Program-made: the position numbers and the translations under genes
Assembly: GCF_000381545.1 (NCBI RefSeq)
Contig: NZ_KB906686.1
Coordinates: forward strand, 1-64,000
Direction: 5' to 3'
DNA: 64,000 nucleotides
Source of the DNA: Rhodonellum psychrophilum GCM71 = DSM 17998
GTDB lineage: Bacteria; Bacteroidota; Bacteroidia; Cytophagales; Cyclobacteriaceae
Notes under the pieces: generated by a model
What the model saw: only the letters and a program-made list of their open reading frames with translations
What the model was told of the DNA's origin: nothing
Database searches by the model: none
Part shown: positions 1 through 64,000 of the stretch, piece by piece
How the letters are laid out: every line of letters starts with the position of its first letter
How positions within the stretch are numbered: position 1 is the first letter of the stretch

Positions 1-171
1 AAAGAAAAAGCAAAGGAACGGTATAAAATAGAAGCGAAAAACGGAGAGTTAAAAAACGCACATGGATTTGGAAGGGCAATATCTTACGGGATAAATAACA
101 TGGAAATGCAAGCTGCCATAGCTTTATTCACCGTAAATGTTAAAAGGATCTTGAAACTGGCCCGGGTATAA
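1..171 (+). CDS. IS1182-type transposase, C-terminal 56 residues (5' end outside window)
   Basis: The reading frame is open from the first base and ends in TAA at 169-171. The residues contain the pattern typical of the end of IS1182-family DDE transposases: a Lys-Asn-x-Glu-Leu-Lys stretch, His-Gly-Phe, then a hydrophobic Met-Gln-x-Ala-x-x-x-Phe-x-Val-Asn segment and a terminal Lys-Arg-Ile-Leu-Lys-Leu. The catalytic residues lie upstream of the window, so intactness cannot be judged. The family call is from recognition of the C-terminal motif only. Confidence 0.7.
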   Translation, partial: KEKAKERYKIEAKNGELKNAHGFGRAISYGINNMEMQAAIALFTVNVKRILKLARV

Positions 172-575
172 TCAAAAACTGGTAGAAAATCGTTGAAAAT
201 CATCAAAATTAGTTCGGTATAGGCTTCAATAGAGAAATTTTAAAAGCTAGTGGCGAAAAAAAAGAAAGCGGCTAAGTCACTCTTGTCAATGACTTAGTCG
301 CTTTCAAAATTTTACCTTCAGTTTTAGCTACTTTTTCAGTGGCCTCGCTGTCGGGCACGCTTTTTTTCTGAAGTCCAGAAAGGTTTTGTATTCGCTTCGG
401 TCAACAGGAAATTCTGAAAAACTTTGCGAAAATAAGGAGCATTATTCCCTTTCCAATTGGCTCACAATCCCTTGGCCAATCTTCGCCCAATTTATTTACG
501 AGAATTATTTTTTTGATCCAAATTCCTTTTCTGTATATTCATACACTGTTTTCTATCTTTTAAACCGACCCTACC
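172..575. other. Spacer between transposase end and lemA
   Basis: About 400 bp without a credible gene. It holds the long hairpin at 264-305 and presumably the right end of the insertion sequence, but no terminal inverted repeat can be assigned because the left end is outside the window. The last 70 bp before lemA are A/T-rich and contain TTTG (about 511-514) followed 18 nt later by TATATTCA, a weak match to the Bacteroidota -33/-7 promoter pattern. Confidence 0.5.
264..305 (+). terminator. Long hairpin downstream of the transposase
   Basis: Arms gaaagcggctaagtca (264-279) and tgacttagtcgctttc (290-305) form a 16-bp stem with one mismatch and a 10-nt loop. It is flanked by an A-run before and AAAATTTT after. 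It probably terminates transposase transcription and also shields the element from outside transcription. Confidence 0.65.
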
Positions 576-1130
576 ATGGCCCTGATTGTTATCCTTATCC
601 TCGTAGCCCTTCTTGCCTTTTACTTTGTGAGTATTTTCAACTCACTGATCCAGTTGAAAAATTTGGTTGATGAAGCTTGGAGCGGAATCGATGTGCAACT
701 CAAAAGAAGGTATGACCTGATTCCCAATATCATCAATACCGTCAAGGGTTATGCCAGCCATGAAAAGGAGGTCCTCGAAGGGGTCATCGAAAAAAGGAAT
801 GCCGGGATAAATGCCCATTCCGTCAAGGAACACGGCGCTGCCGAAGGAGCCCTGTCCCAATCTTTGGGTCGCTTGTTTGCGCTTGCGGAGAGTTACCCAG
901 CACTTAAGGCGAATGAGAATTTCCTGGATCTTCAAAACCAACTGCAATTGATAGAATCCGACATCCAAAATGCAAGGAGGTATTACAATGGAACTGTGCG
1001 TGATTATAGCACCAAGATCGAGCAGTTTCCTTCGAACATCGTCGCCAATATCGCTCACCATACCCAGCGGGATTTCTTCGAACTAGAAAATGTTTCGGAT
1101 AGGATCAACCCAAAAGTTGATTTTTCATGA
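576..1130 (+). CDS. lemA: LemA family membrane protein
   Basis: A 184-residue protein with one N-terminal membrane segment (about residues 2-20) followed by the LemA helical domain. The family signature is visible as VDEAWSGIDVQLKRRYDLIP and the following N-x-x-x-x-VKGYA-x-HE stretch. LemA proteins are membrane-anchored helical-bundle proteins of unknown molecular role. In many bacteria lemA sits directly before a DUF2207 or TPM-domain membrane protein, as here: the stop codon overlaps the start of the next gene (ATGA at 1127-1130), so the two are almost certainly cotranscribed and translationally coupled. Length is normal for the family. Confidence 0.93.
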   Translation: MALIVILILVALLAFYFVSIFNSLIQLKNLVDEAWSGIDVQLKRRYDLIPNIINTVKGYASHEKEVLEGVIEKRNAGINAHSVKEHGAAEGALSQSLGRLFALAESYPALKANENFLDLQNQLQLIESDIQNARRYYNGTVRDYSTKIEQFPSNIVANIAHHTQRDFFELENVSDRINPKVDFS

Positions 1131-2809
1131 AATCTTGGGCATTCATCCTCCCATTTTTTCTTCTGGTAAATACTGCATTTTCCCAGGAAAGGATCCTCTC
1201 CTATTTTTCGGTTATTCAGATTGAGGAATCCGGATCGATCTTGGTTGAGGAAAAAATCACAGTTTTATCTGAAGGAGTGAAAATCAGAAGGGGGATATTC
1301 AGGGATTTCCCAACACAGTACCAAGACCGATTGGGCAATCGGTACAAGGTCAGTTTTGAAGTCTTGGAGGTCCTTCGGGATGGGAAAAAGGAGCCTTTCC
1401 GCCTGGAAAACAAGAACAACGGAAAAATCATCTACATCGGTGATGCCAATACGTTCCTGCAGCCAAATACCTACACCTACACACTGAAATTCCGCACAGA
1501 TCGACAACTTGGTTTTTTTGAAAATTACGATGAACTGTATTTCAATGCCATCGGGGGTGGATGGGATTTTGCGATTGACAGTGCCGGGGTGACCGTCTGG
1601 CTTCCCAATGGAGCCAAAACGATACAATATGATGCATTTACCGGGCCTTCAGGATCCACGGGCTACAATTGTGAGATAAAAGATGAGGGAGAAAAGGTCC
1701 ACTTCAGCACCAAAGGAAAATTAAATCCGGGAGACCAATTCACCGTTGCCCTGGCTTGGCCAAAGGGATTTGTCGCCCAACCAAGTGCATTGGAAAAAAG
1801 CGGTCATTTTTTGAGTGACAACAAACATATCTTGGTGGGAGGAATTGGCCTGCTCCTCACATTTTGGGTATTCTTTTCCTCCTGGAAAAAAGTGGGGAAA
1901 GATCCGGCAAAGGGGACGATCATCCCGAGATTTGAAGCCCCCGAGGGATTGACGGCTGCCTGTTCGCGCTATTTGATGCGGATGGGTTTTGACCAGAAGG
2001 TATTTACCGCCACTTTGGTAGCCATGGCAGTCCATGGCTATTTGACGATTGAAACAAAGAAAAAAAATGACTTCTCCCTGACCAAAGTCGGTGATTCACT
2101 GAATGGGCTCACCACAGGCGAAAAAGTCGTCGCAACTGTTCTGTTCAAGAATGGCAATGAAATTCACTTGGACAATAAAAACCATCAAATCTTTACTTCT
2201 GCCAAAACAAGTCTTTTGAAATTTTTAAAGACGGAGGTCATGCCAGGAAGGTTCAAAATCAATTTTGGCTATACCGCAAAGGGAATTGGGACGGGCTTGG
2301 CAACAATCCTCCTGACCGGTTTGCTTTCCCCTTCTCCCGGGGTTCCGGTTGTTTTGGGAATCCTGATCTTCATCCTTACCCTCGTCTTTTACAACCTGAT
2401 GCAAGCGCCCACCATCGAGGGCCGAAAAATCATGGATGAAATCGAGGGATTCAAGAGATATCTTTCCGTAACCGAAAAAAACCCTCTGAACATGGCCCAT
2501 GAACCCAACATGACCCCGGCGGTTTTTGAAAGATTACTTCCCTACGCCATTGCTTTGGGAGTGGAAAACAAATGGGCGGAGAAATTTGAGCAGCAGGTTT
2601 CCAAGAGTGTTCGGGAAGCCTATCAACCCACTTGGTACCATTCCTATTCAATGGGCAGATTCAATGCACTTGCCTTCAGCTCCTCCTTGGGCAGCAGTTT
2701 TTCATCGGCCATTTCCAGTGCATCCACTCCTCCTGGCAGCAGTTCAGGATCCGGAGGAGGTGGATTTTCAGGTGGCGGCGGAGGAGGCGGTGGCGGAGGC
2801 GGCTGGTAA
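1127..2809 (+). CDS. DUF2207 domain membrane protein with Gly-rich tail
   Basis: A 560-residue protein that starts with a signal peptide (about 1-19, ending near AFSQ). A beta-rich extracytoplasmic region with the DUF2207 pattern 'RRGIFRDFPTQY' follows, then one membrane segment near residue 235-255, a cytoplasmic domain, a second hydrophobic hairpin near 385-430, and a very Gly/Ser-rich C-terminus ending in a poly-Gly run and Trp. This is the usual layout of DUF2207 proteins. Function is unknown. Pairing with LemA suggests a shared envelope role. The downstream spacer to truA (convergent) is 74 bp and no strong terminator is visible. Confidence 0.88.
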   Translation: MKSWAFILPFFLLVNTAFSQERILSYFSVIQIEESGSILVEEKITVLSEGVKIRRGIFRDFPTQYQDRLGNRYKVSFEVLEVLRDGKKEPFRLENKNNGKIIYIGDANTFLQPNTYTYTLKFRTDRQLGFFENYDELYFNAIGGGWDFAIDSAGVTVWLPNGAKTIQYDAFTGPSGSTGYNCEIKDEGEKVHFSTKGKLNPGDQFTVALAWPKGFVAQPSALEKSGHFLSDNKHILVGGIGLLLTFWVFFSSWKKVGKDPAKGTIIPRFEAPEGLTAACSRYLMRMGFDQKVFTATLVAMAVHGYLTIETKKKNDFSLTKVGDSLNGLTTGEKVVATVLFKNGNEIHLDNKNHQIFTSAKTSLLKFLKTEVMPGRFKINFGYTAKGIGTGLATILLTGLLSPSPGVPVVLGILIFILTLVFYNLMQAPTIEGRKIMDEIEGFKRYLSVTEKNPLNMAHEPNMTPAVFERLLPYAIALGVENKWAEKFEQQVSKSVREAYQPTWYHSYSMGRFNALAFSSSLGSSFSSAISSASTPPGSSSGSGGGGFSGGGGGGGGGGGW

Positions 2810-2883
2810 GGCCTGACAATTGTTCTGGAAATTGAAAAGATTGGGATTTGTTCCGAAAAAACCGAGAATGGATTTTCTCCTCT

Positions 2884-3678
2884 TTACTTTTGTCTTCCGA
2901 AATCGAAAACGACTTCCTCCAATACCAAGCCATGTGCCTTCGCTGGTTCGCATAGTGGTTTGTTTTCCTGACTGGTCAGTGCCTCTGAAATTTGCTCCAA
3001 GCTTATTTTTTCCAATCCCAAATCAATAAGAACAGCCACCATCACCCTGATCTGATACCGCAGGAAACCTTTTCCCTTTATCGAAATTGTAAAGCTATCT
3101 GCGGGAACAAGTCCTTTTCCGGCCAATTCATGATCCAAAAAATTCAATTCAAAAACCTCCCTTACATAATCGTCCGTGATTTTGTCAATGGAACAGAATC
3201 TTCTGAAGTCATGCTTCCCCAACAAAAGTTCCCCTCCTTGTTTCATCATGGGAATATCAAGTTCCCCTATGACATGGAGCAGGTTGCCTGCGGCAAAAGG
3301 GTGGAACTTCTCTCCGGTGGCGAAATGGTATCGGTATTCCTTCTCGACCACATCCTGGATGATGTTGAAATCCTGGGATATTGCTTGTCCCTCCAATATC
3401 CTGATGTCATTGGGCAAGTAAACATTCATCTGCTGGATTAACTCCGGAAGATCCACCGGTTCTGCCGAAAAAAGCTCAAAAGCACCTCTATTGCAGGAGA
3501 CTCCTGCATCGGTCCTGCTTGCGGCTAGCGTGGTGAAGTTTCCATGCCCAAGTACAAACCGCAACACTTTCTCCATCCTCCCCTGAACGGTTTTCCCATC
3601 GGGTTGCTTTTGCCAGCCATTGTAGCGAAAGCCTAGGTATTGCATCCAAAGAAGATAGGTAAAGGGTCGATTTTGCAT
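2884..3678 (-). CDS. truA: tRNA pseudouridine(38-40) synthase TruA
   Basis: TruA isomerises uridines 38-40 of the tRNA anticodon arm to pseudouridine. The catalytic-Asp motif is visible as SRTDAGVSC (Asp at about residue 57), preceded by the family N-terminus 'MQYLGFRYNGWQKQPDGKTV'. The open frame extends upstream to 3765, but the extra 29 residues (basic and hydrophobic) are unlike the family, so ATG at 3678 is preferred. That gives 264 residues, close to normal. It stands alone, convergent with the DUF2207 gene and divergent from the lipoprotein gene at 3972. Confidence 0.93.
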   Translation of the reverse strand: MQNRPFTYLLWMQYLGFRYNGWQKQPDGKTVQGRMEKVLRFVLGHGNFTTLAASRTDAGVSCNRGAFELFSAEPVDLPELIQQMNVYLPNDIRILEGQAISQDFNIIQDVVEKEYRYHFATGEKFHPFAAGNLLHVIGELDIPMMKQGGELLLGKHDFRRFCSIDKITDDYVREVFELNFLDHELAGKGLVPADSFTISIKGKGFLRYQIRVMVAVLIDLGLEKISLEQISEALTSQENKPLCEPAKAHGLVLEEVVFDFGRQK

Positions 3679-3971
3679 AGAAATCAATATTCGGAGGGTT
3701 TTTTTGGCATTTCTGTAAAAGCACAAAAATAGACTTTTGGATCTTATAAATAGACCAAAAATCATTTATTCTATCCCGATGAAAAAATTGGCTGTATCTG
3801 ATTTTTTAAAAAAAAGCCCCACGATTCATCTGTATTCATAAAATTAAATCTTCTTTTACATAATTATTAGTTTATTTTTTTGTATTTTTATTATTTTATT
3901 TTTTATTAAAGTTATTTTATGTTCTTTTTTTTGATTTATATTTGCTTATTAACAACCAATTTAACTTTTCT
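3679..3971. other. AT-rich divergent spacer
   Basis: The spacer is extremely A/T-rich, especially 3840-3960, which is mostly poly-T/A tracts. It lies between the divergent truA and lipoprotein genes. The stretch 'ttatatttg' near 3934-3944 matches the TAnnTTTG -7 box pattern for rightward transcription about 30 bp before the ATG at 3972. No gene is seen. Confidence 0.4.
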
Positions 3972-4949
3972 ATGGCAAACTTTTCTTCTGCCAATTATCT
4001 GAACAAGGTTTGGATATTGGCCCTGGTCGCCTTCATGGTGTCCTGCTCGCAATTTGAGGCCCCTGCGCCTGACAATGTTAATATGGAAAGCAGTGAAGAA
4101 CTTGCTGCTTTACGTGGTTTATCTTCGGATATGTGGAATGCCAGAACAGCTGGTCCTGTGTATCTTGAAGGTGCCAATAACGGAGGAAATGTTCTCTGCT
4201 CAGAAGCTGCGGATTATTTCGAAGTTGAGGGTGGCTTTTCATTTACAAGTCCGGACCCTGAAGGCCAAGGTGGCAATGATTACTTAGGGGGAAACACTTT
4301 CAGCGAAGCTTTTCCAGACGGCTTTACCGTGACGGTTACGGATAACAAATTCGTTTCATGGAGTTTTGAACCTGTTTACATTGACGGGGTAAAATACTGC
4401 CTGAAGAATCTTGTAGTCCTTGTGAAAGGTGGACCTGGGGCCAATGCCTACTATTATGGGAACGGAGAAACCAGTGATGAGGGATTGATTTCTCCTCCAG
4501 TGGGTCAAGGAAACACGCCAGATTTAAGTAACCTTAAGCTTTGTTACAATTTGGAGCCATGCGACGATGAAAAATGCTGGGAGGATGAAACAGCATGGGC
4601 TGCCGGAACCAGATATGTCACCAAAGGAAACTGGGCTACTTATTCTTCAAAATCAGCATTGGAGGCAGGTGTAACTTTGTTTGCTGGCCAAACTTTGGCA
4701 GCTGGAACTGTAAAATTGTTGAATGGAGTAATCACCATCACGCTGAATGAGGGATGGAGATTTGCGGATACGGATGAAAATGTGAAAATCCAACACTATT
4801 CCTCCACTCCTCCAGCAAGCAATCCAGAACCTGGACTATTTACGACAAAGGGTAAAGCAAACACCAGTCCATACAGCATTTCTGTTCCATATGGGGAATT
4901 CTATGGCGTGCATGTAGATGTGGAAAGATCTGTTGCTTGTCCGATATAG
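3972..4949 (+). CDS. Unknown surface lipoprotein
   Basis: A 325-residue protein. The N-terminal segment ends in AFMVSCSQ, a near-canonical lipobox with Cys about residue 25, so export and lipidation are likely. Starting at 3972 gives a proper signal peptide; the frame is open 10 codons further upstream. There are two parts. A first half (about 60-200) is rich in Gly/Asn/Tyr. A C-terminal domain (about 215-325) begins with DETAWAAGTRY and continues with GNWATY, LFAGQT and GEFYGVHVDVERS. I recognise this C-terminal block only as a recurring domain of secreted proteins in marine Bacteroidota. No enzymatic motif is visible. A perfect terminator follows at 4971. Confidence 0.8.
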   Translation: MANFSSANYLNKVWILALVAFMVSCSQFEAPAPDNVNMESSEELAALRGLSSDMWNARTAGPVYLEGANNGGNVLCSEAADYFEVEGGFSFTSPDPEGQGGNDYLGGNTFSEAFPDGFTVTVTDNKFVSWSFEPVYIDGVKYCLKNLVVLVKGGPGANAYYYGNGETSDEGLISPPVGQGNTPDLSNLKLCYNLEPCDDEKCWEDETAWAAGTRYVTKGNWATYSSKSALEAGVTLFAGQTLAAGTVKLLNGVITITLNEGWRFADTDENVKIQHYSSTPPASNPEPGLFTTKGKANTSPYSISVPYGEFYGVHVDVERSVACPI

Positions 4950-4970
4950 GATCACCCCAACTCAAACCCA

Positions 4971-5014
4971 TATAATTAAAAAAGAGATCCCAGAAAGGAT
5001 CTCTTTTTTAATTA
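4971..5014. terminator. Bidirectional intrinsic terminator
   Basis: A near-perfect inverted repeat: tataattaaaaaagagatcc, loop cagaaa, then ggatctcttttttaatta. Both strands give a hairpin followed by T residues. It can end transcription of the lipoprotein gene from the left and of the ilv-leu operon (last gene leuB) from the right. Confidence 0.9.
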
Positions 5015-5099
5015 TATGCAAACAATCTAAAGTTGACTGGGCATCGTTGATTTACTTATAAATCACCATGAATTATTTGGCCTGCTCCAGAGATCAATC

Positions 5100-6161
5100 T
5101 CACAGATTCTCCGCCAACCAATCTCCTACCTCAGAGGTTTTGTAGGCTTTTGCCCCATCTGCAATATCCTCGGTGACGATTCCCTCGGAAAGAGATCTGT
5201 TGACCACATCAGAAATCGCTGCTGCTTCGTCTTTCAGGTCGAAAGCATAATCAAACATCATTGCGGCCGATAGAATTGTCCCCAATGGATTGGCGATGTC
5301 TTTTCCTGCAGCTTGTGGATAGGAGCCATGGATCGGTTCGAACAATTTGTTCTCGGTCCCCAAAGAAGCCGAAGGCATCAAGCCCATCGAACCTGATATC
5401 ACAGAGGCTTCGTCTGTCAGGATATCGCCAAACAAATTCTCTGTAATCAACACATCATAGGCTTTCGGCCATTGGATCAGTCGCATCGCCACCGCATCCA
5501 CAAATTCATATTCAACTTTGACATCCGGGTATTCCGGAGCCAATTCCTGAACAGTTTCCCTCCAGAGCCTGGAAGTGGCCAATACATTGGCTTTGTCCAC
5601 ACAGGTCAGGAGTTTTCTGCGCTTTTGGGCCGCTTCAAAACCCATTCTGGCAAGTCTGGTAATCTCTTCCTTCGTGTACACATTGGTGTCAAAGGCTTTC
5701 GTTCCCTGTTCGTTTCTACCTCTAGGCTCACCGAAATAAATCCCACCGGTCAATTCCCTGAAAAACACGAAATCCACACCATCCACCCGATCAAGTTTCA
5801 AAGGTGATTTGTGAACCAATGAGGGGAAAGTGAAGGTTGGACGGACATTTGCAAAAAGCCCCAATTTCTTTCTCATGGCCAACAATCCTTGTTCAGGCCT
5901 TACCTTTGCTTTGGGATCGTTGTCATATTTAGGATCACCAATGGCGCCGAAAAGCACTGCGTCTGCTCTCAAACAAACAGCATGGGTACTCTCCGGATAA
6001 GGATCTCCAGTCAAATCGATGGCGGCGGCACCCACTGGCGCCGTCTCAAAATGAATGGTATGACCAAATTTCTTGGCGACTGCTTGTATTACTTTTACTG
6101 CTTGGGCAATTACTTCTGGGCCTATGCCATCACCCGGCAATAGTGCGATATTCATTTCCAT
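5100..6161 (-). CDS. leuB: 3-isopropylmalate dehydrogenase
   Basis: LeuB oxidatively decarboxylates 3-isopropylmalate to 2-ketoisocaproate with NAD in leucine synthesis. The N-terminus [13 protein letters not shown], the substrate-site stretch [16 protein letters not shown], and the metal/substrate region around [15 protein letters not shown] are all present. ATG at 6161 (or 6155, two codons later) gives about 353 residues, normal for the family. The frame is open back to 6209 but that extra part is basic and not family-like. The start lies inside the 3' end of the preceding LeuA-like gene (overlap about 26-32 nt), so translational coupling is likely. It is the last gene of the operon. Confidence 0.95.
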
Positions 6162-7728
6162 AAAAATTCTTGTTTTCTGAATCCGTATTCGGTTTGTTTT
6201 TACTGTCAATCTTTGCGATGATATTGAGCATTCTTTCGGTGGCCATCATGGCAGCCACGGTCTGATCACTGTCCAGACCTTTGGTTTTGAATATCTTTCC
6301 ATATTCCCAGGTAATCACCGTTTCCACAAAGGCATCTGTTTTACCACCAGGAGGGATACTCACATGGTAATCGGACAAAAGCGGAAGTTCTTTGTTCAGT
6401 GATTTATAAATCTTCTTCAGCGCCTTCATGAAAGAATCGTACTGTCCATCTCCCGAAGCACTCTGCTCATAATATGCGCCATGGATTTTCATCTTGAGCT
6501 GTACCGTCGGTTTCAAACCCTTGGAATGGGTCATGTGATACCCTTCGATACTGATGTCTTTGGCAACAGAGTTGTTTTGGAGCACATCGGAAATGATGTA
6601 TGGCAAATCTTCGGTGGTGACTCTTTCCTTTTTATCGCCAAGTTCGATGACCTTTTGGGTCACTTTGGCCAATTCGTCTGGCTCCAGGGAAATGCCCAAT
6701 TCCTGAAGATTTTTCAGGATATTGGCCTTTCCGGAACTTTTGCCAAGTGCGTATTTCCGCTGTCTGCCAAAGCGCTCGGGCAGGAGATCGTTGAAATAAA
6801 GATTTTTTTTATTGTCCCCATCTGCGTGGATTCCTGCGGTTTGGGTAAAGACGTTTTCCCCAACCACAGGCTTGTTGGCAGGAATATGCTGTCCTGAAAA
6901 CTGCTCCACGAGTTTGCTTACGCGGAAAATCTTGTTCTCCTGAACATTCAATCGGTAATCGGTGAAATCCTTCAATACGGCGATCACACTTTCCAAAGGT
7001 GCATTTCCAGCCCTCTCTCCCAAACCATTGATGGTGGTATGAATGCCGACAACTCCATTATAAATGGCCTCCAGCACATTGGCCACAGAAAGATCGTAAT
7101 CATTATGGGCGTGAAAGTCAAAGTGACAATCCGGGTATTCGGTGGTGATCAGCTTGATGAAATGCGCCACTTCACGAGGGTGAAGCAAGCCCAATGTATC
7201 GGGAAGCATGATTCTCTTGACTGGGAGTTGACTCAGGAAACCGATCAATTCCATGGTATAAGACATGGAATTTCGCATTCCATTGGACCAATCTTCCAGA
7301 TAAACATTGACGTGGATCCCTTTTTTGTTTGCGTAGGCTATGCTTTCTCGAATTTCTTCGAAATGCTGCTCTTGCGTTTTCCTAAGTTGATGGGTCAGGT
7401 GATTCAAAGACCCCTTGGTCAACAGGTTCATGACCTTTGCCCCTGAGTCGGCTATCCAATCCACGGAGGTTGGGGTATCCACAAACCCAAGGACTTCAAC
7501 CTTATCCAGAAATCCCTTTTCGGAAGCCCATTGGGTGATCTTCTTCACGCCCTCCATTTCCCCTTCAGAAACCCGGGCAGAAGCCACTTCTATCCTGTCC
7601 ACCTTCAATTCCTCCAACAACAACTTGGCTATTTGGAGTTTTTCAGAAGGCAGAAAGGAAACCCCAGAGGTCTGTTCTCCATCCCTCAAGGTAGTGTCCA
7701 TGATTTCTATTTTCCTATGATGTCCCAT
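6130..7728 (-). CDS. Second 2-isopropylmalate/citramalate synthase-like enzyme
   Basis: A HMG-CoA-lyase-like TIM barrel with N-terminal [18 protein letters not shown] and the metal-binding HAHND motif ('[11 protein letters not shown]'), a [12 protein letters not shown] motif, and a C-terminal LeuA-type allosteric domain (about residues 400-515). It is clearly a paralogue of the leuA product at 9858-11366, not a duplicate: the active-site neighbourhood differs (SGVSF against PGCQL). Candidate activities are 2-isopropylmalate synthase or (R)-citramalate synthase, the latter giving a threonine-independent route to isoleucine. Sequence alone does not decide. ATG 7728 (MGHHRKIEI) is preferred. The frame is open to 7839, six bases after leuD, so a 37-residue N-terminal extension cannot be excluded. 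Confidence 0.85.
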
Positions 7729-7845
7729 TTTTGTGCTTTCCTTTGATAAAATAGACAAGGATCCAATCCCATGCTGTTTACAATAATCCTTCGCTGAGAA
7801 AATTTCACGCTTTGAGGATTTCAATAAATGGGGATACAATCTTGC

Positions 7846-8436
7846 TTACTTCCCCGCAACAAATTCCGCGATTTCATCTTTGATATTCAAGAGATAATCG
7901 ATGTCATCAAAACCGTTTTTCATATTTTCCTTTTTATAGGAATTGATGTCAAAACTTTCTGACTGACCCGTACTGAGCAAGGTTATCGTCTGCCGATCAA
8001 TATCCACTTCAACTTCCGTCTCTGGATCTGCAGACACGGCATTGAAAAGAACATCTGCAAATTCTGGGCTGATGGTCACCGGCAAGACGCCGATATTGAG
8101 GCAGTTGTTTTTAAAGATATCCGCAAAGAAGCTGGAAACCACACACCTGAAGCCATAATCATAGAGGGCCCAAACAGCATGTTCCCGACTGGAACCTGAA
8201 CCGAAATTCTTTCCAGCCAAAAGGATTTTTCCGGAATAAGTGGGATCATTCAAAACAAAATCATGTTTGGGATTGCCCTCCACGTCGTATCGCCAATCCC
8301 GAAAAAGATTGTCACCAAAACCCACCCTTTCGGTAGCCTTCAGGAAACGCGCAGGAATGATTTGATCCGTATCCACATTTTCAGCGGACAAGGGAACCAC
8401 GGTACTTCTTAATGTATTGAATTTATCGTAAGCCAT
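7846..8436 (-). CDS. leuD: 3-isopropylmalate dehydratase small subunit
   Basis: LeuD pairs with LeuC to interconvert 2- and 3-isopropylmalate. The aconitase swivel-domain signature GKNFGSGSSREHAVWAL is present, and the N-terminus contains ENVDTDQIIPARFLK as usual. 196 residues, full length. It follows leuC by 17 bp, consistent with one transcript and balanced subunit synthesis. Confidence 0.96.
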   Translation of the reverse strand: MAYDKFNTLRSTVVPLSAENVDTDQIIPARFLKATERVGFGDNLFRDWRYDVEGNPKHDFVLNDPTYSGKILLAGKNFGSGSSREHAVWALYDYGFRCVVSSFFADIFKNNCLNIGVLPVTISPEFADVLFNAVSADPETEVEVDIDRQTITLLSTGQSESFDINSYKKENMKNGFDDIDYLLNIKDEIAEFVAGK

Positions 8437-8453
8437 CTTTCTTTCATTTAATA

Positions 8454-9854
8454 TTAAAACACTTCCCTTGGATCTGTAATCCTCCCTGTCACCGCAATGG
8501 CAGCGACAGTAAGCGGACTGGCCAGCAAAGTTCTCGCGCCGGGACCTTGTCTGCCCTCAAAATTTCTGTTGGAGGTCGAAACCGCATATTTCCCTGAAGG
8601 GATTTTATCGTCATTCATCGCCAGACATGCCGAGCAACCCGGTTGTCTAAGCTCAAAACCTGCCTCTTCGAGGATTTTGACCAATCCTTCCTCGTGGGCC
8701 AATTTCTCAACTTCCCTGGACCCTGGCACTATCCACGCGGTGATGTTGTCCGCTTTTCTCTTTCCCTTGACAAATTCAGCCACAGACCGAATGTCCTCGA
8801 TCCTGCCATTCGTGCAACTTCCGACAAAGACATAATCCATCTTTTTCCCCAGGATGGATTCACCGGCCTCAAAGCCCATGTATTCCAAGGATTTCAGGAA
8901 AGATGTTTTGTTACTGCCCTCCATTCCTGCAGTTGTTGGGATCAAATCATTGATTTTAATTCCCATTCCCGGATTGGTGCCGTAGGTAATCATTGGAGCT
9001 ATGTCCGCTGCATCAAAATGGTATTCCTTGTCAAAAATGGCTCCCTCATCTGTTTTCAGGGTTTTCCAATACGCTACTGTCTTGTCCCATTCTTCCCCTT
9101 TGGGGGCATATTGTTTCCCCTTTAGGTAATTGAAGGTCGTTTCATCCGGAGCGATCAATCCTCCCCTGGCACCCATTTCTATACTCATGTTGCAGATCGT
9201 CATCCTTGCTTCCATGCTTAGACTTTCAATGGCAGATCCCGCATATTCCAGAAAATAACCAGTACCGCCACTGGCGGATATTTTGGCGATGATGTAAAGG
9301 ATGATGTCTTTTGAGGTAATTCCTTTTCCAAGTTCACCATCTACGGTAATCCGCATTTTCTTGGCTTTGGACTGCATGATGCATTGGGTCGCAAAGACCA
9401 TTTCGACTTCGGAAGTTCCGATACCGAATGCAATGGCACCAAAGGCACCATGCGTTGACGTATGGCTGTCACCACAGACGATGGTCATTCCCGGTTGCGT
9501 GATCCCGAGTTCGGGTCCAATAACGTGAACGATTCCATGGTGCGCACTTCCCAGATCGTGCAATTCAATATTGTATTTTTTGCAATATTCCCTCAGCTTT
9601 TCAACCTGCATGCGGGAGAGTTTGTCCTTTATGGTCTTGTCCTGATCCACAGTGGGTACATTGTGATCAGGAGTTGCGATAGTCCTTTCGGGATGAAGCA
9701 CACCGATTCCTCTTTTTTCCAAATTCAGGAAAGCCACGGGACTGGTCACTTCGTGTATAAAATGCTTGTCAATGAAGAATACATCTGGGCCATCGGTTAC
9801 TGAGCGAACCACATGGGCATCCCATATTTTGTCAAATAATGTTTTCTTTTCCAT
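8454..9854 (-). CDS. leuC: 3-isopropylmalate dehydratase large subunit
   Basis: A 466-residue aconitase-family catalytic subunit. The [4Fe-4S] ligand Cys residues are in '[12 protein letters not shown]' and 'GCSACLAMN'; substrate-site motifs '[14 protein letters not shown]' and '[12 protein letters not shown]' are visible. It starts with the usual '[13 protein letters not shown]'. It is three bases after leuA and 17 bp before leuD, so it is tightly operonic. Nothing unusual was seen. Confidence 0.97.
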
Positions 9855-9857
9855 CTT

Positions 9858-11366
9858 TTATAGGATCACTTTATCTTTAACGGGTATTTTATTTAGGGCA
9901 TCCACAAATGCCTCAGCAGAAGCCAACACGATATCAGTATTGGAAGAAAAACCATAATAAGGACGCTCTCCCTGCATCAACCGCATGTGTACTTTTGCCT
10001 GATCATCACTTCCTGCGGTAATGGCTTGAATCAAAAATTCCTCCAATTCCACCTGCGGCTTCACTATTTTCTCAATCGCTTTCAATACGGCATCCACTGG
10101 ACCATTCCCTTCTGAGGTGGCAAAGTGTGTCTTCTCCCCTACTTTGAGCTCAACATTGGCTTTAATGGTTCCATTGGATTCATAGCTTACTTTCACCAGT
10201 TCAATGAATGTGGAGTCTTCGATGTACTTGCCCACCAAGGAAAGTAAATCTTTGGGGCCAATGTCTCTTTTGGAGTCGGCCACAATCAAGAAAGCTTCAT
10301 ACACTTCCCTCAATTCCTCACCTTCCAAATGAACACCCAAGGCATCCAAATGATGTTTTAATGCTGCCCTACCACTTCTGGCTGTTAGTACGATGGAAGA
10401 TTCCAAAACGCCAACCTCCTTGGGATCGATGATTTCATAGTTTTCGCGGTGCTTCAAGACACCATCCTGATGAATTCCCGAAGAGTGGGCAAATGCATTT
10501 CTCCCCACAATTGCTTTATTGGGTTGAACCGGCATGTTCATCAGCTTGGAGATCAATCGGCTGGTTCCGTAGATCAAAGGGGTATTGATGTTGGTGAAGA
10601 CTGGGATGTCGTGGTGGCATTTGATGGCCATCACGACTTCCTCCATGGAGGTATTTCCCGCCCTTTCTCCGATACCATTGATCGTCACTTCCACCTGTCT
10701 TGCCCCATTTTGAACCCCAGCGATGGTGTTGGCCGTAGCCATTCCCAGATCATTGTGGCAATGGGTGGCAAGGATGGCTTTGTCGATATTCGACACATTT
10801 TCCCTCAGGTACCGGATGATGGCACCGTATTGTTCAGGAAGGCAATAGCCTGTGGTATCGGGAATGTTGATCACCGTGGCGCCAGCCTTGATGGCTTTTT
10901 CCACGATTCTCGCCAAAAATTCCATTTCTGCCCTTCCCGCATCTTCTGCGTAAAACTCCACATCCTCCACAAAACTCTTGGCATATTTCACTGCCTGAAC
11001 TGCCCTCTCGATAATTGCATCGGGGGTGGATCGAAGTTTGTATTGAATGTGGTAGGGAGAAACACCGATTCCGGTGTGAATTCTCCCTTTTTTGGCATAT
11101 TGGAGGGAAGCTGCTGCTACTTCAATATCTTTTTCCACTGCCCTCGAAAGGGCGCAGATAATAGGATTGGTGACTGCCTTAGAAATCTCCAATACAGAAT
11201 TAAAATCCCCTGGGCTGGAAATTGGGAATCCAGCCTCAATGATATCGACTCCTAGTTCTTCCAAAGCCTTGGCCACTACTATTTTCTCCTGGGTATTTAA
11301 CTGACAACCAGGAACCTGCTCTCCATCACGAAGGGTGGTATCGAATATCCATAGCTTTTCACTCAT
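9858..11366 (-). CDS. leuA: 2-isopropylmalate synthase
   Basis: LeuA condenses acetyl-CoA with 2-ketoisovalerate, the committed leucine step. The catalytic barrel shows [16 protein letters not shown], the divalent-metal motif [12 protein letters not shown], and [14 protein letters not shown]. The C-terminal regulatory domain (about 385-495), which binds leucine in the family, is present, so feedback inhibition is expected. 502 residues, normal. Gaps to ilvC (3 bp) and leuC (3 bp) show a tight operon. Confidence 0.96.
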
Positions 11367-11369
11367 AAT

Positions 11370-12413
11370 TTAGTTGTTTTCGGGTCTTAATTTTCTGACG
11401 GTAGCACCTGCTTGCCACATCTCAGAATCTCTCAATTCTTTCAATTCCACTTCCAGTTTCTCCCTGTAATCGTCTTTACTGTTGGAGTCAATGGATTTTT
11501 GCGCTTCCTGCCCGGTTTTTACACTTTCGTATAATTTTTCAAATACCGGTTTGGTCGCATCCCTAAATGGTTTCCACCAATCCAAGGCACCTCTTTGGGC
11601 AGTCGTGGAGCAGTTGGCATACATCCAATCCATTCCATTTTCAGCAACCAAAGGCATCAAACTTTGTGTCAATTCCTCAACGGTTTCATTGAAAGCTTCA
11701 GAAGGGGTATGGCCGTTTGCTCTCAACACTTCATATTGCGCAGCAAAAATCCCTTGTATCGCACCCATCAAAGTTCCTCTTTCTCCCGTAAGATCCGAGG
11801 TCACTTCTCTGTAAAAATCGGTTTCGAAAAGGTATCCAGAACCAACGCCGATCCCAAGGGCGATCACCCTGTCTTTTGCTTTGCCGGTACCGTCCTGAAA
11901 GATTGCATAGGAAGAATTCAATCCTCTTCCTTCGACAAACATTCTTCTCAAGGAAGTTCCGGAACCTTTGGGAGCCACCAAAATCACATCCACATCTGGA
12001 GGAGGGATAATCCCGGTTTTTTCTTTATACGTAACCCCAAAGCCATGGGAAAAATACAATGCTTTGCCAGGCGTCAGGTGTTTTTTCACCATTGGCCATG
12101 CGGAAATCTGTCCGGCATCGGAGAGCAAAAACTGAAGAATAGTGCCTTTTTCGCAAGCTTCTTCCAGTTCAAACAATGTTTTGCCTGGAACCCAGCCGTC
12201 AGAGACTGCTTTATCCCAAGTTTTTGAGCCTTTTCGCTGTCCTACGATGACATTGAAACCATTGTCTTTAAGATTGAGAGCCTGACCAGGCCCTTGAACG
12301 CCGTAACCCAATACTGCAATGACTTCGTCTTTCAACACTTCTCTTGCTTTCTCCAAAGGGAATTCCTCCCGGGTGACTACATTTTCTTCTACTGATCCGA
12401 ATTTCAGTTTCAT
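11370..12413 (-). CDS. ilvC: Ketol-acid reductoisomerase
   Basis: IlvC isomerises and reduces acetolactate or acetohydroxybutyrate with NAD(P)H and Mg2+. The Rossmann motif appears as LGYGVQGPGQALNLKDNG and the cofactor loop as GQRKGSKTW, whose basic and Ser residues favour NADPH in this family. The catalytic C-terminal part includes DLTGERGTLMGAIQG and ETVEELTQ. At 347 residues it fits the short class-I type. It lies between ilvN (17-bp gap) and leuA. Confidence 0.95.
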   Translation of the reverse strand: MKLKFGSVEENVVTREEFPLEKAREVLKDEVIAVLGYGVQGPGQALNLKDNGFNVIVGQRKGSKTWDKAVSDGWVPGKTLFELEEACEKGTILQFLLSDAGQISAWPMVKKHLTPGKALYFSHGFGVTYKEKTGIIPPPDVDVILVAPKGSGTSLRRMFVEGRGLNSSYAIFQDGTGKAKDRVIALGIGVGSGYLFETDFYREVTSDLTGERGTLMGAIQGIFAAQYEVLRANGHTPSEAFNETVEELTQSLMPLVAENGMDWMYANCSTTAQRGALDWWKPFRDATKPVFEKLYESVKTGQEAQKSIDSNSKDDYREKLEVELKELRDSEMWQAGATVRKLRPENN

Positions 12414-12429
12414 AGTTTTAAAGGTTTGA

Positions 12430-12930
12430 TTATTTTAAATATTTGTCTAAAGTATCCATGGGTTTGGCCACCGCCACCCTGCCTGACCTGGCAAATTCGA
12501 GTATGTTAAATTCTTTCAATATTTCCAGTAAGGACTGGGTATCCTCCTTGTGCCCTGTAAATTCGATGACCACAAAGTCCTTTTCCGCCGCGATGATATG
12601 GGCATTGAACTGCCTGATCACTTTTTCCAATCTGGGGTCAAGGCTTTCTATCGGGATTTTATAAAGTGCGATTTCCTGATAGACCACTTGATCATCGGTA
12701 TAATAAAACGCCTTGATCACATCGATGATCTTTTCGATCTGCTTGGACAATTGAATGACTTGTTCTTCAGAAGTGGTCAGTTCGATCGTGATTTTGTAAA
12801 TGCCATCTTCCCGGCTTTCGGAGGCTGTCAAGGCGTCGATATTGATTCCCCTTCGCGTGAATATGATGGTAATCCTATTGAGTATCCCTATGAAATTTTC
12901 CGTGAAAACAGAAATGGTATAACGGTTCAT
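12430..12930 (-). CDS. ilvN: Acetolactate synthase small (regulatory) subunit
   Basis: A 166-residue regulatory subunit. The ACT domain occupies about residues 1-75 with the pattern 'YTISVFTENFIGILNRIT' and 'GINIDALTASESREDGIYK', followed by the C-terminal domain of the small-subunit family. It binds IlvB and confers valine feedback sensitivity. The 10-bp gap to ilvB supports stoichiometric expression. Confidence 0.94.
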   Translation of the reverse strand: MNRYTISVFTENFIGILNRITIIFTRRGINIDALTASESREDGIYKITIELTTSEEQVIQLSKQIEKIIDVIKAFYYTDDQVVYQEIALYKIPIESLDPRLEKVIRQFNAHIIAAEKDFVVIEFTGHKEDTQSLLEILKEFNILEFARSGRVAVAKPMDTLDKYLK

Positions 12931-12940
12931 AAATCTGGTT

Positions 12941-14623
12941 TTAGCTTAATCTTACTTCTTCTACGGAACATCCTGTGGCAATCATCGGGAAGACATTGTC
13001 TTCTTTCTCCACCACTACTTCCAGGAAGTAAGGGCCGTCATGAATGAACATATCTGCTACGGCTTCACTGAGCTCTGCGCGTCCAGTTACTTTACTCCCT
13101 TTGATTTTATAGGCCTCCGCGATTTTGACAAAATCAGGGTTTTCCAGTTCCGTGAAAGAATACCTTTTGTCAAAAAACATCTGCTGCCATTGTCGGACCA
13201 TCCCGAGATAGTTATTGTTCAGCAAAACAATCTTTACAGGTGCTTTGGTCTGCATGATCGTACCCAATTCCTGGATCGTCATTTGAATTCCTCCATCTCC
13301 ACAGACACAGATCACTTGCCTGTTAAAGTCATGCAGTTGGGCACCCAAAGCTGCCGGAAGGGCAAATCCCATGGTACCCAATCCACCTGAAGTCACTTGA
13401 GTCCTAGGCTGTTTGTAGTCAAAATATCTCCAGGCAATCATTTGGTGCTGCCCCACATCTGTCACCAAAATGGCATCGTCGGCTTTGTATTCATTGATAA
13501 ACCGAATGACTTCACCCATGGTCAACCCAACTTTCGTCGGCGACAAATCATTGGCACACACTACTTTTTTCTCTTCTTTTTCCAGTTCCCTGAAACGTTG
13601 CAACCAGTCTTCATGCTTGTTTGCATGTACAGCTTCGATCAGCATTTCCAGACTTTGGCGACAATCTCCCAAAATAGGGACTGTGCATTTGACATTTTTG
13701 TCGATCTCTGCGGGATCAAGTTCTAAGTGGATGACTTTTGCTTGTTTGGCATAGCGCTTCAAATCCCCTGTAACCCGATCATCAAACCGCATTCCCACGG
13801 CGATGAGCACGTCACATTGATTGGTAAGGATATTTGGTGCATAGTTGCCGTGCATCCCCAATTTCCCTACATAATGCGTGTTCATTTCTGACAATGCACC
13901 GGAACCCAAGAGTGTTGAAGCTGCAGGAATCCCTGTTTTGTCAACGAAGGCTTTCAATTCCTTATCGGCTTTTCCAATCAAAACACCTTGTCCAAAGACA
14001 ATAAATGGGCGCTCTGCAGCATTGATCAACTCTGCAGCTTGCTGAACAGCTTCCTTACTGACTTCCGCATAAGGCTTGTAAGAACGAATGCCGAGACAAG
14101 GGATATAGTTGAATTCGGCAAATTCTGTCTGGGCATTCTTGGTGATGTCCACCAATACCGGACCCGGACGACCGGATCGGGCTATATGAAAAGCTTTGGC
14201 AATGGCGGGAGCAATGTCTTCCGCTCTTCTAACCTGGATGTTCCATTTGGTTCCTGGCATAGAAATGCCCACCATGTCCGTTTCCTGAAAAGCATCTGTG
14301 CCCAAAAGATGTGCTGCGACTTGCCCCGTGATACAGACCAAGGGTGTGCTGTCAATCTGGGCATCGGCAATGCCAGTGATCAGGTTCGTTGCCCCCGGAC
14401 CGGAGGTGGCCAAGGCAATTCCTACCTTGCCGGAGACGCGCGCATATCCTTGGGCGGCATGGATTGCTCCTTGCTCATGACGGGTCAAAACATGTTTGAT
14501 TCTGTCACTGTAATCATATAAAGCATCATACACGGGCATGATGGCACCTCCAGGATAACCAAATATATATTCGGCATTTTCGGCAATAAGGGATCTAACT
14601 ACGATATCCGCTCCTCTTATCAT
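12941..14623 (-). CDS. ilvB: Acetolactate synthase large (catalytic) subunit
   Basis: A thiamine-diphosphate enzyme condensing pyruvate with pyruvate or 2-ketobutyrate. The N-terminal domain carries the catalytic Glu region 'GYPGGAIMPVYDAL...RHEQGAIHAA'. The FAD-binding middle domain and the C-terminal ThDP/Mg motif 'CGDGGIQMTIQELGTI...LNNNYLGMVRQWQ' follow. 560 residues, full length. It is the second gene of the ilv-leu operon, 20 bp after ilvD. Confidence 0.97.
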   Translation of the reverse strand: MIRGADIVVRSLIAENAEYIFGYPGGAIMPVYDALYDYSDRIKHVLTRHEQGAIHAAQGYARVSGKVGIALATSGPGATNLITGIADAQIDSTPLVCITGQVAAHLLGTDAFQETDMVGISMPGTKWNIQVRRAEDIAPAIAKAFHIARSGRPGPVLVDITKNAQTEFAEFNYIPCLGIRSYKPYAEVSKEAVQQAAELINAAERPFIVFGQGVLIGKADKELKAFVDKTGIPAASTLLGSGALSEMNTHYVGKLGMHGNYAPNILTNQCDVLIAVGMRFDDRVTGDLKRYAKQAKVIHLELDPAEIDKNVKCTVPILGDCRQSLEMLIEAVHANKHEDWLQRFRELEKEEKKVVCANDLSPTKVGLTMGEVIRFINEYKADDAILVTDVGQHQMIAWRYFDYKQPRTQVTSGGLGTMGFALPAALGAQLHDFNRQVICVCGDGGIQMTIQELGTIMQTKAPVKIVLLNNNYLGMVRQWQQMFFDKRYSFTELENPDFVKIAEAYKIKGSKVTGRAELSEAVADMFIHDGPYFLEVVVEKEDNVFPMIATGCSVEEVRLS

Positions 14624-14643
14624 GGTGTATTTGGTTTAATTGA

Positions 14644-16320
14644 TTAATTATCCGTAACGCAACCTTCTGATGCGGTCGAGACCAATTTATTGTACTTTTT
14701 GAGCGTTCCCTGAAGTCCGCTGAGGTCTTTGTTGACCCAATGTTTTTTCCTTTCTGCAAATTCTTCCTCCGAAACCGCACATTTGAGTTCCAAGGTATCG
14801 GCATCGATGGTGATGACGTCCCCATCCTGAAGCAAGCCAATAGGTCCGCCCAAGTAGGCTTCCGGCGTCACGTGTCCCACCACAAATCCGTGGGTTCCGC
14901 CCGAGAATCTGCCGTCGGTGATCAAAGCGCAACTGGAACCAAGTCCGGCTCCGATGATCATGGAAGTGGGTTTCAGCATTTCCGGCATGCCTGGTCCACC
15001 TTTGGGACCGATGTATCGGATCACGATGACATCACCTTCCTGAATTTTTTTGTTTTTGATGGCCTCGTTGGTTTCCAGTTCAGAATTGAAAACTTTGGCT
15101 GGGCCAGTGAAGGATTTCCCTTCCTTGCCGGAGATTTTGGCAACTGAACCTTGCGGTGCAAGGTTCCCATGTAGGATACAGAGGTGACCTGTTTTTTGTA
15201 ATGGTGTTTCAATGGGATGAATGACGTTGACCATGGAAGGCACAATTGGAGTAACATCCGCAAGGTTTTCCGCCAGGGTTTTGCCCGTCACCGTCATGCA
15301 ATCTCCATGAAGGAGACCATTGTTCAACAGGTATTTCATAAAGGCCGGCAATCCTCCTTGCTCATGAAGATCTTCCATCAAAAATTTTCCCGAAGGCTTG
15401 AAATCTCCCAAAACCGGGGTGGAATGGTTGATCCTTTTGAAATCCTCCAAGGTAAAATCCAAACCGGCTGTCTTGGCGATGGCCAAAATATGCAAAACCG
15501 CATTGGTACTTCCTCCTAAGGAAACGGCTACCCTTACGGCATTTTCAAGGCTTTTAAGGGTAATGATGTCTTTTGGTTTTAAGTCTTTTTCCAAAAGGAT
15601 CTTCATGTACTTGGAGACATCCCTACATTCCTGAATTTTCTCCGGGGAATTTGCGGGATAAGACCCACTGTATGGCAATGACATCCCCATGGCCTCAATG
15701 GCCGAGGACATCGTGTTGGCAGTATACATTCCACCACAGGCCCCAGCTCCCGGGCATGCATTTTGGATCACACCTTGGTAATCTTGGTCACTGAGCTCAC
15801 CTTTGATCCTTTTTCCATAGGCTTCAAAAGCGGATACGATATTCAGTTTTTCGCCTTTATAATTACCGGAACGAATGGTGCCGCCATAGACCATGATCGA
15901 GGGTCTGTTGATCCTGAGCATCCCCATGATAGCACCCGGCATGTTTTTATCACAACCGGCCACCGCGATACAGGCATCAAAGGAATGTCCCGAAATAAAG
16001 GATTCGATGGAGTCCGCGATGATCTCTCGGGATACGAGGGAATAGCGCATTCCGTCCGTTCCCATCGAGATACCGTCAGAAATCCCGATGGTATTAAAAA
16101 CCAAACCGGTCAGATCATGCGCCGAGGAGGCTTCTTTGATCAGACCGGCAAAGTCATTCAGGTGCATATTGCAGGGGTTACTTTCATAGCCACAACTGGC
16201 TACCCCTACAAAAGGCTGTTTCATCTTTTTATCACTCATTCCGGTGGCGTAAAGCATGGCTTTCCCTGCCGGATGTTCTTCATTGTCACTGATCTCCCAA
16301 CTGTATTTTTTTAGACTCAT
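14644..16320 (-). CDS. ilvD: Dihydroxy-acid dehydratase
   Basis: IlvD dehydrates 2,3-dihydroxy-acids to the 2-keto acids of valine and isoleucine using an Fe-S cluster. Cluster-binding Cys positions are seen in [16 protein letters not shown] and [16 protein letters not shown]; the C-terminal '[18 protein letters not shown]' motif is also present. 558 residues. It is the first structural gene of the operon, with its ATG 30 bp after the leader terminator U-tract, which fits control by attenuation. It is distinct from the IlvD/Edd paralogue at 37193-38908. Confidence 0.96.
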
Positions 16321-16350
16321 GGTGATGCGTTCGTCGGTTTAATGGGTTAT

Positions 16351-16379
16351 AAAAAAAAGTGCCTCATCATCTGAGGCAC
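16351..16379 (-). terminator. Leader terminator (attenuator) before ilvD
   Basis: On the minus strand the RNA reads GUGCCUCA, loop GAUGA, UGAGGCAC, then eight U. The 8-bp G/C-containing stem with an uninterrupted U8 tract is a textbook intrinsic terminator. It sits between the leader peptide and ilvD, so read-through is required for operon expression. Confidence 0.9.
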
Positions 16380-16421
16380 CTAGCATTATATGGATGTTTG
16401 TCTAAATAGCCTAGCGCCTCA
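16372..16421 (-). promoter_or_regulatory. Antiterminator arms of the ilv-leu attenuator
   Basis: Directly after the leader stop codon the minus strand reads TGAGGCGCTAG (16421-16411). It can pair with CTAGGTGCCTCA (16383-16372), which contains the 5' arm of the terminator, giving 11 base pairs with one G-U and one single-base bulge. The two pairings are mutually exclusive. A ribosome that finishes the leader covers TGAGGCGC and lets the terminator form. A ribosome stalled on Ile/Val/Leu codons leaves it free to form the antiterminator. Confidence 0.85.
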
Positions 16422-16475
16422 TTACTTTATATCAATGAGAATAATAATGCTTAGAGGAGTGACTATTTTCAACAT
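16422..16475 (-). CDS. ilv-leu operon leader peptide (17 aa)
   Basis: ATG at 16475 and TAA at 16424-16422 encode MLKIVTPLSIIILIDIK. Ten of 17 residues are Ile, Leu or Val, including an III-L-I run. The stop codon abuts the antiterminator arm with no spacer. Composition, position before ilvD and the mutually exclusive hairpins downstream together identify it as a regulatory leader peptide sensing charged branched-chain tRNAs. Confidence 0.87.
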   Translation of the reverse strand: MLKIVTPLSIIILIDIK

Positions 16476-16513
16476 GTGGTTGTGGTTCTTTTTTTTCTTT
16501 GTTTATGATGATA

Positions 16514-16544
16514 CAATATTAAAGCTCTATTTCCACACTTACAA
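16514..16544 (-). promoter_or_regulatory. Candidate promoter of the ilv-leu operon
   Basis: On the minus strand TTG (16544-16542), a 20-nt spacer and TAATATTG (16521-16514) fit the Bacteroidota -33 TTG / -7 TAnnTTTG pattern apart from one base. The start site would fall near 16507, about 30 nt before the leader peptide ATG, giving a leader RNA of roughly 155 nt to the terminator. Confidence 0.55.
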
Positions 16545-17122
16545 TATTTAATTTCTTTTTTTTATCTAATTAAGAATTTAAAACAAGGTGTTTAAATATT
16601 TTTGAAAAATTTTAACACAGCGAAATCAATATAAACAGAATAAGTTATTGATGAAAATTGGGTTTGATCAAAAATTCAAAATTTTGTATTGAATTCTTCA
16701 TCCCCTAATCAAATGTTTATTTTTTTGATTTTTTTTCAAGTAAAAAATACATATACCTTCTATTCAATAACAAAAAGTGTATTTTGATAAATATAACATA
16801 AAATGATCCTTTTGAAACCGATCATGACAAGCCAAATGAATTATTCAAATGATGTCCCAAAGTTTGCATTTGATTCACCTTGTTTCCTTCAAACACAAAG
16901 TGGGGACGCATCGGGTTTTCCGGCGAATTGATCCAGTTTTCAGTTTAGCCCAAAATCTGTATAGAGGTTTCTTTGATTGGTGAAACTAAAAGAGGATCAC
17001 GCTATTATGTAGACATTTCCTAATCCCAGCAGGAAAAGGTAAAGAAACGTCAACACCGGAATGTTTATCAAACAATAACAGTCTTGAATAACATTCCTCA
17101 TGCATAAAACGGGTTTAGCGCT
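16545..17122. other. Long AT-rich divergent spacer between ilv operon and ispE
   Basis: About 580 bp without a gene. The part 16545-16830 is A/T-rich with homopolymer runs. At 17057-17064 and 17090-17097 GGAATGTT and AACATTCC form an 8-bp inverted repeat. Read on the minus strand from about 17116, the sequence starts TAAACCCGTTTTATGCATGA and later has CCGGTGTTGACG, which resembles the interspersed repeat found at 18673, so 17000-17117 may be a degraded copy. Confidence 0.4.
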
Positions 17123-17130
17123 TATCTTTG
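17123..17130 (+). promoter_or_regulatory. Candidate -7 box of ispE
   Basis: TATCTTTG matches the Bacteroidota -7 consensus TAnnTTTG exactly. It lies 24 bp before the ATG at 17155, so a transcript would begin just before that codon and not include the upstream in-frame TTG at 17128. No good -33 box is apparent. Confidence 0.5.
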
Positions 17131-17154
17131 CATTTCAATTTTGAAACTCCCGAT

Positions 17155-17961
17155 ATGATCAGTTTCCCAAATGCCAAGATAAACCTTGGCCTCCATGTGA
17201 CCGCCAAAAGGAAAGATGGCTACCATGAACTAGAAACCTGCATGGTACCCATTCCGCTCTTCGAAGCGTTGGAAATGATATTGGACAACAAGACCGTCTT
17301 CACCAGCACCGGCCTACCCATACCTGGAGTCGACAAGGACAACTTGATTTTGAAAGCATTCAAATTGCTCAGAAAGGATTTCAACGACCTGCCAAACCTG
17401 AATATTCACCTGCACAAAAACATTCCCATCGGCGCTGGATTGGGAGGCGGATCTGCCGATGCTGCCTTTGCACTCAAGTTGATGAACAACCTTTTTGACC
17501 TGCATCTCGAAGATTGGTTTTTGGAAGACTATGCCGCGCAATTGGGAAGCGACTGTCCATTTTTCATCGAAAACACTCCAAAAATCGCCACTGGCAGAGG
17601 CGAAATCTTGGAGCCTGTTTCCGTTGACCTGAAAGGGAAATACCTCGTCTTGATCAATCCACAGATCCACATTTCCACCAAAGATGCCTACAGCGGCATT
17701 TCCCCAAAAAAGCCTTTGGGCAATCTCAAAAATATTCTTGCGGACCAAAGCCTTTGGAAAGCGCATTTGGTGAATGATTTTGAGGCCAGCATTTTCCCTA
17801 AATATCCGGAAATCGCCCAGATCAAAGACCGACTCTATGATTTGGGGGCCTTCTATGCAGCCATGTCTGGTTCAGGGGCGACGGTTTTTGGGCTGTTTGA
17901 TTCAAAACCCGAATCGGTAGAATGGAAAGAGGGTTATTTTGTGTTTGGGGCGGAAATGTAA
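17155..17961 (+). CDS. ispE: 4-diphosphocytidyl-2-C-methyl-D-erythritol kinase
   Basis: IspE phosphorylates CDP-methylerythritol in the non-mevalonate isoprenoid pathway. GHMP-kinase motifs are clear: N-terminal FPNAKINLGLHVTAKRKDGYH, ATP-binding PIGAGLGGGSADAAFAL (about residues 90-106), and C-terminal MSGSGATVFGLF. ATG 17155 gives 268 residues, normal for the family and consistent with the -7 box at 17123. It stands alone; the decayed toxin-antitoxin pair follows. Confidence 0.95.
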   Translation: MISFPNAKINLGLHVTAKRKDGYHELETCMVPIPLFEALEMILDNKTVFTSTGLPIPGVDKDNLILKAFKLLRKDFNDLPNLNIHLHKNIPIGAGLGGGSADAAFALKLMNNLFDLHLEDWFLEDYAAQLGSDCPFFIENTPKIATGRGEILEPVSVDLKGKYLVLINPQIHISTKDAYSGISPKKPLGNLKNILADQSLWKAHLVNDFEASIFPKYPEIAQIKDRLYDLGAFYAAMSGSGATVFGLFDSKPESVEWKEGYFVFGAEM

Positions 17962-18033
17962 AAGATTCTCAAATCCTGTTTATTTTTGTAAATATAAATT
18001 GTATTTATTTTTTTTTAAATAAAGAGACAAAGT

Positions 18034-18277
18034 ATGGCAACTTTCACGAGCTCACTACCAGACGATCTATTAAAAAATGCTAGGTGAACAGGCAAAATAA
18101 TTGTCTTTACCTAAAAATAAATTAATTGAAAATGCCTTAAGGATTTATTTAGATCATCTCAGGAGATCCGAATATGTCAAATCATTTCGCCAAGCTGGTG
18201 AGGATGAAGACATGACGCTGATGGCTGAAGAAGGAATGGGGGATTACTTAAAGCAGCTTGATGACGAAGCAAGGTGA
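18034..18277 (+). pseudogene. MazE-like antitoxin, frameshifted and interrupted
   Basis: ATG at 18034 starts MATFTSSLPDDLL, a ribbon-helix-helix-like antitoxin N-terminus, but the frame stops at TGA 18085-18087. The +1 frame continues the protein: LGEQAK, then an in-frame TAA at 18098-18100, then LSLPKNKLIENALRIYLDHL and onward to TGA at 18275-18277. One frameshift plus one nonsense codon make it inactive as read. The 3' end overlaps the toxin start by 17 nt, the usual arrangement of such pairs. Confidence 0.75.
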
Positions 18278-18596
18278 TATTTGGTATGCTGACCTCAATT
18301 CTACAATTGCATATAAACAGGCTGGCTTACGCCCAGTTGTAATTATCAGTGGCAACTTGTTGAACAAGCATTTAAAAATAGTGATTGCTGTTCCCTTGAT
18401 ATCTAAAATCAAGAAATATGCGGGGAACCCAATATTGGAACCAAATACCCGCAATAATTTAAAATCCACCTAGGAGATGCTTGTCTTTCACATCCGTCCT
18501 ATTTCAAAAGAACGTCTGGTTGAAAAAATTGGCGAAATTTCTAAAGAAGAACTTGATCATACACTCAGCACACTTAAAGATCTCACGACTTTTTAG
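18261..18596 (+). pseudogene. MazF/PemK-like toxin with in-frame amber stop
   Basis: ATG at 18261 begins MTKQGDIWYADLN, and GLRPVVIISGN follows. Both match the MazF/PemK endoribonuclease fold (GDIxxxxLxP and RPVVVIS). TAG at 18471-18473 interrupts the frame after 70 codons. The same frame then resumes EMLVFHIRPISKERLVEKIG and ends at TAG 18594-18596, giving the normal family length of about 110 residues if the amber codon is ignored. The C-terminal Ser-Lys-Arg strand needed for the fold is therefore lost. Nonsense decay or a sequence error are both possible. Confidence 0.78.
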
Positions 18597-18672
18597 CAGG
18601 GTATTTTAAGTTGAAAAAAAGTATAATTTACCCCTAAATTAATCAATGGGCTATGGTAATTTGGAACATGCA

Positions 18673-18840
18673 GTAAACCCGTTTTATACATTACGGACTC
18701 AACTCAATATTGTAATTGACAGAAAATCAATTGGATGTTGATTACTTTTGATGTCATCCTATTGGTGTCAGGAATTATTCTCCCAATAGGCTGATTTTCT
18801 TTCAGTTTCAATCCTATCTGGAAACCTATTGCATATTCCA
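18673..18840 (+). repeat. Interspersed repeat, copy A
   Basis: One of four recognisable copies of a degenerate repeat of about 160 bp. It begins TAAACCCGTTTTATACATTACG, the 'AAACCCG...CATnACG' head shared with copy C. It contains CCTATTGGTGTCAGGAAT and TCCCAATAGGCTGATTTTC, and its tail GGAAACCTATTGCATATT matches the tail of copy C. CCTATTGG and CCAATAGG can pair as an 8-bp stem. No reading frame is present. Confidence 0.75.
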
Positions 18841-18912
18841 TCTAACTTAATCAAGTTAGATGCTTTACGATACTTTTCCGCTGTCTTAGAATTCGGGTTA
18901 AATCTAAGAGAT

Positions 18913-19839
18913 TTAAATCCCCAAAGTTTTTTCTTTTTTGGCATTCCTTCTCCTGTTGAAGTAATTGAAAACGGGGTAAAGACAAACAGAAAACAAGATG
19001 ATCATTGTGCCCAAATAGAACCCAGGGGTCATTTTTTCCTTTTCTCCAAAAACCAATACCGCTAAGATAATCCCGTAAACAGGCTCCAAATTGACAGTCA
19101 GGTTGACGGCAAACGCGGTCAATCTGCGCATCAGCTCCACCGACACCGAAAAGGCATAGACTGTACAAACTATACTCAATATCAAGAGCCAAAGCCAATC
19201 CATGGCCGTGGGAACAAGTTGAAGACCTGTTTCCGTGAAGAAAGCCGCATAAAACGGCATAAAAAGCAAGGAGAAAATACAGGCGCCCATCATTTCATAG
19301 AAAGTCAGGACATAGGGGCTGTGTCTTTTGGTCAATCTACCATTGATGACCGTAAAAAGTGCCCCGATCAATGCCGAGCAGACAGCCATTCCCAAGCCCA
19401 ACCAATAGCCTCCTTCAAAGCTAAAAATCACATACAAACCTGAAATCACCATCATACCGAGGAAAACCTCAAACCATTTCACCTTGGATTTATTGATCAT
19501 CGGGTCGATGAATGCCGTCCAGAGGGAAGTGGTGGCCATTCCTGCCAAACAGACCGAAGCCGTAGAGACCCGCGCCGCCCAGAAAAACAAAATCCAATGC
19601 AGGGAGATCAAAAATCCTGTCCCCAGTATTTTACCCAATTCTTTTGGAGGAATTCGGATCTTACTTTTTTTCCACCAAAAGATAAGCCCCAAAGCCAGCG
19701 TGGAAATCAAAGTCCTGAAAAACACGATTTCTACCGAAGGTATACTGATCAACAGCCCCAAAATGGCTGTGAAGCCCCAAATCAGGACAATGAAATGAAG
19801 CATTGCATAATCCTTCACTGTAGAAGCGCTGTCCTGCAT
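18913..19839 (-). CDS. EamA family (DMT) transporter
   Basis: A 308-residue integral membrane protein with about ten hydrophobic segments in two repeated EamA halves (about residues 10-140 and 155-290). The second-half signature 'SVELMRRLTAFAVNLTVNLEPVYGIILAVLVFGE' is typical. EamA proteins export or import small metabolites; the substrate cannot be predicted. It starts one base after the stop of the lptG-like gene, so it is part of the same minus-strand unit tgt-lptG-eamA. Confidence 0.9.
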   Translation of the reverse strand: MQDSASTVKDYAMLHFIVLIWGFTAILGLLISIPSVEIVFFRTLISTLALGLIFWWKKSKIRIPPKELGKILGTGFLISLHWILFFWAARVSTASVCLAGMATTSLWTAFIDPMINKSKVKWFEVFLGMMVISGLYVIFSFEGGYWLGLGMAVCSALIGALFTVINGRLTKRHSPYVLTFYEMMGACIFSLLFMPFYAAFFTETGLQLVPTAMDWLWLLILSIVCTVYAFSVSVELMRRLTAFAVNLTVNLEPVYGIILAVLVFGEKEKMTPGFYLGTMIILFSVCLYPVFNYFNRRRNAKKEKTLGI

Positions 19840-19840
19840 G

Positions 19841-20914
19841 TTAACGGGGAACGGTTTTGTAGAGTAAAACGCCGGCTAGGGCGAAGATGATATTGGGAAG
19901 CCAAACCGCGAAAATGGGATAGGGCGTGCCTGCTTCCGCAAAGGTGCGGGACAACAGGAAAAAGATAATATAGATGAATGCCAGAAAAAATCCCAAGGCA
20001 ATCTGAAATCCCGAACCTCCCCTGGATTTTTTGGAAGAAACGATGACGCCGATAAATGTCAGGATAATCGCCGCGAATGGAGACATGTAACGGACATATT
20101 TCTCGATCTTGTAGAAATTGACATTGTCGGCTCCCCGATCCTCCAGGATGGTGATTTGTCGGGACAGTTCCGGCAATTTTAATGTCTCGTGGTGATTTGT
20201 CGGCAAATCAAAGTCATCGGGCGTGATGGAAAGCAGGGTGTCTAGGGATTCCCCGACAGTATAGTCCTCCCCTTTTTCGTGCAAAACCCGCAAACGCCAA
20301 TTCTTGACTGACCAGGAATTGATGGCGGTATCCCAGACGATACGGTCTGCGGATAGTTTGGCGAGCAAAACCCCATCCCGGATTTGCTCCAGTGTGAAAT
20401 TAAAACCTGTATTTCCAGAAGTGTAATAGCGCGAAATATAAGCGTAGGTATCCGGCGCCACCTTGATGTGGATATTCTGTTCGTTGTAGAATTTGTTTTC
20501 CTCCAGATACCGAGTCTTGAATTCCGTCACCCCTGCTGTGGCCACTGGCAGCACCCATCCATTGAGGAAGAAACTGGCAAGCCCGATCATGGAGGCTCCT
20601 GCGATAAACGGCACCAGCAAGCGCACAAAGCTCACACCACTGCTGAGAATGGCGATGATCTCTGTTCTTCCTGCCATTTTGGAAGTAATGAAAATAACCG
20701 AAATGAAGACGGTGATCGGCGTCAGCAGGTTATTGAGGTAAAGCCCGTAGTTTCCCAGGTAAATTAGAATATCAACTGCCGGAACTTTATTTCTGATAAA
20801 GGCATCGTTTTTTTCTGTAAAATCCAATACCAGGACAACCAATATCAGCATCAGGACCACAAAAAAGTAGGTCTTGATGAAATCCTTGATAATGAGTTTG
20901 TCCAGTATTTTCAT
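19841..20914 (-). CDS. LptF/LptG family permease
   Basis: About 357 residues from ATG 20914 (MKILDKLIIKDFIKTYFF). The layout is that of YjgP/YjgQ proteins: three N-terminal membrane segments, a periplasmic jelly-roll domain (about 130-260), and three C-terminal segments. These permeases work with LptB to extract lipopolysaccharide from the inner membrane. LptF and LptG cannot be separated by eye here. The open frame reaches 21010 inside tgt, but the stretch before MKILDKL is unlike the family. The gap to tgt is 2 bp. Confidence 0.88.
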   Translation of the reverse strand: MKILDKLIIKDFIKTYFFVVLMLILVVLVLDFTEKNDAFIRNKVPAVDILIYLGNYGLYLNNLLTPITVFISVIFITSKMAGRTEIIAILSSGVSFVRLLVPFIAGASMIGLASFFLNGWVLPVATAGVTEFKTRYLEENKFYNEQNIHIKVAPDTYAYISRYYTSGNTGFNFTLEQIRDGVLLAKLSADRIVWDTAINSWSVKNWRLRVLHEKGEDYTVGESLDTLLSITPDDFDLPTNHHETLKLPELSRQITILEDRGADNVNFYKIEKYVRYMSPFAAIILTFIGVIVSSKKSRGGSGFQIALGFFLAFIYIIFFLLSRTFAEAGTPYPIFAVWLPNIIFALAGVLLYKTVPR

Positions 20915-20916
20915 GG

Positions 20917-22047
20917 TTACAGTCTTCTGCTTACTTTTTCGACCATCACATTTTTCCAGCTGGAAAATTCTCCCGATTTGATTTTTTCCCGAGCCTGCCC
21001 GACTAGCCAAAGATAGAAACTCAGATTGTGAATGCTTGCAATCTGTGCGCCCAATATCTCTTTGCTGATGACCAAGTGCCTCAAATAGGCCTTGGAATAA
21101 AAACTACTTACGTATGAATCGATACCTAGGTCTATCGCACTGAAGTCATCTTTCCATTTTTCATTTCTAATGTTGATAATTCCTTCGGTGGTGAAGAGCA
21201 TTCCATTTCTGGCATTCCGAGTGGGCATCACACAATCGAACATGTCTACGCCCAATGCGATGCACTCGAGGATATTGGCAGGTGTACCAACACCCATCAG
21301 GTATCTTGGCTTATCCTTTGGCAAAATATCCGTGACCAATTCGGTCATTTCGTACATCATCTCCGCAGGTTCGCCTACCGACAAACCGCCGATGGCATTT
21401 CCTTCACGGCCACATGAGGCGATAAATTCCGCAGACTGAACGCGAAGATCCTTGTAAACAGAACCTTGGACAATCGGAAAAAGGGTTTGGCTGTAGCCGT
21501 ACTTTCCTTCGGTACTGTCAAATTGCGCGATGCAGCGCTCCAGCCAGCGATGGGTCATGTGCATGGAATTTTGCGCATACACATATTCGCAGGGATAAGG
21601 GGTACATTCATCAAAAGCCATGATGATGTCCGCACCGATCACCCGCTGGATGTCCATGACATTTTCCGGAGAGAAAATATGTTTGGAGCCGTCGATATGG
21701 GATTTGAAAATCACTCCTTTTTCGGTGATCTTATTCGTTCCGGAGAGTGAAAACACCTGATATCCGCCACTGTCGGTCAGGATGGGCTTGGACCAGCCAT
21801 TGAACTTGTGCAATCCGCCCGCCCTTTCCAAGATATCCAATCCCGGACGGAGGTAAAGATGATAAGTATTGCCCAAAATGATCTGGGCCTTGACATCGTA
21901 GGTAAGTTCCCGCTGATGAACGGCCTTCACCGATCCCGCGGTACCGACAGGCATAAAAATAGGGGTTTCGATATCCCCATGGTCTGTTTTGATGGTCCCT
22001 GCTCGGGCCTTACTCTTAGGGTCTGTGAATTCTAATTGAAACTTCAT
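20917..22047 (-). CDS. tgt: tRNA-guanine transglycosylase (queuine)
   Basis: Tgt exchanges G34 for a queuosine precursor in tRNAs with GUN anticodons. The general-base region TDSGGYQVFSL (Asp about 92), MAFDECTPYP, and the nucleophile motif DMFDCVMPTRNARNG (Asp about 271) are intact. Oddity: the C-terminal zinc site, normally CxCxxC plus His, reads I-D-S-Y-V-S at about residues 309-314 with no Cys, while the following YSKAYLRHL and IHNL motifs remain. Length 376 is normal. It heads the tgt-lptG-eamA unit. Confidence 0.94.
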   Translation of the reverse strand: MKFQLEFTDPKSKARAGTIKTDHGDIETPIFMPVGTAGSVKAVHQRELTYDVKAQIILGNTYHLYLRPGLDILERAGGLHKFNGWSKPILTDSGGYQVFSLSGTNKITEKGVIFKSHIDGSKHIFSPENVMDIQRVIGADIIMAFDECTPYPCEYVYAQNSMHMTHRWLERCIAQFDSTEGKYGYSQTLFPIVQGSVYKDLRVQSAEFIASCGREGNAIGGLSVGEPAEMMYEMTELVTDILPKDKPRYLMGVGTPANILECIALGVDMFDCVMPTRNARNGMLFTTEGIINIRNEKWKDDFSAIDLGIDSYVSSFYSKAYLRHLVISKEILGAQIASIHNLSFYLWLVGQAREKIKSGEFSSWKNVMVEKVSRRL

Positions 22048-22155
22048 CTATGCTTTTCTGATCCCAAATCCAAAAAACTTGGAAATTCGGTGTAATTTGA
22101 TAATTCAAAGCACAAAAATATAAGCTTATTCTTAAATGAATGCTGAAATTGCTTT

Positions 22156-22163
22156 TATATTTG
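22156..22163 (+). promoter_or_regulatory. Candidate -7 box of the glycosyltransferase gene
   Basis: TATATTTG matches TAnnTTTG exactly, 19 bp before the ATG at 22182. This supports 22182 and not the upstream in-frame codon at 22140 as start. No clear -33 element is visible. Confidence 0.5.
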
Positions 22164-22181
22164 CCCGCTAAAGATTTCAGC

Positions 22182-23321
22182 ATGTTAACGGTTATTCTGT
22201 GGATATTATTTTTAGTGGCTTTGGCCATACAATTGTTTTATATCCTGATCATTTTTGGGCGTATGTCTTTTTTTTATCGAAATAAAATATCGAATCCATC
22301 CAAGTCAAATACAGAGGGTGTTACCGTGATCGTGGCCGCACACAATGAAAAAGACAACCTGAAAAAGCTCATCCCGATTCTTTGCAGCCAAAAATACCCG
22401 AATTTTGATGTCATGATCATCAATGACCGCTCCAACGACGGTACCAAAAACCTGCTGGAAAAAATGATGGCCCTCTATCCCCGGCTACGCACCGTGACGG
22501 TCAAATACACGCCCGGACATGTCACTTCCAAGAAATATGCGCTTACCCTTGGAATCAAGGTGGCCAAAAACGATGTGCTTTTGCTCACCGACGCAGATTG
22601 CATCCCAAAAACGGATAAGTGGATAGAATTGATGACCGCCCCGGTTCGTCAGGAAAACAAAACCTTTTCACTCGGTTTTTCCCAATACAATTCCGGAAAG
22701 GGATTTCTGAATCGTTGGATACAATACGAAACCCTCTGGACGGGCATCCAATACATGTCTTTTGCACTTTGGAAAGCCCCATTTATGGGCGTGGGGAGAA
22801 ATCTTTGCTACAGAAAAAGCTTCTTCATGGAAAAAAAGGCCTTTAAGGGGCTTTGGCATATTGACTGCGGAGATGATGATCTTTTTGTAAACCTCTATGC
22901 AACCGGACAAAACACCGCGGTGGTGGTGGATCCGGAGAGCTTGACCCTTTCCAATCCCAAAACCACCTGGAGAGCTTACTTTTCCCAAAAAAGAAGACAT
23001 TTCCATGCAGGCAAATATTACCGATCGGGTGACAAAACCAAGATCGGTGTCTATTCCGCAACCCATCTTTTATTTTGGTTGGTGGGACTTTCCTTACTGA
23101 TTTTTTTAGGTTTGGCACAGAAATGGGAACAATTTTCCATTATTATCGGTATTATGGTTGTCCGATCCATATTATTGACATCCGTCTTCACTTCCGCAAG
23201 GAAGAAATTGGAAGGCGAAAGCAAAGTCTTCGGGACGATGTTTTTCGATTTCATGTATTTGGGGTATTTTTGGATAATTGGCACGATGGGGTACCAGTCA
23301 AAAAAGGTTAAATGGAAGTAA
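22182..23321 (+). CDS. Membrane glycosyltransferase, family 2
   Basis: An N-terminal membrane segment (about 1-25), a GT2 catalytic domain (about 45-280) and three or four C-terminal membrane segments. The nucleotide-binding start VTVIVAAHNEKDNL, the acidic motif LLTDADCIP, and the acceptor-side motif 'QKRRHFHAGKYY' are present, so it uses a nucleotide sugar on a membrane-proximal acceptor. Product unknown. The last 10 bases overlap the sigma factor gene, so the two are coupled. Confidence 0.88.
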   Translation: MLTVILWILFLVALAIQLFYILIIFGRMSFFYRNKISNPSKSNTEGVTVIVAAHNEKDNLKKLIPILCSQKYPNFDVMIINDRSNDGTKNLLEKMMALYPRLRTVTVKYTPGHVTSKKYALTLGIKVAKNDVLLLTDADCIPKTDKWIELMTAPVRQENKTFSLGFSQYNSGKGFLNRWIQYETLWTGIQYMSFALWKAPFMGVGRNLCYRKSFFMEKKAFKGLWHIDCGDDDLFVNLYATGQNTAVVVDPESLTLSNPKTTWRAYFSQKRRHFHAGKYYRSGDKTKIGVYSATHLLFWLVGLSLLIFLGLAQKWEQFSIIIGIMVVRSILLTSVFTSARKKLEGESKVFGTMFFDFMYLGYFWIIGTMGYQSKKVKWK

Positions 23322-23923
23322 GCAAGAGAGGTTTTTCGGACAAGGCATTAGAGGATTTTGATTTGATCGACCGCGCCGTGGATCAAAATGACCAGCAGGC
23401 TTATGCGGCATTGATGAAGCGCTACAAAAAGGCGGTTTTTTTCATGATTTTAAAAATGATCCGGGATGCCGATGATGCCGAAGACCTGACCATGGAAGCC
23501 TTTGCCAAGGCTTTTCGAAACCTCCACAAATTCAAGAAAGACTTTACCTTCAGTACTTGGCTGTTCCGGATCGCCACGAACAATACCATTGATTTTATCC
23601 GTAAAAAAAGGCTGAAAACCATGAGCCTCAATACTACGCTGAGCGATGATGGTGGAAATGCCGTGACCATCGATATCGAAGACGACGACAACAATCCCCA
23701 GGATGAATTCATCAAGTCGCAGAGAAAGGAAATGGTCAGAATCTTTGTGGACAAGCTTCCTGCCAAATACAGAAAACTGGTGCAACTCCGTTATTTCGAC
23801 GAACTCTCCTACGAGGAAATTGCCCAGGAACTGGAAAAGCCACTCGGAACCGTAAAGGCCCAGCTCCACCGGTCCCGCGAACTGCTTTACGAAATCGCAC
23901 AAGGAAAAGAAAAGCACATTTGA
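23312..23923 (+). CDS. ECF-type RNA polymerase sigma factor
   Basis: A 203-residue sigma-70 family protein. Region 2 (about 25-95) contains DADDAEDLTMEAFAKAF and TWLFRIATNNTIDFIRKK. Region 4 (about 140-195) contains the helix-turn-helix DELSYEEIAQELEKPLGTVKAQLHRSRELL. Between them lies an acidic linker rich in Asp. It overlaps the glycosyltransferase gene and no anti-sigma gene is adjacent. This subgroup is common in Bacteroidota; target genes cannot be inferred. Confidence 0.92.
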   Translation: MEVSKRGFSDKALEDFDLIDRAVDQNDQQAYAALMKRYKKAVFFMILKMIRDADDAEDLTMEAFAKAFRNLHKFKKDFTFSTWLFRIATNNTIDFIRKKRLKTMSLNTTLSDDGGNAVTIDIEDDDNNPQDEFIKSQRKEMVRIFVDKLPAKYRKLVQLRYFDELSYEEIAQELEKPLGTVKAQLHRSRELLYEIAQGKEKHI

Positions 23924-23937
23924 TTTCTCTAAACGTC

Positions 23938-23989
23938 CAAAGAAAAACCCTTGATACAAAATTGATTTTGAATCAAGGGTTTTTCTTTG
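23938..23989 (+). terminator. Intrinsic terminator after the sigma factor gene
   Basis: Arms caaagaaaaacccttgat and atcaagggtttttctttg form a perfect 18-bp inverted repeat with a loop of about 16 nt. The T5 inside the 3' arm supplies the U-tract. It ends the glycosyltransferase-sigma transcript. Confidence 0.87.
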
Positions 23990-24335
23990 CTGATGTGGGT
24001 TTTAGCTATTTTTTTGACAATACAAGAGCGTGATTTTTGGGTCAATCCTTCACAACAATTGTTTTCTTTGCCGCTTCAACTCCAGATTTTTTTGTCGCAG
24101 AGGAATAAATCCTTGCTGCATTTTTTTCATTTGATCCCACTCCGACGCTAGGCGGTTTTAGGCTCTCAAAAAAAACATCCCAAAGGAAATAGCCGAAAAT
24201 GAAAGGAAAATCCCTTTTCTTTGATCCATCTGAACACTTTCACTTCTCCAAGAAAAACAAATCGAAAAGCTTTCTTTTTCCTGTCTTCAATTTTTAGGTT
24301 TAACTTGAGCTATCTTTTTCCCAAAAATCAATAGC
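23990..24335. other. Spacer before the DUF2254 gene
   Basis: About 345 bp with no supported gene or RNA. It is moderately A/T-rich with several T-runs. No strong promoter box is seen; TATCTTTTT at 24310-24318 is a weak -7-like match. Confidence 0.4.
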
Positions 24336-25664
24336 ATGAAGAATATTTGGTATACGCTTAAGATTTCTCTCCACAGAACTACCTCCAGCATCGCTTTTAT
24401 CCCGACATTGTTTGCTTTTTGTGGACTTGCATTGTCTTTTTTGGTTGCATCGGTAGAATATGAACCATGGGTGCTGGATTTCAAGGAGAAGATCGGTTTC
24501 CTCTTGATTGGAAGTCTTGATAACGGGAGATTGATCCTGGGAACTTTGGTTGCCAGCACGATTTCCCTGATGGTCTTTAGCTTTTCCATGGTGATGATCG
24601 TGTTGAGCCAAGCCTCATCAAGTCTTTCCCCTAGGGTTTTGCCGGGATTGATCAGCAACAAGCCTCACCAGATCATTTTGGGGTTTTATTTGGCCACGAT
24701 CCTTTTTTCACTGATCATGATCATTAATTTCCAAGCCGAGGGAGAGTATAAAATCCCATCCTTGGGCATATTGTTCGCTATGGCATTTGGCATTACCAGC
24801 TTGACGCTTTTCATTTATTTTATTCATTCGATTTCCAAATCGATCCAGGTAGAAACCATTTTGCATAATATTTTTAAAAGCACCCTCCATCAAATTGGCC
24901 TACGCGATCAAAAAGAACCCCAACAGGAAATCCAAATTCCTGATCAAGGTAATGCCTGGTTGGATATCTGCACAAAACGGGCAGGTTATCTCAAGAAGGT
25001 GAATGAAGAAGACTTAATATTATTGGCAGACAAACATGATTTTCAACTTTCCATCTGCAGTCCTATCGGCCAATTTTTAGTCGAAGGATATCCTTTTTTG
25101 AAGGTCAATGCAGGTCAAAAACTTCCAGAAACAGTCAATGCTGAAATCATGGGTTGTTTTACATTTTACTTCGACGACGAGGTGGAAGACCATTACATGT
25201 TCGGTTTCAAACAGGTATCTGAAATCGCCACGAAGGCCCTAAGTCCGGGCATCAATGATCCCGGAACAGCCATCAAAGCCCTCGATCTACTTTCGGTGCT
25301 GTTTATCCGACTGATGGCGATCCATGAGTCTTTGGTGGTATCGGGGAAAGATGGTAAGGCCAGGATTTTTCATTCTCCTGTAAAATTGGAAGAGTTGATC
25401 TTTCAAAACCTGATTCCAATTCGGGAGTTTGGAAAGAAAGATGTTTTGGTGATGGTGAAGCTTTTGGAAGTGTTAAAAAACATGGTGTTTGCGGACAGAA
25501 ATGACGGCAAGTTTACCGAACCTTTGCTGAAGACTGTCCAGAGCTGTATCCAATGTGCAGATGCTGCGCTCAAAAATTCACTGGACAGGGAGCAAATCAA
25601 TTCCCTTATTCAGCATATCGAAAAAACTGGGGGAGAAAAATATCGGTTGGAACATTTGCGTTGA
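24336..25664 (+). CDS. DUF2254 family membrane protein
   Basis: A 442-residue protein with four N-terminal membrane segments (near 20-40, 65-95, 110-130, 145-165) followed by a large soluble domain. The family pattern 'LASTISLMVFSFSMVMIVLSQASSSLSPRVL' region and 'ATKALSPGINDPGTAIKALD' in the soluble part identify DUF2254. Function unknown in the family. Monocistronic: long spacers on both sides. Confidence 0.87.
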   Translation: MKNIWYTLKISLHRTTSSIAFIPTLFAFCGLALSFLVASVEYEPWVLDFKEKIGFLLIGSLDNGRLILGTLVASTISLMVFSFSMVMIVLSQASSSLSPRVLPGLISNKPHQIILGFYLATILFSLIMIINFQAEGEYKIPSLGILFAMAFGITSLTLFIYFIHSISKSIQVETILHNIFKSTLHQIGLRDQKEPQQEIQIPDQGNAWLDICTKRAGYLKKVNEEDLILLADKHDFQLSICSPIGQFLVEGYPFLKVNAGQKLPETVNAEIMGCFTFYFDDEVEDHYMFGFKQVSEIATKALSPGINDPGTAIKALDLLSVLFIRLMAIHESLVVSGKDGKARIFHSPVKLEELIFQNLIPIREFGKKDVLVMVKLLEVLKNMVFADRNDGKFTEPLLKTVQSCIQCADAALKNSLDREQINSLIQHIEKTGGEKYRLEHLR

Positions 25665-26036
25665 TTTTCCAAAGGATCTTGATTTTAAATCTCCTCCAAT
25701 ATTGCTTTTCAATATTAAACCTGAGTATCCGCAATTCTATTCCAGCTTAAAATTGTTTATTGATCAATTCGCTGTGTCCTGTTTTTGATTTCACCGAATC
25801 GGTGCTTTTCGTTATTCACCAAACAGTCTGATTTTTTTCAATTACAATTCTCATCAAAAATCCAGTACTAAAAACGGCTTAAAAACAGAGTGATTCTCCT
25901 TTCGGGATAATGTTTTTTTCATGAAATCACACTCATAATTATTTGAATTTATGAGATAAACTATTCTTTGAATTTTTATATTTTACTATATTTGTCATGA
26001 TATAAATTTAATTATTAAACTTAAAACCAATTTATT
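25665..26036. other. Spacer before hsp20
   Basis: About 370 bp without a gene, increasingly A/T-rich towards hsp20. It contains the promoter candidate at 25967-25994. No heat-shock inverted repeat of the CIRCE type was found. Confidence 0.45.
25967..25994 (+). promoter_or_regulatory. Candidate promoter of hsp20
   Basis: TTTG (25967-25970), a 16-nt spacer and TATATTTG (25987-25994) fit the Bacteroidota promoter pattern, though the spacer is short. The transcript would start near 26001 and have a 35-nt A/T-rich leader before ATG 26037. Confidence 0.5.
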
Positions 26037-26498
26037 ATGACAACTTTAATGAGAAGAGGATCAAGCCCATTTTCAAGCATTTTTCCCGAGCTGCTGAACC
26101 CAGAGAGACTGTTGGGCAAGTCAATGATGGATTTGGAAAGAAGACTTTGGGACACTGACAGGAATTTTGATGTACCTTCGTTGAACGTGAGGGAAACCGA
26201 AAAGGAATACATGGTGGACATCGTGGCGCCGGGATTTGAGAAGAAGGATTTCAAGGTGGAGTTTTCAGAAGGAATGGTAACCGTTCATGCCGAAAAGGAA
26301 CACAAGGAAGAGGAAACCCAAAAGGATTATACCCACAGGGAATTTTCCTACACTTCCATAGAGCGCTCCTTCTCCCTTCCTGAGAATATCCGCGAGGAAA
26401 AGATCGATGCCAAGTACGAAAATGGCATCCTTCAACTCCACATCCCGAAAAAAGATGTGGGAAAACCCAAAATCACAAAGGAAATCAAAGTCTCCTAA
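26037..26498 (+). CDS. Small heat-shock protein, Hsp20/alpha-crystallin family
   Basis: A 153-residue chaperone. The alpha-crystallin domain spans about residues 40-140 and includes VDIVAPGFEKKDFKVEF, YTSIERSFSLPENI and KYENGILQLHIPKK. The C-terminal ITKEI stretch resembles the I-x-I/V oligomerisation motif region. These proteins bind unfolding proteins without ATP. Single-gene unit with its own promoter candidate and terminator. Confidence 0.95.
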   Translation: MTTLMRRGSSPFSSIFPELLNPERLLGKSMMDLERRLWDTDRNFDVPSLNVRETEKEYMVDIVAPGFEKKDFKVEFSEGMVTVHAEKEHKEEETQKDYTHREFSYTSIERSFSLPENIREEKIDAKYENGILQLHIPKKDVGKPKITKEIKVS

Positions 26499-26518
26499 GG
26501 TTAATCAACCAAGATTTT

Positions 26519-26555
26519 GCCGGCTCGAAATCCAATTTCGGGCCGGTATTTTTTT
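26519..26555 (+). terminator. Intrinsic terminator after hsp20
   Basis: gccggctcgaaat, loop cca, atttcgggccggt, then a T-run. The stem is long and G/C-rich with an interior mismatch. It is 20 bp after the hsp20 stop codon. Confidence 0.9.
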
Positions 26556-26686
26556 GTCCTAACAAAATGGAAGGAATTCTATTTCCTGAAAATTGAATTT
26601 CGGAAAAAAGATAGATTTGAAAATGCCTTGCCTCAAGCCACAATAAAAAAACCATTTCCCTGTCGAGGCGGGACGCGGAAAAACCC

Positions 26687-27253
26687 TCAAACAAACAATT
26701 TTCTATCCATGATATACCCCTCCACAGCATCCGGAAGCAGGTACTTCACCGAATGCCCGGTCTTGACCGCATTTCGGATAAAAGTGGCAGAGATATCCAT
26801 CAAAGGCGCCTCCACAAAGTGTACATTGGGATGATCAAATGAGGGGTTTTCTCCAGGTCTAGGATAGACATACAGCCCATATTCGGCCAAGATTACCTCA
26901 TGGTTTTTCCATTTGTGGAAATGCGTCAGATTGTCCCCGCCCACGATCAGCTTGAAGGTATGGTTGGGGAATTTTTCGGAAAGCAGTGTGAGAGTGTCTA
27001 TCGTGTAGCTCGGGCGTGGCATGTGGAATTCCACATCCGTGGCCCTAAAATGAAAATGATCGGCGATGGCGAGCTCTACCATCCTAAGCCGATCAAATTC
27101 GTGTAATAACGATTGTTGTTTTTTAAAGGGATTTTGTGGACTGACCACAAACCAGACTTCATCCAAATCCGTCTGATCCTGCATGATATTGGCAATGATC
27201 AAATGGCCGATGTGTATGGGATTAAAAGATCCGAAAAACAAGCCTATTTTCAA
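26687..27253 (-). CDS. nadD: Nicotinate-nucleotide adenylyltransferase
   Basis: NadD makes nicotinic acid adenine dinucleotide from NaMN and ATP in NAD synthesis. The nucleotidyltransferase signature GLFFGSFNPIHIGHL is at the N-terminus and the C-terminal SATFIRNAVKTGHSVKYLLP (ISSTxIR-like motif) is present. 188 residues, normal. It follows gmk by 5 bp in a minus-strand unit sigma-antisigma-gmk-nadD. Confidence 0.95.
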   Translation of the reverse strand: MKIGLFFGSFNPIHIGHLIIANIMQDQTDLDEVWFVVSPQNPFKKQQSLLHEFDRLRMVELAIADHFHFRATDVEFHMPRPSYTIDTLTLLSEKFPNHTFKLIVGGDNLTHFHKWKNHEVILAEYGLYVYPRPGENPSFDHPNVHFVEAPLMDISATFIRNAVKTGHSVKYLLPDAVEGYIMDRKLFV

Positions 27254-27258
27254 AACAG

Positions 27259-27831
27259 TTATTTGGATATAAATTCCGAAACAAGTTTTTCTGCTTCAGC
27301 AAATGATTTCTGCATGTCGTCATTGAGGATGGAAACATCAAATTGATCCTCAAAGGTCATCTCGAACTTTGCCTTGTACAATCTTCGCGACAAACTCTCA
27401 TCAGTCTCCGTGCCCCGGTCCTTCAACCTTTCGGTGAGGGCTTCCATGGAAGGGACTTTCACGTAGACGGCAAGCGCTTTGTCGCCAAAATATTTTTTGA
27501 GATTGAGCCCGCCTTTGACATCCACGTCGAAGATGACATTGCGCCCACTGTCCCAAATGCGTTGGATTTCCTCTTTCAGGGTGCCATAGAAATTGCCTTC
27601 ATAGACTTCCTGCCACTCGATAAATTCTTGTTGATCGATTTTGGATTTGAATTCTTCGGGGCTCAAAAAATAATAATCCTTCCCGTTTTGCTCAGATCTC
27701 CCTCTTTTGTCCCTGGTACAAGCCGAAATAGAAAATCCCAAATTTGGGATTTTGGAAATCAGATGTTTGACGATGGTGGTTTTCCCCGATCCAGATGGGG
27801 CCGAAAAAATTATTGCTTTTCCTGTTGGCAT
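27259..27831 (-). CDS. gmk: Guanylate kinase
   Basis: Phosphorylates GMP to GDP. The P-loop [15 protein letters not shown] is at residues about 10-24, followed by the GMP-binding region '[21 protein letters not shown]' and '[12 protein letters not shown]'. 190 residues, full length. It lies 5 bp after the anti-sigma gene stop, so it is probably cotranscribed with the sigma pair. Confidence 0.96.
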
Positions 27832-27836
27832 ACCGA

Positions 27837-28109
27837 CTATTCTATCTCTTTTATTTTTTGCCTGATACTGTCGGCCAATTCACTAGGCACGAGTTGTTTG
27901 GTGCATTTTGTCTTGAGCACATCGCGAATGGCTTGCTCCAGGTGGTAGTGTTCAAAACAAGGCTGGCATTTGTCCAGTTTTTCCTTCAGGATCTCCTTGG
28001 AGTCTTGACTATTCTCCCCATCCAAAATGCTTTCCAGTAACTGGAAGCATTTACTCTCGTCGGAACATCTCAATTTCCTTTCTCCAGATGATTCTAAATT
28101 TTTATCCAT
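27837..28109 (-). CDS. RsrA-like anti-sigma factor
   Basis: A 90-residue protein whose layout matches zinc-associated anti-sigma factors of the RsrA (mycothiol system) type: an early Cys (C15 or C21), 'LLESILDGE', then '[25 protein letters not shown]' with C48 and C51, and '[14 protein letters not shown]'. The family's HxxxCxxC motif reads KxxxCxxC here (Lys at 44). It directly follows the ECF sigma gene at 28192-28785 and probably holds that factor inactive. A thiol-redox signal is the family precedent, not shown here. Confidence 0.75.
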
Positions 28110-28191
28110 CTTATGCTTTAATCTGTTTTAGTCAATGCAATGCTAATTTATACTCACAAACCTTTCGTTAAAAAGCCCGTTTTCGCTCAAT

Positions 28192-28785
28192 TCAATCTTC
28201 CTGGTCAGTATCATACCCCATGTTCTGGGCATAAGAACGCAATTTCTCTTTCAGTAAGTTCCTAGCACGATGCAATCGTGACCTTACGGTACCGATAGGA
28301 ATATCCAATATTTTGGCCATTTCTTCGTAGGTAAATCCTTCAAGGTCACAAAGAATGATCACGGTCCTAAAATCTACTGCCAGACTATTGAGTGCGTTGG
28401 AGATTTCATCTCCCAGCATGTCCTTGACGGATTCCACCCTCAAGTCGGTGGTCATACCATAGTCAACATCATCCGAGTTGTAATAAGTTTCAACTTCCTG
28501 ATAATCAATCTTCGTCGGCTGCTTACTTTTTTTCCGGTAATCGTTGATAAAGCTGTTCTTCAATATCCTGAACAACCAAGCCTTGGCATTGGTGCCCTGC
28601 TCAAAGGAATTGATAAAACGGAAGGCTTTCAGATAAGTATCCTGCACAAGGTCTTTGGCGTCGTCCTCATCAAAAGTAAGCCTGTACCCAAAATTGTACA
28701 TGGAATCTATGTGGGGCATAAATTCCTGGTCAAAAATCTCGTTCTTTTCCTGATCGGAATATTTTTTTCGCTGTACTTCAGACAT
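28192..28785 (-). CDS. ECF RNA polymerase sigma factor (SigR/SigH-like)
   Basis: About 197 residues from ATG 28785 (MSEVQRKKYS). Region 2 shows FDEDDAKDLVQDTYLKAFRF and 'AWLFRILKNSFINDYRKK'; region 4 shows 'LCDLEGFTYEEMAKILDIPIGTVRSRLHRARNLLK'. Its partner is the small RsrA-like protein just downstream, a pairing known from actinobacterial oxidative-stress control. The next genes gmk and nadD may share the transcript. An upstream in-frame TTG at 28794 is less likely. Confidence 0.93.
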   Translation of the reverse strand: MSEVQRKKYSDQEKNEIFDQEFMPHIDSMYNFGYRLTFDEDDAKDLVQDTYLKAFRFINSFEQGTNAKAWLFRILKNSFINDYRKKSKQPTKIDYQEVETYYNSDDVDYGMTTDLRVESVKDMLGDEISNALNSLAVDFRTVIILCDLEGFTYEEMAKILDIPIGTVRSRLHRARNLLKEKLRSYAQNMGYDTDQED

Positions 28786-28919
28786 AGGCTTCAAAAGTAA
28801 TCAATGATGGAAATTATAACTAATTATTTTAAATAAAGTCAATGGTTTTGACTTATTTTGAAGGTTGTTGGACGTTTTGACACCTGTTTGATACGCTCCT
28901 AAAAGATAAGCCACGCCCG

Positions 28920-29783
28920 ATGTTTGCCATAAAACTGATTTCCCTTTTGCCCCTTTCCGTACTTTATATTTTTTCAGATATGCTGTATCTGATCGGATAT
29001 CACCTCTTGGGCTACAGGAAAAAAGTGATTCGCCAAAATCTGCTGCATGCCTTTCCCGAAAAATCAGCAAAAGAAAGAAGAAAAATAGAAAAGGAATTTT
29101 TCAGAAACCTGACCGATTCTTTTGCGGAAACCATCAAGATGTACACCATTTCCAAAGAAGAACTGGCCAAAAGGGTACAGATCGTCAATTATGAACTCGC
29201 CCTGTCCCAGATCGAAAAAAACCAAGTAGTGGTGGGTGTGACCGGACATTTCTTCAACTGGGAACTTCACCTCCAGCACATGATGGCCAATATCAGCACC
29301 AAGGTCGATGTGGTTTACCTGAAAGTGAACAGCCCTTTTTTCGAGAACCTCATGAAAACGATTCGAAGTAGATTTGGAGGCGGATTGGTGGAAAGGGCAA
29401 CTTTCCAAAGGGATTACCTGAGAAAAAGGGATCAGCCCAGGTTGATCGTGTTGGCTGCAGACCAAAGGCCCAGCAAATCAGAAATGCGTTATTGGACGCC
29501 CTTCCTGCATCGGGAAACGGCTTTTTTTGAAGGCGCCGAAAAACTGGCCAAACGCTTTGGACATACTGTCATCTATTCCCATGCTGCCAAACCCAAGCGC
29601 GGACACTATGTCTTCACCTACCAACCCCTTTCCTCGCCACCCTACGACAACGACGCAGAACATAGCATCACCGACGAATTTGTCCGAAGAATGGAAGCCA
29701 ATATCCGCGAAAATCCAGCGCTTTACCTTTGGAGCCACAATCGGTGGAAGGAAAAAAAGACACCCGTTAGCGTTTCAGAATGA
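28920..29783 (+). CDS. LpxL/HtrB-like lipid A acyltransferase
   Basis: A 287-residue lysophospholipid acyltransferase family protein. The N-terminal hydrophobic segment (about 1-30), the RKKVIRQNLLHAFPEK pattern, the catalytic HX4(D/E)-type motif 'GHFFNWELHL' (His about 109) and 'ADQRPSKSEMRYWTPFLHRETAFFEGAEKLAK' region are typical of late lipid A acyltransferases. It likely adds a secondary acyl chain to lipid A at the inner membrane. It is divergent from the sigma gene and followed by the palindrome array. Confidence 0.92.
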   Translation: MFAIKLISLLPLSVLYIFSDMLYLIGYHLLGYRKKVIRQNLLHAFPEKSAKERRKIEKEFFRNLTDSFAETIKMYTISKEELAKRVQIVNYELALSQIEKNQVVVGVTGHFFNWELHLQHMMANISTKVDVVYLKVNSPFFENLMKTIRSRFGGGLVERATFQRDYLRKRDQPRLIVLAADQRPSKSEMRYWTPFLHRETAFFEGAEKLAKRFGHTVIYSHAAKPKRGHYVFTYQPLSSPPYDNDAEHSITDEFVRRMEANIRENPALYLWSHNRWKEKKTPVSVSE

Positions 29784-29860
29784 AAAGGTTAACATGCCCC
29801 TTCAGGACTTGATAGCTTATCATGTGTCTTTCTCAGGATGGGCTTCACCCATCCTGGACA

Positions 29861-29911
29861 AGCCCTTTCAGGGCTGGGGTAATGAATAAACGAATATCGA
29901 AACACGCAATA
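29861..29911 (+). repeat. Left copy of a ~50-bp direct repeat flanking the array
   Basis: The type-a palindrome here is followed by ggggtaatgaataaacgaat and then atcgaaacacgcaat. Nearly the same sequence occurs in the same order at 30734-30784. The pair brackets the transposase and most of the array. Confidence 0.8.
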
Positions 29912-29972
29912 CTTATCCCCATCCTTTTGCGATCATGCCCTTTCAGGGCTTGGTGTGCGCACAGCCCTGAAA

Positions 29973-30425
29973 TCAATCCCAAACATATCGTTCATCATAT
30001 TCGACATGATATTTTTTCAAAAAAGCTCGGTATTCATCTTGAAATGTTTTTTTGCTATGATGCTCATGTTGATTGGCTATATATGCAATCACCCTATCCA
30101 CTTGGAAAGGGTTCACGGAAAAAGCACCGTAACCATTTTGCCAATAAAAATTCTTATAGTCTTCCCCTTTGGTTTTTATCCATTTTGAAGAATGGGATTT
30201 GACTTCCTCTACCAGCTTCATCAGTACGATTTTTTTTGAGAGTTTGCAAAGGATATGTATATGGTCGACATAACCTCCAACAATGATAGACTGACATTCC
30301 AATTCATTACATATTCCACCCAGATAAGCATGTAATTCCGACTCTACTGGAGGCTGGATAAGTGGCTGCCTGTGCTTGGTGCTGAATACGATGTGCAGGT
30401 AGTTTTGCACTAGTGATTGTCCCAT
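29973..30425 (-). CDS. REP-associated tyrosine transposase (Y1/IS200-like)
   Basis: A 150-residue single-domain HUH nuclease of the IS200/IS605 TnpA clade. The HUH motif is HIH (residues 55-57, in 'GGYVDHIHILCKL') and the catalytic Tyr is in VIAYIANQHEHH (Tyr about 115). Length and the conserved 'WQNGYGAFSV' stretch fit. There is no TnpB partner. Because it sits inside an array of short palindromes on both sides, it looks like a RAYT, a domesticated or semi-mobile transposase that processes REP sequences. The reading frame appears intact. Confidence 0.88.
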   Translation of the reverse strand: MGQSLVQNYLHIVFSTKHRQPLIQPPVESELHAYLGGICNELECQSIIVGGYVDHIHILCKLSKKIVLMKLVEEVKSHSSKWIKTKGEDYKNFYWQNGYGAFSVNPFQVDRVIAYIANQHEHHSKKTFQDEYRAFLKKYHVEYDERYVWD

Positions 30426-30733
30426 GGTTTGGATATTACGCCCTTTCAGGGCTGGTGCTTACTGTGTTTTATAGATGGGCGTTACCCATCCTTAGGTTAT
30501 ATCGCCCTTTCAGGGCTAGGGTGATAACTGTGTCTCTTTATAGATGGCCTTCACCCATCCTTCTGGTATATCGCCCTTGCAGGGCTGGTTCGGTTTTCGT
30601 TTGGCTTCTCAGATGGGCTTCACCCATCCTTTTTGAATGGGCTTCTCCCATCCTTAGGTTATTCCGCCCTTTCAGGGCTGTAAAGCTTATTTGTTGGTTC
30701 CTCAGATGGGCTTCTTCCATCCTTTTGCTATTT

Positions 30734-30784
30734 TGCCCTTTCAGGGCTGGGATTATGAATATACGAATATCGAAACGCGCGATA
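30734..30784 (+). repeat. Right copy of the ~50-bp direct repeat
   Basis: The type-a palindrome is followed by gggattatgaatatacgaat and then atcgaaacgcgcgat. It matches the left copy at 29861-29911 with a few substitutions. See that entry. Confidence 0.8.
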
Positions 30785-31179
30785 TTAAATGAGCTCAGAT
30801 TTTATCCATTCAGGATAAGTCGATTATAAGCCCTGAAAGGGCAAAATCTCAGAACATAGGGCTCTAGCCCTATGTTTTCAGACAAGCAACATCTCCGAAA
30901 AAGCCCTGAAAGGGTGAGATAATTCACGCAGAATATCTAACCTCCTATGGACAATCTAAGGATGCAGGACCATTTTCTAAGTTGAATAAGGGAGTAAGCC
31001 CTGGACTCTTTTTCAACCGCAGCATTTCAAAAAGCATTTAAACCCCTTTTCAATTTTCTAAACGATCCCAAATACCCCCTTTTTTTAAATCGACATTTGT
31101 CTGATAAGCAAAGCCAATTGATTTCCATCCCTACCCAAAAACAATTACCTTTGTCACTCGTTGGATTTATAAAAAATAA

Positions 31180-33432
31180 ATGGATTACCTACAAGGACTT
31201 AACCCTCCCCAGAAAGAAGCTGTTGAACGTACCGATGGGCCTGTCATGATCATTGCAGGCGCAGGATCGGGCAAAACCAGAGTGCTTACCTATCGGATCG
31301 CCCACCTTATCCATGCCAAGGGAGTTGACGCATTCAATATTCTGTCCCTGACTTTTACCAACAAATCGGCCGCCCAGATGAAGCAAAGGATCGAAAAACT
31401 GATCGGTCTGGAAGCTCGCAATACCTGGATGGGGACTTTTCACTCTACCTTTGCAAAAATCCTGAGGGTGGAAGCCGAAAAAATCGGTTATCCTTCCAAC
31501 TTCACCATCTATGACAGCGACGACAGCAAATCACTGATCCGCTCGATCGTCAAGGAAATGCGTATCGACGATAAAGTCTATAAAGCCAACACGGTTTTGT
31601 CGAGGATTTCGGGCGCAAAAAACAGGCTGATTTCTTGGGAAACCTATATGACTGACCCCAATATCAGGGCGGATGATGAAGCAGCCATGAAACCCAAAAT
31701 GGGGGAAATCTACCGCACTTACCAAAAAAGACTGTTCAAATCATCCGCCATGGATTTCGATGATTTGCTTTTCAATACCAATGTACTTTTTCGGGATCAC
31801 CTGGATGTGCTCAACAAATACCAACAGCGCTTCAAATATGTGATGGTGGATGAGTTTCAGGACACCAATCTTTCCCAATACCTGATCACCAAAAAACTTG
31901 CTGCCGTTCACCAAAACATCTGTGTGGTCGGTGACGATGCCCAGAGTATCTACGCTTTTCGCGGAGCGGACATCCAAAATATCCTGAATTTCGAAAAGGA
32001 TTACCCCGATCTTTTTGTGGTCAAATTGGAACAGAACTACCGTTCGACCAAAAACATCGTACAGGCGGCCAACAGCATCATCGCAAAAAACAAAGCACAG
32101 CTCAAAAAAGATGTCTGGACCCACAACGATCAGGGAGACTTGATCGAACTTATCAAAGCGAGTTCAGACAACGAGGAAGGCAGATTGATTGCCTCCACCA
32201 TCTTTGAAGAAAAAAACAACAAAAAACTGGACAACAGTGATTTTGCCATCCTGTATCGCACCAACTCCCAATCCAGATCTCTGGAGGAAGCGCTGCGCAA
32301 ATTGGGAATCCCTTACAAAATCGTGGGGGGACTCTCCTTTTACCAAAGGAAAGAAATCAAGGATCTGATGGCCTACATGCGCCTTGTCGTCAACAGAGAA
32401 GATGAGGAAGCCTTCAAAAGAATCATCAATCACCCCAAAAGAGGAATCGGCGATACCACGGTAGAAAAAATCCTGGTTTCCGCCTATGAGCATGACATCC
32501 CGCTTTGGGATGTCCTTACCAATGCCAACAGCTTCCTCGCAGGACGCGCCGCCAATGCAGTGGACGATTTTGCCACCCTGATCAAAAGCTTCGCCATAGA
32601 AGTGGAAAGGAAAGATGCATTTGAAGCCGCTACTTCCATGGCCAAGCAATCCGGATTGCTGAGGGATTTGTACGAGGACAAAACCATCGAGGGGCTCAAC
32701 CGTTATGAAAACGTCCAGGAACTGCTGAATGCCATCAAGGAATATGTGGACAATCCCGAAAACGAGGACAAAAGCCTAGGCGCCTTCATGCAGGAAATCG
32801 CATTGCTGACCGACAATGACAGGGACAAAGACACCTCTGATGCAGTCACTTTGATGACGATACATTCCTCCAAAGGACTGGAATTCAAACAGGTATTTGT
32901 GGTGGGAATGGAAGAGGATTTGTTTCCTTCCCAGATGATGATGCAAAGCCGGGAAGATCTGGAAGAGGAAAGACGGCTGTTTTATGTGGCGACGACACGC
33001 GCCATGGACAAGTTATATCTGAGCTATGCGCTGACCCGCTACCGATATGGCAGATTGCTCAATTGCGAACCCAGCAGGTTTTTGGAGGAAGTAGATCCCT
33101 CCTGCATCAAAGTCAACAAAAGAATGACAACCGCACTGGCCGGAGCACTTCGAAACGAGTCCAGTGAGGGTACAAATGGATTTATAGGGCTTAAGAAACC
33201 TGCCTCAAGGCCTGGAACGACTGCAAAGGTTCATTCTCCCAGTCCAGACTTCAAACCTTCCAACACCAACAACCTCGGTGAAGGCAATTTGGTGGAACAC
33301 CCAAAATTCGGCTATGGAAAAGTGATGAAGATCGAAGTGGAAGGAATCAACAAAAAAGCCACAATACAATTTGATAATTTTGGAGAAAAGACATTATTAC
33401 TTAGTTTTGCAAAACTTCGCATAATCGATTAA
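31180..33432 (+). CDS. ATP-dependent 3'-5' DNA helicase, UvrD/PcrA type
   Basis: A superfamily 1A helicase of 750 residues. Motifs run in order: Walker A GAGSGKTR (27-34), 'LSLTFTNKSAAQMKQRI', motif II DEFQDTN, 'VVGDDAQSIYAFRGAD', motif IV 'EQNYRSTKNI', motif V 'LMTIHSSKGLEFKQVFVVG' and motif VI 'RRLFYVATTRAMDKLYLSY'. The C-terminal region ending in a Tudor-like 'VEHPKFGYGKVMKIE' is typical of PcrA/UvrD. Role: DNA repair and removal of proteins or RNA polymerase from DNA. It stands before DUF4290-murA with a 54-bp gap. Confidence 0.95.
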   Translation: MDYLQGLNPPQKEAVERTDGPVMIIAGAGSGKTRVLTYRIAHLIHAKGVDAFNILSLTFTNKSAAQMKQRIEKLIGLEARNTWMGTFHSTFAKILRVEAEKIGYPSNFTIYDSDDSKSLIRSIVKEMRIDDKVYKANTVLSRISGAKNRLISWETYMTDPNIRADDEAAMKPKMGEIYRTYQKRLFKSSAMDFDDLLFNTNVLFRDHLDVLNKYQQRFKYVMVDEFQDTNLSQYLITKKLAAVHQNICVVGDDAQSIYAFRGADIQNILNFEKDYPDLFVVKLEQNYRSTKNIVQAANSIIAKNKAQLKKDVWTHNDQGDLIELIKASSDNEEGRLIASTIFEEKNNKKLDNSDFAILYRTNSQSRSLEEALRKLGIPYKIVGGLSFYQRKEIKDLMAYMRLVVNREDEEAFKRIINHPKRGIGDTTVEKILVSAYEHDIPLWDVLTNANSFLAGRAANAVDDFATLIKSFAIEVERKDAFEAATSMAKQSGLLRDLYEDKTIEGLNRYENVQELLNAIKEYVDNPENEDKSLGAFMQEIALLTDNDRDKDTSDAVTLMTIHSSKGLEFKQVFVVGMEEDLFPSQMMMQSREDLEEERRLFYVATTRAMDKLYLSYALTRYRYGRLLNCEPSRFLEEVDPSCIKVNKRMTTALAGALRNESSEGTNGFIGLKKPASRPGTTAKVHSPSPDFKPSNTNNLGEGNLVEHPKFGYGKVMKIEVEGINKKATIQFDNFGEKTLLLSFAKLRIID

Positions 33433-33486
33433 TTATCAGCGCCTCTGTTTTTGCAGGTTTTTTTGTACCTTAATCAGGTCTAAAAG

Positions 33487-34164
33487 ATGGGGGGCGATAT
33501 GAAAAACAACGAACAGCTTAAACAAACAATCATTTTGAAAGAATACGGAAAGAATATCCAAAGGCTGGTCACTCATGTTGCCGCAATGGAAGACCGTGAA
33601 AGACGCACCCAAAGTGCTTATACACTGGTAGAACTGATCAAACAACTGAATCCCCAGCTGAAACTGGAGAGTGATCAGAAATTATGGGATGACCTTTATA
33701 TCATGTCTGATTTCACTTTGGAAATCGACGGACCCTATCCGGAGCCGGAAAAGGAGCTTTTGGGCAAGAAACCAAAACCAATCGGTTATCCCATAGGAGA
33801 AGTAAAATTCAAACATTACGGCAGAAACATCGAGAAATTGATCGAAAAGGCTGTAGAACTTGAAAATGATGAGGAACAGGAAGCTGCCATCATTTACATT
33901 GGCCAGCTGATGAGAAGTTTTCATTCTACCTGGAACCGAGACAATTTCGATGATGCCATCATTCTGGATGATATCAAAACCCTTTCGAAAGGCAAGCTCC
34001 ATATCGACTTGGAAAAAGTCAAAGAAATGGGTCTTTTTGAGACCAATACCAGACGGGATTTCAAAATCCCGATCGAAGTAGAAACTCCTACCCCAAGAAG
34101 AAATTTCGGAGGTACCAATACAAGAAGAAAAACAAACGGAGGTCACCCCAAAAAACGCAGATAA
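33487..34164 (+). CDS. DUF4290 family protein
   Basis: A 225-residue soluble protein. Helical N-terminal two-thirds contain 'LKEYGKNIQRLVTHV' and 'FKHYGRNIEKLIEKAVEL', which look like an internal repeat (YGxNIxxLI). The last 30 residues are rich in Arg, Asn, Gly and Lys. DUF4290 proteins are found next to murA in Bacteroidota; function unknown. Stop and murA start are adjacent (34164/34165), so coupling is strong. Start could also be ATG 33499 (MKNNEQ). Confidence 0.87.
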   Translation: MGGDMKNNEQLKQTIILKEYGKNIQRLVTHVAAMEDRERRTQSAYTLVELIKQLNPQLKLESDQKLWDDLYIMSDFTLEIDGPYPEPEKELLGKKPKPIGYPIGEVKFKHYGRNIEKLIEKAVELENDEEQEAAIIYIGQLMRSFHSTWNRDNFDDAIILDDIKTLSKGKLHIDLEKVKEMGLFETNTRRDFKIPIEVETPTPRRNFGGTNTRRKTNGGHPKKRR

Positions 34165-35472
34165 ATGTCATCATTCAGAGTAAAAGGAGGCCTAAAACTC
34201 AAAGGGGAAATCACTCCCCAAGGAGCAAAAAACGAGGCCTTGCAAATCCTTTGTGCCGTATTGTTAACCCCTGAAAAAGTCACAATCCACAAAATCCCCA
34301 ACATCAGGGATGTCAATATGTTGATTGAACTGCTTTCGGATATGGGCGTAAAAGTGGAAAGATTGGGCCCTGAGTCCTATGCTTTCCAAGCAGACAATGT
34401 AAATTTGAAATACCTCGACACTGAGGATTTTTTGAAAAAAGCTTCCTCACTCAGAGGATCCGTGATGCTTTTGGGTCCTTTGTTGGGTCGATTCGGTACC
34501 GGAAGGCTTTCCAAACCAGGTGGGGATAAAATTGGCCGTAGAAGGATGGATACCCACTTCTTGGGGTTCCAGAAACTTGGCGCCCAATTCAATTACGACA
34601 AAAACAATGAAATCTACCACATCGACGGCAAGAACCTGAAAGGGACCTATATGCTGTTGGATGAAGCTTCCGTGACAGGCACGGCAAACATCGTCATGGC
34701 GGCAGTCTATGCAGAAGGCAAGACTACACTTTACAATGCAGCCTGCGAGCCCTACCTCCAACAACTTTGCGACATGCTCAACAGGATGGGCGCCAAGATC
34801 ACAGGGATTGGCTCCAATATGTTGCATATCGAAGGCGTCAAGAATTTAAAAGGAACTGTCCATACGCTTCTTCCTGACATGATTGAGATCGGTTCGTTTA
34901 TTGGCCTTGCGGCCATGACCCAGTCAGAAATCACGATCAAGGATGCCCAAATCCACCGATTGGGCATTATTCCAGATACCTTCAAGCGTCTTGGGATCGA
35001 GATGGAATTCAGGGGAGATGACATTTTTATTCCTGCCAAGAAACATTTTGAGATCGACACCTTTATCGATGGCTCGATCCTGACGGTTGCCGATGCGATT
35101 TGGCCAGGATTCACACCTGATTTGCTGAGCATTATTCTGGTGACCGCCATACAGGCAAAAGGAACAGTCCTGATCCATCAAAAAATGTTTGAAAGCCGTC
35201 TCTTCTTTGTTGACAAACTCATCGACATGGGTGCCCAGATCATTCTTTGCGATCCACATAGGGCTACGGTAATAGGTTTGGACAGGAAATACCCACTTCG
35301 GGGAATCCGGATGACTTCTCCCGATATCCGTGCAGGTGTTGCCCTTTTGATTGCAGCGATGTCTGCAGAAGGCACGTCCATCATTGACAATATCGAGCAG
35401 ATTGACCGGGGGTATCAGCACATTGACCAGCGATTGAATGCTCTGGGAGCGGATATCGTAAGGATTGATTGA
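34165..35472 (+). CDS. murA: UDP-N-acetylglucosamine 1-carboxyvinyltransferase
   Basis: MurA transfers enolpyruvate from PEP to UDP-GlcNAc, the first committed step of peptidoglycan synthesis. EPSP-synthase-like double domain; 'GAKNEALQILCAVLLT' is near the N-terminus. The flexible loop reads GRLSKPGGDKIGRR, with Asp (about residue 121) at the position of the Cys attacked by fosfomycin in E. coli (Cys115). By analogy with other Asp-type MurA enzymes this predicts intrinsic fosfomycin insensitivity. 435 residues, full length. It follows the DUF4290 gene with no gap. Confidence 0.96.
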   Translation: MSSFRVKGGLKLKGEITPQGAKNEALQILCAVLLTPEKVTIHKIPNIRDVNMLIELLSDMGVKVERLGPESYAFQADNVNLKYLDTEDFLKKASSLRGSVMLLGPLLGRFGTGRLSKPGGDKIGRRRMDTHFLGFQKLGAQFNYDKNNEIYHIDGKNLKGTYMLLDEASVTGTANIVMAAVYAEGKTTLYNAACEPYLQQLCDMLNRMGAKITGIGSNMLHIEGVKNLKGTVHTLLPDMIEIGSFIGLAAMTQSEITIKDAQIHRLGIIPDTFKRLGIEMEFRGDDIFIPAKKHFEIDTFIDGSILTVADAIWPGFTPDLLSIILVTAIQAKGTVLIHQKMFESRLFFVDKLIDMGAQIILCDPHRATVIGLDRKYPLRGIRMTSPDIRAGVALLIAAMSAEGTSIIDNIEQIDRGYQHIDQRLNALGADIVRID

Positions 35473-35604
35473 GAAAAGCAAGAGCTGGTTTTAGGATGTA
35501 TTTATGCCCAATTCGCAGGCGGCTTACGCACAAGCCAAAACCCGAATTGAGGTATAAATAGGGGCTTGCTGGCGCTATGGTTTTGGGTAAAGGAACTGAA
35601 TAAT

Positions 35605-35777
35605 TAAATCTTAAATAGACATGAGGCTTTTTAAGGATATTGAATCTGCAAGAAAATCAGACTATAGGGAGGCTAATTTCTGACACCAAGAGGGGGAAGT
35701 CAAAAATAGTTATCCCCTAATAGCGTATCTGTCAATTTCAATCCTGAATTGAGTTAGTCAAGTACAATACGGATTAA
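35605..35777 (-). repeat. Interspersed repeat, copy B
   Basis: On the minus strand it reads TTTAATCCGTATTGTACTTG, then ACTAACTCAATTCAGGATTG, later AACTATTTTTGACTTC, CTTGGTGTCAGAAAT and CTGATTTTCTTGCAG. These are the same words in the same order as copies A and C. It lies in the murA-bestrophin spacer (35473-35839), which holds no gene; the rest of that spacer shows nothing definite. Confidence 0.8.
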
Positions 35778-35839
35778 ATTATGATTTCCTTAATCGGCGA
35801 ATGATTCTTGTTTAGAAAAAATCAAATTGAATATCACCA

Positions 35840-36805
35840 ATGATTGTAGCCAGAAATCTAAGTTTAGGATTGATCCTTTATTACACATGGAAGAAACTGT
35901 TGTATTACCTTATAGTTTCAACTACAATATACATCTTACACGAATACTCCGGACTTCTATATTTTAATATCCCATCCTATACCATAGCGGCGCTGGGAGT
36001 TGCTTTGGCTATTTTTCTGGGCTTCAAAAACGACCATGCATACGGCAGGTGGTGGGAAGCCCGGAAAATCTGGGGACTTATGGTCAATTATAGCAGGGCA
36101 TGGGCTCGTCAGGCCACAACCTTAATTATCCCGAATAATGAGGCCGAATCCGAGGAGGTCCATGCTTTTCAAAAAATGTTGGTCTACAGGCATATTGCTT
36201 TTGTAAATGCTTTAAGGGTGTTTTTGAGGAGACCGCACGACTACAATGTGCCAAAACAGAAAGAATTGTTTGAGGAGGACAACACGTATACCGATGCGAT
36301 TCCTTTTATTAGCGAGGAGGAATATCAAATTTTTCGATATCAGAACAATCCTCCCAATTTTCTTCTCCAGCGACAGGGTGAGGATCTCAAACTGGCCTTT
36401 CAAAAAGGCTGGCTTAGTGATTACCGTTTTGTTAAAATGGAAGAAACCTTGGTGGATTTTAACGATATCCAGGGAATGAGTGAAAGAATCAAAAACACAC
36501 CGCTTCCCAGACAGTATACTTTTTTTTCCAAAGTGTTTGTCCTCATTCACTGCACACTTTTACCAATGGTTTTTATCACTGAAATGGGTTGGAAAACCAT
36601 TCCGATTGCGCTAATCGTCTCCTTTGTATTTCTTGCTTTGGATATGGTAGGAGAAAGAACAGAAGATCCGTTTGAAAACAAGCTGGAAGACACACCGCTA
36701 TCCTCTCTGAGTATCACCATAGAAACCAATTTAAGGGAACAGCTTAAGGAACATAAGGACAATTATCCTCCGAAATATGAAAGCAAAGAAGGGATAATTC
36801 TTTGA
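35840..36805 (+). CDS. Bestrophin-like anion channel protein
   Basis: A 321-residue membrane protein of the bestrophin/UPF0187 family. Four hydrophobic segments (near 20-40, 45-65, 225-245, 245-265) and the family motif 'GFKNDHAYGRWWEARKIWG' are present, as is 'DPFENKLEDTPLSSLSITIE' near the C-terminus (compare bestrophin DPFG/DxP). Such proteins form pentameric anion or cation channels in the inner membrane. It is isolated by long spacers. Confidence 0.9.
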   Translation: MIVARNLSLGLILYYTWKKLLYYLIVSTTIYILHEYSGLLYFNIPSYTIAALGVALAIFLGFKNDHAYGRWWEARKIWGLMVNYSRAWARQATTLIIPNNEAESEEVHAFQKMLVYRHIAFVNALRVFLRRPHDYNVPKQKELFEEDNTYTDAIPFISEEEYQIFRYQNNPPNFLLQRQGEDLKLAFQKGWLSDYRFVKMEETLVDFNDIQGMSERIKNTPLPRQYTFFSKVFVLIHCTLLPMVFITEMGWKTIPIALIVSFVFLALDMVGERTEDPFENKLEDTPLSSLSITIETNLREQLKEHKDNYPPKYESKEGIIL

Positions 36806-37192
36806 GACCAACTTGACAGGGTAACTTTGGAATACACTTCACACCTACTTTTTCCTTATCTATAAAAGATTTTTTCTGAATTAAAGTAACCAAAAAAAGA
36901 AGTATGAATTTTTGGGAAAAGAGGATTTATTGAGGTTTAGAAATCAGATTGAAAACTATCGACAGATTATCAATAAATTTCAAGCTGGAATATAAATGGT
37001 CGTGGATAACACGGGTTTGAGGGGAGCCACATACAAAAAGGTTCTCGCAAATATTTTTATAGTGCATTCTTTATATAAAGCACCTCTTTCCTACCGCAGA
37101 TCATCAATCCGCCAATTTTATCCCAATTCCAATGGGAAGCATACAAATTTTTCTTAAATTCTGCACCAATTCAAACCCAAGAACCTGTTGTA
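36806..37192. other. Spacer with possible degenerate repeat copy
   Basis: About 390 bp with no gene. Read on the minus strand, 37020-36930 begins TCAAACCCGTGTTATCCACG, like the head of the interspersed repeat, and contains GATAGTTTTCAATCTGATTT, like its core and tail with a deletion. Similarity is limited, so this copy is tentative. No clear promoter before the dehydratase gene. Confidence 0.4.
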
Positions 37193-38908
37193 ATGGAAGA
37201 AAAGAAATTAAGAAGCCAGGAATGGTTTGGCCGTAAAGGTAAGGACGGTTTTATCTACCGCGCATGGATGAAAAACCAAGGTTTTCCCAACCATCTTTTT
37301 GAAGGTAAACCTGTGATCGGCATCTGCAATACTTTTTCAGAACTCACCCCCTGCAATGCGCACTTTCGGGATTTGGCCGATGCCGTCAAGAGAGGTGTCT
37401 GGGAGGCCGGTGGTTTTCCACTTGAATTTCCGGTCATGTCACTCGGAGAATGCACGATAAAACCGACAGCCATGCTCTTTCGCAACTTGGCCAGTATGGA
37501 TGTGGAAGAGAGCATCCGCGCCAATCCACTCGATGGGGTAATCCTGATGTGCGGTTGTGACAAAACCACTCCCTCCCTGGTGATGGGCGCCGCAAGTGTC
37601 AACATCCCGACGATGGTACTCTCAGGAGGCCCAATGCTGGCAGGTAGATTCAAAGGGAAGAAAATCGGCACCTCGGATCTTTGGCGGTTTGTCGAAGAAT
37701 TTAAAAAAGGTGAATTGTCCCAGGAAGAATTTATCGCTGCAGAAAGTGCCATGGCAAGATCCATAGGCCACTGTGCACCCATGGGCACTGCCTCCACCAT
37801 GGCCGCCATGGTGGAATCCCTAGGTTTGGCGCTACCCGACAATGCCACTATCCCGGCGGCGGATTCCAGAAGAAAAGCCATGGCCCATATGGCTGGAATC
37901 AACATCGTCGAAATGGTCCGTTCTGACCGGAAAATGAGCGATATCCTCACCAGAAAATCCTTCGAAAACGCCATCATGGTGAATGCCGCCTTGGGCGGGT
38001 CGACCAACTTTATCATCCATCTCCTAGCTATCGCGGGGAGAATGGGCATCGAACTTTCCATTGAGGACTTTGACCGATTCTCTGCCGACATTCCCCTGAT
38101 CGCGAATGTTCAACCTTCGGGAGAACATTTTGTAGAGGATCTTTTTTACGCGGGAGGTCTTCCGGCGGTGATGAAGGAAATCTCCGGCAAGCTCCATTTG
38201 GATACCCTTACGGTCAATGGCAAGACGATCGGAGAAAATATTCAAAAGGCAGTATGCTATGACAGGGAACTGATCGGAACTTTGGAAAAACCTTTCAAAC
38301 CGGAATCTGGAATCGCCGTACTTAAAGGCAATCTCTGCCCGAACGGCGCTGTGCTCAAACCATCGGCCTGTACGCCATCCCTACTTCAGCACCGAGGTCA
38401 GGCAGTCGTCTTTGAAGACATCGATGACTACAAAAGCAGGATAGACGACCCAAATCTGGATGTTACCGCGGACTCTGTTTTGGTACTGAAAAATGTCGGG
38501 CCAAAAGGCTATCCAGGAATGCCTGAAGTGGGCAACATGCAAATCCCCTTCAGGCTACTTTCCCAAGGAGTCAAAGACATGGTCAGAATATCGGACGGTA
38601 GGATGAGCGGAACAGGCTACGGCACTGTCGTCCTCCATATTTCCCCGGAAGCCGCCATCGGTGGCAACCTCGCCTTGGTCCAAAATGGGGACTGGATACA
38701 TCTTGATGTGCAAAACCGAAGCTTGACCCTTGAGGTGGGAGACGAAGAACTTGCGGAAAGAAGATTGGGATTTAAACCCCTGGATTTGGGTTACGCCAGA
38801 GGCTATGCAAATATGTTCATCCAACATGTTACCCAGGCACACGAAGGAGTGGATTTTGATTTTTTGAAAGGTGGCTCAGGCCCCGAAGTAAAAAGAGATT
38901 CACATTGA
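37193..38908 (+). CDS. IlvD/Edd family sugar-acid dehydratase
   Basis: A 571-residue Fe-S dehydratase. The cluster/Mg motifs are seen in 'NTFSELTPCNAHFRDLA', 'CGCDKTTPSLVMGAA' and 'GHCAPMGTASTMAAM', and 'ISDGRMSGTGYGTVVLHISPEA' near the C-terminus. The 'CDKTTP' and 'CAPMGTAST' versions (not CDKNMPG / CPGAGACGG as in IlvD at 14644) mark the sugar-acid branch that includes arabinonate, xylonate and gluconate dehydratases. Substrate not determined. It runs into an SDR gene after 3 bp, which fits a sugar oxidation and dehydration pathway. Confidence 0.88.
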   Translation: MEEKKLRSQEWFGRKGKDGFIYRAWMKNQGFPNHLFEGKPVIGICNTFSELTPCNAHFRDLADAVKRGVWEAGGFPLEFPVMSLGECTIKPTAMLFRNLASMDVEESIRANPLDGVILMCGCDKTTPSLVMGAASVNIPTMVLSGGPMLAGRFKGKKIGTSDLWRFVEEFKKGELSQEEFIAAESAMARSIGHCAPMGTASTMAAMVESLGLALPDNATIPAADSRRKAMAHMAGINIVEMVRSDRKMSDILTRKSFENAIMVNAALGGSTNFIIHLLAIAGRMGIELSIEDFDRFSADIPLIANVQPSGEHFVEDLFYAGGLPAVMKEISGKLHLDTLTVNGKTIGENIQKAVCYDRELIGTLEKPFKPESGIAVLKGNLCPNGAVLKPSACTPSLLQHRGQAVVFEDIDDYKSRIDDPNLDVTADSVLVLKNVGPKGYPGMPEVGNMQIPFRLLSQGVKDMVRISDGRMSGTGYGTVVLHISPEAAIGGNLALVQNGDWIHLDVQNRSLTLEVGDEELAERRLGFKPLDLGYARGYANMFIQHVTQAHEGVDFDFLKGGSGPEVKRDSH

Positions 38909-38911
38909 CAA

Positions 38912-39688
38912 ATGAAAAAAAACACAAATCACATCACCAACAAAGTCGCACTGATCACAGGTGCTGGACAAGGAATCGGTTTGGAGATCGCCAAAACACT
39001 CGCCCATAAAGGTTATTTCATCGTACTCAATGACATGGAAAAAAGCCTCACGGAAGATGCTGTCAAGGAAATCATCAAGACGACAGGCGACCGGGCCATT
39101 GGTATTTCGGGAGATTCTGGAGATGTTGACTTCGTCGCAGAAATGGTGGATCTGGCCCAGAAACAATTTGGACAGCTCGATGTGGCTATCGCAAATGCCG
39201 GCATTACGCTCTTCGGGGAGTTTCTGAATTATGAACCGAGTGATTTTTTCGAAGTCATGCGGGTCAATATGGGGGGCACATTCTTCCTTGCCCAGGCCGC
39301 GGCCAAAGTCATGCGGCAACAAACCAGTGGGGGCTCGCTTCTTTTTACCTCGTCCGTGACCGCACATCAGGCCCATAAAAATCTGGCGGCTTATGGGATG
39401 AGCAAGGCGGCGATCGAAATGCTGGCCAAAAACCTGGTCATCGAGCTTTCTGAATCCGGCATCAATGTCAACACCATTGCTCCCGGGGCAACTTTGACCA
39501 CCAGAACAGCCGAAGACCCAGAATATGAAAGAACATGGTCTAGGATTACCCCCATGGGCAGGCCAGCATCCGTACAGGACATAGCCCATGCAGCTGCCTT
39601 TTTGGTCTCAGAAGAAGCCCGTCACATCACCGGCCAAAATCTCATTATCGATGGCGGTTGGACCAGCATCAGTCCTTCACCTTATTAA
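38912..39688 (+). CDS. Short-chain dehydrogenase/reductase
   Basis: A classical SDR of 258 residues. The NAD(P) motif is TGAGQGIG (about 17-24), followed by the NAG motif 'ANAGIT', the catalytic Ser in 'LFTSSVTAHQ' and YxxxK as 'YGMSKAA'. An Asp (VLNDME) after beta-2 suggests NAD preference. The C-terminal 'ARHITGQNLIIDGGWT' is standard. Located 3 bp after the sugar-acid dehydratase gene; probably oxidises a related hydroxy-acid or sugar. Substrate unknown. Confidence 0.92.
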   Translation: MKKNTNHITNKVALITGAGQGIGLEIAKTLAHKGYFIVLNDMEKSLTEDAVKEIIKTTGDRAIGISGDSGDVDFVAEMVDLAQKQFGQLDVAIANAGITLFGEFLNYEPSDFFEVMRVNMGGTFFLAQAAAKVMRQQTSGGSLLFTSSVTAHQAHKNLAAYGMSKAAIEMLAKNLVIELSESGINVNTIAPGATLTTRTAEDPEYERTWSRITPMGRPASVQDIAHAAAFLVSEEARHITGQNLIIDGGWTSISPSPY

Positions 39689-39698
39689 AACCAAAAAA

Positions 39699-40142
39699 AT
39701 GAAATCTCATTTCAATGAAATCTTTGAATACACGAAGGCAAGCAATTCCACCTGTATCCAACTCCTGGAAAAACACGGGGAACTGGTCCCGCTAAATACC
39801 TTGAAATTCTTCAGCCATATATTCAATGCCCATCACGTGTGGAACGCAAGAATCATTGGGGAAAAGCAGAAAATGGGGATTTGGGATATCCACCCTTTGG
39901 AGAATTTGGAAGCTCTCAATACTGAGACCTATGAGAAATCGCTCTCGATCATAGAGAATTTTGACTTGGAGCAGGTGATTGCTTATACCAATTCCCATGG
40001 CGTGGATTTAGAGAACAAAGTGAAGGAAATCCTTTTTCACTTGGTCAACCATGCCACCTACCACCGAGGCCAGCTCATGGCAGAACTCAGGGAAGCTGGA
40101 TTGGAGGCAGTTTCCACGGATTATATTTTTTACAAAAGATAG
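39699..40142 (+). CDS. DinB family protein
   Basis: About 147 residues from ATG 39699 (MKSHFNEIFEYTKAS), ten bases after the SDR gene. The four-helix DinB/YfiT fold is indicated by three metal-ligand His positions: 'FNAHHVWNARI' near residue 47 and 'HLVNHATYHRGQL' near 126-130. DinB-like proteins are metal-dependent thiol transferases or have unknown roles. Probably the third gene of the dehydratase-SDR unit. The longer open frame from 39588 overlaps the SDR and is not family-like. Confidence 0.88.
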   Translation: MKSHFNEIFEYTKASNSTCIQLLEKHGELVPLNTLKFFSHIFNAHHVWNARIIGEKQKMGIWDIHPLENLEALNTETYEKSLSIIENFDLEQVIAYTNSHGVDLENKVKEILFHLVNHATYHRGQLMAELREAGLEAVSTDYIFYKR

Positions 40143-40330
40143 ATGATTAAAATTAGGTCAAAATAAATCTCAATATTTTTAAAAAAATTAATCTTAAAAT
40201 TGGTTTAAATATAAAAAAACAAATAATATGAATATTTTTTAATATTATTTTTTGCATTAGCCAGTAACATTGGATAAATTATGCTTGTATATAATTTTTA
40301 AAAAGTGAATTAGACCCAAGTTCTATCGCT

Positions 40331-41524
40331 ATGAAAAATCTTTCTAGACTCGCTTTTTCAGCCATTTTGATCCTTTCCATCAGTTCTTTTCAGACCAAAA
40401 ATTTCCAATCCGGAGAATCGATCCTGACGCAAACACCCATTGCAGAGAATTTCTATGCCGTCGGAGGAACGGTTACAATCAATGCGCCTGTTCTTGGAGA
40501 CTTGGTGGTAGCGGGAGGAACCCTTTTCATCAATGACACCATTCATCACGATGTTCTCGCCGCAGGTGGGACGCTCCATCTAAACGGAGTGGTGGGTCAA
40601 GATCTCCGCTGCGTCGGAGGCCAGGTCCATATCAATAAGGATGTCATGGGGGATGTGATCGTAGCCGGAGGTCAGGTCACGATTGGTAAAAATTCCATTG
40701 TCCACGGAAGATTACTCGCGAGCGGAGGAACGGTCAAAATCGAAGGAAATGTAATGGGGCCTGTAAATGTGGCGGCCGGGGAATTTGTGCTCAACGGCAC
40801 ATTGAAAGATGAACTGAATGCGAAATGTGGCGACATCACCATCAATGGAAGTGTCGCAGGTATTTCCACATTGGTCGCCGGCGACATCAAAATTGGGAAT
40901 AAAGCCTCCTTTTTGGGAGATGTCCGCTACTGGGACAAGGAGGGGGATCTGGATTTTGGCAGTTCCCTGGAAGGAGGGGTAAATGCCACCTTCGATCCCA
41001 GCTTGGCAATTGATGGTGAGGGTTGGAAAATACTAGGTTTTTCGACCCTTTTTGGCATTTTTTGGTATTTGGGAGCGGTTTTGGTCATGATGCTCCTCTT
41101 GGGCTATTTTTTCAGAAACACCTTCAAAAAAGCAGCTGCAACCGGCATGGAAGACCCCGGCAAAAGCATTGGCTATGGTTTCCTTTTCGTCTTTGGCATT
41201 CCGGTTTTGGTGATGATCGCATTTTTGAGTTTGGTTGGGATTCCTGCCGGACTGATCCTACTTGGTTTCTACTTGGCGGTGGTGTTTTTTGCCGCTACGA
41301 TCTCCTCACTTTTGATCGCCAATTGGATACAGTGGAAAAATGAATATCAATGGCCATTTTGGAAGTTGATCTTGGTGGCTTTCGGGATTTTTATTTGCCT
41401 AAAACTCATTTCCCTCATTCCATTTCTGGGATGGTTTGCCATGTTGGCGGTGGCTTTGGTCTGTTTTGGGGCCATCATGAAAAGTTTTTGGCCGGAGAAA
41501 CTCTTCTTAAAAAGCACCTACTGA
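40331..41524 (+). CDS. Bactofilin-like membrane protein
   Basis: A 397-residue protein. A signal peptide (about 1-22) is followed by about 190 residues of short beta-helix-type repeats (GGTVxINxxVxGDxxVAGG pattern, repeated near 44, 62, 80, 98, 116, 136, 154) like polymer-forming bactofilin domains. A C-terminal module with about four membrane segments (near 240-385) follows. Here the repeats would be exported, so they face the periplasm, unlike cytoplasmic bactofilins. Function unknown. It lies alone between A/T-rich spacers. Confidence 0.83.
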   Translation: MKNLSRLAFSAILILSISSFQTKNFQSGESILTQTPIAENFYAVGGTVTINAPVLGDLVVAGGTLFINDTIHHDVLAAGGTLHLNGVVGQDLRCVGGQVHINKDVMGDVIVAGGQVTIGKNSIVHGRLLASGGTVKIEGNVMGPVNVAAGEFVLNGTLKDELNAKCGDITINGSVAGISTLVAGDIKIGNKASFLGDVRYWDKEGDLDFGSSLEGGVNATFDPSLAIDGEGWKILGFSTLFGIFWYLGAVLVMMLLLGYFFRNTFKKAAATGMEDPGKSIGYGFLFVFGIPVLVMIAFLSLVGIPAGLILLGFYLAVVFFAATISSLLIANWIQWKNEYQWPFWKLILVAFGIFICLKLISLIPFLGWFAMLAVALVCFGAIMKSFWPEKLFLKSTY

Positions 41525-41620
41525 TTTGCGCTGGACCAAGGATTGAAATCGGGTGATTGTTTCTGGAATTCGTTTGAATAGGACTACACAATTCCTTTGG
41601 CACAGTCCATTTTGAAACCT

Positions 41621-41780
41621 TAAACCCGTGTTGTCCATGACGAACTCAATTCAGGATTTACAATTGGGTACTGACTATTTTTGACCTCACCCTACCGGTG
41701 TCAGAAATCAATCTCCCAGTAGTCTTATTTTCTTGCAGTTTAACCCCTTTTTTGAAACCAAATGCCTATTACGGGTTAAA
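41621..41780 (+). repeat. Interspersed repeat, copy C (best-defined ends)
   Basis: Exactly 160 bp bounded by TTAAACCCGT and ACGGGTTAAA, an imperfect 10-bp terminal inverted repeat (9 of 10 positions). Inside are GAACTCAATTCAGGATTT, GACTATTTTTGACCTCACCC, CCGGTGTCAGAAAT, CCCAGTAGTC and TTATTTTCTTGCAGTTT. The whole spacer 41525-41897 otherwise shows nothing. Size and ends suggest a MITE-like element. Confidence 0.8.
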
Positions 41781-41897
41781 GCCAATCCATCTCAAAAATA
41801 TCCGACACAATGGATCATTTTGACAAATGGAGATACATTCTTATCTTGAAATGGTTAGATTGTCCCATCATTTTCAACCTCCAATAAAACGCTATTT

Positions 41898-42554
41898 ATG
41901 AAACGACTTCAATACTTTACGCTATCAATCTGTTTTTTGACTTTATTCTCCTGCTCCACTCCCGAAAAAGAAGTTGAGGACACACTCCCTATGAAAGTTG
42001 CTAAGGCCTATGGCTTTGAAAATTTCTCCAAAATCAATTCGATCGCCTACACATGGAATGTCCAAGTGGATTCTGCCACGGTAAGCACACGAGATTGGAA
42101 GTGGAACATCAAGGACAAAACGGTTTATTTTTCCAACCCAGACACCAGTTACACCTACAGTCTAAGCCTACCGGCCGATTCCCTACCACCCGCGGACAAA
42201 GGATTTGTCAATGACAAATATTGGTTGATGTATCCTTTCCAGCTGGCTTGGGATACGGGATACACATTCGAAACCGAAGAAAATGTACCTGCTCCGATCT
42301 CGGGCCAAAACACAACCAAGCTCACCATTCTTTACGACAGCCAAGCTGGTTATACACCCGGGGATGCCTATGACCTCTTTTTGGATGAAGACCTCATGAT
42401 CACCGAATGGGTGTTCAGAAGAGGAAATGCACCGACCGGCAGGTCCATTACTTGGGAAAATGAGCAGGAATTCAAAGGAATAAAATTAGCAACCGAACAT
42501 AAAAACGATGCTGGAACCAAATTTATTTGGTTTACAAACATCAAAGTAGACTGA
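41898..42554 (+). CDS. Unknown lipoprotein
   Basis: A 218-residue protein with signal peptide and lipobox LFSC (Cys about 19), so it is probably lipidated and exported. The rest is beta-rich with many Trp/Tyr. The opening MKVAKAYGFENFSKINSIAY and repeated 'TW'/'YT' strands recall the lipoprotein-localisation (LolA-like) beta half-barrels of Bacteroidota proteins, but I do not recognise a named family with confidence. It precedes the M20 peptidase gene by about 115 bp on the same strand. Confidence 0.75.
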   Translation: MKRLQYFTLSICFLTLFSCSTPEKEVEDTLPMKVAKAYGFENFSKINSIAYTWNVQVDSATVSTRDWKWNIKDKTVYFSNPDTSYTYSLSLPADSLPPADKGFVNDKYWLMYPFQLAWDTGYTFETEENVPAPISGQNTTKLTILYDSQAGYTPGDAYDLFLDEDLMITEWVFRRGNAPTGRSITWENEQEFKGIKLATEHKNDAGTKFIWFTNIKVD

Positions 42555-42669
42555 TCGGGCAATCAAAATGCCGGATTACCCAAGCCAACCTGAAAAGCAT
42601 TTGGCTATTTTAGGTTGGCCTGATAAATACCCGAAAAACAAAAGCTCACTTCCCGAAAAAAATCTTTCC

Positions 42670-43959
42670 ATGAATAAACTGCTGCTCTTTGCCCTAATCC
42701 TTTTTTCCCATCAGGTTTTGGCCCAAAAGCTCACCAAAACGGAGTCCAAGCTGCTGTCCGTCATCGACAAAAACTATGCGGAATCCCTTGCTCTCCTGCA
42801 AGAGACGGTTGACATCAATTCCGGCACGCTGAACATGGAAGGGGTCCGGGAGGTTGGACGTGTATTTGAAAGGGAATTTGCCAAAATAGGATTCCAAACG
42901 GAATGGATCACATTGCCGGATTCCCTGAAAAGGGCTGGGCACTTTGTGGCGACCAAAAAAGGCACCAAGGGCAAAAAACTCTTCTTCATTGGTCATTTGG
43001 ACACTGTTTTTGAGAAAGACATGCCCTTCTATCCCTTCACCATGATCAACGATTCCACTGCTACCGGACAAGGGGTGAACGACATGAAAGGCGGAAATGT
43101 GATGATTTTTGCCACTCTGAAAGCATTGCATGAACTCGGTTTATTGGAAGACAGGACAGTCACGGTATATTTCACCGGGGATGAGGAAAATGCCGGAGAC
43201 CCGAGTTGGGTCAGTCGGCAGGATTTTGTCGAAAGGGCCAAAGCGTCAGACATCGCACTGGGCTACGAAACCGCTCAGGGATTCAGCATCGCCACTATTG
43301 CCAGAAGGGGGGCGAGTGGATGGACCTTGAAAACTACGGGCAATCAGGTCCATTCTGCAGGTGTTTTCCGAGAAACGGTGGGCTATGGCGCCATTTATGA
43401 GGCGGCAAGAATCCTGAACCAGTTTCGGGAAGAATTGGCTGGGGAACAATACCTGACCTTCAATCCCGGTCAAATCATCGGAGGCTCCGATATCCGATAC
43501 GATGAAAATACAGGAACCGGGGAAGCCTTGGGAAAAACCAATATCGTGGCAAGGGAAGCCTTTGTAACCGGAGATTTGAGATTTCTTGGGGAAGAGCAAA
43601 AGGAAAACGCAAGGAAAAAAATGAGCACTATCGTCTCCCAAAACCTGAATGGAACCACTGCAGAAATTAAATTCGAAGATGGAATTCCTTCCATGCCGCC
43701 CACATCTGGTAACAGGGCTTTGGTGGATATCCTGAACAAGGTCAGTTTGGACATGGGTTATGGTGCGGTAAAAGCGGGAGATCCGGGCTCCAGAGGCGCC
43801 GGAGACATTTCTTACCTTGCCGAATTTGTAGATTGCATCGATGGCCTGGGAGCCTCCGGTACTGGCGCCCATTCCCCCGCGGAGACCATCAACATGAAGC
43901 AATATCCGGATTTGATGAAAAGGAGTACCCTATTTATTTATAGACTACTCAATTATTAA
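42670..43959 (+). CDS. Secreted M20 family metallopeptidase
   Basis: About 429 residues starting MNKLLLFALILFSHQVLAQ, a clean signal peptide ending AQ. Zinc ligands and catalytic residues of M20 peptidases are visible: FFIGHLDTVF (His and Asp), 'GQGVNDMKGGNVM' (bridging Asp), 'TGDEENAGD' (catalytic Glu-Glu), and 'GTGAHSPAETIN' (late His). It resembles glutamate carboxypeptidase (CPG2-type). Start at 42670 is chosen because the longer frame from 42568 places the signal peptide internally. Confidence 0.9.
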   Translation: MNKLLLFALILFSHQVLAQKLTKTESKLLSVIDKNYAESLALLQETVDINSGTLNMEGVREVGRVFEREFAKIGFQTEWITLPDSLKRAGHFVATKKGTKGKKLFFIGHLDTVFEKDMPFYPFTMINDSTATGQGVNDMKGGNVMIFATLKALHELGLLEDRTVTVYFTGDEENAGDPSWVSRQDFVERAKASDIALGYETAQGFSIATIARRGASGWTLKTTGNQVHSAGVFRETVGYGAIYEAARILNQFREELAGEQYLTFNPGQIIGGSDIRYDENTGTGEALGKTNIVAREAFVTGDLRFLGEEQKENARKKMSTIVSQNLNGTTAEIKFEDGIPSMPPTSGNRALVDILNKVSLDMGYGAVKAGDPGSRGAGDISYLAEFVDCIDGLGASGTGAHSPAETINMKQYPDLMKRSTLFIYRLLNY

Positions 43960-43974
43960 ACTCTCGTTTCTGAA

Positions 43975-44016
43975 AAACTAAACAGACCATCCAACTTTTG
44001 AAGGTCTGTTTAGTTT
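43975..44016 (+). terminator. Intrinsic terminator after the M20 gene
   Basis: aaactaaacagacc and ggtctgtttagttt form a perfect 14-bp stem with a 14-nt loop. It lies 15 bp after the stop codon and 39 bp before the next start. Confidence 0.85.
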
Positions 44017-44054
44017 GAATTTACCCTGGTTTTTTGATTTATTAATAGACAGCA

Positions 44055-44954
44055 ATGGATAAAGTAAGGCTCATTTTTTCATTTCTATTTATTCTTTCAA
44101 GTTTAACATATTCCTTAGGTCAGGAAATTACCGAAAAGCCTCCCAAGATAATTTCACAAACCCTTTCCCAAAGGTGGGAATTGGATTCAATAGATAAGAA
44201 AGGTACTTTTCGGCTCAATTATTACAAGCCTTTTTATATCACCGCCGGACGTTGGTCCAATAGCCCGAACTTAATCCCCCAAAGCGAAAACCCGGATTAT
44301 TCTGTACCCGAGACCAGTCCTTACAACAATTATGAGGCGAAGTTTCAGTTGAGTTTCAAAAGCAAAGTTTTACAGTCCATGTTTTGGGGGCATGGAGATT
44401 TGTGGATTGCATATACACAGGTGGCACATTGGCAGATATTCAATACCGAACTTTCGCGCACATTCCGTGAACTCAATTACGAGCCTGAAGTCATGCTGAA
44501 TTTTGGCCTCAATGCCAATCCGCTTGGATTCAGATGGCGTACTGTTGGCGTCTCCTTCAACCACCAATCCAACGGTCAGGATTTGCCGAGGTCGAGAAGT
44601 TGGAACAGGGTGATTTTCCATGCTGGATTGGAAAAAGACCGTTGGATGATCGTCATTAGACCTTGGATCAGATTACCCGATGAAGAGGATGAAAATCCTT
44701 TGGTCATGGATTTCATTGGACGAGCCGAGGCAACCCTTGCCTAAACAGTCAAAAACCATAGTTTCTATGTTCTCGCAAGAAACAATCTCAGTTTTAATCC
44801 GAACAGGGGTTCTGCACAATTCAACTATGTATTCCCTATTAAAAATAACCTCAGAGGACATTTACAGATCTTTGATGGCTATGGAGAGACCATGATTGAT
44901 TACAACCACAGACAGACAACGATTGGATTGGGGATTTCTTTTGTTGACTGGTAA
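44055..44954 (+). pseudogene. pldA: Outer-membrane phospholipase A, interrupted by in-frame TAA
   Basis: The first 229 codons encode a signal peptide (ending about SLGQ) and an OMPLA-like beta barrel. The catalytic His and Ser are in VSFNHQSNGQ and the Asn in 'RSRSWNR'. The frame meets TAA at 44742-44744 right after GRAEATLA. The very same frame then continues with SFYVLARNNLSFNPNRG, QFNYVFPIKNNLRGHLQIF and ends GLGISFVDW-TAA at 44952-44954. These are the last barrel strands and a Trp-terminal membrane anchor, so a full gene of 299 codons has suffered one nonsense change (probably Tyr TAT/TAC to TAA) or contains a sequence error. Confidence 0.8.
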
Positions 44955-45009
44955 AGCAATTTACAATCTGTCAGCTTTTTTAATTCAAGTGGAATTAAAC
45001 AACTTCAAA

Positions 45010-45663
45010 ATGAAAAAAAACATTGCTCTAGTTTTTGCCATTATAACTTGGTTTGCGGTCATCGCCCAATGCTACCTGATGATGGAAAACAGGATTGCTT
45101 CAGTTCCCGAAACCATTATCCGTTTTTTCAGCTTCTTCACCATCCTGACCAACACATTGGTGGCGATATATTTTACCCTCCAAGCATTGGGTTCCGGCAA
45201 AAAGATTTGGATCAACAAAACCGGAGACCTCACTGCCATCACCATCTATATCCTTGTTGTAGGCTTGGTCTATCAACTTATCTTAAGGCAGATTTGGGAA
45301 CCTACAGGGATGCAGAAAATTGTAGATGAATTGCTTCATTCCATCAATCCTATTTTAGTGCTTGTTTATTGGGTGATGTATGAAAATAAAAAGTCACTTT
45401 CTTGGCCATTGATCCCAAAATGGTTGATCTACCCCTTGGTTTACCTTGTTTTCATCCTGATCCGTGGCGGTATTTCTGGATTTTACCCCTATCCATTTGT
45501 CAATGTAATGGAGTTGGGGCTTCAGCAAGTTTCCATAAATGCTTTTTTTCTGATGCTGTTGTTTTTAGGACTTTCTGCAGTTTTTGTGGCTTTGGGAAAA
45601 ATAATCGGGAAAACCACCCCTCAAATAAAAAGCTGGGCAAAGGATAGGCAGGACCCTATTTAG
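45010..45663 (+). CDS. Pr6Pr family membrane protein
   Basis: About 217 residues from ATG 45010 (MKKNIALVFAIITWFAV). Six hydrophobic segments and the pattern 'RFFSFFTILTNTLVAIYF' plus 'DELLHSINPILVLVYWVMY' and 'RGGISGFYPYPFVNV' identify the Pr6Pr/FAR-17a-like family. Biochemical role unknown; eukaryotic relatives hydrolyse fatty acid esters of hydroxy fatty acids. It follows the phospholipase A pseudogene by 55 bp and may once have been expressed with it. Confidence 0.88.
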   Translation: MKKNIALVFAIITWFAVIAQCYLMMENRIASVPETIIRFFSFFTILTNTLVAIYFTLQALGSGKKIWINKTGDLTAITIYILVVGLVYQLILRQIWEPTGMQKIVDELLHSINPILVLVYWVMYENKKSLSWPLIPKWLIYPLVYLVFILIRGGISGFYPYPFVNVMELGLQQVSINAFFLMLLFLGLSAVFVALGKIIGKTTPQIKSWAKDRQDPI

Positions 45664-45703
45664 AACTTAAACTTGGACTCCGATATCTATCCATTGTTTA
45701 TTC

Positions 45704-45872
45704 TTCAACCCGAAATATGCATTGGTTTTCCCAATGGGGTTGCAACTGTGAGAAAATCAGACTACTTGAAGAATAAGACCTCGTACCAATACGGTGAAGG
45801 TAAAAATAGCGAGCAACGGATTGATTTTTAAGCAAATTCAGGCTGATGTAGAATTGGTAAGGAATCATGCAG
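45704..45872 (-). repeat. Interspersed repeat, copy D
   Basis: On the minus strand it contains CGCTATTTTTACCTTCACCG, TATTGGTACGAGGTCTTATT, AAGTAGTCTGATTTTCTCAC and the tail CCAATGCATATTTCGGGTTGAAG. Core and tail align with copies A, B and C, with the tail near 45704-45745 best preserved; the head is poorly matched. It fills most of the spacer before the amylase gene. Confidence 0.68.
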
Positions 45873-45954
45873 GACCAATAAAAAGATCAACCCAACTGAC
45901 CTTTTTATTGCTGTATATGTGCATTAAAGCATCCTTCCTTATATCTTTATCGCT

Positions 45955-47838
45955 ATGATGAATACCATTCTCCATTCAGCGATCGTCTCTATTCTGTTTT
46001 TTGGAATGACCAGCTGCTCTTCAACCCCATCACCCTCAGTCGCCAACCCCAACATGTCCCAGCCACATAAAATCGTCGTTTACCAAGTTTTCACTCGCCT
46101 ATTTGGCAACACCAACACAACCAACAAAACCTGGGGAACCCTTGCCGAAAACGGAGTGGGAAAATTCAACGACTTCAACGACCTTGCCCTTCAGGAAATC
46201 AAAGCCCTCGGGACCACCCATATTTGGTACACAGGCGTGCCTCATCATGCACTGATCAATGACTACACCGCATTTGGCATCTCCAATGACGATCCGGATG
46301 TGGTCAAAGGAAGGGCAGGATCTCCCTATGCCGTCAAGGATTATTACAACGTAAATCCGGACTTGGCGGTAGATCCGGCCAGAAGACTGGAAGAATTTCA
46401 GGAGTTGATCGTACGAACGCACAATAATGGACTCAAACTCATCATAGACATTGTCCCGAACCATATTGCCCGGAAATATGAGGGGAAAAACAATCCCAAG
46501 GGAGTGACAGATTTCGGAGAAAAGGATGACACCTCCATCGAATACAAAAGGGACAATAATTTCTATTATATCCCAGGAGAACGTTTCAGTGTGCCCCTAC
46601 CAGAGGGGACCTACAAACCCCTCGGTGGGGAATCCCACCCCCTTTCCGATGGAAAATTTGATGAGTTCCCAGCCAAATGGACTGGAAATGGCTCTCGTTT
46701 GGCCCAGCCTGACTTCAATGACTGGTATGAAACCGTCAAAGTGAATTATGGAATCAGGCCCGATGGCACCAAGGATTTTCCCGAGCTTCCGGATGGATTC
46801 GGGGAGAAGGATTTCAAGGCACATTTTGACTTTTGGAAAGACAAGGACGTGCCAGACTCTTGGAAAAAATTCAGGGATATCGCCCTTTACTGGATAAAAA
46901 TGGATGTCGATGGTTTTCGCTACGACATGGCCGAAATGGTCCCGGTGGAATTTTGGAGCTACATGAATTCCGCCATCAAAATGGAAAACCCAGAAGCATT
47001 TCTCCTTGCCGAAGTCTATAACCCCGCCGCCTACAGGGATTACATCCATTTGGGGAAGATGGATTACCTCTATGATAAAGTCGAGCTCTATGACACCCTG
47101 AAAAGCGTCATGCAAGGCAAAGGCTCTACGGACAACATCATCGGTATCCAAAATGGACTTGCGGATATCGAACACCACATGCTGCACTTTTTGGAAAACC
47201 ATGATGAGCAAAGGATCGCCAGCCCGGAATTTGCCGGAGAGGCAATGTTGGCCAAACCGGCGATGGTCCTTTCAGCCACGATCAGCAGTGCCCCAACCAT
47301 GATATATTTTGGTCAGGAGGTGGGTGAGTCCGGCGCGGAGAATGCAGGATTCGGCTCCCCTTCGCGAACATCCATCTTCGATTATGTGGGTGTTCCCCAT
47401 CATCAGCGCTGGATGAATGGCGGGAAATTCGATGGGGGAAAATCTTCCGAAAGTGAAAAATCCCTTAGGGATTTCTATCAAAGGTTGCTCAATTTCACCA
47501 TCTACAGCCCAGCTTTGGCAAGCGAGTACAGAGAAATCCATAGCCATAACAGACAGCATACCGAATGGTACAATGACCGCGTGTATGCATTCGTGCGTTG
47601 GAATGGGGATCAAAAACTGATCATCATCAGCAATTTCGACAGAAACGACAGCTTCGGCTTTGAGTTGGAGTTGCCTTCCGAAACAGTGGCCACCTGGGGT
47701 TTGAAAGACGGGGAATTGGAACTCACCGAAAAACTTTATGGAACCTCCAGGCCCACCCTTCTGATCCAAGATGGAAAAGCTAAAGTCAAAGTGGATTTAA
47801 AACCCTTGGAATCCTGGATTTTGGAGGTAAAACAATAA
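45955..47838 (+). CDS. GH13 alpha-amylase family lipoprotein
   Basis: A 627-residue glycoside hydrolase. The N-terminus ends in FGMTSCSSTPS, a lipoprotein signal (Cys about 22). The four GH13 regions are seen in order: DIVPNH (about 162-167), GFRYDMAEM with the nucleophile Asp, LLAEVYN with the acid/base Glu, and FLENHDEQR with the transition-state Asp. The C-terminal beta domain is present. It probably hydrolyses alpha-glucans at the cell surface or periplasm. No SusC/SusD pair is adjacent, so it is not in a typical polysaccharide utilisation locus. Confidence 0.93.
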   Translation: MMNTILHSAIVSILFFGMTSCSSTPSPSVANPNMSQPHKIVVYQVFTRLFGNTNTTNKTWGTLAENGVGKFNDFNDLALQEIKALGTTHIWYTGVPHHALINDYTAFGISNDDPDVVKGRAGSPYAVKDYYNVNPDLAVDPARRLEEFQELIVRTHNNGLKLIIDIVPNHIARKYEGKNNPKGVTDFGEKDDTSIEYKRDNNFYYIPGERFSVPLPEGTYKPLGGESHPLSDGKFDEFPAKWTGNGSRLAQPDFNDWYETVKVNYGIRPDGTKDFPELPDGFGEKDFKAHFDFWKDKDVPDSWKKFRDIALYWIKMDVDGFRYDMAEMVPVEFWSYMNSAIKMENPEAFLLAEVYNPAAYRDYIHLGKMDYLYDKVELYDTLKSVMQGKGSTDNIIGIQNGLADIEHHMLHFLENHDEQRIASPEFAGEAMLAKPAMVLSATISSAPTMIYFGQEVGESGAENAGFGSPSRTSIFDYVGVPHHQRWMNGGKFDGGKSSESEKSLRDFYQRLLNFTIYSPALASEYREIHSHNRQHTEWYNDRVYAFVRWNGDQKLIIISNFDRNDSFGFELELPSETVATWGLKDGELELTEKLYGTSRPTLLIQDGKAKVKVDLKPLESWILEVKQ

Positions 47839-47980
47839 ACATTTGTGAGCAAAGGTTGGATTTCCCAGCTTTGGGTAAGGAAATGCAATAGCGTTGGGTT
47901 TTGGATTTTATCCAATCGCAAAATTTCCCTCAAAACCTTTGGCCCAAAGAAACTTCGAAATCTTTATCAAAACAACCATC

Positions 47981-48017
47981 AAAAAAGGCCTGAGAATCAA
48001 ATTCTCAGGCCTTTTTT
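47981..48017. terminator. Bidirectional intrinsic terminator
   Basis: aaaaaaggcctgagaat, loop caa, attctcaggcctttttt: a perfect 17-bp stem with poly-A/poly-T ends on both sides. It serves the amylase gene from the left and dnaN from the right. Confidence 0.92.
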
Positions 48018-48040
48018 GATATATGGAAATTAAAATGATT

Positions 48041-49165
48041 TTACACGTAGTTGTTTAGCATTACCGGCATTACCAACATGAGGATATCCTCGTTGTCTGA
48101 CTTGTCAGACGGCACGATCAATCCAGCCCTGTTTGGCGCGCTGAACTTCAAGGTGACTTCTTTTGAAGAAATATTGTTAAGCATTTCCACTAAGAATTTG
48201 GCGTTGAATCCGATTTCGATGTCGTCACCGTTATGCTCACAAGACAACCTTTCGTTGGCTTCATTGGAGAAGTCAAGATCTTCGGCAGAAACCTGAAGTT
48301 CGCTTCCGGTCAATTTCAAACGCACCTGATGGGTGGTTTTGTTGGCATAGATCGCAATCCTTTTCAAAGAGCTCAAAAATTCGATCCTGTCGATGGTCAT
48401 GTGGTTTGGATTGTCCACAGGGATAACATTTTCATAATCCGGGAAACGCTCATCGATCAACCTACAGATCATTTTGATGTTGTTAAAATTGAAGTAGGCG
48501 TTGGAATTGTTGAATTCCACGGTTACCGGTAGGTTTTCCGAAGGAAGCGTTGACTTCAAGAGGTTGAGTGCTTTTCTTGGAATGATGATGCTGGCGGCGT
48601 CAGGAGCGGCGATGTCCACTCTTCTGTACCTGATTAGCCTATGTCCATCCGTTGCCACAAAAGTAGCATTGGTGGGACTCAAGTTGATATAAACACCTGT
48701 CATTGCAGGTCTCAGTTCGTCGTTGCTGGTCGCAAAGATGGTATTGCTGATCGCGCTGGTCAAGACTTCTGTGGACATTTCCACGGTTGTCGCATTGGTA
48801 ACGCTTGGTATTTTAGGGAAATCGGTCGCATTTTCACCGGCCAGTTTGTAGCGGCCGTTGTCAGAGCTGATTTCTATGCTATAAGTATCTGGATCAATGC
48901 TGAAAGTTACCGGCTGTTCTGGCAGGTTTTTCAGTGTCTCCATCAAAATCTTGGCTGGAACGGCGATGTTTCCATCCTCTTTGGATTCCACATCGAGTTC
49001 GGTGATCATGGAAGTCTGTAAATCGGATGCGGTGATGGTCAATTTGCCATCCTTAATCTCAAAAAGAAAATTTTCCAAAATGGGAACTACAGGATTGGTT
49101 GTCACCACTCCGTTAATCGATGAAAGCTGCTTCAAAAGAGCAGAAGAGGAAACAATAAATTTCAT
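48041..49165 (-). CDS. dnaN: DNA polymerase III beta subunit (sliding clamp)
   Basis: A 374-residue clamp with three similar domains. Characteristic stretches are 'FIVSSSALLKQLSSINGVV' at the N-terminus, 'ATDGHRLIRYRR' in domain 2, and the C-terminal 'ILMLVMPVMLNNYV' corresponding to the conserved VMPMR(L) end, here VMPVMLNN. It encircles DNA and tethers the polymerase. It is not next to dnaA here, which is common in Bacteroidota. The gap to gldG is 151 bp. Confidence 0.95.
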   Translation of the reverse strand: MKFIVSSSALLKQLSSINGVVTTNPVVPILENFLFEIKDGKLTITASDLQTSMITELDVESKEDGNIAVPAKILMETLKNLPEQPVTFSIDPDTYSIEISSDNGRYKLAGENATDFPKIPSVTNATTVEMSTEVLTSAISNTIFATSNDELRPAMTGVYINLSPTNATFVATDGHRLIRYRRVDIAAPDAASIIIPRKALNLLKSTLPSENLPVTVEFNNSNAYFNFNNIKMICRLIDERFPDYENVIPVDNPNHMTIDRIEFLSSLKRIAIYANKTTHQVRLKLTGSELQVSAEDLDFSNEANERLSCEHNGDDIEIGFNAKFLVEMLNNISSKEVTLKFSAPNRAGLIVPSDKSDNEDILMLVMPVMLNNYV

Positions 49166-49316
49166 ATCAAAAGGGCTTATTTATTCAATTTTTTTATGGC
49201 AGGGTAAATTTATAAATAAAATAACAAAACCAGCATTGGCAACGAACATTCATCCGAAAAAAATGAGTTAATCTCCTAAAGAAGGTAATTACTTTCACCC
49301 TAGGACATTCAGGGAA

Positions 49317-51023
49317 TTATTTTGACCTGGCGGAAAATCTTTTTTTCCTCAACAGGATCCAAATCATACCCAATACACCCAAAATCAATACCGGAAAAAC
49401 TACATTGACCACCTGCCATTTTACTTTTTCCGCCTTCACCTTCGCCTTGTTCAATGGGCGAATCTGGAACTGTTTGGTTCTAGTAGCGATAATCCCCTCA
49501 GGTTCGATCAGGTATTTGACCATGTTTTGAAGCAACAACCTGTTCGCATAGGTCAAATTGGCGTAAGGATCTTCCCCCAGGGGTAATGGTTCCCCGTTTT
49601 GCATATTGAAAAGGCTCTTGAAAAGATTGCCTGTGCCTGCCACAACCACTCTCCCTTCATTCCCCGATGCTTGGAATTTGGAAGGATCGATGTTCTCTGG
49701 AAGAAACCTATTGTTGAAAAAGGAGGTGAAATTTCCCTCCAAAAGATACAGCAGTGGAAGGTTTTTCAATCCATATTGCGCCATGTCCGGCGCTTCTGAC
49801 ATGTCGCTGAATGCCACCCGAACCGGGGCCGACAATTTTCTGTTTAAATCCGACCCAAAAATCAAGGGTGTTTTCTTAACTCCGTCCGCTTTTACAGTAT
49901 CCAAGGAACTCGCAAATCGGAACATCACCTGATCCAAACCCTTTGTAATCGGGTGGGGAGCCATTCTTCCTGCTGCCAGATAAAATGGCCAAGGCAAAGG
50001 AACAATCTGTGCCTGATCCCCGAAATCTCCAGCCATGACGGGATGGTATCCAAAATTCAGGTCCTGGATCAAATCTTTGTTGATCCGAATCCCATATTTG
50101 AAAAGCAATTGGTCTAATCCTGTATCAAATGGGAAACCGATGGTCCCTTCTCCCCCAGCCTCATCCAAGTTCACGGCGACGGCATCCAATAAAAAAACCA
50201 GATTGCCCCCATTCATCAGGTACTGATCCAAAAGGTAAATTTCTTTTTCACTATAAGTATCCCTTGGACCCGCCACGATCAACACGGCAAAAGGATCCAG
50301 ATCTTCTACCTTCTTGGCCTGTTCCATTGGGATTTTGTACACTTCATAGTCATCGACCAAGGCTTCCACAATCCCAAAACCATCTTCCTCACCCAATTCC
50401 CCATGCCCCAAGATCATCCCAACGGAAATTTTTTGCTTGGTAATCAATTTACGGATTGCATTGATCAATTCGAATTCGAGGTTCTCAATGGATTGGTTTA
50501 AAATCTGGTCAGGAGACATCCCCTTCTCTCCCCTGAGCAACAAGGTCCCGGTTTCAAATTCCTCACTCCTGACCATTACACCAGGAAAAATCAACCTGCT
50601 TTTTTGCCCGCCGTCCTCTGTCACAAATAGATTGGTGGGATTGATGCCATATTCGGTCAGGCTCACCACATAATCCTCACGGATATCCTCCGGTAAACTT
50701 AGCGGATCTTCATAATAAAAAGAGATGTTCTCGCTGCTGTAGGCATTGAAAGTCCTGAGGGTTTCTTCGATGGAACGTTGCAACCTCCGCATTCCTCCCG
50801 GCAGTTTTCCGGTGAGTAGGATTTCCACTTCTAATGGTTCCTCCAAAGATTTAAGTACTTCTATGGTGGCCGGATGCAAGGAATAGCGCTTTTCTTCTGT
50901 CAGATCTATCCTGAAAGGGAAGAATCGGGAGATCAAAAACAAGAACAAGATTGCCCCTAAAATCAAGCCCGGCCCGAGAAACGTTCTTAGAACTGATTTT
51001 TTATTCATTTTCTTCTGATCCAT
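49317..51023 (-). CDS. gldG: Gliding-type ABC transporter subunit GldG
   Basis: About 563-568 residues. One N-terminal membrane segment (about 15-35), a large extracytoplasmic domain of the GldG/DUF4350 type with 'ILTGKLPGGMRRLQRSIEETLRTFNAYSSENI' near residue 65, and a C-terminal membrane segment. GldA, GldF and GldG form an ABC transporter first linked to gliding motility in Flavobacterium. Start could be ATG 51023 or ATG 51008; the latter overlaps the gldF stop as ATGA and is attractive. Presence of the trio does not prove gliding. Confidence 0.92.
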   Translation of the reverse strand: MDQKKMNKKSVLRTFLGPGLILGAILFLFLISRFFPFRIDLTEEKRYSLHPATIEVLKSLEEPLEVEILLTGKLPGGMRRLQRSIEETLRTFNAYSSENISFYYEDPLSLPEDIREDYVVSLTEYGINPTNLFVTEDGGQKSRLIFPGVMVRSEEFETGTLLLRGEKGMSPDQILNQSIENLEFELINAIRKLITKQKISVGMILGHGELGEEDGFGIVEALVDDYEVYKIPMEQAKKVEDLDPFAVLIVAGPRDTYSEKEIYLLDQYLMNGGNLVFLLDAVAVNLDEAGGEGTIGFPFDTGLDQLLFKYGIRINKDLIQDLNFGYHPVMAGDFGDQAQIVPLPWPFYLAAGRMAPHPITKGLDQVMFRFASSLDTVKADGVKKTPLIFGSDLNRKLSAPVRVAFSDMSEAPDMAQYGLKNLPLLYLLEGNFTSFFNNRFLPENIDPSKFQASGNEGRVVVAGTGNLFKSLFNMQNGEPLPLGEDPYANLTYANRLLLQNMVKYLIEPEGIIATRTKQFQIRPLNKAKVKAEKVKWQVVNVVFPVLILGVLGMIWILLRKKRFSARSK

Positions 51024-51727
51024 AAACCTGTCAAGCCCAAACTGATGATGATGACCGAAAGAAAATAACTGACGTTTTGCGCATCAATCACGCCCCGACT
51101 CATGCTTTGGTAATGGAAACTCAAACTGATTTCCTCCAAAAACAAAGCCAGGGGACTCATCACCTGCAATTGCACCAAGGCAGTCCATCCAAAGTACATC
51201 AGAAAGATGATGAAAACCCCTAGGATGAATGCGACAATCTGGTGCGCCGTCAATGCACTGCACATCAAGCCAATGGACGCAAACACCGCTCCGATGAAAA
51301 CCAAACCGATCCAGGACCCGAAAAACCCTGCATGGTCAATATTCCCCACTGGATCGCCCAATTGGACCACACTGAAATAATACACTAAGGTGGGCAGCAA
51401 GGCCACGATGATCAATGTCAAGGCGGCAAAATATTTGGCAAGAATGATTTGGGTACTTCCTAAGGGAGAGGTCAGCAAAATCTCCCAAGTTCCCGATCTT
51501 TTTTCCTCAGCAATCATCTTCATGGTAATGGCCGGGATCAAAAAAGTAAAAATATAGGGCGTATAAATGAATAGGGGTTCCAAATCGGAAAAACCATAAT
51601 CCAGCACCGATGTGTCCGGAAAAACCCAAACCACCAAACCCAAAGAAACCAAAAACACACTCAGAATGAGGTATCCAGAAAGATTGTTGAAAAAGGCATT
51701 GACTTCCTTTAGGTATAAACTCAGCAT
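51005..51727 (-). CDS. gldF: Gliding-type ABC transporter permease GldF
   Basis: A 240-residue permease with six hydrophobic segments. The ABC-2 permease pattern 'AITMKMIAEEKRSGTWEILLTSPLGSTQIILAKYFA' is recognisable in the first half. It lies 1 bp after gldA and overlaps gldG, an order A-F-G typical of the set. Confidence 0.93.
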   Translation of the reverse strand: MLSLYLKEVNAFFNNLSGYLILSVFLVSLGLVVWVFPDTSVLDYGFSDLEPLFIYTPYIFTFLIPAITMKMIAEEKRSGTWEILLTSPLGSTQIILAKYFAALTLIIVALLPTLVYYFSVVQLGDPVGNIDHAGFFGSWIGLVFIGAVFASIGLMCSALTAHQIVAFILGVFIIFLMYFGWTALVQLQVMSPLALFLEEISLSFHYQSMSRGVIDAQNVSYFLSVIIISLGLTGLWIRRK

Positions 51728-51728
51728 C

Positions 51729-52640
51729 TTATTGTTTTTGGGTGATTTGGCGGAAGACAGTTTCCAAGTTCCTCTCCTGCTGGCGAATACTGATCAAGGT
51801 CAGGGATTTGTCCTGGACCATTTGAAGGATTGCCTTCCTCGCCATCACTGGCTCACTGGTTTTCAGCAAAACCGACCCCGGATTTCCTTCATGGTGGCGC
51901 GCATCCCCGATGCTTTCAAACCAAGACAAGTCCATATTTTCTTCGGTTTCCAACATCAATATCGCTTTTCCCTGCTCTGCTTTTAAATTTTGGAGCAAAT
52001 CGGAGGCAACGATTTTTCCCTGATTGATGATGACGACTTTTTCGCAAATGGCTTCCACCTCTTGCATGACATGCGTGCTAAGAATCAAGGTTTTGTTGGC
52101 ACTGATGTTTTTGATGAGCTTTCGGATTTCCACGAGTTGATTGGGGTCGAGTCCTGTGGTCGGTTCATCCAGGATGATGACCTCAGGATCGTGGATCAAT
52201 GCCTTGGCCAGCCCTACGCGCTGGCGGTATCCTTTGGAAAGTTGATGGATTTTCTTGTGCGCCTCCACTTCCAACCCACACAAAGGGATCAATTCCTCGA
52301 TTCTATCCTTTGCTGCTTTTCCTTTCAAGCCATACAATCCCCCGATAAAAGTCAAAAACTCGCGAATATACATGTCCGGATAAAGGGGATTGTGCTCCGG
52401 AAGATAGCCGATCAATTTGCTTACCTCCTTTGGATTTTCCAACACCGACAATCCATTGACAAAAACATCGCCCTGATCCGGAAGAATAAAGCCTGTGGCA
52501 ATTTTCATCGTGGTGGATTTCCCGGCACCGTTTGGTCCCAAGAAACCCAAAACCTGCCCTCTTTCCGCAACAAAAGAGACCCCATCCAGAGCTTTTTGCT
52601 TGCCGTACATCTTGGTCAGGTTCTTTACTTCTAGGGACAT
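51729..52640 (-). CDS. gldA: Gliding-type ABC transporter ATPase GldA
   Basis: A 303-residue ABC ATPase: Walker A GPNGAGKSTTMK (about 34-45), signature LSKGYRQRVGLAKAL, Walker B VIILDEPTTGLD, and His-loop 'STHVMQEVEAIC'. It powers the GldFG permease. First gene of gldA-gldF-gldG; upstream is a hairpin at 52698 ending the phosphorylase transcript. Confidence 0.93.
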   Translation of the reverse strand: MSLEVKNLTKMYGKQKALDGVSFVAERGQVLGFLGPNGAGKSTTMKIATGFILPDQGDVFVNGLSVLENPKEVSKLIGYLPEHNPLYPDMYIREFLTFIGGLYGLKGKAAKDRIEELIPLCGLEVEAHKKIHQLSKGYRQRVGLAKALIHDPEVIILDEPTTGLDPNQLVEIRKLIKNISANKTLILSTHVMQEVEAICEKVVIINQGKIVASDLLQNLKAEQGKAILMLETEENMDLSWFESIGDARHHEGNPGSVLLKTSEPVMARKAILQMVQDKSLTLISIRQQERNLETVFRQITQKQ

Positions 52641-52697
52641 TTGGAAAAGGATTATTATTATTCAACGGCTAAGTTAAGGACTTGCAGTTGCCCTGCC

Positions 52698-52724
52698 AAA
52701 AAAAGTGGTCAAGTGACCACTTTT
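52698..52724 (-). terminator. Hairpin between purine phosphorylase and gldA
   Basis: aaaagtggtca, loop ag, tgaccactttt is a perfect inverted repeat; on the minus strand a T-run follows the stem. It probably terminates the phosphorylase transcript just before the gldA gene. Confidence 0.75.
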
Positions 52725-52765
52725 GCTCTGTGCAACGAGGGTTTTTTTGACATCTTCAATGGGGT

Positions 52766-53596
52766 TCAAGAAAATACGTTTTCGATGATTTTGGCGAGTT
52801 TTTCACCAGCCCTTTCGGCGACGGAAACGACAGCATCGTGTGAAAATTGACTGGAGATACTTGGTACACATTGGTTGGTGATCACTGAAATCGCCAAAAC
52901 CTTGATGCCCATCTGATTGGCGACAATGATTTCCGGGACTGTACTCATCCCGATGGCATCCCCTCCCAGGACTTGGCAATACCGGATTTCTGCTTTTGTT
53001 TCCAGTTTGGGACCTTGTATCCCGACATAGACGCCCGTTTTGATGGGTATAGCCAAATGCTTGGCAGAAGCTTTTGCTTTTTGAATCAACCCATGATCCA
53101 AAGGTTCGCTCATATCGGGAAACCTAGGCCCAAATTCAGAGATGTTCGCGCCCCTCAAGGGATTGTCTGGAAACAAATCGATGAAATCCTCGATCAGCAT
53201 CAAGTCCCCCGGTATAAATTCCGGGTTCAATCCACCCGCTGCATTGGAAATCACCAGCTGCTCCACTTCAAGGATTTTCATTACCCGAAGGGGAAAAACC
53301 GTTTCATGCAATCCATATCCTTCGTAATAATGAAACCTTCCACTCATTGCCCAGATCGCGGTGCCATTGAGCTTGCCAAAAATCAGTTCTCCAGAATGCC
53401 CCTCCACCGTAGAAAGAGGGAAATGGGGGATCGATGCATAGGGAATCTTGATGGGATTTTCCAAGTAATCGACAAAAGAGCCCAATCCTGATCCCAAAAC
53501 AATCCCCAGCGATGCCTTTTCCTGGATTTGGCTTCGAATATAAAGCGCGGCTTCCTCGGCTTTTTCAAAAATAGAATCTGTTAGAAATTTTTGCAT
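52766..53596 (-). CDS. Purine nucleoside phosphorylase (copy 1)
   Basis: A 276-residue trimeric-type PNP splitting inosine and guanosine with phosphate. Motifs: phosphate site 'GIVLGSGLGSFVDYL', 'VEGHSGELIFGKLNG', 'MSGRFHYYEGY', 'VISNAAGGLNPEF' with the base-binding region 'GIQGPKLETKAEIRYC' and 'IGMSTVPEIIVANQMGIKVLAISVITNQ'. It is 84 bp downstream of a closely similar second copy at 53681-54517. The pair looks like an old tandem duplication. Confidence 0.92.
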   Translation of the reverse strand: MQKFLTDSIFEKAEEAALYIRSQIQEKASLGIVLGSGLGSFVDYLENPIKIPYASIPHFPLSTVEGHSGELIFGKLNGTAIWAMSGRFHYYEGYGLHETVFPLRVMKILEVEQLVISNAAGGLNPEFIPGDLMLIEDFIDLFPDNPLRGANISEFGPRFPDMSEPLDHGLIQKAKASAKHLAIPIKTGVYVGIQGPKLETKAEIRYCQVLGGDAIGMSTVPEIIVANQMGIKVLAISVITNQCVPSISSQFSHDAVVSVAERAGEKLAKIIENVFS

Positions 53597-53680
53597 TGAT
53601 TATTTGGGTTGTAGAATCTTTTGATTTTTGAAGTGTACAAAGTACCAAGTCTTTAGTATCGTTAAGTGGTTACACCTTAG

Positions 53681-54517
53681 TCATATTCTTCTGACCAATT
53701 CCTGGATAATGATACCCATTCCAGGTTCTGCCAGGGCGGCGGCGGCGAGTACTTCGGCGATGCTTATCTTTTTGACATTCCCTGGAGAACAAAGATCCGT
53801 GATCGCAGAAATGGCAAAAACTTTCATGTCCATGTGCCTAGCCACAATTACTTCCGGAATGGTGCTCATCCCCACGGCATCTGCTCCGATCGTTCTCAGG
53901 TATTTGTATTCCGCTCTGGTTTCCAGATTGGGACCCTGCAGGGCAGTATAAACACCTTGATGGACAGTCAACCCGTTTTCTTTCGCAATTTGCATTGCCA
54001 TATCAATAAAATCCAGCGCATAAGGTTCGCTCATGTCCGGAAACCTGACGCCAAATTCATCCAGATTTTTGCCCCTGAGAGGGTTTTCGGGGAAGAGGTC
54101 AATATGATCGTTGATGACCATCAGCTCCCCAATTTTATGGTCTGGGTTCAATCCGCCGGCGGCATTGGAAACCATCAACTTGCTTACGCCCAGCAATTTC
54201 ATGACCCTTATCGGAAAAGTGACTTCTTTCATGGAATAGCCTTCATAGTAATGAAATCTTCCTTTCATGGCCACTACGTTTTTACCCCCAAGTTTCCCAA
54301 AAATCAGAGTCCCACTGTGGCTTTCCACTGTCGAAACTGGGAAGTGGGGAATGTCTTCGTAAGGGATTTCCTTTTCGATTTCAATGTTATTGATCAATTG
54401 GCCCAATCCTGTCCCCAGGATTACGCCGATTTCTACGGGATTTGGATTTAAATTATGGATATAAACAAAAGCAGCTTGGATCTGTTCGGTGTAAGAAATT
54501 GTAGAGTCTTGTTTCAT
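53681..54517 (-). CDS. Purine nucleoside phosphorylase (copy 2)
   Basis: A 278-residue PNP of the same family as copy 1. It shares 'GVILGTGLGQLINNI', 'VESHSGTLIFGKLGG', 'MKGRFHYYEGYSMKEV', 'MVSNAAGGLNPDH' and 'ALQGPNLETRAEYKYLRTIGADAVGMSTIPEV'. Differences such as the C-terminal 'VLAAAALAEPGMGIIIQELVRRI' suggest old divergence, so the copies may differ in substrate preference. It is divergent from the FMN reductase gene. Confidence 0.92.
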   Translation of the reverse strand: MKQDSTISYTEQIQAAFVYIHNLNPNPVEIGVILGTGLGQLINNIEIEKEIPYEDIPHFPVSTVESHSGTLIFGKLGGKNVVAMKGRFHYYEGYSMKEVTFPIRVMKLLGVSKLMVSNAAGGLNPDHKIGELMVINDHIDLFPENPLRGKNLDEFGVRFPDMSEPYALDFIDMAMQIAKENGLTVHQGVYTALQGPNLETRAEYKYLRTIGADAVGMSTIPEVIVARHMDMKVFAISAITDLCSPGNVKKISIAEVLAAAALAEPGMGIIIQELVRRI

Positions 54518-54613
54518 GTATTGATATTTTGCCCTAAAGTAATTGATACTATTGAGAAACTAAAAGGCCATACGGATTGTATATTGTTCAAATTCAAAAA
54601 AAATTCCACCAAC

Positions 54614-55138
54614 ATGATTCAAATTATCGTCGGCACCAATAGAAAAAATTCAATATCCAGAAAGTTGGCGTCCATTTATCAGGAAATACTCAACGAAAGG
54701 GGCGCCGAATCCGAAATAATCGAACTGAAGGATCTTCCCCATGATTTTGTTTTTTCGGCCCTCTATGAAAACAACGGAAAAAACGATGCTTTCAATGCCC
54801 TGCACAGCCGAATGCTGGTCGGGAAAAAGTTTGTCTTTATCGTGCCCGAGTACAATGGCTCATTTCCCGGGATCCTAAAATCCTTTATCGACGGGATGAC
54901 CTATCCCAATTCTTTTCGGAACAAGAAATGTGCATTGGTGGGACTTTCCTCTGGAGTAGGCGGGGGTGGCATCGCATTGAGCCACCTTACCGACATCTTC
55001 CATTACCTGGGAATGCATGTACTCGCCTCCAAACCTAAACTGGCTAAGATTGAAGAGAATATGTCAGATAACCTGCTCACCAACAGATTGTACATGGAAT
55101 TGCTTCGCTCCCAAGCTGAAATGTTGATTGATTTTTAA
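54614..55138 (+). CDS. NADPH-dependent FMN reductase family protein
   Basis: About 174 residues from ATG 54614 (MIQIIVGTNRKNSISRKLA). Flavodoxin-like fold with the FMN phosphate loop 'GTNRKNSISRKLA', and 'IVPEYNGSFPGILKSFIDG' (the PEYNxSxPGxLKxxID family motif). It reduces FMN or quinone/azo compounds; physiological substrate unknown. The upstream 159 nt open frame is not family-like. Its stop codon touches the ftsZ stop codon and both lie in a perfect palindrome (55120-55150). Confidence 0.9.
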   Translation: MIQIIVGTNRKNSISRKLASIYQEILNERGAESEIIELKDLPHDFVFSALYENNGKNDAFNALHSRMLVGKKFVFIVPEYNGSFPGILKSFIDGMTYPNSFRNKKCALVGLSSGVGGGGIALSHLTDIFHYLGMHVLASKPKLAKIEENMSDNLLTNRLYMELLRSQAEMLIDF

Positions 55139-55150
55139 TCAATCAACATT
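55120..55150. terminator. Perfect palindrome spanning two convergent stop codons
   Basis: aatgttgattgatt (55120-55133), loop ttt, aatcaatcaacatt (55137-55150): a perfect 14-bp stem. It encodes the last residues and stop of the FMN reductase on + and of FtsZ on -. It has no G/C-rich core and no U-tract outside the stem, so true termination activity is uncertain. Confidence 0.55.
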
Positions 55151-56809
55151 ATCGTGCAAAAACCTATTGTTTTTCAAAAACTCATTTTCGTCTGTCAGGT
55201 TGAACCTCGAAATATTCCTCTCGGAGCTGTGTTGCACATCTGACAATTTCACTTGCTTGCGTACAAAGGCAGGCGTGTCCAATTTTTCCTTGAACTCTTC
55301 AGAATTCTGGTTGTTGGAACGCAATCCTTTCAGCTTCTCAAAACGCTCATGTGCCCTTTGGATGGCCTTTAGTTTGATCTGCTCATAATAGTCATTTCCA
55401 TAAAGGTTTGCTGGGGCAGGCTCTTCGATTGGCTTTGACGCCTTTACCGCCTCCTCTTTCTCTATCACTGCTTCTTCCTCATCGTAAAGGGGAAAAGACT
55501 TTTTTTCTTTTGGAATTTCGGCAGTAACAAATTCGAATTCTTCTTCTTCCTGATCCTGTATCTCAAATGCCTCCTCTTCCAATTGCACTTTGGGTGCAAA
55601 CTCCTGCACTTTGGCCGCTTCAACGACGGCTTTGGTTTCTACTGGAACGGTCGAAATCGGTTTTTGAAAAGTAAAGGTATAGGTCTGTCCGGTCTGGGCA
55701 GGAGCCTCATCTTTTACTTGAAAGGATTTTCCGGATTCCAAGTCAATCACTTTGGACACGGTTTCTTCTTTCGCTTTCGCTTTCATTTTTTCCATTTCCA
55801 ATGCACTTGGGGTCAAAGTGGTCAATTTGTCCATTTCGAAACCGGTAGCAATGACCGTCACACGGATGGCTTTGCCCAAGTCTGGATCGATACCTTGACC
55901 AAAGATCAATTCCGCATCGTCTCCCGCTCTTTCTTGAATGTATTCGGTGATTTCGCTCAATTCGTCCATAGACAATTCGTCATCCTCACCAGACATGATG
56001 GACAATAAGATTTTTTGCGCTCCCCTGATGTCCACATTGTTCAACAATGGAGAAGCAATTGCTTTCTCAGCAGATCTGATCGCTCTTCCTTCACCTTCCT
56101 CTGTGGCAGACCCCATTACTGCGGCACCTGCATTTTTCATGACTGTTTTCACATCTTCGAAATCCACGTTTACATCTTGGTGAACGGTGATGATCTCAGC
56201 GATGGATTTGGCAGCTGTAGAGAGGATATTGTCGGCCTTTGCAAAAGCAGATCGGATGGCCAGGTTTCCGTAAATCTCACGTAGCTTGTCATTGAGGATG
56301 ACCAATACGGTATCACAACTCTCGCGAAGTGCTTCGATTCCCAATTGGGCAGCCATCATTTTTTTCTTGCCTTCAAAGACAAATGGAGCGGTAACAATCC
56401 CCACAGTCAGAATGTCAAGGTCTTTGGCAATCTTGGCAATCACAGGTGCTGCACCAGTACCTGTGCCACCGCCCATTCCTGCTGTGATGAATACCATCTT
56501 GGTATTGTCCGACAGTAATTCTCTGATTTCTTCCCTGCTTTCAATGGCGGCATTCCTTCCTTTTTCGGGATTTGCACCGGCACCAAGACCTTCGGTCAGG
56601 CTTTCACCCAACTGCAACCTCAAAGGAACAGGACTGCTTTGCAAAGCCTGGGCGTCGGTATTGACAACCACAAACTCCACATCCTTGATCCCTTGGCTAA
56701 ACATATGGTTCACTGCATTGGAACCACCTCCTCCGACGCCAATCACCTTGATGATTGACTTGTGATTTTTTGGAAGATCAAATCTGTAATCTTTCATGTT
56801 ATCTGACAT
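55139..56809 (-). CDS. ftsZ: Cell division protein FtsZ
   Basis: The tubulin-like GTPase that forms the division ring. GTP-binding GMGGGTGTGA at 111-120 and 'NTDAQAL' near 50; the T7-loop region 'VDFEDVKTVM' is intact. The globular part (about 1-330) is followed by a long acidic, Glu-rich linker (about 340-520) and a conserved C-terminal tail ending 'FLHDNVD', used to bind FtsA. 556 residues, long because of the linker, typical of this phylum. It is the last gene of the dcw cluster and converges with the FMN reductase gene with no gap. Confidence 0.97.
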   Translation of the reverse strand: MSDNMKDYRFDLPKNHKSIIKVIGVGGGGSNAVNHMFSQGIKDVEFVVVNTDAQALQSSPVPLRLQLGESLTEGLGAGANPEKGRNAAIESREEIRELLSDNTKMVFITAGMGGGTGTGAAPVIAKIAKDLDILTVGIVTAPFVFEGKKKMMAAQLGIEALRESCDTVLVILNDKLREIYGNLAIRSAFAKADNILSTAAKSIAEIITVHQDVNVDFEDVKTVMKNAGAAVMGSATEEGEGRAIRSAEKAIASPLLNNVDIRGAQKILLSIMSGEDDELSMDELSEITEYIQERAGDDAELIFGQGIDPDLGKAIRVTVIATGFEMDKLTTLTPSALEMEKMKAKAKEETVSKVIDLESGKSFQVKDEAPAQTGQTYTFTFQKPISTVPVETKAVVEAAKVQEFAPKVQLEEEAFEIQDQEEEEFEFVTAEIPKEKKSFPLYDEEEAVIEKEEAVKASKPIEEPAPANLYGNDYYEQIKLKAIQRAHERFEKLKGLRSNNQNSEEFKEKLDTPAFVRKQVKLSDVQHSSERNISRFNLTDENEFLKNNRFLHDNVD

Positions 56810-56911
56810 TTTGAATTTATTATGTTTGGTGAACTTTTTTTTTCGTTTGTTAAGAAGATTTTAAAAGGGAAATGAAAAGCAATGCCTTTTATCTCCCCAG
56901 TATGATAAGCC

Positions 56912-58231
56912 CTAGTAATTGCTGTCGTCACCAATGTCATTGGTGATGAATTCCTGAAGTCTCTTTCTGATATTGCTGAAAATATCCTTGTTGACCAATT
57001 CGGATTTGGGCCCTTTGACCTGAATTTTATTTTCTGGTTTGAGCGCGTATCGCTGTCTATAGGTGTCTTCCCTGTCATCGAGTGCTTTGAAACCGGCCAA
57101 AACCAGCCCCACAGTCGTCGCATACATGGGACTTTTAACTTCTTCAATTTTACACTTGCCTAAGTGCTCATTTGGATAACCGATGCGGGTATCGAGTCCC
57201 GTCATGTATTCAAACAATTGGCTTACGCCTTGAAGCTGTGCTCCACCTCCTGTCAGGACGATCCCTCCGGCAAGTTTTTTATAATGGCCACTGGCCACCA
57301 ATTCATTCTGTACGTATTCGATGATCTCTTCCATTCTTGCCTGAATGATTGCGGCAAGATTTCGGATGGAGATTTCTTTTGGAGGACGGTTGCGCAATCC
57401 AGGAATGGAAACAATCTCGTTCGGATTTGCTTCCTCTGCGATGGCTTTCCCGAATTTTGTTTTGAGCAATTCCGCTTGGTTGTGCATCACCATGCAACCC
57501 TCTTTGATGTCCGTGGTGATGATATTGCCCCCAAGTGGGATCACCGCCGTGTGTCGGATGATATTGTCGTAGAAGATGGCGATGTCAGTTGTCCCTCCAC
57601 CGATATCCACTAGGCATACACCTGCTTCCCTGTCCTGCTCGCTGAGCACGGAAAGTGAACTTGCCAAAGGCTCAAGAATAAGGTCTTTGGAAACCAAATT
57701 TGCTCTTTTGACACATCTGTTGATGTTGTTGATGGCCGTGGTCTGTGCAGTGATGATATGGAAATCCGCTTCTAACCTTGAGCCGGACATTCCTACTGGA
57801 TCTTTGATCCCTCCTTCATAATCCACGGTATAATCTTGTGGCATGACGTGGATAATGGTGTTTCCCGGAGGAACCACGATGTTTTCCATGTCATTGGCCA
57901 AGCGGCGCACATCCTCGATGGTGATCTCTTCCTGGTGCGGCTGGCGGATAATACTGCCGTGATGGACCGTGCTTTTTATATGTTGACCCGCTATTCCCAC
58001 GATGACTTCCACGATATCCACTTCTGACATATCGGATGCATCTTGAACTGCTTTTTGGATAGAATTGACGGTCTTGTCAATATTGGTAACGATCCCACGG
58101 ATCACACCATCAGAGACAGCTTTGCCCATTCCAAGCACTTCAAGTTTACCAAACTCATTTTTACGACCGATGATCGCACAGATTTTGGTAGTTCCAATGT
58201 CAAGTCCAACAATTATTTTGTCATTTTCCAT
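56912..58231 (-). CDS. ftsA: Cell division protein FtsA
   Basis: An actin-like ATPase tethering FtsZ to the membrane. Phosphate-1 'IVGLDIGTTKICAIIG' at the N-terminus, phosphate-2 'CLVDIGGGTTDIAIF', and adenosine motif 'GGIVLTGGGAQLQG' are visible; the inserted 1C domain follows the first motif. 439 residues; the C-terminal amphipathic helix is represented by 'NIRKRLQEFI'. It lies between ftsQ (11-bp gap) and ftsZ (102-bp gap). Confidence 0.96.
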   Translation of the reverse strand: MENDKIIVGLDIGTTKICAIIGRKNEFGKLEVLGMGKAVSDGVIRGIVTNIDKTVNSIQKAVQDASDMSEVDIVEVIVGIAGQHIKSTVHHGSIIRQPHQEEITIEDVRRLANDMENIVVPPGNTIIHVMPQDYTVDYEGGIKDPVGMSGSRLEADFHIITAQTTAINNINRCVKRANLVSKDLILEPLASSLSVLSEQDREAGVCLVDIGGGTTDIAIFYDNIIRHTAVIPLGGNIITTDIKEGCMVMHNQAELLKTKFGKAIAEEANPNEIVSIPGLRNRPPKEISIRNLAAIIQARMEEIIEYVQNELVASGHYKKLAGGIVLTGGGAQLQGVSQLFEYMTGLDTRIGYPNEHLGKCKIEEVKSPMYATTVGLVLAGFKALDDREDTYRQRYALKPENKIQVKGPKSELVNKDIFSNIRKRLQEFITNDIGDDSNY

Positions 58232-58242
58232 AGTGTGGTGAA

Positions 58243-58998
58243 TTACTCACAAATTATTTGGTCCTTATATTTTACATTCACCCTGCTGTAAGCGTTCCAT
58301 CCTTTTGAAGGGATGATCTCATCATAAAACAGGCTGATCTTTTCAAATTTTTCTGCTATATCCTCTGCATCCCCAAATTCGATAACCTGGTTTCCGACTT
58401 GCTGATGCATCTTGATATCCCCCTTGTTGTCGATTTCCAAAGAAGTGATCTGGGCATTCCAGAATGGGTCCTGAAAGATGAATTCCACCAAGCCAAGTAA
58501 ATCCTGGTAATCGATGGACAGATCATCTGCTTCCAACAGTTCTTCGGCGAAATCGCCTTCCAAAATCAAAACCCTCGTGGTATACTTGGGCGAAGTCGGC
58601 AAAATCTGCCCTTCCGTGGAAATGTACCCATCTGCAGCCATTGGCCTGACAATCCTTGCCATGGGCTGATGCTGTTGGATTTCCACCCAAATATTCCCTT
58701 TCATGTCCCCATAAACTTCTGCTTTCTTGACAAAAGGATGGGATTCAACTTTCAATTCGACCTGTTGAAAATCAATTTCCGACAGCGCCCTTCCTGGACT
58801 TAGCATTTGAAATTCCGCTTTCAGGTTGTCAAGGATTTCCTTTTCATCCACGAAATAGACGTCCGCAATTCCTTTAACCTGGACCGACATCTCCGAAAAT
58901 TTCCTTTCAGCACCCTTTTTTTCCACAAATCCGATGAAAACCAGCAGTACCAGTCCCAACAAGGAAAAACCCAATGTTTTGATCAGTTTAGTTTTCAT
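58243..58998 (-). CDS. ftsQ: Cell division protein FtsQ
   Basis: A 251-residue bitopic protein. One membrane segment near residues 8-25 ('TLGFSLLGLVLLVFIGFV'), then POTRA-like and beta domains ('EKEILDNLKAEFQ', 'KVESHPFVKKAEVYGDMKGN'). It recruits later divisome proteins. The start overlaps the end of murC by 11 nt. Sequence conservation in FtsQ is low; order murC-ftsQ-ftsA-ftsZ supports the call. Confidence 0.9.
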   Translation of the reverse strand: MKTKLIKTLGFSLLGLVLLVFIGFVEKKGAERKFSEMSVQVKGIADVYFVDEKEILDNLKAEFQMLSPGRALSEIDFQQVELKVESHPFVKKAEVYGDMKGNIWVEIQQHQPMARIVRPMAADGYISTEGQILPTSPKYTTRVLILEGDFAEELLEADDLSIDYQDLLGLVEFIFQDPFWNAQITSLEIDNKGDIKMHQQVGNQVIEFGDAEDIAEKFEKISLFYDEIIPSKGWNAYSRVNVKYKDQIICE

Positions 58999-60385
58999 GT
59001 CTTCTCATCAAATTTGTCATGGAAAAAACCAATCTGTCGATATCGCCTGCACCCATGGTCACCAAGACCTCAGGTTGATTTTCCTTTAGGTAGTCCAAAA
59101 GGTTTTCCTTGCTCTGAATGGATTTCTTCGGAGAAGTAATTCCTTCCAAAAGCATGGCTGCATTCACCCCTTCAATGGGCAACTCTCTTGCAGGATAGAT
59201 CTCCAACAATACGACCTCATCTGCCAATGAAAGGCATTCTGAAAAGCCGCTTGCAAAATCCCTCGTCCTGGTAAATAAATGGGGCTGAAATACAGCCGTC
59301 AATTTTTTTCCTGGAAACATGGCCCTGACAGAGCTTAAGAAAGCCCTGATTTCTTCGGGATGGTGGGCATAGTCATCGACATACACGCTATCCTCCTGCT
59401 GTACCCAAATCTCAAATCTTCTTTTCACTCCTCTATAGGTCAATAACCCATTTCGGATTTGCTCCTCCTCTATTCCATGGTCCAAAGCGATTGAAATAGC
59501 CGGCAAGGCATTTTCAACATTGTGGAATCCAGGCATGCTGAGCGTCAGTCCCAAGATGTTTTTCCTTTCGCTGATGTAGTCAAATTTGAAAGCGGCAGGA
59601 AGTGCTTGGATATTGGCAGCTTTTATTTCTCCGGAATCCAAACCATACTGTCTCACTTTCAGGCTGGCATTTTCGGGTTTTCTTAATTTTGCGAAAGCAT
59701 GGGACTGGATGTATAAATTTCCGTCAGGAGAAATCAAATCAATAAATTGACTGAAGCCTTCCAACATCGCTGCTCCATCCCCATAAATATCCAAATGATC
59801 GGGATCGACACTTGTCACCACGGCCACATTGGGATGCAAATGGAGAAAGGAACGGTCAAATTCATCTGCTTCCACGACCACCGTTGCATTCCCCTCAGCC
59901 TCATCGTGCAGGATCAGGTTGCTGTTGTAGTTTTGGGTAAGTCCACCAAGGAAAGCGGCAATATTTACCCCCGAAGATTTCAGCAAATGCGCAACCATGG
60001 AAGAAGTCGTGGTCTTGCCGTGGGTTCCAGCCACTGCAATTGTAGGCAAGGAAGCCGTAATCATGCCCAAAACAACCGCACGTTTTCTCATCTCAAAACC
60101 CTTTTCCATACAGAAATTGAGTTCTGCCGAATCCTTCGGCATGGCGGGAGTCCACACGATCAGTGTGTTTTTTTGGTCCTCCCTTACCTTCACGGGAATA
60201 TTTTCAATCGCATCTACATAGTGGATTTCCATCCCTTCCTGCTCCAAGGCTTCGGTCAAAGCCGATGGTGTACGGTCGTAGCCGGACACCTTGATGCCAA
60301 GGTGATTGAACCAACGGGCCAAAGCACTCATGCCGATCCCGCCGATCCCTAGAAAATGGACACTATGGAGTTGTTTTAAATTCAT
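58988..60385 (-). CDS. murC: UDP-N-acetylmuramate--L-alanine ligase
   Basis: MurC adds L-Ala to UDP-MurNAc. N-terminal Rossmann motif 'VHFLGIGGIGMSALA', ATP P-loop 'GTHGKTTTSSMVAHLL' (about 118-133), and 'DDYAHHPEEIRAFL' in the C-terminal domain. 465 residues, full length. Its ATG overlaps the murG stop (ATGA at 60382-60385). Confidence 0.96.
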   Translation of the reverse strand: MNLKQLHSVHFLGIGGIGMSALARWFNHLGIKVSGYDRTPSALTEALEQEGMEIHYVDAIENIPVKVREDQKNTLIVWTPAMPKDSAELNFCMEKGFEMRKRAVVLGMITASLPTIAVAGTHGKTTTSSMVAHLLKSSGVNIAAFLGGLTQNYNSNLILHDEAEGNATVVVEADEFDRSFLHLHPNVAVVTSVDPDHLDIYGDGAAMLEGFSQFIDLISPDGNLYIQSHAFAKLRKPENASLKVRQYGLDSGEIKAANIQALPAAFKFDYISERKNILGLTLSMPGFHNVENALPAISIALDHGIEEEQIRNGLLTYRGVKRRFEIWVQQEDSVYVDDYAHHPEEIRAFLSSVRAMFPGKKLTAVFQPHLFTRTRDFASGFSECLSLADEVVLLEIYPARELPIEGVNAAMLLEGITSPKKSIQSKENLLDYLKENQPEVLVTMGAGDIDRLVFSMTNLMRRHEN

Positions 60386-61464
60386 GCAATAATCTCTTCT
60401 AAGGCCGACACGATTCTATTGGCCGCATCGGGCCTGGCTAATTTTTTTATGTTCTCCGACAAAAGATCCATTTTGGATTCATCTGCCATCAGTTGATCTA
60501 CTTCTTTTTTCAATTGACCGACTGCATGGTTATCTTTCAATAATACCGCGGCAATTTCTTTCACATACGCCATGGCATTTTTCGTCTGATGATCCTCCGC
60601 CACGTTTGGAGACGGGATGAAAATCACCGGCTTTCCCACGATGCTGAGTTCTGATACGGACAAAGCGCCCGCCCTGGAAACCACCACATCGGCAGCGGCA
60701 TACGCTAAATCCATCTCTCGGATAAATTCCATAAGATACACATGCTTCAATCCTGAACCCATCACTTTTTGGCTCATCTCTTGGAAATAATATTTTCCAC
60801 ACTGCCAAAGCAGTTGGTATCCGCTTTCCTCAAAGCCGACCATATCTGCCAAAACAGCTTGGTTGATTGTCCTTGCACCAAGGCTTCCACCAAGTATCAA
60901 CAAGACCTTTTTGTCCGGCTGCAAACCAAAATGAAACTTTGCCATTTCGCTTTTCCCCTTCAAATCAAGGATGTCTTTTCTTACCGGATTGCCGGTGACT
61001 TGAATCCGGTCTTTGGGAAAGAATTCCTCCATTCCTGGATAGGCGACACAGATTCTTCTTGCCCTTTTGGACAATAATTTGTTAGTCAGACCCGCGTAGG
61101 AATTTTGTTCCTGAATAAGGGTTGGAATCCCTTTGTTTTGGGCCACAAAAAGAAGGGGTCCGCTGGCATACCCACCGACACCGACCACTGCATTGGGTTT
61201 GAAATCCGCCAGGAGCTGTCTGGATTTCCTCAGACTACTGGCCAGTTTGAAAGGGAAGCTGACATTGGCCAAGGAAAGACTTCTTTGGAGCCCAGCCACT
61301 TTCAATCCCTCAATTTTATAGCCCGCTTCTGGTACTTTTTGCATTTCCATCTTTCCCTCGGCACCCACAAACAGTATTTCAGTGTCTGGATGTTTTTCCA
61401 TCCAGGCATTGGCAATGGCAATCGCTGGATAGATATGTCCACCTGTGCCACCTCCGCTGATCAT
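60382..61464 (-). CDS. murG: UDP-GlcNAc:lipid I GlcNAc transferase MurG
   Basis: MurG makes lipid II at the inner leaflet. 'SGGGTGGHIYPAIAIANAW' is at the very N-terminus; donor-site motifs 'GGSLGARTINQAVL' and 'VVSRAGALSVSELSIVGKPVIFIPSP' are clear. 360 residues from ATG 61464. The in-frame sequence just upstream (KPYRI) looks like the first beta strand of MurG, but no ATG, GTG or TTG lies between it and the ftsW stop codon, which is in the same frame. Confidence 0.95.
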   Translation of the reverse strand: MISGGGTGGHIYPAIAIANAWMEKHPDTEILFVGAEGKMEMQKVPEAGYKIEGLKVAGLQRSLSLANVSFPFKLASSLRKSRQLLADFKPNAVVGVGGYASGPLLFVAQNKGIPTLIQEQNSYAGLTNKLLSKRARRICVAYPGMEEFFPKDRIQVTGNPVRKDILDLKGKSEMAKFHFGLQPDKKVLLILGGSLGARTINQAVLADMVGFEESGYQLLWQCGKYYFQEMSQKVMGSGLKHVYLMEFIREMDLAYAAADVVVSRAGALSVSELSIVGKPVIFIPSPNVAEDHQTKNAMAYVKEIAAVLLKDNHAVGQLKKEVDQLMADESKMDLLSENIKKLARPDAANRIVSALEEIIA

Positions 61465-61503
61465 GATTCGATATGGTTTTGAAGTATTGATAGTCTTTTG
61501 TAT

Positions 61504-62673
61504 TTAAGCGGTATGAAATGTCTTTTTCGTTCTGTTAGTCGGGCTGGTCGTTTCAATGGCTTCGACATGGTCCCCGCGGCTTACACTAAGGATAATTCCC
61601 AGGGAAAATCCAGTGAAGACAAGAGAGGTCCCTCCCATGCTCAAAAGCGGCAGGGGCAACCCTGTAATCGGCCCGAGTCCCACAGCCACGGCCATATTGA
61701 CCATCGCCTGGAGCACCAGCGCAAAACTCAGCCCCGCGGAGAGCAATCCTCCAAAGGGTTTGGTGGACAGAGCCACGATTCTCATTCCCCTGAACAATAA
61801 AGCCAGATAGAGGAACAGCACTGTTGCTCCTCCCACTAGCCCATATTCTTCGATAATGATTGCATAGATAAAATCCGAATAGGGATGCGGAAGGGTATTC
61901 CTTTGTTCTGAATTACCCGGTCCTTTGCCCGTGATTCCACCTGTGGAAATCGCGATATAGGACTGTTCGGCCTGGAAGGGTATTTCATCTCCGGAAACAA
62001 AGTTTTCTATCCTGGAAAAGAAAGTGCCTCCCCGCTGTCCCGCCAAAACGGAGAACGTAAGCGCAAGGCTTCCGACCAAGACCACCAAGAGGATGAAGCG
62101 CATGGGAACCCTGCCGATAAACATCAGGAGCAAGCAAGTCACCAACAGCAAGACTGCCGTGGACATATTGGCCAAACCGATCAATCCACAAACCACGCCA
62201 ATTGCCAATATGATCGGGACGAAAGTCTTCTGGAAATCCCGGATGTTGTTTTGTTTTCTAGCCAACAAACTGGCCAAACTGGCGATCAAAGCAAGTTTAG
62301 CCAAATCCGAGGGCTGGAATGCCTTGTTGATCACCGGAATAGTCAACCATCTGTTGGCTTCGTTTAATGTAGAGCCAAAGATGTAGGTCAGGAACAGAAG
62401 CGGTATGGATACCATCAACAGAAATCTCCCTATCAAACCAAAGGTTTTGTAAGGGATCTTATGGGCCACCCACATCACGAACAAACTCATCACTACCAAC
62501 ATCGAATGATCAATGAGGTACTTTTCGGTATTTCCACCTTGATTTTTGTAGGCCAAAGAACCTGTGGCGGAGTACACCACCAAGATACTGATGATGGAAA
62601 GCACGATCACGATCCCCCAAATAATGGGGTCCCCTTTCAGGTTTTGATCTATCCAAAGTTTCAGTTTTATCAT
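61504..62673 (-). CDS. ftsW: Lipid II polymerase FtsW (SEDS family)
   Basis: A 389-residue SEDS membrane protein with about ten hydrophobic segments. 'NEANRWLTIPVINKAFQPSDLAKLALI' and 'YIAISTGGITGKGPGNSEQRNTLPHPYSDFIYAIIIEEYG' regions carry the conserved residues; the catalytic Asp of SEDS proteins lies in a loop of the 'QPSD' region (assignment by family knowledge). It polymerises septal glycan with a class B PBP. Overlaps murD by ATGA (62670-62673). Confidence 0.95.
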   Translation of the reverse strand: MIKLKLWIDQNLKGDPIIWGIVIVLSIISILVVYSATGSLAYKNQGGNTEKYLIDHSMLVVMSLFVMWVAHKIPYKTFGLIGRFLLMVSIPLLFLTYIFGSTLNEANRWLTIPVINKAFQPSDLAKLALIASLASLLARKQNNIRDFQKTFVPIILAIGVVCGLIGLANMSTAVLLLVTCLLLMFIGRVPMRFILLVVLVGSLALTFSVLAGQRGGTFFSRIENFVSGDEIPFQAEQSYIAISTGGITGKGPGNSEQRNTLPHPYSDFIYAIIIEEYGLVGGATVLFLYLALLFRGMRIVALSTKPFGGLLSAGLSFALVLQAMVNMAVAVGLGPITGLPLPLLSMGGTSLVFTGFSLGIILSVSRGDHVEAIETTSPTNRTKKTFHTA

Positions 62674-64000
62674 TTGGTCAATGATGTTTTTAAGGTTTTG
62701 ACAGCGGAGATAAACTGCTCGCCCCTGTCTTCATAATTCTTGAACAGATCAAAACTTGCGCAAGCTGGTGAAAGCAAGACCACGTCTCCCGATTTACCCA
62801 GATCCAGGCTCCAAGCCACCGCTTCTGCAATACTTTCTGTTTCCTTTATGGTATTGATTTTTCCTGCAAAGGCAGTTTTAAGTTTTTCGTTTTCTTTACC
62901 CAAACAAATGAGCACTTTTACTTTCCCTCCCATTGCTGGGTCCAAAAGCGTGTAATCATTGCCTTTGTCCACGCCACCGGCGATCCATATCAAAGGTGAT
63001 TCGAAGCTTTCCAGTGCATAGAACGTAGCATCGACATTGGTGCCTTTGCTGTCATTGATGAAGGTGATGCCATCGATCACATCCACCAACTCCATTCTAT
63101 GAGGAGCATTTTTGAAATCCTTCAAGCCTTCCCTTACCACTTCCTCGCTCACACCAGCAGTCAGCGCTGCAGTGGTGGCACACATCACATTGAGCATGTT
63201 GTGTGCTCCTTTGAGGGCTACTTCCTCTTTGGGGATGTCCATTGACTTCCCTTGAAGTTTCAAGCTGATCTTGGCTCCGTCGAAATAGCCTCCGAAGTCT
63301 GTTCCTTTTTCCAAAGACATTCCGTAGAATAAAGCCTTGGATTTGACGCTTTTCAATCCGGCTTGGATATTGGCATCATCGGAGAAATAAACAGCAACTT
63401 CCTGCGGTCCCATATTTTTGAAAACCGAAACCTTGGAAGCGATATAATTTTCCAGCTTATAGGCGTATCGATCCAAATGATCCGGTGTGATATTGGTCAG
63501 GATGGCAATGGAAGGTTTGAAATCCTTAAAGCCGTCCAACTGAAAACTACTGACTTCAATCACCCACCAATCCCGATCTCCCTCCACCAATTGAGCCGCC
63601 CAACTTTGACCGATGTTTCCAGCAAGTCCCACGTCCATTCCCGCCTTTTTCAACAAGTGATAGGTCAGGAGGGTCGTAGTGGTTTTTCCGTTCGTCCCGG
63701 TGATTGCGATCACCTTTCCCTTCGAAAACCTGAAGGCAAACTCCAGTTCATCGATGACTGGAATCCCTTTGGCTATTGCCTCTTGGACCAAAGGTGTTTT
63801 TTCCGGAATCCCTGGGCTTTTGATGATTTCATCTGCAGAAAGAATTCGACCGAAATCGTGCTGTCCTTCCTCAAATGGAATTTCTGCCGCATTCAGAATG
63901 TCTTTTCTCTCCACACTTATTGAACCCATATCAGATACCCATACCGCATAGCCTTCCCGCTTGGCCAGCAATGCTGCACCAACCCCACTTTCACCTGCTC
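62670..64000 (-). CDS. murD: UDP-N-acetylmuramoylalanine--D-glutamate ligase (5' end outside window)
   Basis: MurD adds D-Glu to UDP-MurNAc-L-Ala. 'GAALLAKREGYAVWVSD' is the end of the N-terminal nucleotide-binding motif, read in frame to the window edge; its GAGESG part is at about 63980-64000. ATP P-loop 'AITGTNGKTTTTLLTYHLL', 'ITPDHLDRY' and 'NDSKGTNVDATFYALES' are present. Only the first few residues are missing from the window. TTG at 63971 is internal, not the start. Confidence 0.95.
   Translation of the reverse strand, partial: AGESGVGAALLAKREGYAVWVSDMGSISVERKDILNAAEIPFEEGQHDFGRILSADEIIKSPGIPEKTPLVQEAIAKGIPVIDELEFAFRFSKGKVIAITGTNGKTTTTLLTYHLLKKAGMDVGLAGNIGQSWAAQLVEGDRDWWVIEVSSFQLDGFKDFKPSIAILTNITPDHLDRYAYKLENYIASKVSVFKNMGPQEVAVYFSDDANIQAGLKSVKSKALFYGMSLEKGTDFGGYFDGAKISLKLQGKSMDIPKEEVALKGAHNMLNVMCATTAALTAGVSEEVVREGLKDFKNAPHRMELVDVIDGITFINDSKGTNVDATFYALESFESPLIWIAGGVDKGNDYTLLDPAMGGKVKVLICLGKENEKLKTAFAGKINTIKETESIAEAVAWSLDLGKSGDVVLLSPACASFDLFKNYEDRGEQFISAVKTLKTSLTK

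Follow-up and report, generated by a model that had tools for sequence, protein, structure and literature searches.

A candidate ribosome-mediated attenuator ahead of the ilv-leu genes of Rhodonellum psychrophilum and its conservation among relatives

The ilv, leu, trp, his and thr attenuators of enterobacteria comprise a residue-rich leader peptide, a protector, an antiterminator and an intrinsic terminator, with the helices in the order 1:2, 2:3, 3:4. A candidate element of this kind was analyzed in a 64,000-nt stretch of DNA from the Bacteroidota member Rhodonellum psychrophilum, hereafter the window. The residue-rich leader, protector, antiterminator and terminator are common to both, a likeness of general plan. 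The element in the window differs from the enterobacterial attenuators in the location of segment 2 at the stop codon, in ilvD as the first gene, in another promoter-like motif and in its Bacteroidota host.

Upstream ORFs (uORFs) rich in codons for branched-chain amino acids (BCAA) are also found before ilv genes in the ilvB-II, ilvB-OMG and Leptospira ilvB uORF motifs, which the available text of PMC10272879 reads as transcription attenuation. According to the same text, the ilvB-II uORFs usually have 15–17 codons and are accompanied by terminator/antiterminator structures (PMC10272879). These motifs are reported there from Corynebacterium, 'various bacterial phyla' and Leptospira and precede ilvB, whereas the element in the window precedes ilvD (PMC10272879). 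No family of the Rfam copy used, which may or may not include the three motifs, matched the window at gathering score. Candidate ilvB leader peptides of Actinobacteria combine a run of BCAA codons with a terminator before ilv genes (PMC1262725). Unlike in the window, their ORFs overlap the terminators, and their mode of action is left unclear by the authors in the accessible part of the paper (PMC1262725). A literature search, with subscription papers mostly outside its coverage, found no paper on BCAA leader-peptide attenuation in Bacteroidota; Lopatovskaya et al. 2010, a comparative paper cited in the available texts of PMC4833913 and PMC10272879, may contain a description of this kind.

All parts of the element are located on the minus strand. 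The initial annotation had described a 17-codon Ile/Leu/Val leader, an arm abutting its stop codon and a GTGCCTCA/TGAGGCAC-T8 terminator before ilvD, and all three were found in place. The leader ORF MLKIVTPLSIIILIDIK (16422..16475), recognized from the sequence and from relatives, runs from the ATG at 16475-16473 to the TAA at 16424-16422 and contains 10 I/L/V residues among its 17 codons. Its Ile4-Val5 codons form the core of segment 1, ATAGTC (16461..16466), which pairing counts and duplex prediction indicate as the 5' side of the protector, and CCTC at 16457-16454 offers additional segment 1 pairs with GAGG at 16420-16417. Segment 2, TGAGGCGCTAG (16411..16421), is the 5' arm of the antiterminator, and its first base directly follows the stop codon; GGCTAT (16406..16411) is the 3' side of the protector helix. 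Segment 3, CTAGGTGCCTCA (16372..16383), is the 3' arm of the antiterminator, and its part 16381-16372 is at the same time the 5' arm of the terminator. Segment 4, TGAGGCAC with T8 (16351..16366), includes the 3' arm of the terminator and the U-run. The terminator (16381-16351), written AGGTGCCTCA-GATGA-TGAGGCACTT, has stem arms at 16381-16372 and 16366-16357, and the eight T residues at 16358-16351, two of them inside the stem, end before the ilvD ATG at 16320.

Upstream of the leader, a putative promoter (16514..16544) was predicted from the sequence and its recurrence in relatives; it consists of TTG at 16544-16542, a 20-nt spacer and TAATATTG at 16521-16514. We take this TTG-N20-TAATATTG motif to resemble the -33/-7 promoter consensus of Bacteroidota. 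As a raw count, the 130 nt ahead of the leader ATG contain the pattern TTG-N17-23-TANN(A/T)TTG in 59/59 relatives, and its spacer is 20 in 55/59. A script search of both strands of the whole window for an ATG-ORF with 6/8 I/L/V residues before a terminator revealed two sites, namely the leader and a site at 48738 (+), which is antisense inside a 374-aa frame. Among 12 terminator-like sites on both strands between 4700 and 16400, the ilv-leader terminator is the sole one with 10 pairs; the number of sites itself is uninformative because shuffles yield 12.5.

Downstream of the leader, nine genes were found on the minus strand, namely ilvD (14644..16320), ilvB (12941..14623), ilvN (12430..12930), ilvC (11370..12413), leuA (9858..11366), leuC (8454..9854), leuD (7846..8436), a citramalate/isopropylmalate synthase-like gene (longest frame 6130..7839) and leuB (longest frame 5100..6209, start uncertain). 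The nine-gene ilv-leu operon of the initial annotation is therefore present in gene content: eight genes are named by curated NCBIfam cut-offs, and the eighth in order matched CimA/IPMS models, all below cut-off (best NF042433, 690 bits with a cut-off of 950). The genes behind the leader thus make the amino acids that would be sensed (8/9 BCAA genes by curated cut-off). Intergenic gaps are 3 to 20 nt across the first seven genes (ilvD to leuD); the gap before the eighth gene is 6 nt with the longest frame and 117 nt with the ATG at 7728, which is its likely start. All nine genes would form one transcript. The presence of a CimA-type synthase between leuD and leuB suggests either a second isopropylmalate synthase or isoleucine synthesis by way of citramalate. 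Elsewhere in the window (37307-38851, +), a second IlvD-kind protein is encoded, which is 33% identical to ilvD.

To sample relatives, ilvD was identified at E ≤ 1e-150 in 349/390 genomes of the window's family. The best named match is Aquiflexum gelatinilyticum (87% ilvD identity). Upstream regions were taken at an ilvD identity of at least 77% among the matches listed, which gave 123 genomes (own included) and, with two named loci, 125 sequences; L003/L117 and L004/L199 are possible same-species duplicates within this set. A terminator was detected by script in 120 sequences, 102 of which were distinct, and 59 remained under 0.93 similarity. Five sequences whose terminator the script missed (L134, L139, L140, L151 and L198) have, by eye, the same terminator with an imperfect stem and were excluded from the folding and swap tests. 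The folding set comprised 56/59 sequences, since the leader assignment of L180, L191 and L224 was uncertain.

The initial annotation had proposed an alignment of the ilvD upstream regions of relatives as a check, and in this comparison the leader codons are kept. A leader with 4/8 BCAA residues and a terminator were found by script in the correct order in 120/125 close homologues, and an ORF with 5/8 BCAA residues in 121/125. The ORF recorded for nine of the 121 is a different short one lying further upstream; the true leader was seen for L003, L114 and L122. By eye, the four homologues that fail at 5/8 do have a short ORF at this position, but one with fewer BCAA codons, and the leaders of L180 and L187 also contain few of them. 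The I/L/V content of the leaders of the 102 distinct relatives averages 57% (lowest 25%) vs 23% in the window's operon genes. In 102/102 distinct relatives, the distance from the first stop base to the start of the segment 2 core, GRRGC, is 1 to 11 nt (offset 1 in 47, where it overlaps a TGA stop, 4 in 13 including the window, 6 or 7 in 28, and 10 or 11 in 14).

Codon choice in the 102 leaders is skewed relative to the window's operon genes: CTC/CTA account for 55% vs 16% of Leu, GTC for 74% vs 21% of Val and ATT for 82% vs 35% of Ile. This skew may tune tRNA sensing. In addition, leader codons 12-14, ATTCTCATT (16442-16434, minus strand), are strongly conserved at the nucleotide level.

The conserved parts of the aligned leaders are the BCAA codons, the stop codon and the arms, with no further conserved core. 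This tells against a leader that binds a metabolite or tRNA (T-box, riboswitch) or a protein-dependent attenuator, with the ORF included incidentally, although a terminator with alternative helices would by itself fit such a leader. The Rfam search gave 0 matches at gathering score for the window and four sub-threshold matches for the leader, the best of them at E 2.3, so that neither matched a T-box or riboswitch covariance model. We regard this explanation as very improbable.

To evaluate the spread of the element, we scanned 241 genomes of the order with its covariance model (R1), and 23/241 genomes gave a match at E ≤ 0.01. Fifteen of these were strong (E ≤ 1e-7), all in the window's own family; eight weak matches (E 9.4e-4 to 8.1e-3) were in other families and were treated as chance. 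Two more weak matches occurred in genomes already carrying a strong one, and at least ten genomes of the window's family had no R1 match in the 241-genome search. The own genome gave a single strong match; three others had E ≥ 1, and one of these is the same locus read on the opposite strand. The leader sequence is not conserved outside the close group. A strict script nevertheless found an ILV leader with a terminator in 33/121 distant ilvD upstream regions (88 without), vs 0/363 in controls shuffled by non-overlapping two-base blocks, a procedure that only approximates a dinucleotide shuffle. The 33 positives include Flavobacteriaceae (Meridianimaribacter L013, Lutibacter L016 and L018, Dokdonia L026), a Saprospiraceae MAG (L077) and a MAG labelled Ignavibacteriae (L005). 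Thus, the strategy is present in several Bacteroidota families, even where the sequence is not. In some Chitinophagales and Flavobacterium leaders, the antiterminator arm seems from the sequence to be inside the ORF end, and therefore the count of 33/121 is not a survey.

These data also bear on the assumption that the hairpin is a mere terminator of another transcript, or a product of chance, and that the short ORF is untranslated. Short ORFs are common and the promoter is a prediction, both of which agree with it. However, the next gene-sized upstream frame (17128-17961, +) is divergent, and therefore no upstream transcript seems to need a terminator. The ORF, arms and terminator are also conserved together, and none of the shuffled distant regions imitated the combination, which makes the assumption hardly credible.

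The pairing of the segments was analyzed in the 59 sequences. The 3:4 terminator had 98.5% of cells paired and 11 double-changed cells (slid registers ≤58.4%), and the 2:3 antiterminator had 96.2% and also 11 (slid registers ≤47.6%). Segment 3 is common to both helices, so the mutually exclusive antiterminator and terminator proposed initially are upheld. The base triple common to 2:3 and 3:4 (columns 80, 132 and 147) changed jointly from G-C-G to A-U-A in about 11/59 sequences: column pair 80-132 changed in 11 sequences and 132-147 in 10, with the eleventh as U-G. For cells paired, double-changed cells and covariation score, the observed value was reached by 0/500 shuffles in all three helices. 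The covariation anticipated for both helices was thus found in part, namely in the joint change of the triple, but counts of double-changed pairs and of pair types were unexceptional vs shuffles. For 2:3, the only pair with double changes was reached by 468/500 shuffles and the pair types by 500/500; for 3:4, the two such pairs were reached by 34/500 and the pair types by 443/500. The covariation is thin, and one inherited event may account for the 11 double-changed cells. RNAalifold on the 59-sequence alignment reported the terminator only, as expected, because the helices exclude each other.

An unusual economy had been claimed for this leader, namely two helices and no protector. This claim is unsupported, since a conserved 1:2 helix was found between the leader codons and the arm region: ATAGTC, the fourth and fifth codons, base-pairs with GGCTAT where the antiterminator arm ends. 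In the fixed register, 77.7% of cells were paired in the 59 sequences (slid registers ≤48.0%). The 14 double-changed cells are distributed across 5/6 pairs, and the slid register +3 has 16, above the observed number; in the shuffle controls, five double-changed pairs were reached by 29/500 and the pair types by 34/500. Duplex energies between the leader and the stop-proximal region ranged from -10.9 to -23.4 kcal/mol in 30 of the 120 sequences. The partners vary among relatives: ATAGTC with GGCTAT or GACTAT, plus CCTC/GAGG, in the window's group; GGTC with GACC in L141 and L166; GTTCAGC with GCTGAAC in L088 and, by reading, in L087 and L089; and TAGTC/GACTA in others.

Swap tests revealed that leaders prefer their own partner. 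The cognate 1:2 energy was -16.19 vs -13.65 (sd 0.25) for permuted partners in the 102 distinct sequences, a near-set contrast that is inflated by relatedness, which these tests do not remove. On average, 23% of non-cognate arms outpaired the own arm in this set, and the energies of L199, L130 and L223 (-10.9 to -11.9) were not better than the permuted mean. Twenty of the 33 distant positives were divergent sequences chosen by a 2:3 energy of -11 or better, and in them the values were -15.71 vs -12.76 (sd 0.62), with 0/2000 permutations as low; examples are TTCTATACT/AGTATAGAA in L095 and TTCTATTCT/AGAATAGAA in L111. Synonymous-codon shuffles that keep the peptide gave a moderate effect for 1:2, with a mean z of -1.47 in the near set (27/102 below -2, window -2.66) and -1.05 in the distant set (5/20 below -2). 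As judged from the sequences, the 1:2 protector helix is present and conserved; its protecting action is a proposal, and it is weaker than 2:3 at equilibrium in the window. The idea that the closeness of the arm to the stop codon replaces a protector holds in one part: the closeness is real and general (102/102), but it occurs alongside the protector.

Folding was then modelled with a ribosome footprint that masked the first A-site base together with the 15 nt upstream and the 14 nt downstream of it. In the window RNA cut at segment 3 and free of ribosomes, 2:3 had about 10.6 expected pairs and 1:2 about 1 at equilibrium. A ribosome whose A site was placed on any of codons 2-14 left 2:3 with about 10.6-10.7 expected pairs; placement on codons 15-17 lowered this to 7.9-5.7, and placement on the stop codon lowered it to 0. 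Segments 1 and 2 alone formed 1:2 with 17 expected pairs, and the full free leader of the window formed 1:2 and 3:4 together (MFE -32.5, z -2.70; 1:2 part alone, z -1.95). In the 56 sequences, a helix was counted as formed at ≥5 expected pairs. Segments 1 and 2 alone formed 1:2 in 55/56, a ribosome at the stop codon left 2:3 in 0/56 and 3:4 in 56/56, and a stall at a mid-leader BCAA codon before segment 4 was made gave 2:3 in 56/56 and 1:2 in 0. When the relatives were cut at segment 3 and ribosome-free, 2:3 formed in 44/56 and 1:2 in 23/56, and therefore protection needs kinetics. In the whole leader at equilibrium with a mid-leader stall, 3:4 formed in 44/56 and 2:3 in 12/56; as 3:4 mostly forms despite the stall, the model needs co-transcriptional order. 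Equilibrium folding singles out only the stop-codon position of the ribosome. A ribosome is estimated to cover up to 12 nt past the stop codon in the accessible text of PMC4833913, which fits the position of segment 2.

Such results are compatible with an attenuator that works through 2:3 and 3:4 alone, in which nothing but a ribosome at the stop codon blocks segment 2 and an untranslated leader reads through. The segment 2 core is within 8 nt of the stop-codon end, or overlaps it, in 102/102 distinct relatives, 2:3 beats 1:2 at equilibrium when the window RNA is cut at segment 3 and ribosome-free, and no ribosome position except the stop abolishes 2:3. On the other hand, 1:2 is conserved, is kept where segment 1 sits elsewhere in the leader (L087-L089) and recurs with other sequences in distant taxa. 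Because of this 1:2 evidence, the reading without a protector was dropped as the best account and retained as an unlikely rival.

We consider it likely that the ilv-leu leader is a classical ribosome-mediated attenuator with three alternative helices, because 1:2 is conserved and leaders prefer their own partner in both the near and distant sets. Our confidence is lowered by the fact that 2:3 forms alike without a ribosome and with one at codons 2-14, and by several covariation controls that were not exceeded. Of the Ile/Leu/Val attenuation claimed initially, the exclusive helices, the conservation and the pairing across relatives stand, and the two-helix economy is unsupported.

For the three-helix attenuator, we infer the promoter, the translation of the leader, the timing, the protector strength and the amino-acid response as follows. 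Transcription would start about 30 nt before the leader ATG, as the conserved promoter-like motif suggests. On the nascent RNA, 1:2 would form first and may pause the polymerase. When Ile-, Leu- or Val-tRNA is short, a ribosome would stall in the BCAA codons, cover segment 1 and free segment 2, which would then pair with segment 3, block the terminator and allow the ilv-leu genes to be read. When BCAA-tRNAs are plentiful, the ribosome would reach the stop codon and cover segment 2, and the 3:4 terminator would form. After release, or without translation, 1:2 could presumably re-form and again favour termination.

Other amino-acid leaders were searched (his, thr and trp) in 13 chosen close genomes. 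A WWW short ORF was found upstream of trpE (Anth_synt_I_N match) in 13/13 (L303-L315; own genome L308, G000:C5), with an intrinsic terminator detected in 11/13 and alternative pairing predicted, without a control, in six of the six examined; together these features suggest a trp attenuator. A His-rich short ORF (≥3 His in 8) precedes hisG in 13/13 genomes (L276-L288; own genome L277, G000:C3). Ten of these 13 leaders end in HHSS, and most have a TCCTCC-stop-GGAGGA inverted repeat and a TATCGCCC stretch after the stop codon. A terminator between leader and hisG was detected in 0/13, and therefore regulation may act on translation or depend on Rho. Before the homoserine dehydrogenase gene, short ORFs that are rich in Thr/Ile and end in TTG or TITG were found by script in 8/13 genomes (L317-L329), and the own-genome leader (L328, G000:C14) ends in TITG by eye. 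The long homoserine dehydrogenase gene (about 820-850 aa) is probably thrA. The thr leaders contain an inverted repeat around the stop codon and a TATAGCCC stretch, resembling the his leaders. In a separate search, ACATATNGCCC was considered as a general element and dropped: the own genome gave 5 matches vs 3 for the reversed control, one at the thrA-like gene.

The short ORFs rich in Trp, His or Thr that precede trpE, hisG and the homoserine dehydrogenase gene in close genomes point the same way, to a leader-peptide strategy in Bacteroidota. Bacteroidota mostly lack Shine-Dalgarno signals. A broader assumption, which we regard as doubtful, is that Bacteroidota use leader-peptide attenuation generally (ilv, trp, possibly his and thr) and that the arm next to the stop codon is favoured so strongly in this lineage that an untranslated leader reads through, opposite to the enterobacterial default, with the protector mainly a pause signal. 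A start-codon mutant, being either off or on, would test whether the protector dominates in a Bacteroidota leader. In sum, a well-conserved candidate ribosome-mediated attenuator stands ahead of nine BCAA genes in a Bacteroidota genome; it most probably belongs to the classical three-helix type, a mechanism that is already known.
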